In this document: positions 1-43,403 of the stretch, piece by piece
How positions within the stretch are numbered: the first letter of the stretch is position 1
Layout: every line of letters starts with the position of its first letter
Assembly (NCBI GenBank): GCA_023665555.1
Contig: JAMPDR010000010.1
Span: forward strand, 1-43,403
Length of the DNA stretch: 43,403 bases
Source of the DNA: Ruminococcus sp.
Lineage (GTDB): Bacteria > Bacillota > Clostridia > Oscillospirales > Acutalibacteraceae
Direction: 5' to 3'
Program-made: the position numbers and the translations under genes
Notes under the pieces: model-generated
What the model was told of the DNA's origin: nothing
The model's input: only the letters and a program-made list of their open reading frames with translations
The model's database searches: none

Positions 1-492
1 TACATGGGTGCAGGCCTTGACGAAAGCGGCAACAAAGTTAAGAAAGCTTTCTGCGGCGGTACAATGGCTGCTACTCCGCTTTCATGCGTTGCAGGTTACT
101 ATACTCTTGAAGAAATTGATAAGCAGAACGCTTGCCAGAGAGCAGGTCAGATGGGTGACAGACTTACAACAGGTCTTAACGCTATCATCGACAAATATAA
201 TCTCCCGTTCGTTGCATTCAACCAGGGTTCAATTTGCCACCTCGACACAGTAGGTACAATGCACTATTCAATCGACTGGAGCAAAGTATGGCAGATCCCG
301 GGTGTTCTTAAGGCAACAAGCGAACGTAAGGCAGAAATGACTCACATGGGCGCAGCTTACATGGCTGAGGGTCTTGTTACCCTTGCAGGTTCACGTCTTT
401 ACACTTCTGCTGCATACACAGAAGAGATGATCGACGACGCTCTTGTTCGTTTCGACAGAGTTCTTGCTCAGTGTGCACTTAAAGAAGGCTAA
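1..492 (+). CDS. Class III (PLP) aminotransferase, glutamate-1-semialdehyde aminomutase-like, 3' part only
   Basis: The reading frame is open from the first base, so this is the C-terminal 163 residues of a longer protein that begins outside the window. The stretch AFCGGTMAATPLSCVAG matches the region after the PLP lysine in class III aminotransferases of the glutamate-1-semialdehyde type (usually GTxSGNPLAxAAG). The catalytic lysine itself must lie upstream and cannot be checked. The C-terminus carries the usual small-domain pattern with HMGAAYMAEGLVTLAG. Sixty-six bases, containing a hairpin, separate it from a two-domain class II aldolase on the same strand, so the pair probably works in one carbon-compound pathway. 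The substrate cannot be told from the sequence; a true haem-pathway HemL role is possible but the aldolase neighbour argues against it. Confidence 0.8.
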   Translation, partial: YMGAGLDESGNKVKKAFCGGTMAATPLSCVAGYYTLEEIDKQNACQRAGQMGDRLTTGLNAIIDKYNLPFVAFNQGSICHLDTVGTMHYSIDWSKVWQIPGVLKATSERKAEMTHMGAAYMAEGLVTLAGSRLYTSAAYTEEMIDDALVRFDRVLAQCALKEG

Positions 493-507
493 TTAATTAA
501 ACATTAC

Positions 508-534
508 CAAGGGCAGACTTTGCTTCTGCCCTTG
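508..534 (+). terminator. Intergenic hairpin, attenuator or mRNA-processing type
   Basis: A perfect 10-bp stem (CAAGGGCAGA at 508-517 with TCTGCCCTTG at 525-534, 7-base loop) lies between the aminotransferase and the aldolase. It has no T-tract after it, so it is more likely a partial terminator or 3'-stability hairpin inside an operon than a full stop. Confidence 0.55.
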
Positions 535-558
535 ATTCATAAAAGTAGGTGTTTATAA

Positions 559-1779
559 ATGGATATTCAAACCGCAAAAGAAATTGTTGTTGAAGCAGGT
601 AAACAGCTTGTTTCATCAGGACTTATTGCAAGAACATGGGGTAACGTAAGCTGCCGCATTGACGATAAGCATTTTGTTATCACTCCCAGCGGACGTGCAT
701 ATGAAACTCTTACACCCGACGAGGTTGTTCTTGTCAACACAGATGATCTTACATATGAGGGTGACATCAAACCATCAAGCGAAAAAGGTATTCACGCTCA
801 GTGCTATCTTCTTCGTCCCGAAACAAACTTTGTTATCCACACTCATCAGATGAATGCATCAATCGTGAGCGCAATCGGCTGTGATATCAATAACATCACG
901 GGTGAGAGCAAGGATATTATCGGCGACAACATTCCTGTTTCAACCTATGGTCTTTCAGGAACAGGCACACTTCGCAAGGCTGTTGTTGCCGCTCTCAAGC
1001 GTTCAGATTCAAAGGCTGTTATCATGAAGCATCATGGTGCTGTTTGCCTCGGCACAGACTATGACGATGCTTTCAAGGTTGCAAATGAGGTTGAAAAAGT
1101 TTGCGCTGATTATGTTTTCTCAAAATATAATGAACTTACAAGCAAAACTGCTGAAACATTCAGTGATGTTTATGCATATGTTGCTGACCTCAAAAAGCGT
1201 GCAGATGCTCCTGCTCCTGCCGTAACTGCATATGACAGTTCAAGAAACGGCAATGTTGTTGTTATCAAGGATAAAAACGGCAACGAAAAAGCAACAATTG
1301 CAGCGGCAAAAGAAATGCTCATTCTCGGCGACAAAATTCCGCCCGAAGCAGATATGCATCTGGCAATCTACAATAGCCGTGAAGATATCAACTATATCAT
1401 ACATTCAGATGATGAAGCAGTTGTTACTGCATCAAAAATTGTTAAGAAAAAACTTCGTCCGTTGATTGATGACTTTGCACAGATTGCAGGCACAACAATC
1501 AGAAACGTTGAATTTAATCCGAACAGCACTCTTAAGACTGCTAAAAAGGTTGTTAAGGCTCTCGGCAAGCATAAGACAGTTGCTCTTATCAAGGATAATG
1601 GTGCAGTTTGTTGCGGACCGACACAGGACGAGGCAGAAGCAGCAGAAATGGTTGCAGAGAAGAACTGCAAGACTTATGTTTCAAGCCGTCTTTTCGGCAA
1701 AAAAGCGAAGCCTGTAGGCGCAATTGATGCACTGCTTGAAAACTTTGTTTACAGAGTTAAATATTCAAAGCAGAAATAA
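559..1779 (+). CDS. Tandem class II aldolase/adducin-family protein with a degenerate second domain
   Basis: This 406-residue protein contains two class II aldolase folds. In the first (about 1-200) the family's active-site elements are visible: SGR at 44-46, PSSE with the candidate catalytic Glu75, the zinc ligands H94 and H96 in HTHQ, and a third zinc histidine in KHHGAVCLG near 158-159. The second (about 240-395) has the same order of elements, but HTH is replaced by HSDD and the HHGA motif by DNGAVCCG, so it probably binds no metal and is structural or regulatory. Single-domain relatives such as fuculose-phosphate aldolase or ribulose-5-phosphate epimerase are about 210-230 residues, so this is a duplication. 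ATG 559 follows the intergenic hairpin with no strong ribosome-binding site, suggesting co-expression with the upstream aminotransferase. Substrate unknown. Confidence 0.85.
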   Translation: MDIQTAKEIVVEAGKQLVSSGLIARTWGNVSCRIDDKHFVITPSGRAYETLTPDEVVLVNTDDLTYEGDIKPSSEKGIHAQCYLLRPETNFVIHTHQMNASIVSAIGCDINNITGESKDIIGDNIPVSTYGLSGTGTLRKAVVAALKRSDSKAVIMKHHGAVCLGTDYDDAFKVANEVEKVCADYVFSKYNELTSKTAETFSDVYAYVADLKKRADAPAPAVTAYDSSRNGNVVVIKDKNGNEKATIAAAKEMLILGDKIPPEADMHLAIYNSREDINYIIHSDDEAVVTASKIVKKKLRPLIDDFAQIAGTTIRNVEFNPNSTLKTAKKVVKALGKHKTVALIKDNGAVCCGPTQDEAEAAEMVAEKNCKTYVSSRLFGKKAKPVGAIDALLENFVYRVKYSKQK

Positions 1780-1815
1780 TTGATATCCTACTGTTTTTAT
1801 AATTTTTCTTTCTCC

Positions 1816-1858
1816 AAGTGAAGCGGGCAGATTCCGATCTGCTCGTTTTACTTTTATA
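1816..1858 (+). terminator. Rho-independent terminator after the aldolase gene
   Basis: A long stem pairs 1816-1832 with 1837-1853 around a TCCG loop; the descending arm includes TTTTACTTTTAT. It ends the aminotransferase-aldolase transcript. Confidence 0.75.
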
Positions 1859-2050
1859 GTACTTGGTGCTTGCGCACGGGTACTGCGTACGGCTATGATG
1901 CGGGGAAGATTGTACCTGTCGTAAGGTTCAGTCCGCAGAGAAGGCTAAAAGTAACTGCCCGTCCGGCATGAGGACAAAGTGAAAGAAGCAGCAAACTATA
2001 ATTCGTGGACGATATCATAAATTTAAGTATGGCCTGACCCACGTACCCAT
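1857..2050 (+). repeat. Hairpin repeat, copy 1 (GCGG module plus second CGTGG/CCACG module)
   Basis: The first module runs TGCGG (1899-1903) to CCGCA (1933-1937) with an inner ACCT/AGGT stem. The second (about 1946-2050) contains GCCCGTCCGGC and a CGTGG (2004-2008) / CCACG (2039-2043) stem, and matches 12236-12335. The rest of the gap to 2142 holds no recognisable feature. Confidence 0.75.
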
Positions 2051-2142
2051 TAACTAATCTTATGCAATATGCACAAAATTTATCTTGAAACTTTATTAGT
2101 TTTGACATGTGCGTAGAAACTAAAAAAATTGCTGAAAAACAC

Positions 2143-2171
2143 TTGATTTTTAGCTTTATCTGTTGTAATAT
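2143..2171 (+). promoter_or_regulatory. Putative housekeeping promoter of the small RNA at 2178
   Basis: TTGATT (2143-2148), 17-base spacer, TAATAT (2166-2171). Each hexamer matches consensus at four or five positions, so this is a moderate promoter call, supported by the structured sequence and terminator that follow. Confidence 0.45.
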
Positions 2172-2177
2172 ATATCT

Positions 2178-2295
2178 GCAATCGAGAGAGGGAAACCTCA
2201 AAGATGATTGCCTAAATAATGACAGCTTCACAATAATGTTTTCTTCGTATTTTCTCCTTTTAAAAGCACTCGGTTTTCTCCCCGAGTGTTTTTAA
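2178..2295 (+). ncRNA. Candidate small structured RNA of about 115 nt
   Basis: Between a putative promoter and a clear terminator lies a stretch with no credible ORF but with nested pairing. GCAATC at about 2178-2183 pairs with GATTGC near 2205-2210, and inside it GAGG-GAAA-CCTC forms a GNRA tetraloop hairpin. The rest up to the terminator is T-rich. It does not match 4.5S/SRP, 6S, tmRNA, RNase P or any riboswitch consensus known to me. It might instead be the leader of the transporter gene at 2604, but the terminator and 300 bases of spacing make a free small RNA more likely. Confidence 0.45.
2262..2293 (+). terminator. Rho-independent terminator of the small RNA
   Basis: CACTCGG (2267-2273) pairs with CCGAGTG (2282-2288), extended by A/T pairs and followed by a run of T. 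The next 300 bases to the transporter gene are AT-rich with nothing else recognisable beyond a weak TTGTGG-17-TAAACT promoter near 2500-2530. Confidence 0.8.
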
Positions 2296-2603
2296 TTTAT
2301 GTTTATATTCTTTTATGGAACAAACACCTGGCTTTGCTCCGTATTTCGATTTTAATTTGATAAAAATTAAGGCTATAAGTGACTTGCTGTTCAAAAAAAT
2401 TCATGTATCTAATTTGCAAACTTTTAGATGAAAAAGATCATAGTAGTTGAATGATTTTATATTTGTTAACCAATCTTTTTCTATTTTCTGTTAATGCCTT
2501 GTGGTAATTCAGCAAATTCTGTAAACTATAAGTAATAAGGAAAAATCAGAGTTCCCTTAGAATGATAAGATCTTATAAGATACAGAATTTGAAGGAGATA
2601 TCA

Positions 2604-4352
2604 ATGAGCATTTTTGACATACTCACATTTATCGGCGGACTTTCTATGCTGCTTTTCGGAATCAACTATATGGGCAGTGCACTTGAAAAGAAAGCAGGCG
2701 GCTCACTTTCGGGCATGATTGCTCGTTTCACTTCGAACAAGTATACAGGCTTTCTGCTTGGACTTGCGGCAACCGTAGTTATTCAGTCATCATCAGCAAC
2801 AACTGTTATGGTTGTAGGTTTTGTCAATTCGGGAATCATGACGCTCACGCAGTCAGTCAGCGTTATAATGGGTGCAAATGTAGGAACAACAGTTACTGCA
2901 TGGATACTCAGTTTGACAGGCATCAGCGGTGAAAGCGTGCTTGTAAATCTTTTTAAGCCGACCACCTTTGCCCCAATCACCGCTTTTATAGGTGTTATAC
3001 TTTATCTGTTTGTTAAAAACAGCAAAAAGCGCGATATTGGAATGATACTTATCGGATTTTCTGTTTTGATGTTTGGTATGGATACAGCTTCAAATGCAGT
3101 GGCAGGTCTTAGTGATGTTCCCGGTTTTGCGGAATTGTTTGTGCTTTTCAAAAACCCGATTTTAGGTGTGCTTGCAGGCGCAATTCTAACGGCAATTATT
3201 CAATCATCAACTGCATCAGTCGGAATTTTGCAGGCACTTTGCTTAACCGGACAGGTGTCAGTCGGAGCGGCTTTTCCGATTATCCTCGGCCAAAACATCG
3301 GGACATGCATTACAACTATGATTTCTTCATTCGGTGCAAACAAAAATGCCAAACGTGCGGCAATGATACACTTTAATTTCAACTTCCTCGGCTCGATAAT
3401 CTTGCTGATACTCTTCTATTCGTTAAATCTTATATTTAAGTTTCCGTTCCTTGATAATGCGGCATCAGCTTTTGATATTGCGGTCATTCACACACTTTGC
3501 AATATTGTTGTAACAGCGGTATTTCTGCCTGCATCATCATTGCTTGAAAAGCTTTCATGCAAAATGGTCAAAGATATTGAAGATGAGGATAATGACAAAA
3601 TTATTCTTGACGAGCGTTTTTTCATCAACCCAACAGTTGCACTTGAGCAGGCGAGGGAAAAAACTATACACATGGCTGAAAAATCAGTTTCAACCTTTAA
3701 GTCGTCAATAAATCTTATCGGTAACTACAGTGATGATGCTGCACAGAGAATCATCAGCGCTGAAAAAAGAATTGATAAATATGAGGATACTATCAGCACC
3801 TATCTTGTCAGACTTGGTTCAAAGGAACTGACGGAAAATGACAGTCATGAGTTGACAACGCTTCTTAAGGTTGTTGGCGGTTTTGAGCGGCTTTCAGACC
3901 ATGCTGTTCATGTTGTTTTAAGTGCAAAACAGGTGGAAGAGGAGAATTTGAAGTTTTCGCCCGGCGCAGAAGATGAACTTAATGTGATCATCAGTGCAGT
4001 ATTCGAGATTATCAAAATGACAGCAAGCGCTTTTTGCAATAATGATTACACACTTGCTTCGCAGGTTGAACCGTTGGAGCAGGTTATAGACGGACTTATT
4101 GACAGAGCAAAAAACGGTCACATTGAAAGAATGTTAAAAGGTGACTGTACATTTCAGGCGGGACTCACCTTTGCAGACATTCTGCATATACTTGAGCGTG
4201 TTTCCGACCACTGTTCGGAAATTGCGGCAAGTATGATTGAAATTTCGCAGGGCAGTCTTGGTGTACACGGATATCTGAAAGAATACCGCAAAAAGGACAA
4301 TGCACAGTTTGCCGACAAATATAATGAATTTAAAAAGAAATATACAATGTAA
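2604..4352 (+). CDS. Na+/phosphate cotransporter family protein with C-terminal PhoU-like domain
   Basis: The 582-residue protein has two inverted Na_Pi_cotrans repeats in its first 320 residues, each with the hallmark Q-S-S motif: QSSSATTVMVVGF at about 61 and QSSTASVGI at about 200. The remaining 240 residues are helical and hydrophilic, with the PhoU-like pattern ERLSDHAVHV and, repeated later, LERVSDHCSEIAASM. Such proteins (NptA/YjbB type) import or export phosphate using sodium; the PhoU part probably senses phosphate status. I chose ATG 2604 because GAAGGAGAT sits seven bases ahead; an in-frame ATG at 2562 has no such site. Fifteen bases downstream starts a small Cys-rich protein with its own AGGAGG site, forming a two-gene unit. 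Confidence 0.93.
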   Translation: MSIFDILTFIGGLSMLLFGINYMGSALEKKAGGSLSGMIARFTSNKYTGFLLGLAATVVIQSSSATTVMVVGFVNSGIMTLTQSVSVIMGANVGTTVTAWILSLTGISGESVLVNLFKPTTFAPITAFIGVILYLFVKNSKKRDIGMILIGFSVLMFGMDTASNAVAGLSDVPGFAELFVLFKNPILGVLAGAILTAIIQSSTASVGILQALCLTGQVSVGAAFPIILGQNIGTCITTMISSFGANKNAKRAAMIHFNFNFLGSIILLILFYSLNLIFKFPFLDNAASAFDIAVIHTLCNIVVTAVFLPASSLLEKLSCKMVKDIEDEDNDKIILDERFFINPTVALEQAREKTIHMAEKSVSTFKSSINLIGNYSDDAAQRIISAEKRIDKYEDTISTYLVRLGSKELTENDSHELTTLLKVVGGFERLSDHAVHVVLSAKQVEEENLKFSPGAEDELNVIISAVFEIIKMTASAFCNNDYTLASQVEPLEQVIDGLIDRAKNGHIERMLKGDCTFQAGLTFADILHILERVSDHCSEIAASMIEISQGSLGVHGYLKEYRKKDNAQFADKYNEFKKKYTM

Positions 4353-4367
4353 CAGGAGGATGCAAGT

Positions 4368-4547
4368 ATGCAGACAGGAAGTTGTGAACATTGTGCACAT
4401 TATCTTTATGATGATGAGTATGACGAATATTATTGCGATGTTTCTCTCGATGAGGACGAGATGGAGTCGTATATGAGGGGAAACAATGTTTCGTGTGGAT
4501 TTTTTAAGTTTTATGACGAATATAAAATGGTGGAAAAGCAAAACTGA
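4368..4547 (+). CDS. Small four-cysteine acidic protein, DUF6472-like
   Basis: A 59-residue protein starts at ATG 4368, eight bases after a perfect AGGAGG. It begins MQTGSCEHCAHY, continues with an acidic Tyr-rich segment and a third Cys (YYCDVSLDEDEME), has a fourth Cys in VSCGFF, and ends FYDEYKMVEKQN. This spacing of CxxC...C...C with a DEDEM core and a FxxYDEYKxVxKQ tail resembles the DUF6472 family of small clostridial proteins, a recognition from memory. Four cysteines suggest a zinc-bound knuckle. Function unknown; it follows the phosphate transporter by 15 bases and is presumably co-transcribed with it. Confidence 0.85.
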   Translation: MQTGSCEHCAHYLYDDEYDEYYCDVSLDEDEMESYMRGNNVSCGFFKFYDEYKMVEKQN

Positions 4548-4595
4548 ATTTTAGTGAAGAAGTAATTAAGAAATAATAAAGAGGTAAATTTAATG

Positions 4596-4928
4596 AGGAA
4601 CGATGGTCGCGGTGCTTGCGCACGGGTACTGCGTACGGCTATGATGCGGGAAAGATATTACCTATTGTGAACAATAGTCCGCAGAGGAAGAAATAATTAG
4701 GAACGAAATTAGGTAATAAGTAAAAAGTAATAGTGAAGAAGTGCGGTCGCGAATAAGATTGTTATAATATGAAAATTTTAATCCGCAGAGAAAAGTATAG
4801 ATTTAAATCAGTGTTAAAAATTAAAATCTAAAAATTAACAGTTGCAGTATTTCGCGGATGCAAATTAAAATATACCACCGCTTTCCCCGCGACCATACCT
4901 CTTAACTATTCCTTATTACTTATTACCT
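4596..4928 (+). repeat. Hairpin repeat, copy 2 (long composite)
   Basis: The GCGG module spans 4645-4683 and has an inner CTATTGT (4662-4668) / ACAATAG (4671-4677) stem. It is followed by further TCGCGAA, TTCGCGGA and CCCCGCGACC pieces and bounded by AGGAAC/TTCCTTATT-type flanks. It fills most of the gap between the small Cys protein and the lipase gene. Confidence 0.75.
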
Positions 4929-4957
4929 CAAATAATGTGAACAATTAATAAATTTAG

Positions 4958-4987
4958 GCAGATTCATATGATGAGTCTGCTTTTTTT
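4958..4987 (+). terminator. Strong rho-independent terminator
   Basis: GCAGATTCAT (4958-4967) pairs with ATGAGTCTGC (4971-4980) with one G-T wobble and a three-base loop, then seven T. It closes the transporter/Cys-protein transcript and sits just before the next promoter. Confidence 0.88.
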
Positions 4988-4989
4988 GC

Positions 4990-5018
4990 TTGACGAATCT
5001 ATGACTATAAAGTATAAT
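4990..5018 (+). promoter_or_regulatory. Promoter of the lipase-peptidase-transporter operon
   Basis: TTGACG (4990-4995), 17-base spacer, TATAAT (5013-5018), 66 bases before the lipase start. Near-consensus housekeeping promoter placed directly after a terminator. Confidence 0.85.
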
Positions 5019-5083
5019 TTTTACAGACGATAGTATACAAGTGTTTATTATTCTATCGTATGGAAAAGATAAGGAGAATGTTT

Positions 5084-6730
5084 ATGAAGAAAAATGTCAG
5101 AAAATTTCTGTCACTGCTCATCACGCTGTTGATAATCTTGTCATGCGTGACTGTTGCTTTCGGTGCACAGGAAGAAAAAATCCCGGTTGTTTTGATTCCG
5201 GGTTTCGGTCAGAGCGACACAAGAGTTTATGACGACAATGGCAGCTATCTCGGCGACATCAGCGAGTTTTCACTCAAGAGTTTTGAAACGAATGAGATCT
5301 TAAGTTCTCTTGTTTCGCCGAAAAAGCTTTCACAACTTGTCAATGCCCATCCGAATCTTGCAGAGTATGTCTATGAATTCATGTGCGATCTATTCGTAGC
5401 TTTCAGGCATAATGATGACGGCACACCTGTTAACACAACAAAGGTCACGCGTTTTAACAATCCGTATTCAAAACTTACAGCCGAAGAAAGGGCCGAGGTT
5501 GATAAACATATTTCGCTTGGCAGCTTGTCGGAATATGACGATATTCGCTACTATTTCACATATGATACTTTTGGAAGTGTTAAAGAGGCCGCCGATGATT
5601 TGCATACATACATTACCGATGTTGTACTCGCTCAGACAGGTGCGGAAAAAGTCAATATTGTTCCTGTAAGTCAGGGTGGCGCTCTTTTTGTTGAATATCT
5701 TGACCTTTACAAAGAGGACTATAAGTATATAAATAAGGTTATCGGTATCGTTCCTGCATATGATGGTGCAACAATTGTCGGTGACATTCTGACCGATCAG
5801 GTTAAAATTTATGATATCGATTATTTCCATAAAACTGCACTCCCTGCTGTTTTCAAAACTCTTGCAGGCAGTGAAACAACCGGATACCTTATCAGTATGG
5901 CGCTCAGATGCGTGCTTTCGGCTGATGTTCAGCAGCAGGTGTTCAAAAAAGCGCTTCAAGCGGCTGTTGATTGCCTTGCTAAAAATAACTCTATGATGTG
6001 GGCGCTTTGTCCGGCTGAGTTCTATGAGCAGGCGCGCGAAAGACTCATCAGTGATGAATCGCACGATACTTTCAGATCAGAAACTGACAGATATGACCTT
6101 GCAAGAAAGAACTTTACTTCAAACCTCGCAGAGCTTATTGATGGCGGCACAGTCGTGCATAACATCGCAAGCTATGACGTTGGTTGTTATTTGTCAGTGC
6201 TGTTCGATCACGGCAACACAAACGCTGATGATCTTCTTGCTCCGTCATCACCCGGCTTAGGAGCAACATGCGCAGATACAGGTAAAACTCTCGGCAAAGA
6301 TTATGTATCACCGTTAACTTATTGCAGTGATCCGACACATAACCATATTTCACCCGATAATGTTCTTGATGCATCAACAGGCTTTCTGCCTGAGAACACA
6401 TGGTACTTCAAAGGGATATCCCACATGGGACTCAACGGCCGTGAAGATGTGAAGAACTTTGCTGCTCAGCTTATTTTGAATGATGATATTGTTGATATCT
6501 ATACTTATCCGGGACAAAGTCAGTTTGTCGAACTTCCCGAATATGAGCAAGTTGTTGATGAGGAACAAGGTGTAATCAAATATTACAACGCAGACGGAGA
6601 ATTCATGTATCAGAAAAATATACCTCAGGATTCTTCAAACAGCTTTGGTGATGCATTTGTAAAAGTGCTTTATAATTGCTTTAATTTTGTATCAAAGCTG
6701 TTTACAAATATTTTCCCGAAATGGAGATAA
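5084..6730 (+). CDS. Secreted lipase/esterase-like alpha/beta hydrolase
   Basis: The 548-residue protein starts with a signal peptide (KK then a leucine-rich core, about residues 1-28, ending VAFGA). The mature part begins PVVLIPGFGQSD, an oxyanion-loop type strand-turn of lipases. The nucleophile elbow is PVSQGG around Ser196; the usual first Gly of GxSxG is replaced by Pro, as in some lecithin-cholesterol acyltransferase-like or PGAP1-like proteins. A histidine candidate is in ISHMG near the end. The C-terminus is an amphipathic hydrophobic stretch ending FTNIFPKWR. ATG 5084 lies seven bases after AAGGAG; the in-frame ATGs at 5060 and 5078 are too early or too close. A C39-like peptidase starts four bases after its stop and a sugar transporter follows, so it is the first gene of an operon. 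Substrate unknown. Confidence 0.8.
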   Translation: MKKNVRKFLSLLITLLIILSCVTVAFGAQEEKIPVVLIPGFGQSDTRVYDDNGSYLGDISEFSLKSFETNEILSSLVSPKKLSQLVNAHPNLAEYVYEFMCDLFVAFRHNDDGTPVNTTKVTRFNNPYSKLTAEERAEVDKHISLGSLSEYDDIRYYFTYDTFGSVKEAADDLHTYITDVVLAQTGAEKVNIVPVSQGGALFVEYLDLYKEDYKYINKVIGIVPAYDGATIVGDILTDQVKIYDIDYFHKTALPAVFKTLAGSETTGYLISMALRCVLSADVQQQVFKKALQAAVDCLAKNNSMMWALCPAEFYEQARERLISDESHDTFRSETDRYDLARKNFTSNLAELIDGGTVVHNIASYDVGCYLSVLFDHGNTNADDLLAPSSPGLGATCADTGKTLGKDYVSPLTYCSDPTHNHISPDNVLDASTGFLPENTWYFKGISHMGLNGREDVKNFAAQLILNDDIVDIYTYPGQSQFVELPEYEQVVDEEQGVIKYYNADGEFMYQKNIPQDSSNSFGDAFVKVLYNCFNFVSKLFTNIFPKWR

Positions 6731-6734
6731 TGCC

Positions 6735-7271
6735 ATGCTTGAAAAAAGTAATTACCGACATAATATGACGATCAACCTTCCCGATGATTATATCAACGGT
6801 CAGGGTAAGGGCGAAGTCAGCAAAATGAAATACGGTTTTTTTGATATGTCGTGGAACGGCTGTGAGATGATTGCAATCTATAATGCAATGCGTGATATCG
6901 GCAGACCGAATTCACTTCAGCAAATAAGCCTTGAAATGTATCCGAAGTCGTCTGTACTTTGCGGCTTTTTCGGTTCGAATCCGTATGTTCTTGATAAGTA
7001 TTTCAAAATGCATGATATACCATATACAAGAACATATGATTACAACAGATTTTTCAATGAGATATATAGCCATCAATGCGGTATCTGTTCGTTTTGGAAT
7101 CATAGACTGTTGTTTTCGTCACTTCACACCGTTATGGTGAAATATATCGACGGAAAAATCACGGTGTTCAATAAGTCAAACGGCAGAACTGAACCTGTAC
7201 CGCTTGACAATAGAAGTCTTGTAACAAGCAAAAAACTTTTCATGGTAGGCTATCTGTTTGATAAGAAATAA
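6735..7271 (+). CDS. C39-like cysteine peptidase-fold protein
   Basis: This 178-residue protein has the layout of the peptidase C39-like family: catalytic Cys43 in WNGCEMIAIYNAM, His131 in SSLHTVMVKYIDG and Asn146 in ITVFNKSNG, which would form the Cys-His-Asn/Asp triad. It has no signal peptide and no transporter domain, unlike bacteriocin exporters with N-terminal C39 domains. The start at ATG 6735 has GGAG about eight bases before it; longer frames read back into the lipase gene. It lies between the secreted lipase-like protein and a GPH transporter with gaps of 4 and 16 bases, so it is translated from the same message. Possible roles are peptide or amide cleavage in the cytoplasm; the substrate is not evident. 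Confidence 0.75.
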   Translation: MLEKSNYRHNMTINLPDDYINGQGKGEVSKMKYGFFDMSWNGCEMIAIYNAMRDIGRPNSLQQISLEMYPKSSVLCGFFGSNPYVLDKYFKMHDIPYTRTYDYNRFFNEIYSHQCGICSFWNHRLLFSSLHTVMVKYIDGKITVFNKSNGRTEPVPLDNRSLVTSKKLFMVGYLFDKK

Positions 7272-7287
7272 TGAAAGGATATTAATT

Positions 7288-8844
7288 ATGGAGGAGAAAA
7301 CAAGTTTACAACGTTTTGGCTGCAAAATCAAAAAGCTTGTCGGTGTTGAAGAAAACACAAAGATCGGACCGATGATTGCTTATAACTCAGGTGTGTTCCT
7401 GAGCGGTGGTTCATTTTATATCATCGGAATCTATTTTCTTGCATTTCTGACACAGGTTGAGGGACTTTCAGCAAGTCAGGCAGGAACGGTTATACTGTTT
7501 GCAAAACTCAGCGATGCATTTTCTGACCCGATCATGGGTATTGTGACTGACAGAACACGCTCAAAACTCGGTCGCCACAGACCGTATTTACTTTACGGAT
7601 TGCCGTTTGCCGCACTTACATATTTCATGATGTGGTGCTCGTTCGGCATTTCAGGTATGGACAATTCAACATATACGATGATATATTATATCATTGCATA
7701 TACTCTTTTCAGTACGGCATACACGGTGGTAATTGTTCCGTATACAGCGATGCTCCCGTCGCTTGCACCGGAATACAGCTTGCGCACCCAATATAATGCA
7801 GTTAAAACCATCATGGATGCTGTCGGCAGTTATTCATCGTTCATCATTGCAGGCCTTTTCTTCGGTATTTTTGAAACCGAAGAGTTCACACCGGCGTCAA
7901 GAACTAAGTTCATTATGATGGGTCTGATTCTTTGCCTGTGGGTGAGCATACCGATGCTGTTCGCATTCAAATATTGTAAGGAGCCAAGTTCGCTCGATGA
8001 AGTTCATGAGCCGTTCAGTGCACATGAATTTGCAAGACAATATAAAACTGTTTTCAAAAACAGCTCATTCAGAAGGTATTTCGCACTTTGCTTTTTCAAC
8101 ACAGCTGCAAGCAGCTTTAGATCCAATTCGTCATATTATTTTCTCAACAACATTGCAAAAATGTCGAACCGACTGAATGTTATCACAATGGTATCAGGTG
8201 TTGCCGAGGCGGCAGGCTTCTTCCCGGCATATGCGATGTCTATAAAGAAAACCAAGCAACTGCCTGCAAAAGTGTTTATCCCGGTGACGATTGTTGCTTT
8301 GGTTATGACGTTTGCAGTCAATCCGGGATCATCGCCCGTTTTGATGTATGCGATTGAATTCCTTTACGGAATCGGTCTTGCGGGCATGGCATCTGTTACA
8401 AGCAATATCTTCCCCGATGTTACCGATGTTGATATGCTTATCACAGGGGAGCGTCGTGAGGGTACGATTTCAACGTTTTCAACTTTCATCAAAAAATTTA
8501 TCAGCGGTATCATGGCTGCAATGACGGGGTTCATTCTTCAAGGGTTCGGATTCAATGCCGATTCCAAAAAGGCACTGGCCGAGAGCGCAACCGCTTTGTT
8601 CGGAATCCGTTTTACCTATGCTATTGTTCCGATCGTTCTGCTTGCAATGTCAGTTGTTTCTGCATTCAGATATCGCATGACAAAGCAGGATCACGCTCTT
8701 GTTAAGCGTGCTATTGCCGAAAAGCAGAAGAACGGAGAAGTTCATCTGACTGAAGAAGAAATCAAAACACTTGAATCAATCGCAGGTCAAAAGTTTGAAG
8801 ATATGTGGATTGGTAGAGTAGCGAGCAACGAAGTCAATGCGTAA
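7288..8844 (+). CDS. GPH-family (glycoside-pentoside-hexuronide) MFS transporter
   Basis: The 518-residue membrane protein has about twelve hydrophobic segments and the GPH signature after the second: FAKLSDAFSDPIMGIV followed by TDRTRSKLGRHRPYLLYG. Relatives such as MelB, LacS and XynB move sugars or glycosides in symport with H+ or Na+. A hydrophilic tail of about 60 residues ends the protein; it shows no IIA phosphotransferase motif. ATG 7288 follows GAAAGGA by about nine bases. It is the last gene of the lipase/peptidase/transporter operon, followed by a repeat element rather than an obvious terminator. The operon makes sense as release and import of a host or diet glycoside or ester, but this is inference. 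Confidence 0.88.
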   Translation: MEEKTSLQRFGCKIKKLVGVEENTKIGPMIAYNSGVFLSGGSFYIIGIYFLAFLTQVEGLSASQAGTVILFAKLSDAFSDPIMGIVTDRTRSKLGRHRPYLLYGLPFAALTYFMMWCSFGISGMDNSTYTMIYYIIAYTLFSTAYTVVIVPYTAMLPSLAPEYSLRTQYNAVKTIMDAVGSYSSFIIAGLFFGIFETEEFTPASRTKFIMMGLILCLWVSIPMLFAFKYCKEPSSLDEVHEPFSAHEFARQYKTVFKNSSFRRYFALCFFNTAASSFRSNSSYYFLNNIAKMSNRLNVITMVSGVAEAAGFFPAYAMSIKKTKQLPAKVFIPVTIVALVMTFAVNPGSSPVLMYAIEFLYGIGLAGMASVTSNIFPDVTDVDMLITGERREGTISTFSTFIKKFISGIMAAMTGFILQGFGFNADSKKALAESATALFGIRFTYAIVPIVLLAMSVVSAFRYRMTKQDHALVKRAIAEKQKNGEVHLTEEEIKTLESIAGQKFEDMWIGRVASNEVNA

Positions 8845-9121
8845 TCGCGAGGGAGATAGTACCTATCGTAAAATTTAGTCCGCAGAGGGAGAAATAATTA
8901 GGAATGAGGAGTTAGGAGTGAGGAACAGTGGTCGTGGGTAAGCAATAGTCAACTTTTAGCTTTTCAACCGCAAATATAAATAGAATCTATTTATAGGCTG
9001 TTATTATAATAATTCTCTAACCGTTATGTGTAATTTATTTTCGCGATCTAACAATTTAAAAATTGTTGCTATTTTATCCGCGACATTAACTCCTCATTCC
9101 TCACTTCTAATTCCTAATTAT
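8838..9121 (+). repeat. Hairpin repeat, copy 3 (full composite)
   Basis: Starts in the last codons of the transporter gene. A GCGAGGGAGAT...TCCGCAGAGG module is followed by the full module: left flank of GGAATGAGGAGTTAGG type, a palindromic TTATTATAATAA core and a TTTCGCGA...TCCGCGAC stem, ending with the complementary AACTCCTCATTCC flank. It occupies most of the gap before the lipid kinase. Confidence 0.8.
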
Positions 9122-9176
9122 ATACGTGTTAAAGTAAATTTTAAGCCGATATTTTAACATTAAATTAATCTTTAAT

Positions 9177-9205
9177 TTGACATTACAATTTGTTAATGAT
9201 AAGAT
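9177..9205 (+). promoter_or_regulatory. Promoter of the lipid kinase gene
   Basis: TTGACA (9177-9182) is a perfect -35; TAAGAT (9200-9205) follows after 17 bases. The leader ORF begins about 25 bases downstream of the expected start of transcription. Confidence 0.65.
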
Positions 9206-9235
9206 AATAATGTAAAACATTTTACGGAGAGGCTA

Positions 9236-9277
9236 ATGCATCGTAAAGTTGCGAACGGTGCGTTTTATGGTGATTGA
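9236..9277 (+). CDS. Possible 13-codon leader ORF coupled to the lipid kinase
   Basis: ATG 9236 follows the best ribosome-binding site of this region (ACGGAGAGG) and encodes MHRKVANGAFYGD before a TGA that ends one base ahead of the kinase ATG at 9279. The kinase start itself has only a weak GGTGAT, so ribosomes finishing the leader could restart there. No amino-acid run suggests classical attenuation. It could equally be non-functional; confidence is low. Confidence 0.35.
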   Translation: MHRKVANGAFYGD

Positions 9278-9278
9278 T

Positions 9279-10328
9279 ATGGAAAACAACAAGCGAAAAG
9301 TTTTATTGATTGTTAATCCCTGCGCCGGAAGAACGAAATCAAGAGCAGGTACATTTGATATTGTTAACAAATTTTCAAATAATGATTATGAATTTTCAAT
9401 TCACACAACAACCTGTCAGGGCGACGCAACCAATATTGTTAAGAAAAACTATGAGGGAAAAGACATTGTTGTTTGCTGCGGCGGTGACGGCACTTTAAAC
9501 GAAACCATCAACGGTGTTATGGAAATGCCGAATCGTGTTCCTATAGGATATATTCCGTCAGGTTCAACGAACGACCTTGCATCTACTCTCGGAATTCCCA
9601 ACGATATCAAAAAGGCAACCGACCTTATCATGGCGGGCCACACAAACAGCTATGATATCGGACTTTTCAATAACAGATATTTCTCATATGTTGCCTCGTT
9701 CGGTGCGTTCACAAGAGCTTCTTATCAAACAAGCCAGAAGTGGAAAAACCGTATTGGTCATGCCGCTTATCTTCTCAACGGCATCCGTGACTGGGGTACA
9801 CTTAAACCTGTTCACATGAAAATTGAGCATGACGGCGGAGTTATTGAAGATGATTTCATGTTCGGCTCGATTTCAAACTCAACATCGGTTGCAGGACTGT
9901 TCAAGTTCAGCGTTGATGATGTCAGACTCAATGATGGATATTTTGAAGTTTTGCTTGTTAAAAAATTGAATTTCTTCGATGTTCCCGTTGCTTTCAGCAA
10001 AATTGTTAAGCAGCAGTATGACGGCGAACAGATTATTTTCCTTAAAACGAGAAGTGTTAAAATAACATCTCCAAAAGCTGTTGACTGGACACTTGACGGC
10101 GAATACGGCGGTTCACACAAAACTGTTATGTTGCATGTTCTTTCAAAAGCGGTTGACATTTGTTCACCAGAAAATGAATTGTTTGAGAAAGATACCGTGA
10201 GTGAATTGGAAGATGAACCGATGCAGACAGAAGATGCTATGGATGAAGAAGCTGTTTCCGAAGAAAATAAAGAGTCAAAGGAATTCGGCAAAATTCGAAA
10301 AAAGATAAAAGAAACTCAATCTGTATAA
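9279..10328 (+). CDS. YegS/BmrU-type diacylglycerol or lipid kinase
   Basis: The 349-residue protein has the DAGK catalytic domain: LLIVNPCAGR near the N-terminus, the nucleotide-binding GGDGTLNETING and the IPSGSTNDLASTLGIP motif, followed by the C-terminal beta-sandwich. Family members phosphorylate diacylglycerol or related lipids at the membrane surface and recycle phospholipid precursors. The last 55 residues are a low-complexity acidic tail (EDEPMQTEDAMDEEA) ending in a basic KIRKKIKE, unusual for the family. I prefer ATG 9279; an in-frame ATG at 9267 and a TTG at 9249 have poorer sites. No neighbour shares the strand closely apart from the leader ORF. Confidence 0.88.
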   Translation: MENNKRKVLLIVNPCAGRTKSRAGTFDIVNKFSNNDYEFSIHTTTCQGDATNIVKKNYEGKDIVVCCGGDGTLNETINGVMEMPNRVPIGYIPSGSTNDLASTLGIPNDIKKATDLIMAGHTNSYDIGLFNNRYFSYVASFGAFTRASYQTSQKWKNRIGHAAYLLNGIRDWGTLKPVHMKIEHDGGVIEDDFMFGSISNSTSVAGLFKFSVDDVRLNDGYFEVLLVKKLNFFDVPVAFSKIVKQQYDGEQIIFLKTRSVKITSPKAVDWTLDGEYGGSHKTVMLHVLSKAVDICSPENELFEKDTVSELEDEPMQTEDAMDEEAVSEENKESKEFGKIRKKIKETQSV

Positions 10329-10386
10329 AAAATATCGAATTGTTTTGTAAATGTTTTTTAAAAGTTAAAATTTTTTGAATAAATTG

Positions 10387-10415
10387 TTGACATGTTCAGA
10401 AAATTTATATATAAT
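10387..10415 (+). promoter_or_regulatory. Consensus promoter of the 28-residue peptide gene
   Basis: Perfect TTGACA (10387-10392) and perfect TATAAT (10410-10415) with the ideal 17-base spacer. One of the two strongest promoters in the window, driving a gene of only 28 codons. Confidence 0.93.
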
Positions 10416-10490
10416 GTAATTGTGAAAATCAATGGTGATCGTAGATTACGTAAAAAGTGATTTAAGTTTGTTTATGGGAGGATCAGCAGT

Positions 10491-10577
10491 ATGGATTTCA
10501 TTCAGAAACTGATTGACTTTATCATGAAGTTGCTCTCCATCTTCAAAAGGAGCGACAATACTGAGGATGAAGATTAA
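10491..10577 (+). CDS. 28-residue amphipathic peptide (PSM- or holin-like small protein)
   Basis: ATG 10491 lies nine bases after GGGAGG and opens a 28-codon gene. The product starts MDFIQKLIDFIMKLLSIFKR, a helix with hydrophobic residues spaced i, i+3/i+4 and lysines on the other face, then has an acidic tail SDNTEDED. Such a peptide would insert in or lie on a membrane. It resembles phenol-soluble modulins, delta-haemolysin or type I toxin-antitoxin peptides in build, not demonstrably in ancestry. The unit is autonomous: perfect promoter at 10387 and an 8-bp terminator hairpin at 10613. No antisense RNA is evident. Secretion, toxin and regulatory roles are all open. Confidence 0.8.
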   Translation: MDFIQKLIDFIMKLLSIFKRSDNTEDED

Positions 10578-10612
10578 TCTCTTGGTGAGTTTGATCAATG
10601 TAACATGAATGT

Positions 10613-10635
10613 CCCCGTTACTATATGTAACGGGG
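10613..10635 (+). terminator. Terminator hairpin after the 28-residue peptide gene
   Basis: CCCCGTTA (10613-10620) pairs perfectly with TAACGGGG (10628-10635) around a seven-base loop; the tail CTATGTGTCTTTATG is only moderately T-rich. Confidence 0.7.
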
Positions 10636-10736
10636 CTATGTGTCTTTATGTGAATTTATTAAATTTTTTATTTTGTGTTGCTCTTAGTTCTTTATTATGC
10701 TAAAATTATTAAAAGGCATCGAAGAGTTTTTTGTCT

Positions 10737-10803
10737 GTTGATGCATATGCGCTCAGGCCTGCGTACAGTCATAAGTTTTCCTCCGCAGAGAAAGCGGCAG
10801 GCG
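10737..10803 (+). repeat. Short, divergent piece of the hairpin repeat, copy 4
   Basis: GCCTGCGTACAG...TCCGCAGAGAAAGC...GCAGGC shares the CCGCAGAG signature with other copies and can close a GCCTGC/GCAGGC stem. It lies directly before the hydrolase ribosome-binding site. Membership in the family is likely but not certain. Confidence 0.5.
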
Positions 10804-10826
10804 ATGCCAGAAAGGATTGATAAATT

Positions 10827-11807
10827 ATGAAGAAATTAACAAAACTTGCACTTGGCGCTGTTGGTGCTGCGGCAGGTGTTTACGGACTTCTGAATGTTAT
10901 TGATAATCTGCTTGTTGACAGAAAGTGGAAAGTTCCCGAAAAGTTTGCTGATAAGGTTGCAGGTGCAGATATGACAGCATCAAGAGCCGTTGTTGATGAA
11001 AACCGCAGCCGACTTGAAAATCATGGTTATGAAAGGTATTACATGGCATCTGATAACGGTCCGACTTTGACTGCTTATTTGATGCGGCCCGAAAAGCCGT
11101 CTGACGTTTATGTTTTCTGCGCCCACGGATACAGAAGCGAAGGCAGAAGAGAATACAGCGGTCTTGCTCATTATTATCTTCGTAAAGGGTTCAACGTGTT
11201 TTTGGTTGACCATGTTGCCGCCGGCGAAAGTGACGGCAAGTATATTGGTTTCGGATATTACGAACATACCGACGGACTTAAGTGGCTCAATTTCATGACA
11301 GAAAATTTCGGCAAGGATATCAAAATCATCGTTCACGGTATTTCCATGGGTGCGGCAACTGTTATGCTTATGAGCGGTAATCCCGGCTTGAGCGAAAATG
11401 TTAAAATGATCGTTTCTGATTGCGGTTACACAAGTGCGTGGGATGAATTTGAATATAAACTTAAGAGTCTTAAAGTTCCGCCGCATCCGTTGCTTGAAAT
11501 GGTGAATATGATCAACAAGCACAAAGCAGGATATGATTTTAAGGAAACAAACGCACTTGAAAGTGTTAAAAATGCAAAAGTGCCGATGTTGTTTGTTCAT
11601 GGCAGTGAAGATGATTTTGTTCCGACACACATGATATACCTTGTTTATTCAGCTTGCGGCAGTGCAGAAAAAGACATGATGATTATTGACGGCGCAGACC
11701 ATGCACAAAGCTATGTTATCGGTACTGAAAAGTATGAAGCTAAACTGGATGAGTTTATTGCTAAATATGTTGAGGCGGATGAAACGAATTTAATGCGTAA
11801 TTCGTAA
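10827..11807 (+). CDS. Membrane-anchored alpha/beta hydrolase (serine esterase/peptidase fold)
   Basis: The 326-residue protein begins with a short basic segment and a hydrophobic helix (about 7-26, LALGAVGAAAGVYGLL) that should anchor it in the membrane. The hydrolase domain has FCAHGYRSEG as oxyanion region, the nucleophile elbow HGISMGAAT with Ser173, a candidate acid in HGSEDDFVPTH and the catalytic His in IDGADHAQSY. The order and spacing match YqkD-like and other extracellular alpha/beta hydrolases of Firmicutes. ATG 10827 has GAAAGGA about ten bases upstream. It is a single gene between repeat elements. Substrate cannot be inferred. Confidence 0.87.
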   Translation: MKKLTKLALGAVGAAAGVYGLLNVIDNLLVDRKWKVPEKFADKVAGADMTASRAVVDENRSRLENHGYERYYMASDNGPTLTAYLMRPEKPSDVYVFCAHGYRSEGRREYSGLAHYYLRKGFNVFLVDHVAAGESDGKYIGFGYYEHTDGLKWLNFMTENFGKDIKIIVHGISMGAATVMLMSGNPGLSENVKMIVSDCGYTSAWDEFEYKLKSLKVPPHPLLEMVNMINKHKAGYDFKETNALESVKNAKVPMLFVHGSEDDFVPTHMIYLVYSACGSAEKDMMIIDGADHAQSYVIGTEKYEAKLDEFIAKYVEADETNLMRNS

Positions 11808-12420
11808 TGCTTAATGCGTAATTGCGGGTGAGCTTGTGCCTGTTGAAAGGCATAGTCCGCAAAGGAAGAAAAATTAGGAATGAGGAGTTAGGCGTGAGGA
11901 ACGGTGGTCGCGGATAAAATATCTGCTGTCTTAACTTCTCATCCGCAAAATAAAGTTATACTTAAGCTAAAAACAGAATAATAATTAAAAACAATCTACC
12001 AATAAGACTATAGATAAAGACGGCCGACAAAGCCCCCTCTGTTTTGAATCTCTATGGTTATGGTGAACAGTCCTACTGTAGCCGATCGTATTTCGTCATT
12101 ATTGTACGGCGTCCAAAGGACATGGGGTTTAGTACTAATTTACCTATAGCAAATTCGACGGAAAATCGCTTGCGATTTTTCGTTGTTTTTGCGTACGTCA
12201 GAAAATTCTTTTTGCTTACTTTTTGTAATTTCACAAAAAGTAAGTGCCCGTCCGGCACAAGGACAAGCTAAAAGTGCATCATGCTAAAATACGCGGACGA
12301 TATCTTAAATTTAAGTCTAACCTGACCCGCGTACCTCTTCACTATTCCATATTGCTTATTACCTCCAATTTATATTATGCGGACGATATCTTACAATAAC
12401 CACAAACCATCCCCGCATCA
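11797..12420 (+). repeat. Repeat-rich intergenic block, copy 5 (several modules)
   Basis: Starts with the direct repeat TAATGCGTAATTCG also found at 18198. A GCGGG module (11824-11861) has inner GCCT (11838-11841) / AGGC (11848-11851). Then follow a partial GGAATGAGGAGTTAGG flank, a second-type module at 12236-12335 with CGCGG (12292-12296) / CCGCG (12327-12331), and a last ATGCGG...CCGCAT stem at 12376-12419. The 75-codon ORF crossing it is not credible as a gene. Confidence 0.75.
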
Positions 12421-12436
12421 TTTCTCATAAAAAAAG

Positions 12437-12473
12437 AAAAAGTTCACGAAACCGAATTTCCGTGAACTTTTTT
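12437..12473 (-). terminator. Terminator of the pyrophosphatase gene (works in both directions)
   Basis: AAAAAGTTCACG (12437-12448) pairs with CGTGAACTTTTTT (12461-12473). On the minus strand it follows the ppa stop codon closely and ends in a T-run. Confidence 0.85.
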
Positions 12474-12486
12474 GTTTGAAGTTTGT

Positions 12487-13020
12487 TTATCTCTGATAAA
12501 ATTCTATGTATCTGTCAATGCATGTTGCAATAACTTCACGTGCCTCTTCAGCACCGCTGATTTCTGCAACGGTTGTAATTTTATCGTGTTCAAGAGTTTT
12601 ATATACCTCGAAGAAATGCTTGATTTCATCAAATCTGTGCGTCGGGAGCATTGACACGTCCTCATATGAGTTGTAATTTGGGTCGTTGATGGGAACGGCA
12701 ATAATTTTTGAATCAGACATTCCGTCGTCAACCATTCTCAAAACGCCGATAGGCTTACACTCTACGATTGTCATCGGGTGAATCTGCTCGCTGCAAAGGA
12801 CAAGAACGTCAAGTGGGTCATTGTCGCTGGCATAAGTTCTCGGTATGAAGCCGTAGTTAGCAGGGTAGTGGGTTGAAGTGAAAAGAACCCTGTCAAGTTT
12901 CAGCATACCTGTTGCTTTGTCAAGTTCATATTTGTTTTTTCCGCCTTTTGAAATTTCTATTACCGCATAGAAACGGTCAGCTTTAATTCTCTTCGGTGAA
13001 ATATCATGCCAGATATTCAT
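12487..13020 (-). CDS. ppa: Inorganic pyrophosphatase, family I
   Basis: The 177-residue protein matches soluble family I pyrophosphatases in length and motifs: YELDK near residue 31, YPANYGFIPRTYASDNDPLDVLVL with the metal-binding D66, D68 and D71 of the DxDPxD signature, and GVLRMVDDGMSDSKIIAVP. It hydrolyses pyrophosphate from biosynthetic reactions to phosphate in the cytoplasm. The start at 13020 is followed by MNIWHDISP and preceded by GGAGATGATC. It has its own promoter at 13057-13085 and terminator at 12437-12473, so it is monocistronic. Confidence 0.95.
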   Translation of the reverse strand: MNIWHDISPKRIKADRFYAVIEISKGGKNKYELDKATGMLKLDRVLFTSTHYPANYGFIPRTYASDNDPLDVLVLCSEQIHPMTIVECKPIGVLRMVDDGMSDSKIIAVPINDPNYNSYEDVSMLPTHRFDEIKHFFEVYKTLEHDKITTVAEISGAEEAREVIATCIDRYIEFYQR

Positions 13021-13056
13021 AATTGATCATCTCCTGTATTTTTATCAGTGTTTTAA

Positions 13057-13085
13057 ATAATACCATATTTATGTTCCGTTGGCAA
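13057..13085 (-). promoter_or_regulatory. Promoter of ppa
   Basis: On the minus strand, TTGCCA (13080-13085), 17-base spacer, TATTAT (13057-13062), about 37 bases before the start codon. Confidence 0.75.
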
Positions 13086-13097
13086 TATAAAACGTTT

Positions 13098-13760
13098 TTA
13101 TTTTGTTGTTTCTGCCTGAATAGCACTGACATAGTAGTTGCTGTCGCTGCCTTTTCTGAGTGTCACGCGAACATATTTTGCAGGTTCCGGCGAAACCATG
13201 TTTCCATGTTCATCCTGAGTCCAGTCTTCGCTTGCAAGGTAGCCGACTGTGAGAATGACAGAGTTGCTTTTTTCTTTCGCTTCAAGCACCTTAGGGGTAT
13301 AGATTGGCGTGATGCCCGTGATTGGAATAATATAGCACTGCTTTTTCTCACTGTATTTGAACTCAATTCCGCCGCCGTCAGCTGTGGAATGTGTCAGCTT
13401 AACATCACTGCCGAAAAGTTTGGTGAACCTTGTTTCAACCTCTTTTTGCGGCATAAGCATACCTTCGTCAGTGTAATCATATTTATCCGGGTCAACATTA
13501 TCATTGAGAATGGACCAGATGGAAATTGCAGTCAGCTGTGAAAGGTCAGCTTTTGAAACATCATCAAAGGTATCAGGGTCATTCATGATAACGGGCGCAA
13601 TAAAACTTTCATATTCACGCAGTTGAGCCGTGTTGTCTGTGGCATCTTTAACTCTTCCTGCGAAGAAGTTAACAGTGCTTATCAATCCGATGATCACAAG
13701 TGCAATAACAATGATACCGACTATGTAATTTACGGCTTTGCGTGATTTTTTCTCTTCCAT
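13098..13760 (-). CDS. Membrane-anchored extracytoplasmic protein of unknown function
   Basis: This 220-residue protein has one N-terminal membrane helix (about residues 11-33, IVGIIVIALVIIGLIS) after a short basic cytoplasmic tail (MEEKKSRK). The remainder, presumably outside, is soluble, with no cysteine pair or catalytic motif I recognise. A late stretch with repeated Thr/Val beta-strand character (YVRVTLRKGSDSNYYVSAIQ) resembles small NTF2- or cystatin-like folds, which is only an impression. Start ATG 13760 follows GGGAGGTTACTC. It has its own promoter at 13797. Its product is not related in sequence to the pyrophosphatase downstream. Confidence 0.75.
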   Translation of the reverse strand: MEEKKSRKAVNYIVGIIVIALVIIGLISTVNFFAGRVKDATDNTAQLREYESFIAPVIMNDPDTFDDVSKADLSQLTAISIWSILNDNVDPDKYDYTDEGMLMPQKEVETRFTKLFGSDVKLTHSTADGGGIEFKYSEKKQCYIIPITGITPIYTPKVLEAKEKSNSVILTVGYLASEDWTQDEHGNMVSPEPAKYVRVTLRKGSDSNYYVSAIQAETTK

Positions 13761-13796
13761 TGAGTAACCTCCCGCTTTGGAATCTGAATAAATTTT

Positions 13797-13825
13797 ATGT
13801 TAGCATATCATAAAATATTTGTCAA
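13797..13825 (-). promoter_or_regulatory. Promoter of the 220-residue membrane-anchored protein
   Basis: On the minus strand, perfect TTGACA (13820-13825), 17-base spacer, TAACAT (13797-13802). The 160 bases between it and the proA stop hold a G+C-richer stretch with two CAGATTAGG repeats but no recognisable terminator. Confidence 0.65.
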
Positions 13826-13987
13826 TTACTTAATTAAACACTTAAACACTGAGGACACACTGCACGCTTGCATAGAGTGTTATATCGCACAGAATTTTCT
13901 TGAAATACGAAAGTATGACTGCGTCAATTCTGCCTAATCTGACGAATTTTCTGACGGCACGACCGGAGCACCGAGTTAGATCGTAAT

Positions 13988-15259
13988 TTACCTAATCTGT
14001 CCGTTACCGTTTATGATGTATTTAACAGTTGTGAGTTCGGGCAGACCGAGCGGACCTCTTGTGTGAAGTTTTTGGGTTGAAATTCCTATTTCAGCGCCGA
14101 AACCGAACTCGCCGCCGTCAGTGAATCTTGTTGATGCATTGACATAAACCGCAGCAGCGTCAACACAGGAGGTGAAATTTCTGCTGTTGCTATAATTTTC
14201 GGTAACGATACACTCGCTGTGACCGGTGGTGTATTTCGATATATGTTCGATTGCTTCGTCAATGCTGCTAACTATTTTAACGCTGATTTCATATCCGAGG
14301 TATTCTCTGCCGAAGTCATCTTCTGTTGCCGGAACGGTGTTTTCGATTATTTTTGCAGCCTCTTCATCGGCATGGATAATAACGTTTGCCGTATCAAGTT
14401 TTGCTTTGATCATCGGAAGAACTTTTTTTGCAACCGCGCGGTGAATAACAAGACTTTCGCATGCGTTACAAACAGACGGGCGCGAAACTTTTGCATTGTA
14501 TATGATTTCAGCCGCCATATCAAGGTCAGCATATTCATCAACATAAACATGGCAGTTGCCTGTGCCTGTTTCAATTACAGGAACAGTTGCATTTTGAACA
14601 CATGCTTTAATTAGTCCTGAGCCGCCTCTCGGAATCAGTACGTCAACATAATCGTTCATTTTCATCAGTTCATTTGCGCTCTCACGTGTGGTATTTTCAA
14701 CAAGCTGAATACAGTCAGCAGGAAGTCCTGCCTTTTCAACTGCACTTCTCATTGTGTCAACAATTGCTTTGTTTGAATGGAATGCTTCTTTTCCGCCGCG
14801 AAGAATAACAGCATTGCCTGATTTCAGACAAAGTGCGGCTGCGTCTGCGGTTACGTTCGGTCTTGCCTCAAAGATAACAGCAATAACACCGAGCGGAACG
14901 GTAACTTTTTCAATCATCAGTCCGTTGGGGCGCTTACTGCCGTTTATGACTTTACCTACAGGATCATCAAGTGTAATAATTTTTCTGACTGCGTCTGCAA
15001 TTCCATTGATTCGGTTTTCATCAAGACTAAGACGGTCGACCATAGATTCCGACATTCCGCCGGCTTTTGCAGCAGTAATATCCTCTTTGTTTTTTTCGAT
15101 TATATATGATGCGTTTTCAGTCAGTGCCGAAGCGATGAGTTCAAGCGCCGCATTTTTTGCGTTTGTGCCTGCCGTCATGAGAATGCGTTCAGCAGTTTTT
15201 GCTTTTTTTCCGAGATCGATAAGAGTTGCTTTGACTTCATTGTTTACTGTATTTTCCAT
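13988..15259 (-). CDS. proA: Glutamate-5-semialdehyde dehydrogenase (gamma-glutamyl phosphate reductase)
   Basis: The 423-residue protein is a member of the aldehyde dehydrogenase superfamily of ProA type: LGVIAVIFEARPNVTADAAALCLKSGNA as the cofactor region (only its start, GVIAVIFEARPNVT, is needed to recognise it), IPRGGSGLI, and the catalytic cysteine in SVCNACESL. It reduces gamma-glutamyl phosphate with NADPH in the second step of proline synthesis. Length is normal. I start it at ATG 15259, eight bases after AGGAG; a GTG nine bases earlier overlaps that site. proB lies 24 bases upstream and an M16 peptidase before it, all in one minus-strand operon. Confidence 0.95.
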   Translation of the reverse strand: MENTVNNEVKATLIDLGKKAKTAERILMTAGTNAKNAALELIASALTENASYIIEKNKEDITAAKAGGMSESMVDRLSLDENRINGIADAVRKIITLDDPVGKVINGSKRPNGLMIEKVTVPLGVIAVIFEARPNVTADAAALCLKSGNAVILRGGKEAFHSNKAIVDTMRSAVEKAGLPADCIQLVENTTRESANELMKMNDYVDVLIPRGGSGLIKACVQNATVPVIETGTGNCHVYVDEYADLDMAAEIIYNAKVSRPSVCNACESLVIHRAVAKKVLPMIKAKLDTANVIIHADEEAAKIIENTVPATEDDFGREYLGYEISVKIVSSIDEAIEHISKYTTGHSECIVTENYSNSRNFTSCVDAAAVYVNASTRFTDGGEFGFGAEIGISTQKLHTRGPLGLPELTTVKYIINGNGQIR

Positions 15260-15283
15260 TCGGACCACTCCTGTTCATTTAAT

Positions 15284-16066
15284 TTATACATTGAATATTG
15301 TGCCTATCTGACGTCCGTCAATCAGTTTATATATATCCTGCGGTGCAGAACCGTTCATAACAACTGTCGGGATACCGGCATCGTTGGCAATTTTTGCCGC
15401 ATGAATTTTTGTCACCATACCGCCCGTACCTCTGTTTGAGCCTGCGCCGCCTGCAAGTGCGATGATGCTGTCGTCAATTTTGTCAATAACAGGTATAAGC
15501 CTTGCTTCCGGATTTTCCATGGGATTTGAATCAAACAGGCCGTCGATATCCGTCAGGATAACTAAACCGTCGGCATTGATTAAAGTTGCAACAATTGCAG
15601 AAAGGCTGTCGTTGTCGCCGTAAACGATTTCCTCCGTAGCAACGCTGTCATTTTCGTTGACAACAGGAATAGCACCGTATTCGAACAGTTTTTCGAAAGT
15701 GTTTGTGAGGTTTGTTCTGCGTTCTTCATTTTCAAAGTCGCTTTTTGTAACAAGAAGCTGACCTACCTTTTGACCGTATTCGCCGAAGAATTTGTCATAC
15801 ATAAACATCAGTTCACACTGACCGACTGTTGCCGCGGCCTGCCTGCCCGGAATGTCGTGCGGCCTTTCAGAAAGTCCGAGTTTGCCCACACCGACACCGA
15901 TTGCACCGGAGGTGACAAGCACAATGTCAATACCGCTGTTGTGAAGATCAGAAAGAACACTGCAAAGTTTGATCATGCGCCGGATGTTCATTTTACCTGT
16001 TTCATATGTAAGGGTGGATGTTCCCACCTTGATAACTATTCGCTTTGAATTCTGAAAAGTATTCAT
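15284..16066 (-). CDS. proB: Glutamate 5-kinase, short form without PUA domain
   Basis: The 260-residue protein has the amino-acid kinase fold: VIKVGTSTLTYETGK, VTSGAIGVGVGKLG, VNENDSVATEEIVYGDND, LTDIDGLFDSNP and GTGGMVTKIHAAKIA. It phosphorylates glutamate in the first step of proline synthesis and is the usual feedback point for proline. It lacks the C-terminal PUA domain (typical longer forms are about 370 residues), as in many Firmicutes. ATG 16066 gives the family's usual beginning; its ribosome-binding site (GAAAGGA) is unusually far away at about 14 bases, and a TTG at 16099 is an alternative. It lies 37 bases after the peptidase and 24 before proA. Confidence 0.94.
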   Translation of the reverse strand: MNTFQNSKRIVIKVGTSTLTYETGKMNIRRMIKLCSVLSDLHNSGIDIVLVTSGAIGVGVGKLGLSERPHDIPGRQAAATVGQCELMFMYDKFFGEYGQKVGQLLVTKSDFENEERRTNLTNTFEKLFEYGAIPVVNENDSVATEEIVYGDNDSLSAIVATLINADGLVILTDIDGLFDSNPMENPEARLIPVIDKIDDSIIALAGGAGSNRGTGGMVTKIHAAKIANDAGIPTVVMNGSAPQDIYKLIDGRQIGTIFNV

Positions 16067-16103
16067 TTCGGTTTTACTTTTTCCTTTCTGTTTGTACAAT
16101 CGT

Positions 16104-17351
16104 TTATCTGATTATATCTTTATAGAACTTTTTGTTTTTAACTTTACCAACCGCAGTGAAAGCCGCGTTTTCAAGTTTAAGATATTTTTCTGCGGTAGCT
16201 TTGGTTTGCTCAAGTGTAATCGCCCTGATACCATTAATAATTGAATCATCATCAATGAATTTTGAAAGCATCAGTTGCGTATATCCAAATGAGGAAAGCT
16301 GTGATTGCGGCTGTTCGCGGCTCATGATAAGACTTGCTATCAATTTTTCCTTTGCGGTGGCAAGTTCTGCTTCAGTGATGGAAGAAGCAAGATTCCTGAT
16401 AATTTCGCAGGTTTCTCTGAGCGCGGCTTCTTCGGAATCAGGTGAAAGACTCATTGATATTGCAATGTATCCGCCACCGAGATATCGTCCCATCCATGCG
16501 CTGATGTCATAAACCAAACCAAGCTGCTCACGGATTCGTTGATTGAGCCGAGATGAACTTCCCGTGCCGAGAATGAACAAGCAAACCTGAATCGCATACA
16601 GATCTTCATGCTCAATTCCAACACCATCGAATGATATTGCTATATGTGTTTGTTCAAAGCCGCGTTTCTTAAGTGTGAAAGCAGGTTTGAACGGAACTTT
16701 TTTGTTTTCAATGGGGTTGCCTGTATTTGCATCGGCAGAGAAATATTCCTTGATTTTTTCAAGCATTGCCGCCTCATCAAAATTACCGGAGATGCCGATA
16801 ACTGTTCGTTCGGGTACATAATACCGCTTTATGTGATTTTTAAAATTCTCTTTTCGAAAAGAATAGATACTTTCTTTAGAACCGAGTATTTGAAGTGAAA
16901 GTGGGTCGCCTTCGAATATGACATTTTCGTTCAATTCAAAGCAAACATCTGACGGATCATCTTCACACATGGCAATCTCTTCGGCGATAACACCTTTTTC
17001 TGTTTCGATATCATTCTCATCAAGGCGCGGATTCTTAATCATGTCAAATAGAATATCTGCCGCCGAAAGTATCTGATAATCAAGTGCACGTGTATAGAAA
17101 AAGGTATATTCCTTGGTGGTGTATGCGTTCACTGATGCACCGATTCTATCCATCCCCTCCGCAATTTCAAAAGCAGAGCGCTTTTTTGAGCCTTTGAAAA
17201 CAATGTGTTCAATGAAATGCGAAATGCCGTTGTTTTCTTCGGTTTCGTTGCGTGAACCGCTTGCAACCCAAATGCCGAGAGTGGCAGAGCGTAAATCGTC
17301 ACGCTTATGAGTAATAAGTCTCAGTCCGTTTTCAAGAGTAATAAGTTCCAT
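16104..17351 (-). CDS. M16-family (processing peptidase/insulinase-like) zinc protease
   Basis: The 415-residue protein has the inverted zinc motif HFIEH at 45-49, followed by VFKGS and, about 75 residues on, the acidic ligand region EKGVIAEEIAM. The second half carries the usual RxxY-type partner domain region (SSRLNQRIREQLGLVYDI). Length equals one M16 unit such as YmxG/mitochondrial processing peptidase beta. It should cleave small proteins or peptides in the cytoplasm, often as a dimer. ATG 17351 sits a few bases after GGAGAGC; the longer frame upstream reads through repeat-derived sequence. It is the first gene of an operon with proB and proA, a link with no obvious metabolic reason. Confidence 0.92.
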   Translation of the reverse strand: MELITLENGLRLITHKRDDLRSATLGIWVASGSRNETEENNGISHFIEHIVFKGSKKRSAFEIAEGMDRIGASVNAYTTKEYTFFYTRALDYQILSAADILFDMIKNPRLDENDIETEKGVIAEEIAMCEDDPSDVCFELNENVIFEGDPLSLQILGSKESIYSFRKENFKNHIKRYYVPERTVIGISGNFDEAAMLEKIKEYFSADANTGNPIENKKVPFKPAFTLKKRGFEQTHIAISFDGVGIEHEDLYAIQVCLFILGTGSSSRLNQRIREQLGLVYDISAWMGRYLGGGYIAISMSLSPDSEEAALRETCEIIRNLASSITEAELATAKEKLIASLIMSREQPQSQLSSFGYTQLMLSKFIDDDSIINGIRAITLEQTKATAEKYLKLENAAFTAVGKVKNKKFYKDIIR

Positions 17352-17375
17352 GATGCTCTCCAAAAAGTTAATTAA

Positions 17376-17428
17376 TGCGGTACTTGCGGTACTGCACAAG
17401 CACCGGTACGCGAGTATCGCATCATTAC
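17376..17428 (-). repeat. Reversed fragment of the hairpin repeat, copy 6
   Basis: GCGGTACTTGCGGTACTGC followed by CGGTACGCGAGTATCGCATC matches the start of copies at 1861 and 42494 in mixed orientation. The rest of this gap up to trmL (17429-17681) is AT-rich with no credible gene; no convincing promoter was found. Confidence 0.5.
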
Positions 17429-17681
17429 AAATCATCTTATAAAATGCTATATATTTAATTATAACACTATATTGTTAATAATATGTAAACGAAATGTGCT
17501 GTTGTTTTGTCTGCATATTGTGGCATCTCTAATAACACAGGGTGTAAAGACAGTGCTCATTTCACAAAAAATACTTCATATTGGCATAACGGAATCAAAA
17601 AAATTCTTAATGGGGTATTATTGTACATAATATATAAACTTTTATTTATAAGGTAGTAGGCGGAAAGGTGATGGATTTTTT

Positions 17682-18185
17682 ATGCCGCAATTAAATATAG
17701 TTCTTGTTGAACCTCAGATACCTCAAAATACGGGTAACATTGCAAGAACCTGCGCCGCAACAGGAGTAAAACTTCATCTTGTTGAACCGATGGGATTCAG
17801 AGTTGACGATAAAAAACTCAAACGTGCGGGACTCGATTATTGGTATTTGCTTGATATTACATATTATGAGTCGCTTGATGATTTCTTTGAAAAAAATAAA
17901 GACGGTCAGTTTTTCTATTTCACAACCAAGGGCAGACATATACATTCCGATGCTGTTTATCCTGATAATGCATATCTTGTTTTCGGCAGAGAAGATGCAG
18001 GACTTCCGGAAGCCTTGCTGAAAGCGAATGAAAAATCGTGTGTGCGTCTGCCGATGAGAGATGAGGCGAGAAGTCTTAACCTTTCAAACACGGTTGCAAT
18101 CGGTGTTTATGAAGTTCTTCGTCAGTGGGGTTATCCCGAACTCCAATGGGAGGGAAAGCTGACGAAGTACAGTTGGGACGAGTGA
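17682..18185 (+). CDS. trmL: tRNA (cytidine/uridine(34)-2'-O)-methyltransferase, SPOUT family
   Basis: The 167-residue protein starts LNIVLVEPQIPQNTGNIARTCAATG, which contains the TrmL/YibK motif 1 (PQIPQNTGNIARTC), and has the knot-forming motif YLVFGREDAGLP and the C-terminal RSLNLSNTVAIGVYEVLRQ, of which SLNLSNTVA is diagnostic. It binds S-adenosylmethionine in a trefoil knot and methylates the wobble base ribose of certain leucine tRNAs. Length is typical (about 155-170). ATG 17682 is nine bases after AGGTGA; an ATG at 17671 is out of frame and gives seven codons. Confidence 0.94.
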   Translation: MPQLNIVLVEPQIPQNTGNIARTCAATGVKLHLVEPMGFRVDDKKLKRAGLDYWYLLDITYYESLDDFFEKNKDGQFFYFTTKGRHIHSDAVYPDNAYLVFGREDAGLPEALLKANEKSCVRLPMRDEARSLNLSNTVAIGVYEVLRQWGYPELQWEGKLTKYSWDE

Positions 18186-18195
18186 GTTTTAGTCG

Positions 18196-18276
18196 CAATG
18201 CGTAATTCGTAATGCTTAATGCGTAATTGCAGGGGAGATTGTGCCTGACAGAAGTTGGAGTCCGCAGAGAAAGTCG
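18196..18276 (+). repeat. Hairpin repeat, copy 7 (short)
   Basis: Starts with the same AATGCGTAATTCGTAATGC direct repeat as 11797, then GCAGGGGAGATTGTGCC...AGTCCGCAGAG. It lies between trmL and the CDF gene. Confidence 0.65.
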
Positions 18277-18327
18277 CTGCGTTCACAGGCAAATTTGTCT
18301 GTAAGTTACGGCTTATAAACTTTATTA

Positions 18328-18356
18328 TTGAAAGATTCGTTATGGTGTGATATAAT
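18328..18356 (+). promoter_or_regulatory. Promoter of the CDF transporter gene
   Basis: TTGAAA (18328-18333), 17-base spacer, perfect TATAAT (18351-18356), about 20 bases before the start codon. Confidence 0.8.
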
Positions 18357-18376
18357 CATGCCATAAGGCAGGTGAG

Positions 18377-19222
18377 ATGATGAAACGGGAAAAGGGTGTT
18401 ATAAATATCTGCTGTGTTGCGGCAGTGCTCAATTTGCTGCTGTTTTTCGTTAAACTTTATGTCAGCCTGTCAGCAAACAGTATCAGTATTTTTTCCGATG
18501 CAATAAACAACCTTGCAGATAGCCTTTCTTGCGTTGTCAGCATTGGCTGTATGGCAATTTCAATCAAACTTATGAGAAAGGGTACTGACTATTTGTGCGG
18601 CAAAATTGAACAGCTGCTTTCTCTTGGGCTTTCCGTAATCGTTGCCGTTGTGGGCATCAGTTTTGCTTATTCTTCACTTGAAAGATTCATGTATCCCACA
18701 CCGATATGGTTCACAACAAAATATTTTGCAATGATTACGCTCACTGCGATGATAAAGCTGTTGATGTTTTTCGTCCTTAGACTTAAGGCTAAAAAGAACA
18801 ATTCAGCAGTTATCAGAGTTATGCAGGCAGACAGTCTTATGGATTTCTTTGTCACTTCTGTAACGCTTGTGTCGTTTGTTGCAACGCAGTACACCGATTT
18901 CATGATTGACGCGTTTGCAGGACTTATCATTAGTGTTATTATTATCATTTCGGCAATTAAACTTATTAAATCAAATCTTTTTGGTGTTATCAATTTTGTT
19001 CCTGAACAAAAGCGCAATATTGTTGAAAAGTCAGTTGAAAAAATGAAAAGATGTGAGGTTTCAAAAATAACATATTCTGTTGAAAGTGAAACAGAAACCA
19101 CGGCATATGTTTCGGTTGGTTTTGATGGTGAGTCAACAATTGAGCAGATGAAAAATGAAATTGATACATTGACAAAATCCTGCGAAAGTGCAGGTATAAA
19201 TGTGCGAGTAATCATCGATTGA
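18377..19222 (+). CDS. Cation diffusion facilitator (CDF) family transporter
   Basis: The 281-residue protein has about six membrane helices and the CDF pattern: SANSISIFSDAINNLADSLS in helix 2 with the paired Asp residues of the metal site (DxxxNLAD rather than the common HxxxD), and TDFMIDAFAGLIIS in helix 5, matching the family's second metal-binding pair. A short cytoplasmic domain of about 80 residues follows. Family members exchange Zn2+, Mn2+, Fe2+ or Co2+ for protons; the Asp/Asn make-up of helix 2 would fit Mn2+ or Fe2+ better than Zn2+, an inference. Start is ATG 18377 or, with better spacing from AGGTGA, ATG 18380. Confidence 0.85.
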   Translation: MMKREKGVINICCVAAVLNLLLFFVKLYVSLSANSISIFSDAINNLADSLSCVVSIGCMAISIKLMRKGTDYLCGKIEQLLSLGLSVIVAVVGISFAYSSLERFMYPTPIWFTTKYFAMITLTAMIKLLMFFVLRLKAKKNNSAVIRVMQADSLMDFFVTSVTLVSFVATQYTDFMIDAFAGLIISVIIIISAIKLIKSNLFGVINFVPEQKRNIVEKSVEKMKRCEVSKITYSVESETETTAYVSVGFDGESTIEQMKNEIDTLTKSCESAGINVRVIID

Positions 19223-19240
19223 TGATGAAAGATAATAAAG

Positions 19241-19288
19241 GAAACTATAATTAACTCATGGTGCCCATCCTATATTAATTATAGTTTC
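19241..19288 (+). promoter_or_regulatory. Perfect 14-bp inverted repeat before the metallophosphoesterase gene
   Basis: GAAACTATAATTAA (19241-19254) and TTAATTATAGTTTC (19275-19288) are exact complements around a 20-base loop, with no T-run after. It may be an operator, an mRNA-stability hairpin or a bidirectional promoter element, since each arm contains TATAAT. Confidence 0.6.
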
Positions 19289-19317
19289 ATGAAAGAAGAA
19301 AACAGAAAGGAGTCACG

Positions 19318-19341
19318 GTGAAAACCGTACAAACATTATGA
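19318..19341 (+). CDS. Possible seven-residue leader ORF overlapping the phosphoesterase start
   Basis: AAAGGAG at about 19306-19312 is well placed for GTG 19318, which encodes MKTVQTL and stops at a TGA that overlaps the phosphoesterase ATG as ATGA. The larger gene has no nearer ribosome-binding site (26 bases away), so its translation may depend on this leader. A real start of the phosphoesterase elsewhere cannot be excluded. Confidence 0.35.
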   Translation: MKTVQTL

Positions 19342-20657
19342 GCAAGAAAGAAAAGACTACAGTTGAAACTTCGGATAAACCGAAGAAAAAAAGAGGCAAG
19401 GTATTCCTTAAGGTTTTGGGGGTCATCCTTTGCGTGATTATTGTTTTTGTTGCAATCACAACACTTGTGACAGTTTTCGGAAATAAGGCAACAATGAATA
19501 AGGCAAAATCATTTGAACCTGTTGTGAAAGAGGACGTAATAGTTCCGGAAAAAGATGCCGACGGTAATTGGACCTTCACAACTGACAGACAGCTTAAAGT
19601 GCTTCAACTCACTGACGTACATATCGGTGGCGGTTGGATGTGCCTTAAGAAAGACAGCATGGCAATCAATGCAGTTGCGGCAATGGTGACAGCTGAAAAA
19701 CCCGACCTTGTTATTGTAACAGGTGACGTTTCATATCCTGTACCGTTCCAGGCAGGTACATTCAACAATAAATCATCAGCAAAGATTTTTGCTGCATTGA
19801 TGGAGCAGCTTGGTGTTTATTGGACAATGGCAATGGGCAACCACGATACCGAACTATACAGTTATTACACCCGTGAGCAGATCGGTGACTACTATGAGAA
19901 CAGCGGCTTAAAATATTGCCTGTTCAAACAGGGCGATGAAAACGTTGACGGTGCAGGCAATCAGGTTATTAACGTTAAAAACTCTGATGGTATCATTACA
20001 CAGTCACTTTTCACTTTCGATAGCCACTCATATATTGATGGTGACTATTTCGGAATCATGTGGAAATATGACAACATACATGAAAATCAGATTAAATGGT
20101 ATTCTGAAACACTTGATAAGTTGAATGCTGAAAATGACAAGATTTACAAGCAGATGAACTCAGACGAAAAGTCAGATATCAAATCTCTTGCTTTCTTCCA
20201 CATTCCTATGAGCGAACAGAAAACAGCATGGAATGAATATGTTGCAAACGGCTATAAGGACACTGAAGATACAAAGCTTGTATATGGCGGTATCGGTGAA
20301 TCAGGCCAGGGAATTTACTGCGGTATTCACGAGGATGAGCTTTTTGAAACAATGCTTGAAAAGGGTAGCACAAAAGGTGTGTTCTTCGGACATGACCATT
20401 ATAACAACGCTTCAATTAACTATAAGGGTATCCGACTTACATATGGCATGAGCGTTGACTATCTTGCATATCCGGGCATCTATAAGCAAGGTGCACAGAG
20501 AGGATGCACGGTTATTGAAGTTAATCCTGACGGAAGTTTTGATTGCCGTCCCGAAAACTACTATCAAGATAAGTATACTTCTCTTTATGACAAGGAATCA
20601 GTTAACATGGCAGAGCCAACATATCAGTCAGCAGAGGTAACAAATGAACAGCAGTGA
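19338..20657 (+). CDS. Membrane-anchored metallophosphoesterase
   Basis: The 439-residue protein has a basic N-terminus, one membrane helix (about residues 22-48, LKVLGVILCVIIVFVAIT) and a calcineurin-like phosphoesterase domain. The metal-binding motifs are in order: QLTDVHIGGG (DxH), VTGDVSYP (GD), MGNHDTE (GNHD), FFHIPMSE and FFGHDHYN (GHxH). It hydrolyses a phosphomonoester or diester and should face the outside. The overall form is like DCR2/YkuE-like phosphatases. A membrane protein begins 14 bases before its stop, so both are translated together. The start has no close ribosome-binding site (see the leader ORF at 19318). Confidence 0.9.
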   Translation: MSKKEKTTVETSDKPKKKRGKVFLKVLGVILCVIIVFVAITTLVTVFGNKATMNKAKSFEPVVKEDVIVPEKDADGNWTFTTDRQLKVLQLTDVHIGGGWMCLKKDSMAINAVAAMVTAEKPDLVIVTGDVSYPVPFQAGTFNNKSSAKIFAALMEQLGVYWTMAMGNHDTELYSYYTREQIGDYYENSGLKYCLFKQGDENVDGAGNQVINVKNSDGIITQSLFTFDSHSYIDGDYFGIMWKYDNIHENQIKWYSETLDKLNAENDKIYKQMNSDEKSDIKSLAFFHIPMSEQKTAWNEYVANGYKDTEDTKLVYGGIGESGQGIYCGIHEDELFETMLEKGSTKGVFFGHDHYNNASINYKGIRLTYGMSVDYLAYPGIYKQGAQRGCTVIEVNPDGSFDCRPENYYQDKYTSLYDKESVNMAEPTYQSAEVTNEQQ

Positions 20658-21147
20658 GATTGAAAAGAAATACAGAACCTATATAAAATCCGCTCAGGGT
20701 GCAATGGCAATCGCGCTTGTTCTGACGCTGGTTTATATTGTGAGGGCTGCAATTTCGGGTAATCTTGACTTTTGGTTTTGCACTTACGTTGTTGAATTTC
20801 TGATTAAGAGCGCAGGATTCTTTGCACCGTATGAAGTTTCGTTGTCGCAACCGATTGCCGTCACGCTGATTGTCTTATTCATTGCGGTGCTTGCGGTGGC
20901 TGTTGTGCTCTCACAGAAAAACGGTAAGTGGCTTTATGCATGTCTTGTGCTTTACGGTATCGACACAGTGTTTTTGCTTTGGGGTGACTTTTCAAACCAC
21001 TTCGCCGTATTCGCGCAGGATCAATGGATCGACATCATAGTTCATGCATTTATCATATTGTTCACCGTGGTCGGAATAGTCGGCTGTAAGGGACTGACAA
21101 AAATGGACTTGAGTGTGGTTGAAAGTAAAGAAACAGCGAAAGAGTAA
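20644..21147 (+). CDS. Four-helix membrane protein of unknown function
   Basis: The 167-residue protein overlaps the end of the phosphoesterase gene by 14 bases in another frame, so it is translationally coupled. About four hydrophobic stretches are visible (near residues 19-38, 71-91, 97-115 and 128-148), with a long first outside loop. No family motif is recognised. Being coupled to a membrane-tethered phosphoesterase, it may be a partner or anchor for that enzyme; this is inference. A weak terminator follows at 21166. Confidence 0.75.
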   Translation: MNSSEIEKKYRTYIKSAQGAMAIALVLTLVYIVRAAISGNLDFWFCTYVVEFLIKSAGFFAPYEVSLSQPIAVTLIVLFIAVLAVAVVLSQKNGKWLYACLVLYGIDTVFLLWGDFSNHFAVFAQDQWIDIIVHAFIILFTVVGIVGCKGLTKMDLSVVESKETAKE

Positions 21148-21165
21148 TAGGTAACAGTGAATAAT

Positions 21166-21195
21166 GTCGCAGGCAGAAATGTCTGCGGCTTTGTT
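21166..21195 (+). terminator. Terminator after the phosphoesterase/membrane-protein pair
   Basis: GTCGCAGGC (21166-21174) pairs with GTCTGCGGC (21181-21189) with two G-T wobbles; the tail TTTGTT is short. Confidence 0.6.
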
Positions 21196-21205
21196 ATAAT
21201 TAGGA

Positions 21206-21282
21206 AGTACTTGCGTACGGATATGATGCGTTTTGGGTTTGTACTATCGGCAAGATTCAATCCGCAGAGGTAAATGGCAGTC
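21206..21282 (+). repeat. Hairpin repeat, copy 8 (short)
   Basis: AGTACTTGCGTACGGATATG followed by GCGTTTTGGGTTTGTACTATC and TCCGCAGAGG: the first-type module with a diverged left half. Confidence 0.65.
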
Positions 21283-21340
21283 AGCGGGCAGATTGTTAAT
21301 TTAAATAATAGTAGTTGCACTTTTTATTTAATAAATATGC

Positions 21341-21369
21341 TTGCAGATAAAGCTAACATCTGCTATAAT
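21341..21369 (+). promoter_or_regulatory. Promoter of the structured RNA at 21376
   Basis: TTGCAG (21341-21346), 17-base spacer, perfect TATAAT (21364-21369). The long hairpin begins seven bases after the -10 box, where transcription should start. Confidence 0.75.
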
Positions 21370-21375
21370 AAAAGC

Positions 21376-21545
21376 ACCAGACAAAATTTAATATAACCTT
21401 CACAAGAGGTGAGCATTTTTATTGTTAAAAATGCTGACTTCAACTTCCTCATTTCTTGTGTGGTGGTTATTTAATTTTGTCTGGTAGCAAAAGAAGTCGT
21501 GCATTTTTAGTGTGTGCGGTTTCGGCTTGCGCACACTTTTTATTT
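21376..21545 (+). ncRNA. Candidate structured small RNA of about 170 nt, or leader of the 82-residue gene
   Basis: The segment between promoter and terminator folds as one long imperfect hairpin. CCAGACAAAATT (21377-21388) pairs with AATTTTGTCTGG (21473-21484), then TAACC/GGTTA, CACAAGA (21401-21407) with TCTTGTG (21454-21460), and an apical 10-bp stem 21412-21421/21426-21435 with a TTGT loop. One side has an 18-base bulge (21436-21453) containing CTTCCTC, the complement of a Shine-Dalgarno sequence. A strong terminator follows at 21509. The rod-with-bulge form recalls 6S RNA in outline but no 6S signature is recognised. Since a gene begins 26 bases after the terminator, an attenuating leader is the alternative. 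Confidence 0.6.
21509..21541 (+). terminator. Rho-independent terminator of the structured RNA
   Basis: AGTGTGTGC (21509-21517) pairs with the arm ending at 21537 (GCGCACACT, one wobble), then TTTTT. Confidence 0.85.
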
Positions 21546-21567
21546 GTTCAAAAAGGAGTCATTAATA

Positions 21568-21816
21568 ATGGATATTGATAAGGTTTATGACATGATTTAC
21601 TTTAATAACGATTCCAACCCACCTGTACCTACAACAGACGAGTATGAAGCACTTAAGAATTTAAAAGATTCTATTTCTTTCCTGAAAAAAGAGCAACCTG
21701 ATTTATATAATGATATACAAATAAAACTTCAGATTTATTCAGACGTAGAACGTAGAATAGCTTTTAAAATGGGATTCAAAACCGCAGCAGAATTGGTGAT
21801 GTCTATTGAAAAATGA
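21568..21816 (+). CDS. Small 82-residue protein, DUF6809-like
   Basis: ATG 21568 follows AAAAAGGAGTC and gives an 82-residue helical, charged protein without membrane segments. The start MDIDKVYDMIYFNND, a middle EYEALKNLKDSISFL and the end RIAFKMGFKTAAELVMSI resemble the layout of DUF6809-type small proteins of Firmicutes, which have LYYGN-x-P near the start and AFxxGFRLGxxLMxE at the end; this is a resemblance from memory, not a search result. Function unknown. Its upstream leader is the structured RNA and terminator at 21376-21541; a terminator at 21852 ends it. Confidence 0.7.
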   Translation: MDIDKVYDMIYFNNDSNPPVPTTDEYEALKNLKDSISFLKKEQPDLYNDIQIKLQIYSDVERRIAFKMGFKTAAELVMSIEK

Positions 21817-21851
21817 ATTTACTATTTTATTATTCCATAAAGCTTACTCTA

Positions 21852-21880
21852 AGCATCCAATATAATGGGTGCTTTTTTAT
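21852..21880 (+). terminator. Terminator of the 82-residue gene
   Basis: AGCATCC (21852-21858) pairs with GGGTGCT (21867-21873, one wobble) followed by a run of T. Confidence 0.8.
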
Positions 21881-21895
21881 TCCTACTCAAATCCC

Positions 21896-21924
21896 TTGTC
21901 AAATTGAGAATTTTGTGTTAAAAT
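21896..21924 (+). promoter_or_regulatory. Promoter of lepA
   Basis: TTGTCA (21896-21901), 17-base spacer, TAAAAT (21919-21924), about 70 bases before the lepA start. Confidence 0.7.
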
Positions 21925-21995
21925 GACTACATATTATATTGGACTAATGTGTCCTGATACGCACATCAGGCTTACAGATAAAATGAGGTGATTTT

Positions 21996-23807
21996 TTGGC
22001 AGTACCAAAAGAGAATATACGAAATTTTTCCATTATTGCACATATTGACCACGGTAAGTCAACCCTTGCAGACAGATTGCTTGAACTTACCGATTCTGTT
22101 GCATCACGTGACATGACTCAGCAGCTGCTTGATGATATGGACCTTGAACGTGAAAGAGGAATCACAATTAAGGCGCATGCCGTTAAACTTAACTATAAAG
22201 CAAACGACGGTCAGGAATATGAGCTGAATCTTATTGACACTCCGGGTCACGTTGACTTTAACTATGAGGTTTCACGTTCGCTTGCAGCCTGCGAAGGTGC
22301 AGTGCTCATCATTGACGCATCACAGGGCATTGAGGCACAGACTCTTGCCAATACATATCTTGCACTTGATCATGATCTTGAACTTGTGCCTGTTATTAAT
22401 AAAATCGACTTGCCGGCCGCGGATCCCGAACGTGTTGCGGCTGAGGTTGAAGATGTTATCGGACTTGACTGCTCGAATGCACCGAGAGTCTCGGCTAAGA
22501 CAGGCGAAAATGTCGGTCAAGTTCTTGAACGCATAGTTGCGGATATCCCTGCTCCGGAAGCTAATGATGATGCTCCGCTGCGTGCACTGATTTTCGATTC
22601 GGTTTATGATAACTACAAAGGTGTTATAGTTTATGTCAGAGTTATGGAGGGTACTCTCAAAGCAGGAGAAACCATGAGAATGATGGCAACAGGGGCGGAG
22701 TTTACTGTTGTTGAAGTTGGCTACATGAGGGCAACAAGCCTTGAACCATGTGCTGAACTTACGGCAGGTGAGGTAGGCTATATCACTGCATCAATCAAAA
22801 CGGTTCGTGATGCAAAGGTCGGTGATACTGTCACTAAAGTTGAATGTCCTGCTGAAGAGCCTCTTCCCGGATACCGTAAGGTAAATCCCATGGTGTTCTG
22901 CGGCGTTTATCCTGCCGACGGTGCAGACTATGAGGCACTGCGCGATGCACTTGAAAAATTGCAGCTTAACGATGCCTCTCTTTCTTATGAACCTGAAACA
23001 TCAGGCGCACTCGGTTTTGGTTTCAGATGCGGATTTTTAGGTCTTTTGCACCTTGAAATTATCCAGGAAAGACTGGAGAGGGAATACAACTTAGACCTTG
23101 TTACAACTGTTCCGAGTGTTATTTACAAAATCCATTTGCGTGACGGTTCTGTTGTTGAGGTTGATAATCCAACTCATTATCCCGACCCTGCTGATATAGA
23201 TTTTTCCGAAGAGCCTGTTACAAATGCACATGTCTATGCACCGAAAGATTATGTTGGCGCAATCATGGATCTGTGTCAGGACAGACGCGGCATATTCAAA
23301 GACATGACGTATATTTCTTCGGACAGAGTTGACATACATTATGAATTGCCGCTCAATGAGATAATTTATGATTTCTTTGATGTTCTCAAATCAAGAACAA
23401 GAGGTTATGCATCATTTGACTATGAAATTGCAGAATACCGCCGTTCAAATTTGCAGAAGATAGATGTTTTGCTCAATGGCGATATTATTGACGCTCTCAG
23501 CTTTATTATCCATTCAGAAAAGGCTATGCCCAGAGCAAGAAAGATTGCAGAGCGACTGAAAGAGAATATTCCAAGACAAATGTTTGAAATTCCGATTCAG
23601 ATTGCAATCGGCAGTAAGGTTATTGCAAGAGAAACAATCAGAGCCATGAGAAAAGACGTTCTTGCTAAATGCTACGGCGGCGACATCACACGAAAGAAAA
23701 AGCTGCTTGAAAAGCAAAAAGAGGGTAAGAAACGTATGCGTCAGTTCGGTACTGTTGAAGTTCCGCAAGAGGCATTTATGGCGGTGCTTAAGTTGGAGGA
23801 CAACTAA
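21996..23807 (+). CDS. lepA: Elongation factor 4 (back-translocating GTPase LepA)
   Basis: The 603-residue GTPase has all G motifs: G1 [10 protein letters not shown]2/G3 with [10 protein letters not shown] and DTPGHVDF, G4 NKIDLP and G5 VSAKTG, then domains II, III and the LepA-specific C-terminal domain ending [15 protein letters not shown]. It acts on stalled or mistranslocated ribosomes. Length is normal for LepA (about 600). The start is TTG 21996 ([12 protein letters not shown]), five bases after GAGGTG; no ATG is available. It is the first gene of the classic lepA-hemW pair, here interrupted by a 211-base repeat element. Confidence 0.97.
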
Positions 23808-23810
23808 ATT

Positions 23811-24021
23811 AATTAGTAATGAGGAATTAGGAGTGAGGAACGAGGGATGCGGGGAAGATATTGGCAACGTTAGTTTTTTAACCGCAAAGATAGATAGCAG
23901 CTATTTTATAGCTTGTTATTATAATAAATCTCTAACTGCCGAATAAAATTTATTTTCGCGGACGAGTGATTTAAAATTGTTGTTGGTTTTATCCGCGACC
24001 ATAACTCCTCACTCCTCACTA
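23811..24021 (+). repeat. Hairpin repeat, copy 9 (full) between lepA and hemW
   Basis: Left flank GAGGAATTAGGAGTGAGG, module TGCGGGGAAGATATTGGC...AACCGCAAAG, an AGCTAT-TTT-ATAGCT hairpin with TTATTATAATAAA, a TTTCGCGGAC...TATCCGCGACC stem and right flank AACTCCTCACTCCTCAC, complementary to the left. Copy 9 is a good reference for the full structure. Confidence 0.85.
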
Positions 24022-24040
24022 ACAGAAAGTGTATACAAAC

Positions 24041-25144
24041 ATGAAAAAAGGACTTTATATTCACATTCCGTTTTGCTCTTCAAAGTGTGACTACTGTGAT
24101 TTTTATTCCTTTGTTCCCGCAGAAAAAGAAACGGACAGCTATCTTTCGGCTGTCCTTTCGTCTGTTGAAAAGTGGGGCAGAAGAGTCAGCGGTAGTTTTG
24201 ACAGTATCTATTTCGGCGGAGGTACACCATCATTTTTCGGTGGTGAGAAAATCAGTGCCATAATCAAGAAGATTTATGAGTGCTTTGATATTGACTCTGA
24301 CTGTGAAATCACAGTCGAGTGCAATCCCTCATCTGTAACTGATAACTTGATGTTTTTGCTGAGCGAAGCAGGAGTTAACCGTATCTCAATGGGTGTTCAG
24401 TCTGCGGTGAACAGTGAAAGAAAACAACTCGGAAGAAGATCTGATTGTGTTCAGACTGAAACAGCAATAGCACTTGCTAAAAAGCACGGTATAACGAATA
24501 TTTCGCTTGACCTGATGCTCGGCATACCGTCACAGACGATACAGACACTCGATGAAAGTCTTGATTTTATCATCAGAAGCAAAGTTAAGCATGTCAGCGC
24601 ATATATGTTAAAGATTGAAGAGAGCACACCGCTTTATAAAAATCAGAACAAGTTACACTTTCCGGATGAGGATACAGTTTGTGATATGTATTACCGTGCT
24701 ATTGAGCGGCTCAAAGATGCAGGGTTCATGCAATATGAAATTTCAAATTTTGCTGTTCCCGGCTATGAAAGCAGGCACAACGTGAAATATTGGAACTGTG
24801 AGGAATATCTCGGAATAGGTCCGTCGGCACATTCATTCATCGATGGAAAACGATTTTATTATAAGCGTGATATAGGTTCATTTATCAGCGGTGATGAACC
24901 TGAAAATGATGGAACGGGCGGCGATGAAGAGGAATATATCATGCTTAGACTGCGTCTGAAAGATGGTATTGTTAAAAGCGAATATTTCAATCGTTTCGGT
25001 AAAGTTATGCCCGATAAATATATAAATCGTGCGAAAAAATTGCAAAAGTTCGGTTTAGTGCAAGTGAACGATGAAAGTATTAGTCTGACCGAAAAAGGCT
25101 TTTTGCTGTCAAACAGTGTTATTGCGGAGATTATGTTTGATTAG
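24041..25144 (+). CDS. hemW: Radical SAM haem chaperone HemW (oxygen-independent coproporphyrinogen oxidase-like)
   Basis: The 367-residue protein starts GLYIHIPFCSSKCDYCDFYS, with the radical SAM cysteines at C12, C16 and C19 and the HemW-type CxYCDFYS. SIYFGGGTPSFF, ITVECNPSS and GVNRISMGVQSAV complete the expected core, and ISNFAVPGYESRHNVKYW marks the C-terminal HemW domain. HemW proteins bind haem and hand it to respiratory proteins; many were wrongly named HemN. ATG 24041 is preferred over GTG 24029; the only ribosome-binding site is a weak AGAAAG, because repeat copy 9 ends some 20 bases ahead. Confidence 0.94.
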   Translation: MKKGLYIHIPFCSSKCDYCDFYSFVPAEKETDSYLSAVLSSVEKWGRRVSGSFDSIYFGGGTPSFFGGEKISAIIKKIYECFDIDSDCEITVECNPSSVTDNLMFLLSEAGVNRISMGVQSAVNSERKQLGRRSDCVQTETAIALAKKHGITNISLDLMLGIPSQTIQTLDESLDFIIRSKVKHVSAYMLKIEESTPLYKNQNKLHFPDEDTVCDMYYRAIERLKDAGFMQYEISNFAVPGYESRHNVKYWNCEEYLGIGPSAHSFIDGKRFYYKRDIGSFISGDEPENDGTGGDEEEYIMLRLRLKDGIVKSEYFNRFGKVMPDKYINRAKKLQKFGLVQVNDESISLTEKGFLLSNSVIAEIMFD

Positions 25145-25149
25145 GAGCA

Positions 25150-25370
25150 CAAAATAATTAGGAATGAGTAGTGAGGAATGAATGTCACGGGGAGATTTTT
25201 ACCAATCATCAGTTTAGCAACCGCGAAGATAGAAAGAAGTTGATTTTTAAGTTTCTATTATAATAAATCTCTGACAGCTATATCTAATTTATTTTCGCGG
25301 ACAAATGATGAATTTTATTGCAGTTTTACTCGCGACCTTAACTTCTAATTTCTCATTGTATATGCTCCTC
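25150..25370 (+). repeat. Hairpin repeat, copy 10 (full)
   Basis: Same order as copy 9: GGAATGAGTAGTGAGGAATG, CACGGGGAGATTTTTACC...AACCGCGAAG, TTATAATAAATCTCTGAC, TTTCGCGGAC...ACTCGCGACC and a TTAACTTCTAATTTCTCA flank. Confidence 0.8.
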
Positions 25371-25430
25371 ATTTTATTTAACGTACATTAATAGAATTAA
25401 AATGATTACTTATAGAAAGGATATTGACTT

Positions 25431-26540
25431 ATGAAACCATATGGACTTGTACTTGCCGGCGGAGGTGCAAAGGGTGCTTATCAAATCGGCGCATGGAAAG
25501 CAATGCGTGAAATCGGTGTTACATTTGAGGCGGTTTCAGGTGTGTCTATCGGTTCTATAAACGGCGCATTTATTGCTGCCGATGATTATAAAAATGCGGT
25601 TGAATTTTGGAATATAGCTTCAATTGACAAGGGTGTGAAAACCGAAGAGCCTTTGCCCGACCCTGAAAACTTGTTCAGCAGGAAGAATTGGGGTGTGCTT
25701 TTCAAAGAGTTCATGAAAAATAAAGGCTTTGATGCTTCGCCTGTTAATGATTTTCTGAAAGATTATATAGATGAAGAAAAGGTTAGGAAGAGCGGTATAC
25801 CTCTTGCAATTGTGACTGTACAAATGACACAGGGGGTCAATCCACTTGAACTTTTTATTGATGATATTCCGCAGGGTGCTCTTGTTGATTATCTGCTGGC
25901 ATCATCCAACATTCCTCTTGCAAACAACATTGGACCGGAGGGTGAACACTTCCTTGACGGCGGAATTTATGATAATATCCCTGTCAGTGTGCTTAAGAAA
26001 AACGGTTATAACCGACTTGTTGTTGTTGACATTTCAAGTATCAAAGGTGTCAATCACAGCCTTGACCTCATCAATTCGCAGATAGTTTACATAAGACCTT
26101 ACAACATTGACGATCTTGGTGCGGCATTTGATTTTGACAATGATATGATTGAAAAGCGAATAAAGATGGGTTACCTTGATGCGAAAAAGGCTTTTTCTTA
26201 TTTGCTTGGAAAAATCTATTACTTTGAGCCGAAAACCTATAGAAACATGGTAAGACGCTTTGGTGGTGAAACGGTTTCGCAGCTTGAAGATTTAGCTTAT
26301 GAAATGCAGATTCCGCGACTTGAAATATACACCGAAGAGGAATTTTTGTCGGCGGTGAAATTCGGCTATGAAGAATACAAGGCAAAGAAAGAGGCTGAAA
26401 AAGCCGAAGAGAAAAATAAAGGCAAAGAAAAAGATATCGAGAAAGAAGGCATTTATGCAACCATCATGAAGCTACTTTCAAGAAAGAAGGATGCAAGCGA
26501 TTTTGAAGATGCTATTGCGGTGCTGGAAGGACTTAATTAA
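25431..26540 (+). CDS. Patatin-like phospholipase (RssA/YchK type)
   Basis: The 369-residue protein begins LVLAGGGAKGAYQIGAWKAM (glycine-rich oxyanion loop), has the nucleophile elbow GVSIGSING with Ser39 and the catalytic Asp of FLDGGIYDN at Asp176, i.e. the Ser-Asp dyad of patatins. It should cleave acyl chains from membrane lipids. About 90 extra residues follow the catalytic domain, the last part a Lys/Glu-rich segment (KKEAEKAEEKNKGKEKDI) that may form a charged helix. ATG 25431 follows GAAAGGATATT. It is monocistronic or drives the small ORF at 26616. Confidence 0.9.
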   Translation: MKPYGLVLAGGGAKGAYQIGAWKAMREIGVTFEAVSGVSIGSINGAFIAADDYKNAVEFWNIASIDKGVKTEEPLPDPENLFSRKNWGVLFKEFMKNKGFDASPVNDFLKDYIDEEKVRKSGIPLAIVTVQMTQGVNPLELFIDDIPQGALVDYLLASSNIPLANNIGPEGEHFLDGGIYDNIPVSVLKKNGYNRLVVVDISSIKGVNHSLDLINSQIVYIRPYNIDDLGAAFDFDNDMIEKRIKMGYLDAKKAFSYLLGKIYYFEPKTYRNMVRRFGGETVSQLEDLAYEMQIPRLEIYTEEEFLSAVKFGYEEYKAKKEAEKAEEKNKGKEKDIEKEGIYATIMKLLSRKKDASDFEDAIAVLEGLN

Positions 26541-26612
26541 TGAGGAATAAGGAGTGAGGAACGGTTGCGTGGTGGCTTGTTGGCTGACAAAAGAAATAGT
26601 ACGCAAAGGGAA
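26540..26612 (+). repeat. Hairpin repeat, copy 11 (partial)
   Basis: ATGAGGAATAAGGAGTGAGG then GAACGGTTGCGTGGTGGCTTG...AGTACGCAAAGGG, i.e. left flank and first module only. It supplies the leader of the 63-residue ORF. Confidence 0.65.
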
Positions 26613-26615
26613 TTC

Positions 26616-26807
26616 ATGAAAATTACTAGACTTGTTGAAAAAACGGAAAATGATGGCTCTGCGGTAAATTTGGTGATAAAATTAGCGGTTGAAGGCGATA
26701 ATCCCAACTATAAAAACTCTATAATAACGGCAATCAAAGAAAGCGATAAACGGTTTGAACAAAGATTGAGAAATGATCAACCGGTTTATATAAGGTTGAC
26801 AAAATAG
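26616..26807 (+). CDS. Small 63-residue protein of unknown function
   Basis: ATG 26616 follows AAAGGGAATTC and gives MKITRLVEKTENDG...VYIRLTK, a hydrophilic protein with mixed alpha/beta character and no recognised motif. It lacks cysteines and membrane segments. The -35 box of the RNA promoter at 26796 lies in its last codons, so either the gene is real and tightly packed or the frame is accidental. Good ribosome-binding site and balanced composition favour a real gene, moderately. Confidence 0.55.
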   Translation: MKITRLVEKTENDGSAVNLVIKLAVEGDNPNYKNSIITAIKESDKRFEQRLRNDQPVYIRLTK

Positions 26808-26824
26808 TATAAAACGTTTATAAT
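26796..26824 (+). promoter_or_regulatory. Consensus promoter of the kissing-loop RNA
   Basis: Perfect TTGACA (26796-26801), 17-base spacer, perfect TATAAT (26819-26824). Confidence 0.93.
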
Positions 26825-26830
26825 GAACAT

Positions 26831-26990
26831 AGGATATGATTAGGCTATATGAGGTGGTAAAGTTCGTAGCGACCACACGCCGATGGTAACGACAGGAAGA
26901 AATTCCGAGAGATGCAGGAGAGTGCTACGCCTGCCATATAACCGATTTATCTGATAAACCGTCGTTGAGAAATCATCGGCGGTTTTTACA
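26831..26990 (+). ncRNA. Candidate structured RNA with a kissing-loop junction, about 160 nt
   Basis: From the expected transcription start, a closing stem P1 pairs GGCTATATG (26843-26851) with CATATAACC (26935-26943, one mismatch). Inside are three hairpins: P2 GTGGT (26854-26858)/ACCAC (26872-26876), P3 GGAA-GAAA-TTCC (26895-26906) and P4 GCAGG (26914-26918)/CCTGC (26930-26934). The P2 loop contains CGTAGC (26865-26870) and the P4 loop GCTACG (26924-26929), exact complements, so the two loops can kiss. A terminator follows at 26956. Such compact junctions with loop-loop contacts are typical of riboswitch aptamers (purine, lysine) but the conserved bases of these classes are not present, nor those of SRP, 6S or T-box RNAs. 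The next gene, a B12-binding radical SAM protein, begins 250 bases on, after a repeat. Confidence 0.7.
26956..26987 (+). terminator. Rho-independent terminator of the kissing-loop RNA
   Basis: AAACCGTCG (26956-26964) pairs with CGGCGGTTT (26977-26985, one wobble) and a T-run overlaps the descending arm. Confidence 0.88.
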
Positions 26991-27011
26991 TGAGTGAAAC
27001 CTAACCAATTG

Positions 27012-27225
27012 GGTCGAAGAAGTAACAACCGTAAGGTTTTAACCGCTAAGGCAGATAGCAGTTGTTTTATAGAAAGTTATTATAATAACTTTCTAACCGT
27101 TATATATAATTTGTTTTCGCGGACTAAAACGTAAAAGTTGAATATTTTTAATCCTTGACCTTACTTCTTCACTGTTCCTTATTACTTCTGCGTAGCAACT
27201 TCTCACTCCAAATTCCTAATTTTTT
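27012..27225 (+). repeat. Hairpin repeat, copy 12 (full, left flank altered)
   Basis: GAAGAAGTAACAACCGTAAG...AACCGCTAAG, a TTATTATAATAA core, TTTCGCGGAC, TAATCCTTGACC and a right flank TTCTTCACTGTTCC...AATTCCTAATT. It separates the RNA from the radical SAM gene. Confidence 0.7.
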
Positions 27226-27242
27226 CTGAAAGGAGATCCCAT

Positions 27243-28961
27243 ATGCAAAAATATACTGCACTAATCTGTTGTATCAACTCAAAATACATTCATTCATCTC
27301 TTGCACCGTGGTGTCTGCTTTCGGGAGTCAAAGAACTTTGTGATGATTTAGTCGATGCTCAGGTTGTTGAGGGAACGATAAATGAAAAAATGCAAGCCGT
27401 GGTTAAGCGTTTGCTTGATAAAAGACCCGACGCTGTCGGTTTTTGTTGCTATATCTGGAATATCCGTTATGTGCTTGAAACGGCAAATCAGATCAAAACA
27501 GCCATGCCGAATGTGAAAATTATTCTCGGAGGCCCTGAGGTGAGTTTTAATCAGCGTGATATTCTTGATGAAAACAGCTTTGTTGATTATGTGCTGGCAG
27601 GTGAGGGTGATTTTGCTTTTGCAAGGCTTGTTAAATCGCTCGCAGAAGGTGAACTACCGGAGAAGAATACAGTTTCAATGAGAGCAGAGGACAGACTTGT
27701 CATAGGTGATTATCAGACAGCACAGCACACCGTGTCGCCCTACTGCAAGGAATATTTCGATGCGCTCGGCGGCAGAATTGCTTATATTGAAAGCAGTCGC
27801 GGCTGCCCGTATCATTGTGCCTTCTGCCTTTCGGGAACGGACAGAACTGTTCGATTTTTTGAACTTGATCGTGTAAAAAAAGAGATGTTACTTTTGGCTC
27901 AGTCGGGTGCAAAAACAATTAAGTTTGTTGACCGCACTTTCAATTGCAGCAAAAAGCGTGCTTCTGAAATTCTGATTTTCATCAAAGAAAATTACGGCTC
28001 TGCGATTGCGGACGATGTCTGTTTCCACTTTGAAATTGCCGCTGATATTCTTGATGATGAACTGCTGTTGCTGATATCTTCAATGCCGTGCGGCTCGGTT
28101 CAGTTTGAGGCAGGAATACAAAGTTTCAACAGCAAAACGCTTGAAGCAATAAACCGAAAAACGAATCTCGACAGACTTTGCCGCAACATAAAAAAGCTGG
28201 TGTCGTTCGGCAATTGTCACATACATATTGACTTGATTGCAGGTTTGCCGCATGAAGATTTGGCATCATTCAAGCAGAGTTTCAACCTCGCGTTTGAACT
28301 TGGTGCAAACATGCTGCAACTCGGCTTTTTGAAAATCCTTTATGGTTCATGTATGGAAACAAATAAGGAAAATTTTCCGTGCGAATACAGCACCGAACCG
28401 CCATATGAAGTGATTTCAACACCATGGATAAGTAAGCAGGAACTTGACTTTTTGCATCTTTTTGAAGATGCGTTTGAGCGCGTATATAACAGCGGGCGTT
28501 TCCGCCGCACAGTGAAATATCTGCAAACCTGCACGAAGAAAACAGCCTTTGATATTTTCAGCGACTTCGCAATTTGTGTTAAAGATAAGAATATAGAAAG
28601 ACCACCGCTGGATCTATACACGAAATGGATTTATGAATTCTTCTCGTGCTATGAAAATGTTGATAAGATGGTACTGAGAGATATGATGATAACGGACAGA
28701 ATCGCAGGCAATTCATCGGGAATTATTCCAAAGTGCTTGCAGGTTAAGGATGAAAATCTGCGAAAGGTGAAACATGCACTTGCACTTAAATATCCGATGA
28801 AAAAAGGCACAAAAAGAAGTGCCGCAATTCTTTACAGCACCAACGAAGTTATTTTTTGCGACTATGGCGAAAAGGGCAGAGTCAGCGGTGAATATGAGTT
28901 TGCAATTGAAAAAATGGAAGATTTGACGAATTTTTTTGAAGAAAATCAGAAAAACGCTTGA
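27243..28961 (+). CDS. B12-binding-domain radical SAM protein with DUF4080-like C-terminus
   Basis: The 572-residue protein has an N-terminal cobalamin-binding-like Rossmann domain (about 1-140: CCINSKYIHSSLAPWCL, VGFCCYIWN, IILGGPEVS, VLAGEGDFAF), a radical SAM domain with the cluster cysteines in SSRGCPYHCAFC and a C-terminal region (about 380-570) of the DUF4080 kind. Related proteins (P-methylase/BchE-type) catalyse methyl transfers or ring chemistry; many such DUF4080 proteins lack a canonical DxHxxG motif for B12, and none is visible here, so cobalamin use is uncertain. The substrate is unknown. ATG 27243 follows AAAGGAGATCC. A MerR regulator follows, its promoter overlapping the stop codon. 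Confidence 0.9.
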   Translation: MQKYTALICCINSKYIHSSLAPWCLLSGVKELCDDLVDAQVVEGTINEKMQAVVKRLLDKRPDAVGFCCYIWNIRYVLETANQIKTAMPNVKIILGGPEVSFNQRDILDENSFVDYVLAGEGDFAFARLVKSLAEGELPEKNTVSMRAEDRLVIGDYQTAQHTVSPYCKEYFDALGGRIAYIESSRGCPYHCAFCLSGTDRTVRFFELDRVKKEMLLLAQSGAKTIKFVDRTFNCSKKRASEILIFIKENYGSAIADDVCFHFEIAADILDDELLLLISSMPCGSVQFEAGIQSFNSKTLEAINRKTNLDRLCRNIKKLVSFGNCHIHIDLIAGLPHEDLASFKQSFNLAFELGANMLQLGFLKILYGSCMETNKENFPCEYSTEPPYEVISTPWISKQELDFLHLFEDAFERVYNSGRFRRTVKYLQTCTKKTAFDIFSDFAICVKDKNIERPPLDLYTKWIYEFFSCYENVDKMVLRDMMITDRIAGNSSGIIPKCLQVKDENLRKVKHALALKYPMKKGTKRSAAILYSTNEVIFCDYGEKGRVSGEYEFAIEKMEDLTNFFEENQKNA

Positions 28962-28988
28962 CTGTAAAGTTGGTTTATAGTTTATAGT
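28958..28988 (+). promoter_or_regulatory. MerR-type promoter with 19-base spacer
   Basis: TTGACT (28958-28963, overlapping the stop of the radical SAM gene) and TATAGT (28983-28988) are separated by 19 bases, the elongated spacing on which MerR proteins act by DNA distortion. The spacer holds the imperfect repeat GTAAAGT/GTTTATAG. Likely autoregulated. Confidence 0.7.
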
Positions 28989-29008
28989 AGCCTTAGAGGT
29001 GACATAAA

Positions 29009-29806
29009 ATGAAAATAAATGAAGTCGAAGCCTTGCTTGACCTTTCAAGAGCCAACGTCAGATTCTATGAAAAAGAGGGTTTGATATCACCCGAAAGGAA
29101 ATCCAACGGCTATCGCGATTACAGCGAAGAGGATATTGCAAGGCTTAAAAGAATAATTGTTTTCCGCAAACTCGGTATATCCGTTCGGGACATCAAAGAA
29201 ATTTTTGACGGAACACTGACATTGCAGGAAGCGGCTGATAACAGTGTTGAATCAATCAAAGAGCAGATTGAAGAACTTAACGGAGCGTTAAAGGTTTGTC
29301 AGATGATTTCGCAAAACGATGAGAGAATTGAAACCTTTAACGAGGATCACTATCTTGAAGTGATTGAAAACCGTGAGCATGACGGCGAAAAGTTTATTGA
29401 TTTTTGCAAAGACTATGCACAGTTTGAACTTGAAGTTTTAGGAAACATGTGGAAATGGGTGTTTTTTCATAACTTTGATAAAGACGCTAAAAAGCACGGA
29501 GTTGTTTATGCTGTTGTGATTGTTTTGCTCATCTGCACTGTCAGAGGTTTGATGGCTCAGTTTGTGTGGAAAAAGGAAAGCTTCATCGAGGCTTTCATGT
29601 ATCCGTTCATCATTTTTGTAATGGTATCGCTGATACTATTGCCGATATTTCTGCTTATAAAATTCAAAAAAGAAAAAGCGGCAAGCGTTTTGTACACGAT
29701 TATCTTTGTCATTGCTTGCATAATTTTGGCTTTGATTGCAGGTCTGCTTGTGTTTGGACTGTTGGCAGGTCTGGTGGGTTTTATTAAGGGTGTTGTTGCA
29801 GGGTGA
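29009..29806 (+). CDS. MerR-family transcription regulator fused to a three-helix membrane domain
   Basis: The 265-residue protein starts with a full MerR DNA-binding domain (1-70: winged helix LSRANVRFYEKEGLIS, then RDYSEEDIARLKRI) and a dimerisation coiled coil (about 75-120). Instead of a small ligand-binding tail it carries, after a linker, three membrane helices at about 164-183, 196-218 and 229-255. So the regulator is tied to the membrane and may sense a membrane or envelope signal. It should bind and untwist promoters with 19- to 20-base spacers, and its own promoter has such a spacer. A damaged copy of its membrane segment lies 550 bases downstream. No metal-binding cysteine pair of the CueR or MerR type is seen. 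Confidence 0.88.
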   Translation: MKINEVEALLDLSRANVRFYEKEGLISPERKSNGYRDYSEEDIARLKRIIVFRKLGISVRDIKEIFDGTLTLQEAADNSVESIKEQIEELNGALKVCQMISQNDERIETFNEDHYLEVIENREHDGEKFIDFCKDYAQFELEVLGNMWKWVFFHNFDKDAKKHGVVYAVVIVLLICTVRGLMAQFVWKKESFIEAFMYPFIIFVMVSLILLPIFLLIKFKKEKAASVLYTIIFVIACIILALIAGLLVFGLLAGLVGFIKGVVAG

Positions 29807-29840
29807 ATTATTGATGGAATTCTCAGTTGACCGTATCTGT

Positions 29841-30185
29841 TACTGTCCATCATACTAACAAGACCAGTAAAAACGGATAATAGAAAAAAATCCCCTCCTA
29901 TGGTAGAATAGAAATATCTATCATAGGAGGAAATTTTATGTCAAGACGTTATAGACGAGTTTCAATGTACGAAGAAGAGATGGTAAAACTAAAGGAAGCT
30001 GACCTAATCAAAAGTGGGTTACAGATATTTCTTACATCAAGACATCACAAAGTACACTATACTTATCTGTCATCAGAGATTTATTTGATAACAGTATTGT
30101 TGCCTACAAGACCGGCACTGAACAGAACATCAACCTTGTTCTTTCTACCATTCGTGCCGCCAAGAAAAAAGAAAAAGGAGATGAA
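29841..30185 (+). mobile_element. Remnant of an IS3-family (IS150-like) insertion sequence
   Basis: The left end carries GACCAGTAAAAACGGATAAT and an inverted repeat CCTCCTATG (29895 region) / CATAGGAGG, which hides the ribosome-binding site of the transposase gene, as is common in IS3 elements. An orfA start is followed by an internal orfB piece after a large deletion. No right end is found; the element is dead. Confidence 0.75.
29938..30180 (+). pseudogene. IS3 transposase remnant (orfA start joined to internal orfB)
   Basis: From ATG 29938 the first 24 codons, MSRRYRRVSMYEEEMVKLKE, match the helix-turn-helix start of IS3 orfA proteins. The frame then leaves that family, and in another frame from about 30010 appear VTDISYIKTSQ, LYLSVIRDLFDNSIVAYKTG and NLVLSTIRAAKKKEK, an internal part of the orfB integrase (DDE) domain. 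About 700-900 bases of a normal element are missing between them. No functional transposase can result. Confidence 0.8.
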
Positions 30186-30188
30186 AAT

Positions 30189-30359
30189 ATGAACAAATCA
30201 ACTGCGCCAGCGCCAATGGATGAAGAAATATTGGCATATGAGCGTGTGCCGATTGCGATTGCGGCGAGATATCTCGGTCTGACACGTCCGATGTTAGAAT
30301 ATAAAATGCAAAGCGGCAATATGCCGTTCGGCGAGGCTATCAAAGGCAAAGGCAGATGA
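30189..30359 (+). pseudogene. Truncated excisionase-like helix-turn-helix gene
   Basis: ATG 30189 follows AAAGGAGATG and gives 56 codons. MDEEILAYERVPIAIAARYL and GLTRPMLEYKMQSGNMPFGE read as a MerR/excisionase-like DNA-binding domain of the kind found in mobile elements. The frame ends at a TGA exactly where homology to the MerR membrane domain begins, so it is probably cut off by a rearrangement. It could still be expressed as a short protein. Confidence 0.6.
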
Positions 30360-30360
30360 G

Positions 30361-30548
30361 TGTGGGGTTGTTTATGCCGTCACGATTATTTTGCTCATCT
30401 GCACTGTCAGAGGTTTGATGGCTCAATTTGTGTGGAAAAAGGAAAGCTATATCGAGGCTTTCCTTTTTCCGTTCATTTAATTTGCAATGATATCGGTGGT
30501 TATGTTTCCGATATTTCTGCTTATAAAATTCAAAAAGGAAAAAGCAAC
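30361..30548 (+). pseudogene. Duplicated fragment of the MerR membrane domain, with an internal stop
   Basis: Translating from 30361 gives CGVVYAVTIILLICTVRG and LMAQFVWKKESYIEAFLFPF, then a TAA stop, then MFPIFLLIKFKKEKA. This matches residues about 163-224 of the MerR regulator encoded at 29009-29806, at both DNA and protein level. The DNA-binding half is absent. It is a dead partial paralogue, evidently from a tandem duplicate split by the IS-derived sequence. Confidence 0.88.
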
Positions 30549-30589
30549 AAATCACCGCAGCTGTTTTTCTATGGGATGTGTATAATCAA

Positions 30590-33448
30590 TTAATAGTGTG
30601 CTACACCGCAAGAGCAAGTCTTGTTGATTCCGAACAACTTCCAGAACAGACGAACTATCTTGTAGATGAATCCTACAAAACCACCCTTGTGACAGATGTG
30701 GTCACAGGTGTCTGATGGGTCAGATGTTCCAATGTCAGAATCGCAAACATCGCATTTACCGTCGTTGTTGTTGTCGGTGTGTCCTGTGGCAGGGATTGGT
30801 TCAGTATATGTGTCACCGCAGACTGAGCAGGTGTAGACCTTTTCGCCCTCTTTTGTGCATTCGGGTTGAGTGGTGGTTGTTGCGTAGGTGTGGCCGAGTG
30901 CAGAATCGGTATCTTCCTTGAACCAATCATTGCAGATTGAGCAGAAAGCATATTTATAGCCATTTTCTGTACATGTTGCAGGAACATCTTTCCAATCTGA
31001 GCGAACCTCGTGAGTATGGAAACCGTCATAAGTTTCTTCAAGTTTAAAGGTATTACCTTTCGATGATGTTAAAGTATAATCATGCTCGTTTAAAACGTTT
31101 GTATCAACATTTTGAATATATGTTTCTCCAAGTTCCAGCGGAACTTCAGTAACTGTTTGTGTTGAAAGTAAATCAACCGATGTTCCGTATTCATTTACTT
31201 CAACAGTCATTTGTCCTTTACACGTAGCAATATATTCCAAACGATATGTATCATCAAACAGTATAAATGATTTTTCATGACCTTTGGCAGAAGCAACAAC
31301 ATTTTCATCATTTGAAACTGCAACATCATTTTCAACATATGCAACAAGTTCATCATTGCTGTTATATACATAAACATCAACAGGACATTTGATTTCAACT
31401 CCGGTTGCCGGAGTTATGATTGACTTCCAAACCAAGCCTGAAACAGAATTGTATTTTGATTGCTTAAGGATTTTATTCATAGTTTCGCCGAAAATAATAT
31501 CAACAGCTTTGTTTACATCGTTTCCCCATGCTGTATTATATGAACTTTTAATCTCATTGATTGCAATATCTGTTATAGTATCTGCAAAAGCTTTCACATT
31601 AGCACCATAAAGCGCTCCGCATGAGCCGCTTTTTTTCGGAACTTTGTTAGCCATATTTCCACCAATTATATCATAAGAAATATCGCCGTTAAAAGCATAA
31701 GAGTTTCCAGCTAATCCATAATTTTGGTAATCACAAGTGAACATTACTATAAGTTTACCATAGTTCTTTGTTTTCACTTCCACCGTTACAGAAACTGAAC
31801 CGCTTTTTACTCCAAGCAGGTTAGTGTCAATACTAAAAACTGCATCTATAATTTTCTTATCCAGTGATTTTTCAAAAACTGATTTGTCACTTGCAGAAAG
31901 TGCAACCATATAAAGCAACGAATCTCCGATTGCATTTCTTTGCTCCGGTGTCAATTGTTCATTCCAAAATGAACTTGTGTCGAGAGTAACGGTGTTTGTG
32001 AGTTTATTAAGTTCTTTAACAGCTTTATTAACATCTTTAGTTGACTCTTCCATATAGTCATTATTAATAAGTTGAATTGTTCCCATGGTGCTGCTTTCAA
32101 GACTTTGACCGTTAAGTTTATATTTCACTGTGCAGAAAATATTGATATCTTCTGTTTTTTCAGTCATCTTATGTTTGTCAGACATTTCCATGGTAAAATC
32201 AGCAACAGAAAACCACTCACCGATTTTCAAAACTGCATTTTTGGGTTTAATTGTTATACTTTTATTTGTCGAAAAAATCCACTTACTTGAATCTTTAAAT
32301 TTCAATTGGTCACTTGAAGAAGTAAGCGTTACGCTCTCTATTTCGCAATCAAAAGCATTGTTTCGTTTTATAAAATCTACCAAACTTCCGATAGCGTTGA
32401 TCTGTTTGCTTAAATGGGCTTTAGCACTAACTTTAACGCAGCCTTTTACGGCTTCATCTTTACCATCTTTATATTTTCCATCTTCATATATAATATTGTC
32501 AAGATCAAGTGACGGCTCTACATCTACTTTTAAATTGTCAACAACCTTTATATCAATAATCTCTGATTTTTCAATAACCGCAATAACAGGTCTGCCTATT
32601 ATCGCAGCCGCTTGTTCTTTGCTTAATAAGCCAGCTTTAATTTTATATTGCTCATTGTCAATGGTGACGTTATCAACAAAGGTATTTGTTCCATGCGTGA
32701 TGTTAATATTCGTAAAGGTTGTATATGCATTAAATATACCATTTATAATAAAGTTGCAATTAAAATGCTTATCTGCATTCATTAAAGGTTGGTTATAAAC
32801 AGGATAGTCTATCTTAATTTGATTCCATTGCTCTTCAGAACCGGGATAATAGACGTCTTTAAGGCTTGAACAACCATCAAATGCAAACCAAATTACACTT
32901 TTAACACTTGCAGGAATAAATACTGATTCAAGACTGGTACAATCTTTGAACATATCAGATGATATACTTTTTATGCGACTTGGAAGTATTGCATGCTTAA
33001 GGCCTGTACATTCATTAAATCCATACGCTTCAATTGTTACCACACTATCAGGTATGGATATACTTGTTAACGATTTACATCCACTAAAAGCCCATTCACC
33101 TATTGAGGTAACACTGTCTGGGATCTCTACACTGGATAAATTGCTGCAACTGCTAAAAGTACGAGAACCTATTCTTGTTATACCATCTCCAATGATTACA
33201 CTCTTGATATTATTATCTCCTCTAAACGGAGAAAAATCATCTGCAAATCCTACAGAACGACCATCTCGCATTGGACCTTCTCCGCTAAAAGTTAAAATAC
33301 CATCATCAAGAGTCCAATATACATTATCGCCCCATTTACCTGTTGAAGCCGCACTTGCAGTCAGTTCAATACCAGTCATTGGCATAGCACAAACCAACAT
33401 CACAACAGCCAAAACACATGATAAAATTTTCTTCGATGTTTTTTTCAT
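30590..33448 (-). CDS. BspA-like leucine-rich-repeat surface protein
   Basis: The 952-residue protein has a signal peptide (1-33, ILSCVLAVVMLVCAMPM core), then about five LRR_5 (BspA/TpLRR) repeats at 70-215, each like VTSIGEWAFSGCKSLTSISI. A long middle part (230-790) has no recognised domain. Near the C-terminus come CxxC repeat units (YAFCSICNDW, YTCSVCGDTY) seen in many clostridial surface proteins, ending in CDHICHKGGF, an amphipathic helix (IVRLFWKLFG) and CSCGVAHY. BspA-type proteins bind host matrix or other bacteria. The ribosome-binding site GGAGG lies about ten bases before ATG 33448. No LPXTG motif is present; the C-terminal motif may serve for attachment. Confidence 0.85.
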   Translation of the reverse strand: MKKTSKKILSCVLAVVMLVCAMPMTGIELTASAASTGKWGDNVYWTLDDGILTFSGEGPMRDGRSVGFADDFSPFRGDNNIKSVIIGDGITRIGSRTFSSCSNLSSVEIPDSVTSIGEWAFSGCKSLTSISIPDSVVTIEAYGFNECTGLKHAILPSRIKSISSDMFKDCTSLESVFIPASVKSVIWFAFDGCSSLKDVYYPGSEEQWNQIKIDYPVYNQPLMNADKHFNCNFIINGIFNAYTTFTNINITHGTNTFVDNVTIDNEQYKIKAGLLSKEQAAAIIGRPVIAVIEKSEIIDIKVVDNLKVDVEPSLDLDNIIYEDGKYKDGKDEAVKGCVKVSAKAHLSKQINAIGSLVDFIKRNNAFDCEIESVTLTSSSDQLKFKDSSKWIFSTNKSITIKPKNAVLKIGEWFSVADFTMEMSDKHKMTEKTEDINIFCTVKYKLNGQSLESSTMGTIQLINNDYMEESTKDVNKAVKELNKLTNTVTLDTSSFWNEQLTPEQRNAIGDSLLYMVALSASDKSVFEKSLDKKIIDAVFSIDTNLLGVKSGSVSVTVEVKTKNYGKLIVMFTCDYQNYGLAGNSYAFNGDISYDIIGGNMANKVPKKSGSCGALYGANVKAFADTITDIAINEIKSSYNTAWGNDVNKAVDIIFGETMNKILKQSKYNSVSGLVWKSIITPATGVEIKCPVDVYVYNSNDELVAYVENDVAVSNDENVVASAKGHEKSFILFDDTYRLEYIATCKGQMTVEVNEYGTSVDLLSTQTVTEVPLELGETYIQNVDTNVLNEHDYTLTSSKGNTFKLEETYDGFHTHEVRSDWKDVPATCTENGYKYAFCSICNDWFKEDTDSALGHTYATTTTQPECTKEGEKVYTCSVCGDTYTEPIPATGHTDNNNDGKCDVCDSDIGTSDPSDTCDHICHKGGFVGFIYKIVRLFWKLFGINKTCSCGVAHY

Positions 33449-33834
33449 TACTTTTTACCTCCAAAATTTAAATTAACGAACTCCTTATTTTCTCTCCATG
33501 CGGTTAGACGTCATACGCAAAAGGCAAAATAAAAAGTGCGCCCCCAAATGAAACGCACTGAAAAATGCCTCTCATTTGCTGCGACACAAATTTTACCCAC
33601 TAAAGAAATATATAGTAAATCAGAGAATGCACTTTTTCCAAAGACATTCTTTAGCAGGTATATGAAATTTATGTCGCAAGAATAATCTACCACATATCAA
33701 ACAAAAAATCAATAGCAGTGTCGTATTATTTTTATCACGATAAAAACAAAATATATCTATACAGGATAACATCAATCCCACCTCTGCGGACGGCAACCGT
33801 AAGATTAGCATAGCCTTCCCCGCATACTTTCAAA
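33449..33834. other. Intergenic region upstream of the BspA-like gene
   Basis: Nothing recognisable as a gene. It contains the reversed hairpin repeat at 33772-33830 and AT-rich DNA that should carry the minus-strand promoter of the BspA-like gene; no hexamer pair with good spacing stood out. Short frames through it are not credible. Confidence 0.6.
33772..33830 (-). repeat. Hairpin repeat, copy 13 (short, minus orientation)
   Basis: On the minus strand: TGCGGGGAAGGCTATGC...GGTTGCCGTCCGCAGAGG, the first-type module. Confidence 0.7.
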
Positions 33835-33869
33835 AAAATCACCCTATCCAATGCGGATAAGGTGATTTT
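33835..33869 (-). terminator. Terminator of the FAD oxidoreductase gene
   Basis: AAAATCACCCTATCC (33835-33849) pairs with GGATAAGGTGATTTT (33855-33869) with one mismatch; on the minus strand a T-run follows, eight bases after the stop codon. Confidence 0.85.
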
Positions 33870-33876
33870 ATGTTTT

Positions 33877-35286
33877 TTATTGAGCCTGCACGGCCTTTCT
33901 CTTTTCAATCCTTGCAATGATCTCTTCGTCGCAGTTGTCTGCCATTGAGCCGACCTTTTTCCAAATTTTGTCAGCCTCGGCACACCATTCATCAAAATGT
34001 TCGGGTGTGCTTGGGAATTTTGAATAGTGCGATTTTATCAGTGCACCGTTCTTTGCCGCGCCCACAACACGGGCAAGGGTAGATGGTCTGATTTTCTTTG
34101 TTGCAATACCTTTTGCAATGTCCTTCGCCATTTTTGCAATGTCACCTGCGGAAAATGAAATACCGCCGCTGATGCCTGCAAATGTCTTTTTGCTGAAGAT
34201 GATGTCATGCTCAAAGAAATATTCATTCTCGGTGCAGTTTATCACCGCCGCACCGATGAGGGTTGCCATTAGTGAAGCGAAAGCCTTGCCTTGAACCTCG
34301 ATATATTCCTTGTTGATTTTCCAAAGACGAGCCTTGGTAATGTATCCGCCGCCGCGAAGTGCATCGGTGATTACGTCAACCGCAATTTTTGCCTGATATA
34401 ATGCTGATGTACAGCCTTCGCCGTTGTTCGGCTTAGTCAGACATGCTGCGTCGCCCATTGCGATGAAGCCGTCTGAAACGAAAGAGTAGGGCGGTCTGCG
34501 ATAAGGTGTTCCGCCTTTTTCAATGTGTTCAATTTCGTATTCGCACCACGGAACATTCTTTTGGAATTCTTTGAACATCTCTTCGGCATATTCAAAGCTG
34601 AGGTTTGCTCCGACACCTAAGATACCGCCTTTTTCGTTTGCCTGAGGTGCTGACCATGCTTTATATTGCAGATATGAATCTGTATGTATGACCTTTTCGT
34701 GTCCTTCGGGATAGATTACATAGTAGAGAATAACGTAAAACATATCTCTCGGCGATATCACAAAGTTTTCAACTCCGTATCCGTCGGGGAGTTTTGTTCT
34801 TGCCGCTGACGGTATACCTGTGCAGTCAGCAACGATTTTTGCATATGCTGACTGTTCGCCGTCCTCAGTTACATATTGCGCACCGATGATTCTGCCTTTT
34901 TCGTCGTAGATGAAATCTTTGAACGGCGCATCGTATATCAGTTCTGCACCTGCTTTTACTGCATCGTCATTGAGCCTTAAAATGTAGTCATGCTTGTGCA
35001 TGCCGACAACCTCAGTATATGACGGTTTAGGATAGTTGCCGTATGCGGAATATGAAGCGCCGCCTACGAATTCAAAAGCATAATCTTTGTCGGTCTTTTC
35101 GGGTATCGGAAAGCCGAACTTTTCCATCTCCTTTTTCCCCATGTGGAAGATGTCATAGTTTCTTGAAATGTTTTCTCTTTTCTGCTTTTCAATAACAAGA
35201 ACGCTGAATCCACGTTCTGCCATTTGTTTTGCGAACCAACTTCCCGTTGTTGATGCGCCTGCGATGATAATGTCGTATTTCTTCAT
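33877..35286 (-). CDS. FAD-dependent oxidoreductase of the geranylgeranyl-reductase-like type
   Basis: The 469-residue protein starts KKYDIIIAGASTTGSWFAKQ, a dinucleotide-binding motif with GASTTGS in place of the usual GxGxxG, then VLVIEKQ at the end of the second strand. The second FAD motif is visible as DGFIAMGDAACLTKPNNGEG, characteristic of geranylgeranyl reductase and p-hydroxybenzoate-hydroxylase-like enzymes. The C-terminal 120 residues are extra and end with EKRKAVQAQ. It probably reduces or oxidises a lipid or quinone-like substrate at the membrane surface; this is inference. Start at ATG 35286 has GAGGAGAAC in front; an upstream in-frame extension has no site. An acyl carrier protein gene on the same strand lies 296 bases upstream. 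Confidence 0.85.
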   Translation of the reverse strand: MKKYDIIIAGASTTGSWFAKQMAERGFSVLVIEKQKRENISRNYDIFHMGKKEMEKFGFPIPEKTDKDYAFEFVGGASYSAYGNYPKPSYTEVVGMHKHDYILRLNDDAVKAGAELIYDAPFKDFIYDEKGRIIGAQYVTEDGEQSAYAKIVADCTGIPSAARTKLPDGYGVENFVISPRDMFYVILYYVIYPEGHEKVIHTDSYLQYKAWSAPQANEKGGILGVGANLSFEYAEEMFKEFQKNVPWCEYEIEHIEKGGTPYRRPPYSFVSDGFIAMGDAACLTKPNNGEGCTSALYQAKIAVDVITDALRGGGYITKARLWKINKEYIEVQGKAFASLMATLIGAAVINCTENEYFFEHDIIFSKKTFAGISGGISFSAGDIAKMAKDIAKGIATKKIRPSTLARVVGAAKNGALIKSHYSKFPSTPEHFDEWCAEADKIWKKVGSMADNCDEEIIARIEKRKAVQAQ

Positions 35287-35426
35287 AAGTTCTCCTCTCA
35301 CTAAGTGTCGTTTGTGCGGCAAAATGTAAAAAGCAAAACCCCACGTAATTCAACACTGCAGATTTCAACGCGAGGGTATTATATATTCGGCTGCACAAAT
35401 ATGCCTAGTACTGTATTTTCAATGGT

Positions 35427-35455
35427 ATTATAGCACTTTTATATGAAAATTTCAA
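35427..35455 (-). promoter_or_regulatory. Promoter of the FAD oxidoreductase gene with long leader
   Basis: On the minus strand TTGAAA (35450-35455), 17-base spacer, TATAAT (35427-35432). Transcription would start near 35420, leaving a leader of about 130 bases that contains a CCCTCGCGT...ACGTGGGG hairpin (about 35340-35380) followed by TTTTGCTTTTT. Confidence 0.75.
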
Positions 35456-35525
35456 CGATTGCAATATAAATTTTGATTAAGTTTACTTAAATGTTACAAA
35501 TTACCGATAAATCTCTCGGTAAATG

Positions 35526-35560
35526 AAAAAATTCAGCGACACATTTAAAATTGTGTCGCT
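35526..35560 (-). terminator. Terminator of the acyl carrier protein gene
   Basis: AGCGACACA (35535-35543) pairs with TGTGTCGCT (35552-35560); on the minus strand the stem is followed by GAATTTTTTC. Confidence 0.85.
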
Positions 35561-35582
35561 TATAGTGGTGTTTACTTTTTGC

Positions 35583-35813
35583 TTATATCATCAGTTGATC
35601 AACCAACTCAGCAAGATCTCCGATTGTTTTGAGGTTTTCAAACTCCTCATCGGGTATACTGATTTCAAATTCATCTTCAATTTCAGTTACAAGGTCAACA
35701 AGATCAATGCTGTCAGCACCGATTTCCTCCCAAGAAGTTTCATGTTCAAGTTTGATTTCGTTAAGTTCAAATCTTGAACTTACGATGTCGCAAACGTTTT
35801 CGAATGTATCCAA
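35583..35813 (-). CDS. acpP: Acyl carrier protein
   Basis: The 76-residue protein has the phosphopantetheine attachment site as GADSIDLVDLV, Ser35, and the general acidic four-helix layout of ACP (EIEDEFEISIPDEEFENLKTI is the third-helix region, of which ISIPDEE is typical). It carries acyl chains in fatty-acid synthesis or a related route. The start is TTG 35813, nine bases after AAGGAG; an out-of-frame ATG lies just upstream. It stands alone with its own promoter and terminator and no fab genes around, so it may be a secondary ACP dedicated to a local pathway; the nearest enzyme is the FAD oxidoreductase. Confidence 0.9.
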   Translation of the reverse strand: MDTFENVCDIVSSRFELNEIKLEHETSWEEIGADSIDLVDLVTEIEDEFEISIPDEEFENLKTIGDLAELVDQLMI

Positions 35814-35871
35814 GCATATTCACTCCTTTCCTGTGAACAGAATGATGATTCTGTATTGCTTTAATATATAG

Positions 35872-35900
35872 ATATTATTCATTATGCCGTGATTTGTCAA
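35872..35900 (-). promoter_or_regulatory. Promoter of the acyl carrier protein gene
   Basis: On the minus strand perfect TTGACA (35895-35900), 17-base spacer, TAATAT (35872-35877). A CAGAATCATCATTCTG hairpin lies in the leader. Confidence 0.75.
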
Positions 35901-36123
35901 GACTATAACAAAAATTTTTAAAATATGTATTTATATTTATCAAATTGCATTTACTTCCTATAATATAAATCGCTTCGGCTGACAGAATAATTGTTAGGTA
36001 AACGATGATAAAATGCGATGTGCTGATCATGTCGCGATTTATTTAGTGTTTATTTAGATGAAATTTTTTATCATAGTGTTAAGCGGAGATTTTACTTATT
36101 AATTCAATCGGAAAGGTGAGAAC

Positions 36124-36546
36124 ATGACAACCGTCAGAAAAAGAAGGATAATTGAATATGTGATAATATTTTGCATCGGCAGTTTTATGTATAGTCTTAT
36201 CGAAGTGCTTTATAGGGGCTATACGCATTGGACAATGACACTGACAGGCGGTGTTGTTTTCGTATTGCTTTATTTTATGAACCTTGCTGTTAAAACAAGA
36301 AGCTTTGTCCTCAGAGGTATTATAGGCGCTCTTATTATCACTTTTACGGAATTTCTTGTTGGTGTAACCGTGAATTTAATTTTCAAGATGAATGTGTGGG
36401 ACTATTCATCACTTCCCGGCAATATCCTCGGACAGATTTGTCCGCAATTTAGTCTGTGGTGGTTTCTGCTGTCAATCCCGTGCGTTTATGTTGTGATTTT
36501 TTTACATTGGCAATTGAATAAAAAGTTGAATGTACACCAAGAATAA
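36124..36546 (+). CDS. CmpB-type putative ABC-transporter membrane protein (PF06541-like)
   Basis: The 140-residue protein has four membrane helices. IFCIGSFMYSLIEVLYRGYT in the first helix, a GGVVFVLLY second, FTEFLVGVTVNLIF third and NILGQICPQFSLWWFLLS at the fourth match the short CmpB family (typical GxxxYxxxExxxRGxxHW pattern and GQICxxFSxxW). The role of the family is unknown despite its ABC-permease name. ATG 36124 follows GAAAGGTGAGAAC. It is preceded by about 310 bases without a gene, holding the ACP promoter, AT-rich DNA and TATAAT at 35959, and followed by repeat copy 14. Confidence 0.8.
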   Translation: MTTVRKRRIIEYVIIFCIGSFMYSLIEVLYRGYTHWTMTLTGGVVFVLLYFMNLAVKTRSFVLRGIIGALIITFTEFLVGVTVNLIFKMNVWDYSSLPGNILGQICPQFSLWWFLLSIPCVYVVIFLHWQLNKKLNVHQE

Positions 36547-36798
36547 TTATGAATTAGGAATGAGGAGCTTTTGAAAATTAGGAGTGAGGAGTTAGGAACG
36601 AAAGGTTGCGGGGAAGATAGTGCAAACTGTCAGTTTCACAACCGCAAAGTATGGATAGCGGATATTTTGTAGCTTGCTATTATAATAACTCTCTGACCGT
36701 TATTTGTAGCTTATTTTCGCGGACGAATGATTGAAATATGTTTATGGCTTTATCCGCGACCTTAACTCCTAATTCCTCACTCCTAATTCCTAATTATA
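36545..36798 (+). repeat. Hairpin repeat, copy 14 (full), left twin around spoIIR
   Basis: Contains doubled left flank (GGAATGAGGAGC, GGAGTGAGGAGTTAGG), TGCGGGGAAGATAGTGC with inner AAACT-GTC-AGTTT (36624-36636), a GCTATTATAATAACTC core, TTTCGCGGACG...TATCCGCGACC and right flank. It differs from copy 15 by about four bases over 190. Confidence 0.88.
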
Positions 36799-36818
36799 CA
36801 AGGATCGAGGTATTACAT

Positions 36819-37421
36819 ATGAAAGTGAAACTTTTTGAAACGGCGGCATTTTTTGCTTTTATTATTGCTGTAATCTTAAGCATGGCAGATTTTGAGGGCG
36901 ACTGTAAAAACATAAGACAAGAGGTTCTTCGCCTGCATGTGATTGCAAATTCCGATAGTTTCGATGATCAGCTACTAAAACTGAAAGTTCGCGATTGCGT
37001 TCTTGAAGAGGGGAAATCTATTTTCGGTGCAAGTCAGACTAAGCAATCAGCCGAGAGTGTAATCATAAGCAACATTGAACTTTTGCGAAATGCCGCGCAG
37101 GAAGAAATCAATCGCAGTGGTTATGATTATTCGGTTTCGGTAGAGGTTGGCAAAAGCAGATTCCCGACAAAGACATACGGTGATGTCACCTTGCCTGCCG
37201 GGGAATATGATGCTGTGAGAGTGGTAATAGGTGAGGGCAGCGGTAAAAATTGGTGGTGTGTGATGTTTCCGCCATTGTGTCTGCCTGCCGCCGGTGAGAA
37301 TGTTAAACTTGATGATGTTATGAGTGAGGATGAATTGAAATTGGTGGAATCCGACCCGAAATACGAGGTTAGGTTTTGGCTTGTTGAAAAGTTTGAACAG
37401 CTGAAAGAGAAATTTAAGTAA
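36819..37421 (+). CDS. spoIIR: Stage II sporulation protein R
   Basis: The 201-residue protein matches SpoIIR: an N-terminal signal/membrane helix (FFAFIIAVILSMA), then RLHVIANSDSFDDQLLKLKV with the signature LHVIANSD, SVEVGKSRFPTKTYG and GSGKNWWCVMFPPLC. SpoIIR is made in the forespore and signals across the septum so that SpoIIGA activates sigma-E in the mother cell. ATG 36819 follows AAGGATCGAGG; the longer frame starting at 36738 is repeat-derived. Both sides are flanked by near-identical repeat copies. Its promoter must lie within or next to the left repeat. Confidence 0.95.
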   Translation: MKVKLFETAAFFAFIIAVILSMADFEGDCKNIRQEVLRLHVIANSDSFDDQLLKLKVRDCVLEEGKSIFGASQTKQSAESVIISNIELLRNAAQEEINRSGYDYSVSVEVGKSRFPTKTYGDVTLPAGEYDAVRVVIGEGSGKNWWCVMFPPLCLPAAGENVKLDDVMSEDELKLVESDPKYEVRFWLVEKFEQLKEKFK

Positions 37422-37431
37422 GAAGGAGTAT

Positions 37432-37652
37432 AAATAAGGAATGAGGAGTTAGGAGTTAGGAGTTAGGAACGAAGGTTGCGGGGAAGATAGTGTAAACTGT
37501 CAGTTTCACAACCGCAAAGTATGGATAGTGGATATTTTGTAACTTGCTATTATAATAACTCTCTGACCGTTATTTGTAGCTTATTTTCGCGGACGAATGA
37601 TTGAAATATGTTTATGGCTTTATCCGTGACCTTAACTCCTAATTCCTAATTA
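37432..37652 (+). repeat. Hairpin repeat, copy 15 (full), right twin around spoIIR
   Basis: Same modules as copy 14 in the same orientation, starting immediately after spoIIR, with a tripled GAGTTAGGAGTTAGGAGTTAGG-like left flank (short 7-base units) and a shortened right flank. Confidence 0.88.
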
Positions 37653-37654
37653 AA

Positions 37655-37688
37655 ACAAAAGTCCGCCCATCGAATAATGATGAGCGGA
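37655..37688 (-). terminator. Terminator of the surface-protein gene cluster
   Basis: TCCGCCCATC (37662-37671) pairs with GATGAGCGGA (37679-37688, one mismatch); on the minus strand CTTTTGTTTT follows. Confidence 0.75.
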
Positions 37689-37709
37689 TTGCTTATTGAT
37701 TCAATTTGA

Positions 37710-37901
37710 TTATGCTACTGTTGACTCTGAAATAAAGTCAGCATCGAAGCATGAGCATGAAACATAATTTTCTCTGCTGTCTGCGTCTTTAGCGTTCTTC
37801 TTTTCAATGAGTTTTGTAACTGCAACATAAATGCCTGCAATTGCTGCAACAACAGCTGAAATAATTGCAAGAACCTTTAAAACCTTCTTAAAATTTTCCA
37901 T
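37710..37901 (-). CDS. Small single-helix membrane protein with Cys-x-Cys tail
   Basis: ATG 37901 follows GGAGGTTATTGAA and encodes 63 residues: MENFKKVLKVLAIIS, a hydrophobic Ala/Val helix (about 8-30), a charged KLIEKKNAKDADS stretch and a tail VSCSCFDADF. Similar small proteins occur in Oscillospiraceae, from memory, with no known role. The CxC pair outside or inside the membrane could bind metal or form a disulfide. It is the last gene on the strand after the two surface proteins, with its own good ribosome-binding site. Confidence 0.72.
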   Translation of the reverse strand: MENFKKVLKVLAIISAVVAAIAGIYVAVTKLIEKKNAKDADSRENYVSCSCFDADFISESTVA

Positions 37902-37976
37902 TTCAATAACCTCCGTATTCAATACATGTATCTATTATACACTCACAATTTTACAAAGTCAATAAAAACATATTTT

Positions 37977-38927
37977 TTAATAACTTATTTCATATGTGCC
38001 TGTGTAGTCACCATGCATTTTCAGTTCAACATTTGCGAGTAAATATTTACCCGAACCTGTTGCTTCTGTCACTTCAAGAAAATGCTTGATTGAAGTAAGT
38101 CTGCCCTCGTTGTCAATTGTTGCTTCAATTGTGCCGTTGTTATAGGTGATGTTCATTTTTGAAATTGATGCGTTTGACGGCATAAATTCGTCAACTGCAA
38201 TTGTTTGCATAACTGTTGAATATCCCTTTGCGGCTTTGTCAAGGGTCTGATTCTGCTTGCCGAGTTTGATTGTGATTTTATAGCTGCCGTTTGAGCCTAC
38301 TTTTTTCGCCGTTGCGGATTTTACAAGGCTTTCATCAAGTGATGCACTTTCACTGTACGGTGCAATGACCTGGTTCGGTGATTTTGAATCTGCCGTGTTT
38401 GCCGCATCAATGCCGTTGGCAAAGCGATAGGTAACAGGTTCATCCTTTGTGTTATTATTGATGATTGTTGTTACAATAGTCTTTATATTTGATGGGTTCA
38501 TTTCATCAATTGCAACATTAAGCTTATCAGTTTTAACAAGAGTAAATCTTTTCTCCTCTTTGAGGTTGTTGACCGCTGTGATATATGCGCCGACAATTTC
38601 TGTTTTTGTTTTCGGAATACTTGCAAGCGCTTCGGAAACTTTTTCCGATTCTTTTTGATCAATCAGCCACTGAGGGTCGCCGACTTGTGCAGATGTTACA
38701 ACGTTGTTTCCGTCAATTGTAATCTGCGCGGATGGTTCTGTTGTTGGTGCGTTGGTTGTTGCGGGAGCGAATGCAGTCGGCGGCGCAGAAGTTGTTAAAT
38801 CGGGCAGGGTGACAGGGTCAGGGTGACGTTTTCTTTCAACCTTAACGCTGATAACCGTCACAATGCAGGCTATCCAAAGTGCCGCAACCGCAATTGCTAT
38901 TATCTGAAAAATTTTCTTTTGATTCAT
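37977..38927 (-). CDS. Membrane-anchored surface protein sharing a C-terminal domain with its upstream neighbour
   Basis: The 316-residue protein has a membrane helix near its start (about 8-27, IIAIAVAALWIACIVTVIS), a Pro/Thr-rich spacer (about 40-66, e.g. TTSAPPTAFAPATTNAP) as found in cell-wall-spanning proteins, and a C-terminal domain (about 105-316). In it, YKITIKLGKQNQTLDK, MNITYNNGTIEATID and LANVELKMHGDYTGTY match in order the last 230 residues of the fibronectin-III protein encoded just upstream. No known family name. ATG 38927 follows AGGAACTTCGGGC. Both genes are on one strand, 73 bases apart. Confidence 0.75.
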   Translation of the reverse strand: MNQKKIFQIIAIAVAALWIACIVTVISVKVERKRHPDPVTLPDLTTSAPPTAFAPATTNAPTTEPSAQITIDGNNVVTSAQVGDPQWLIDQKESEKVSEALASIPKTKTEIVGAYITAVNNLKEEKRFTLVKTDKLNVAIDEMNPSNIKTIVTTIINNNTKDEPVTYRFANGIDAANTADSKSPNQVIAPYSESASLDESLVKSATAKKVGSNGSYKITIKLGKQNQTLDKAAKGYSTVMQTIAVDEFMPSNASISKMNITYNNGTIEATIDNEGRLTSIKHFLEVTEATGSGKYLLANVELKMHGDYTGTYEISY

Positions 38928-39000
38928 GCCCGAAGTTCCTTTCAGTTATTCAATACATAAGGGATACGGTTAAGTATCCCTTAGTAATTAGTTAATGATT

Positions 39001-42000
39001 TCAGCGAGTAAATTTGCAGTCACTGTCGATTGTGCAACTCATGTTAGCACCGAAACTAACAGACTTGTCATCTAATGCACCTGAGTATTCAGCACCCATT
39101 TTGAGATTTGAATTCATCTTAAGACTATCAAGAGTGTAGTTCTTGTTAATGACAGCTGTGATTGTTGTTTCACCGACGGTGATGTTATTGATTTCCAATC
39201 CGCCGCCGCTGAAGCTACTGATGATGCCAGTTGCACCTTGTGCAAGACCGTCATGTACAGGAGTTGAACCGCTGGCGTTCTTAACGGATTCAGTAGGAAG
39301 TGTGATTGTGATTGTTTTTGTTCCGTTTGAATTTTCTTTATAGCTGATGCTCTTAACTTTCTTTGAGAAGTTGTTGACATCATATGCGTTATAAAGATAT
39401 GCGGAATTTGCTTCGGGGGTAATTGCTTTGTTGAGATAGTCAACTACATAGTTATTTTTGTCGTTGATTGATGAGCACATGCCGTTTGTGAATGTGCCTG
39501 AGAACTTCGATGACTCATTCATATCTTCCAACATTTCTTCATCATCTAAATCTAAATCGATGCCGAAAATGAAACTGATAGCCTTAAGAAGGAGTTTAAA
39601 TGTTTTATATTCTTTGCCATTGAAAGTGAATCCATCAATCTTTGCCTGCATATTATAACTGCTGTCTAACTTAACCTTGCTCTGTTCAGCCTTTGTGTTG
39701 TTGATTGCCTGAGTGAGCATAAGGGTATACAATGTCATGCTGTCATTTTTTGATGTATCAAATTTGGGTGCAGCATTTGTTTTGATTGTTTTAACAGCAC
39801 TTGTTGAAATCGGAAGTTCCTTAACTGTTACACGCTCTGTATAAATATTATCCTGACTGTTGTTTCCGGTGTAACCGTAAACCTGATATTTGTCATCGCA
39901 GGTGAGGACTCTAATTTCAAATGAGGTGTTTGGAGCGAGATAGAGAGTAGCACTTGTGCTGTTGGTTTTAATTTCATCAACCCAGTTACCTTTGTTACCG
40001 TTTGTTCTTGACTGAACAATGTATTTTGTTGCGCCCTGAACAGCTGTCCATGAAACCTTAACTGTGTTTCCGCTGAGTGAAACTGTGACCTTGCTGTCAT
40101 TTACTGTTTCAGCATTTGCGGTTGCGTCATTCGGATCCTTGATCTGGAACGATATAGTAGTTGTGCGTGAATATGCAATGGTTCTTGGTGTGTCGGTACG
40201 TGTGAGATAGTAATACAAAGAGTTATTGATTGTCGGAACTGTGGTTGTGTAGTATTGCGGTTTTGTTGATACATCAACCGGTTCGCTCTTTGCACCTACC
40301 GCTCTTGTTCCGTCTGCTGATTCGATATACGGTTCAACAACGTATTTATAAGCATTTGACGGTGTGAGATTTGAAATCATAGCCTCAATTGAATAATCTG
40401 CATCAGTCTGCTGAACAGTTTTAATCGGCTCATACTGCTTAGATACAGTGTTATATACATAAATGTTATAACCTGTTATACCTTTAACAGGATACCATGA
40501 CAGATACAGAGAATTGTCTGTAATACTGCGTGTGCTGATGTTTTCAAGCGGATTTACTGTTGCAATATTTTTCTCAGCTGTGAAGTTTGAATAATATGGT
40601 TTGTTGTCGATTGTGACGAATGCACGAACTTTGAACTTATAAGCAGTTGAAGCTGCAAGACCTGAAACGGAATAGGTTGTATTAGTTGTTGTGCCGAGTG
40701 ATTTCCATGAACCGTTTACATTCTGCTGAACTTCATATCCGCTTGCATTTGCAGATTTGTTCCATTTAAGTGAAATGCTGTTGTTTGATGTTGATGAAGC
40801 TTCAAATCCTGACGGTACAGCCAAAGCGGAAGTCTTGGTTGTAAGTGTTGCTGTGTAAGCAGAATACTTTGTGCCTGCATTTGAGTTTACAAATGCACGT
40901 ACTCTTGCCTGATAGCTTGTGTTGGGAGCAAGACCTGTTACTGTGATAGAGTTTGTTGTGAGATCTTTTGTCACCCACTTGCCGTCTTTGTAGTATTCAA
41001 AGCGATAGCCGTTAACATTCTTAACTGTTCCCCAAGTGAATTTGAGGGTGTTGTATGTTGCAGAGCCATCGAGTTTAACAGCCGACGGAGTTGCAATTTT
41101 AAGGCTTGCAGAAACTTCTGCAGATGCAGTTCCTTTATATGCGGTTTTGTTTACTGTGATGTATCCGACAACACGGAACTTATAGGTGGTGTTCGGTGTA
41201 AGATTAGGAACGGTATAAGTTACAGTGCCGTTGGCTGTGATGGTTTTAACATTCTTCCAATCTTTGCCGTTAAGCTGCTGAACATAGTAGCCGTTTGCGT
41301 TTGCGAGTTTGTTCCATGTCAGTTTAACAGATGTACCTGATGCGATTGCAGCCTTAACGTTTGCAACCTGTCCAAGTGCAGGCTTAACAGAAACTGCTGA
41401 AGATTCAGCACCTGTGTAAGTTTTTTTGCTTATTACAACATATGCCTTAACGCGATATTTGTAAGTGGTGTTCGGTGTAAGTTTTGAGATAGTGTAATTT
41501 GTTGCCTTAATATCTTTCTTAACGCTGACCCACTTTTTACTTGAACTGTCATATCTTTCAACATAATATCCTGTTGCATTTGTAACTTTTGACCAAGTCA
41601 GTTTGATTGATGTCGGCGATACAACTGAAGCCTTGACACCTGTTACCTTTCCGAGAGCAGTTTTAGCTGAAAGAGTTGCTGAATATGCACCGTAGAGGTC
41701 TTTCTTACTTACGGTTCTGTATGCTGCAACACGATATTTATATGTTGTGTTGATTTTCAGCTTTGATGCCGTGTAAGAATTTGTTTTAACGATAGCCAGT
41801 TTAACCCATTTTTTCTTAGATGCATCATATTTCTGAACCTGATAACCCGTTGCGCCTGCGACCTTTGTCCACGTAAGCTTTATGGAGTTATTGGTTATTG
41901 TTGCCGCCTTAAGACCTGTTACTTTAACAGGCATAGGTTTAACGCTTACGGTTGAACTGGCAGAACCTTTTTGACCCCATACGTTTTTAGCGTATACGCG

Positions 42001-42285
42001 GTACTTATAGGTTGTGCCTGTTGTAAGTTTTGAAACTGTGTAAGAAGTAACGTCTTTTTTGACGGTTGCAACTTCTTTCCAGTTCTTACCGTTTTGCCTC
42101 TCAATAACATATTTTGATGCACTTGAGATTTTTGACCATGTAAGTTTGGCGCTGTTATATGTGATGTTTGTCACCTTAAGATTCTTAACTTGTCCAACAC
42201 TTGCTGCGAAAGCAGGAACTAATGTTGCGCAAAGAATACTCAGGCAAAAGAACAATGTGACCAGCGCTTTTGCTGTTTTTTTCAT
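39001..42285 (-). CDS. Large surface protein with eight fibronectin type III domains
   Basis: The 1094-residue protein has a signal peptide ending LVPAFA (1-28) and about eight FN3 domains up to residue 790, each with the pattern KLTWSKV...YKYRVKAY, for example SIKLTWTKVAGATGYQVQK. The last 230 residues form a separate domain (TLYTLMLTQAINNTKAEQ, TITITLPTESV, ITAVINKNYTLDS) also found in the 316-residue protein downstream. No LPXTG or SLH motif was found, so its way of attachment is not clear. FN3 arrays often space binding or enzyme domains on the surface of gut bacteria. ATG 42285 follows AGGAGGAATACC. It is the first gene of a three-gene minus-strand set. Confidence 0.87.
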   Translation of the reverse strand: MKKTAKALVTLFFCLSILCATLVPAFAASVGQVKNLKVTNITYNSAKLTWSKISSASKYVIERQNGKNWKEVATVKKDVTSYTVSKLTTGTTYKYRVYAKNVWGQKGSASSTVSVKPMPVKVTGLKAATITNNSIKLTWTKVAGATGYQVQKYDASKKKWVKLAIVKTNSYTASKLKINTTYKYRVAAYRTVSKKDLYGAYSATLSAKTALGKVTGVKASVVSPTSIKLTWSKVTNATGYYVERYDSSSKKWVSVKKDIKATNYTISKLTPNTTYKYRVKAYVVISKKTYTGAESSAVSVKPALGQVANVKAAIASGTSVKLTWNKLANANGYYVQQLNGKDWKNVKTITANGTVTYTVPNLTPNTTYKFRVVGYITVNKTAYKGTASAEVSASLKIATPSAVKLDGSATYNTLKFTWGTVKNVNGYRFEYYKDGKWVTKDLTTNSITVTGLAPNTSYQARVRAFVNSNAGTKYSAYTATLTTKTSALAVPSGFEASSTSNNSISLKWNKSANASGYEVQQNVNGSWKSLGTTTNTTYSVSGLAASTAYKFKVRAFVTIDNKPYYSNFTAEKNIATVNPLENISTRSITDNSLYLSWYPVKGITGYNIYVYNTVSKQYEPIKTVQQTDADYSIEAMISNLTPSNAYKYVVEPYIESADGTRAVGAKSEPVDVSTKPQYYTTTVPTINNSLYYYLTRTDTPRTIAYSRTTTISFQIKDPNDATANAETVNDSKVTVSLSGNTVKVSWTAVQGATKYIVQSRTNGNKGNWVDEIKTNSTSATLYLAPNTSFEIRVLTCDDKYQVYGYTGNNSQDNIYTERVTVKELPISTSAVKTIKTNAAPKFDTSKNDSMTLYTLMLTQAINNTKAEQSKVKLDSSYNMQAKIDGFTFNGKEYKTFKLLLKAISFIFGIDLDLDDEEMLEDMNESSKFSGTFTNGMCSSINDKNNYVVDYLNKAITPEANSAYLYNAYDVNNFSKKVKSISYKENSNGTKTITITLPTESVKNASGSTPVHDGLAQGATGIISSFSGGGLEINNITVGETTITAVINKNYTLDSLKMNSNLKMGAEYSGALDDKSVSFGANMSCTIDSDCKFTR

Positions 42286-42493
42286 AGGTATTCCTCCTAA
42301 TAAAATAAATTTCAAGCAGTTGATTGAAGATTTTCAACTACCGTCGACCAACACAGCACGCATTGATCGTATTGTGTATATCTTAACATCTTTCTGTCAA
42401 AAATACAATCGTTTTTTTGAATTTTGAACTTAATTCTTTAATTTTTAAAATCTAATACAAAACTCATACAAATTTTCGTAACAATCAAAATTG

Positions 42494-42667
42494 AGCGGTA
42501 CTTGCGGTACTGCGTACGGAGCATATTGCGGGGAAGATTGTACAAACCGAAAGATGCAGTCCGCAAAGGTAGTTTATTTAATGAGGAATGAGGAGTTAGG
42601 AGTGAGGAACGGTGGTCGCGGTGAAATTGTCGGCAGATTCTAATCGTTCATCCGCGGAGAAATGGCA
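42494..42667 (+). repeat. Hairpin repeat, copy 16 (two modules)
   Basis: CGGTACTTGCGGTACTGCG, TGCGGGGAAGATTGTAC...CAGTCCGCAAAG, GGAATGAGGAGTTAGG flank and GGTCGCGGTGAAATTG...CATCCGCGGAG. It lies upstream of the FN3 gene, pointing away. Confidence 0.78.
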
Positions 42668-42728
42668 TTAACTTAAGAAACAATCGCTGTGTTAAGATAA
42701 TAAATGTTTTTTGGGTTATAATCTGCAA

Positions 42729-42814
42729 CAGCACAAATAACACAAAAAATATGTGAAGTGTTTATGTTTTTCAAAATTGAAAAAGGTTACATAAAATTTG
42801 TGCTTTTTGTGCTG
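42729..42814. repeat. Inverted repeat with 9-bp outer arms
   Basis: CAGCACAAA (42729-42737) and TTTGTGCTG (42806-42814) are exact complements, and AT-rich pairing (CACAAA...TTTGTG, ATATGT...ACATAAA) continues inward. No clear promoter or terminator run; function unknown. Confidence 0.5.
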
Positions 42815-42895
42815 TGTGGTATGTTCATCTTATCAGAGTGAATAATATTCACTAAAATTATTATTTGGTTGTAATTTGAATAATAGGAATAATCC

Positions 42896-43315
42896 TGTAG
42901 GGACGCCGCTCGCTGCGTCCGCAAAACCTCGCCTATTGTACATGTTCAAATTTAAATGTACAATCCAATGTGGTGCCCTGCAACCTAACTGTTTTGAACC
43001 ATGTTGATTGTTAATCTATACCTAATTTGGACTCCCACACAACAATGTCTTAAGCAAAGAGTCGAATTTTTAACATTTTCTTATAAAAAAGAATAATTTT
43101 GTAGGGGCGCGCATTGCGCGTCCGTGGACAGACTGACAATTTTTGCATATCTATTAATTATAGAAATTATGTTTCGTTGCATTTTTCCAGCGTGTACAAA
43201 ACGGCAAGATTGCACGGACGCAGCAAGCGGCGTCCCTACAAGTTAGTTCTATATTTTAAGATAGATTCAACAACTTGGTTTGATTCACGGGACGTCAAGG
43301 ACGCCGTTCCCTACT
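42896..43315. repeat. Second repeat family: GTAGGGACGC palindromic units
   Basis: Four units of a different, G+C-rich type: TGTAGGGACGCCGCTCGCTG at 42896, GTAGGGGCGCGCATTGCGCG at 43101, ACGGACGCAGCAAGCGGCGT at 43214 and GGGACGTCAAGGACGCC at 43291. The first and third are inverted copies with about 25 of 27 bases alike, so 42896-43240 could be a small non-autonomous element with terminal inverted repeats. The remaining sequence to the window end has no credible gene. Confidence 0.65.
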
Positions 43316-43403
43316 ATCTTGTTTCAACTAAAAGTTTACACGGTTTGATTTTATATCTTCCCTAAAAAGCCAATGATTGCAATCTTCCCATAAGGCAGAG
43401 AAT

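What the first reader, a model, noticed from the sequence alone, without database searches (positions are those of the whole stretch)
26796..26990. Promoter-to-terminator RNA with a kissing-loop junction and no known class
A perfect promoter and a strong terminator enclose about 160 bases that fold into a closing stem with three hairpins. Two hairpin loops carry the exact complements CGTAGC and GCTACG, six base pairs of loop-loop contact; the middle hairpin has a GAAA tetraloop. Riboswitch aptamers are built this way, and an aptamer directly followed by a terminator fits transcription control, but I recognise none of the conserved cores. The nearest downstream gene is a B12-binding radical SAM protein 250 bases away behind a repeat, so a trans-acting RNA is also possible.
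Basis: partly seen in the sequence, partly recalled or inferred. Interest (0 to 1): 0.78.

Follow-up and report, generated by a model that had tools for sequence, protein, structure and literature searches.

The report
RNA partner of phage toxin nucleases
The stretch encodes a known but unexplained small RNA (the skipping-rope class) that was found beside nearly every examined copy of one family of predicted RNA-cutting phage toxins, so it is probably the RNA antidote to such a toxin, kept here after most of the toxin gene was lost.

Summary
In detail: a perfect promoter and a terminator enclose an RNA with a six-base-pair loop-loop contact. It is not a new class. It matches Rfam RF02924, skipping-rope RNA (46.4 bits, cut-off 36.7), and Rfam already shows a pseudoknot for it. 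I found no function for the class in the papers I could search.

The new result is the neighbour. Many copies lie just downstream of PBECR2/PBECR3 domains (predicted BECR-fold RNases), alone or at the end of phage capsid proteins. Of 19 PBECR2 places found by profile in 398 family genomes, 18 have the RNA directly downstream; of 14 in a phylum-wide sample, 12 have it alongside. The reverse is looser: 28 of 51 RNA copies have no such domain upstream. The RNA has its own promoter, no conserved protein follows it, and there is no antisense match. In the window only the C-terminal half of the domain remains, beside an intact RNA.

Best explanation (0.7): skipping-rope RNA is the RNA antitoxin or immunity factor of PBECR2-type phage toxins; the window holds an orphan copy. 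The pairing is shown; neutralisation is inferred.

The parts
26634..26792 (+). C-terminal remnant of a PBECR2-type nuclease domain (profile positions 70-122 of 124), inside ORF 26565-26807 (ATG at 26616); the half with the conserved histidine is missing
   Evidence: Own HMM, E 1.4e-12; blastp hits in 26 other loci; no Pfam match on its own. The patatin gene upstream ends at 26540.
26796..26801 (+). -35 element TTGACA
   Evidence: Sequence; promoter scan
26819..26824 (+). -10 element TATAAT, 17-nt spacer
   Evidence: Sequence; 0 of 12 mismatches in the window copy
26844..26942 (+). Skipping-rope RNA core (RF02924): closing stem P1, hairpin 1, middle arm, hairpin 3
   Evidence: cmscan 46.4 bits, E 5.4e-8; own model 95.6 bits (this copy was among those the model was built from)
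26865..26870 (+). Kissing loop of hairpin 1, CGTAGC
   Evidence: Sequence; covariation in relatives
26924..26929 (+). Kissing loop of hairpin 3, GCTACG
   Evidence: Sequence; covariation in relatives
26956..26985 (+). Intrinsic terminator hairpin with a T-run
   Evidence: Fold; not flagged by my script in this copy; terminator-like element in 92 of 156 relatives against 18 of 1560 shuffles

Best explanation
Skipping-rope RNA is the RNA antitoxin (immunity RNA) of a family of phage toxins whose toxic part is a PBECR2/PBECR3 domain, a predicted BECR-fold RNase. In phages the domain is often the C-terminal tail of a capsid protein (MuF or minor capsid protein 2) that could enter the cell with the DNA. 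The RNA begins about 30 nt after the toxin's stop codon, has its own promoter (which overlaps the end of the gene) and often a terminator, and folds into a four-way junction locked by a kissing-loop contact. It would be made in the lysogen independently of the toxin, and bind and block the RNase. In the window the toxin has been reduced to a C-terminal scrap while the RNA, promoter and terminator are intact: an orphan immunity RNA. Shown here: class, fold, covariation, adjacency, own promoter, asymmetry of loss. Inferred: RNase activity, toxicity, binding and neutralisation, expression in lysogens, delivery with the virion.
Confidence: 0.7

Rival explanations
1. The RNA is a cofactor, guide or scaffold that the PBECR2 protein needs (for activity, targeting or packaging into the capsid), not an inhibitor.
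For: Constant adjacency and co-divergence would look the same; capsid fusions (9 of 25 viral proteins match minor capsid protein 2 and 7 of 25 Phage_Mu_F) allow a packaging role.
Against: RNAs persist next to broken domains or with none upstream, and PBECR2 genes without the RNA are rare. A cofactor should be lost with its enzyme.
Confidence: 0.15
2. The RNA is a cis element in the 3' part of the toxin or capsid mRNA (riboswitch, stability element or processed 3' UTR) acting on phage gene expression.
For: Usually same strand, about 30 nt after the stop codon.
Against: Own promoter between gene and RNA; many copies with no such gene upstream; in L289 it is convergent with its own promoter and terminator; no conserved downstream gene.
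Confidence: 0.07
3. Type I logic: the RNA is antisense to the toxin mRNA.
For: Small RNA beside a toxin gene.
Against: Same strand, not overlapping; longest complementary run to its own gene 7.06 nt on average, 7.19 to the genes of other loci, 99 loci.
Confidence: 0.02
4. A riboswitch aptamer controlling the B12 radical SAM gene.
For: Aptamer-like fold followed by a terminator.
Against: Known class RF02924; the commonest family after the RNA is in only 11 of 104 loci.
Confidence: 0.01

Closest known systems
Skipping-rope RNA, Rfam RF02924
   Same: Same class: score above the gathering cut-off and same arms; a pseudoknot with covariation support is described (Rfam 14, Fig. 3 legend, PMC7779021). 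Occurrence in phages is also reported (PMC8501573, passage).
   Different: Nothing in the RNA itself; this copy has the longer middle arm with an extra hairpin. The nuclease partner is what is added here.
Type III toxin-antitoxin systems (ToxIN, CptIN, TenpIN; AvcID)
   Same: Structured RNA paired with a neighbouring protein that is a predicted RNase; some loci have two or three RNA copies in tandem.
   Different: RNA lies after the toxin gene with its own promoter, not before it in one operon (PMC5086642, passages); unit of 80-100 nt with a four-way junction; protein is PBECR2 by sequence and often part of a capsid protein. AvcID was seen only in a search listing.
AbiF with RNA RCd22 (abiF motif, RF03085)
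   Same: Phage-borne protein toxin neutralised by an adjacent RNA that carries an Rfam motif, active in cis and in trans (PMC12373285, abstract and passages).
   Different: Different RNA and protein; there the RNA precedes the gene and ends in a terminator before it.
PBECR domains and MuF polymorphic toxins
   Same: Of 34 upstream proteins chosen as alike (from 55 upstream ORFs), 31 match PBECR2 and 25 PBECR3; of 25 viral proteins 9 match minor capsid protein 2 and 7 Phage_Mu_F. PMC5512222 (passages) proposed virion-packaged, injected RNases; PMC5576092 (passages) proposed MuF toxins loaded into phage heads.
   Different: The passages seen in those papers name no RNA partner; here an RNA may take the place of an immunity protein.

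Membership tests
Skipping-rope RNA RF02924 | Covariance-model score above the curated cut-off | tested here: met
   46.4 bits against 36.7
Skipping-rope RNA RF02924 | Pseudoknot | tested here: met
   Loop 1-loop 3 kiss, six pairs in the window, covarying in relatives. That pk_1 of the Rfam figure is this same pair of loops is inferred: only the legend was seen.
PBECR2 nuclease (PF18810), for the neighbour | Profile match in relatives; window remnant homologous | tested here: met
   31 of 34 chosen upstream proteins at E 0.001 or better; 15 of 18 genomes with a match are over the curated cut-off. The window remnant matches only my own HMM, not Pfam.
PBECR2 nuclease (PF18810), for the neighbour | BECR fold with the conserved His and Ser/Thr | tested here: inconclusive
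Type III toxin-antitoxin | RNA gene upstream of the toxin, one promoter, terminator between | tested here: not met
   RNA downstream with its own promoter
Type III toxin-antitoxin | Antitoxin RNA made of tandem repeats | tested here: inconclusive
   Most loci have one copy; some have two or three
Type III toxin-antitoxin | RNA neutralises the protein by direct binding | not testable with these tools
   Needs co-expression and binding assays
Type III toxin-antitoxin | ToxN-like toxin fold | tested here: inconclusive
   The model's best-ranked matches are other toxins; a family not listed there is not excluded
Riboswitch | Conserved regulated gene downstream | tested here: not met
   Largest downstream family in 11 of 104 loci
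Type I antitoxin | Complementarity to the toxin mRNA | tested here: not met
   7.06 against 7.19 nt in swapped loci, 99 loci
tRNA | Match to the tRNA model | tested here: not met
   No tRNA family among Rfam matches up to E 10

The most novel reading that the evidence does not exclude
Skipping-rope RNA is a decoy with tRNA-like architecture. Its junction linkers are 2, 1, 4 and 0 nt in nearly all of 117 aligned copies, with hairpins 1 and 3 touching through their loops. From memory, this is the linker pattern of the tRNA cloverleaf, where the D and T loops touch. The partner's model lies nearest to toxin folds that include contact-dependent-inhibition toxins and a sequence-specific ribonuclease; that some of these cut tRNA is recalled. 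Phages would thus inject an RNase and protect lysogens with a tRNA look-alike, and hosts would keep orphan copies as immunity against it.
Probability: 0.25. Interest if true: 0.92.

Novelty: new variant of a known kind. Interest (0 to 1): 0.8.

Why it matters
An RNA class without a reported function (in what I could search) gets a partner and a testable job: one co-expression experiment decides it. If true, RNA antitoxins extend to BECR-fold RNases and to toxins built into virions, with the RNA as the immunity factor where an immunity protein would be expected, and orphan copies in bacterial genomes would be a record of past phage toxins. It also supplies a simple genome mark (RF02924) for finding further PBECR toxins.

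Tried and rejected
Riboswitch for the downstream gene: no conserved downstream gene. Antisense control: no excess complementarity. A hidden immunity protein after the RNA: the largest family is in 11 of 104 loci, of which 98 have more than 400 nt after the RNA; three of its members are phage scaffold proteins, and one protein of another family had no Pfam match. Mobile-element view of the RNA itself: not pursued once the PBECR link appeared; the repeat after it is a separate interspersed repeat. Rfam tRNA match: none up to E 10. PADLOC: four upstream proteins gave one stray weak hit (SIR2, E 0.0026). tblastn of the L045 domain against phage records and of the L078 domain against plasmids: no match. 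PDB sequence search: nothing meaningful.

Selections and dropped rows: 51 of 78 contigs of the phage pattern scan gave no model match and were left out. The 34 proteins were picked as alike from the 55 upstream ORFs; four further relatives were left out as near-copies and the other 17 are not of this family as far as one search shows. 185 RNA rows became 153 unique; the register-fixed kiss count used 128 of 153, those with a CG anchor in loop 1. A first kiss count with the register one column off (that helix 22.8% paired) was replaced. The first alignment A1 held minus-strand copies unreversed and was replaced by A2. Of the 51 survey copies, 2 (L020, L021) lie too near a contig end to judge the upstream gene. 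My HMM was built from 48 domain sequences, 8 of them from survey or genus loci.

Literature: searches (listings; passages of seven papers opened) showed no link of skipping-rope RNA to PBECR or to a toxin. The library holds only open-licence PMC papers. The founding 2017 paper (recalled: Weinberg and others, NAR) is not held, so a remark there or elsewhere cannot be excluded.

Full report
WHAT IS THERE. Energy alone would not prove it (z -1.90). Rfam names it: RF02924, skipping-rope RNA, 26844-26942, 46.4 bits against a cut-off of 36.7. A figure legend in the Rfam 14 paper describes this family with a pseudoknot labelled pk_1 and covariation colouring (PMC7779021, passage), so the loop contact is very probably known too. 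One paper lists skipping-rope among phage RNAs (PMC8501573, passage). I found no function in print.

THE FOLD IN RELATIVES. I built a model from 21 copies and collected relatives. On 82 distinct rows of A10, 96.8% of cells of the whole structure pair, against 83.5% in shuffles and 27.6-42.7% when slid; the kissing helix is 96.3% paired with both-sided changes at 5 of 6 pairs. Of 128 register-fixed unique RNAs, 112 pair at all six positions, with 16 different kiss sequences among these; 25 of the 153 unique RNAs, without the CG anchor, were not counted there. Junction linkers are 2/1/4/0 nt in 28 to 29 of 29 and 87 to 88 of 88 rows, linker by linker (these alignments were fitted to the model, which leans towards constancy).

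THE NEIGHBOUR. In most phage contigs with the RNA, and in many genomes, the gene just upstream ends about 30 nt before it, its end overlapping the RNA's promoter. Of 55 upstream same-strand ORFs listed I aligned 34 that looked alike; 31 match PBECR2 and 25 PBECR3. Profile test 1: PF18810 in 398 family genomes gives 19 places in 18 genomes; comparing coordinates with the RNA scan of the same family sample, 18 of 19 have the RNA 40-244 nt after the gene on the same strand, and at the 19th, G131, a divergent copy is visible by eye. Profile test 2: PF18810 in 398 phylum genomes gives 14 places; Rfam's own model finds the RNA beside 12 (one at 36.5 bits, just under the cut-off), 11 on the same strand and one (L289) convergent, with its own promoter and terminator by eye. 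L295 and L297, both weak domain matches, have none. Seeded tests: 24 of 25 phage loci, the one phage record, and 79 of the best 80 of 175 genome loci, the 80th cut by the contig end. These sets began from five proteins first found beside the RNA and so lean towards it: 12 of the 25 phage contigs were already in the RNA-pattern set; of the 13 others, 12 have the RNA. The exception L146 keeps the gene and loses the RNA at about the promoter. Contrast: nine of 25 PBECR3 places are not beside an RNA (G131 not counted among them); eight of the nine, several inside very long open frames, were searched locally and have none.

THE OTHER DIRECTION. Of 27 phage loci with the RNA, 22 have the domain upstream on the same strand, none on the other. 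Of 51 survey copies in genomes, 21 do, none on the other strand; 3 of these 21 keep only a broken domain, 28 of the 51 have none upstream in the stretch read, and 2 cannot be judged. In the window, positions 70-122 of the 124-position profile remain; the half with the conserved histidine is gone. The window's genome has three RNAs and no PBECR2 match. Its two other copies have different kisses; the one on C46 scores under the Rfam cut-off (27.3), and the one on C102 lacks a clear promoter by eye.

WHAT IS NOT SHOWN. No toxicity, cleavage, binding or neutralisation was tested. A cofactor role remains possible (0.15). The many RNAs without the domain could have another role. The tRNA-like decoy idea rests on linker counts, recalled tRNA anatomy and the company of the fold; the tRNA model itself does not match.

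VERDICT. As a sequence feature: an intact member of a known RNA class. As biology: the class appears to be half of a phage toxin-antidote pair, which I did not find reported in the papers I could search.

Noticed in passing
window 27037-27127: An interspersed repeat of roughly 90 nt after the terminator: the search of 26990-27245 gave 45 matches in the genome, itself included, many at 75-85% identity over this stretch.
   Followed up: partly
window 26766-26787 and 26965-26986: A 22-nt direct repeat (77%), one copy in the toxin remnant, one in the terminator; may be chance.
   Followed up: no
L289:1372-1450: Skipping-rope RNA convergent to its PBECR2 gene, with its own promoter and terminator by eye.
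   Followed up: partly
L146:1860-2000: Phage gene with an intact PBECR2 domain and no RNA downstream. The one clear toxin-only case.
   Followed up: partly
L031, L138, L139, L157, L158, L163, L167, L211: Two or three skipping-rope RNAs close together; in L167 the two copies have different kissing sequences.
   Followed up: no
L267, L268, L269, L276: PBECR3 domains inside very long open frames (1167-3710 aa), without the RNA nearby.
   Followed up: partly
window 30590-33448 (-): Large protein with BspA-type leucine-rich repeats near the locus; seems unrelated.
   Followed up: no
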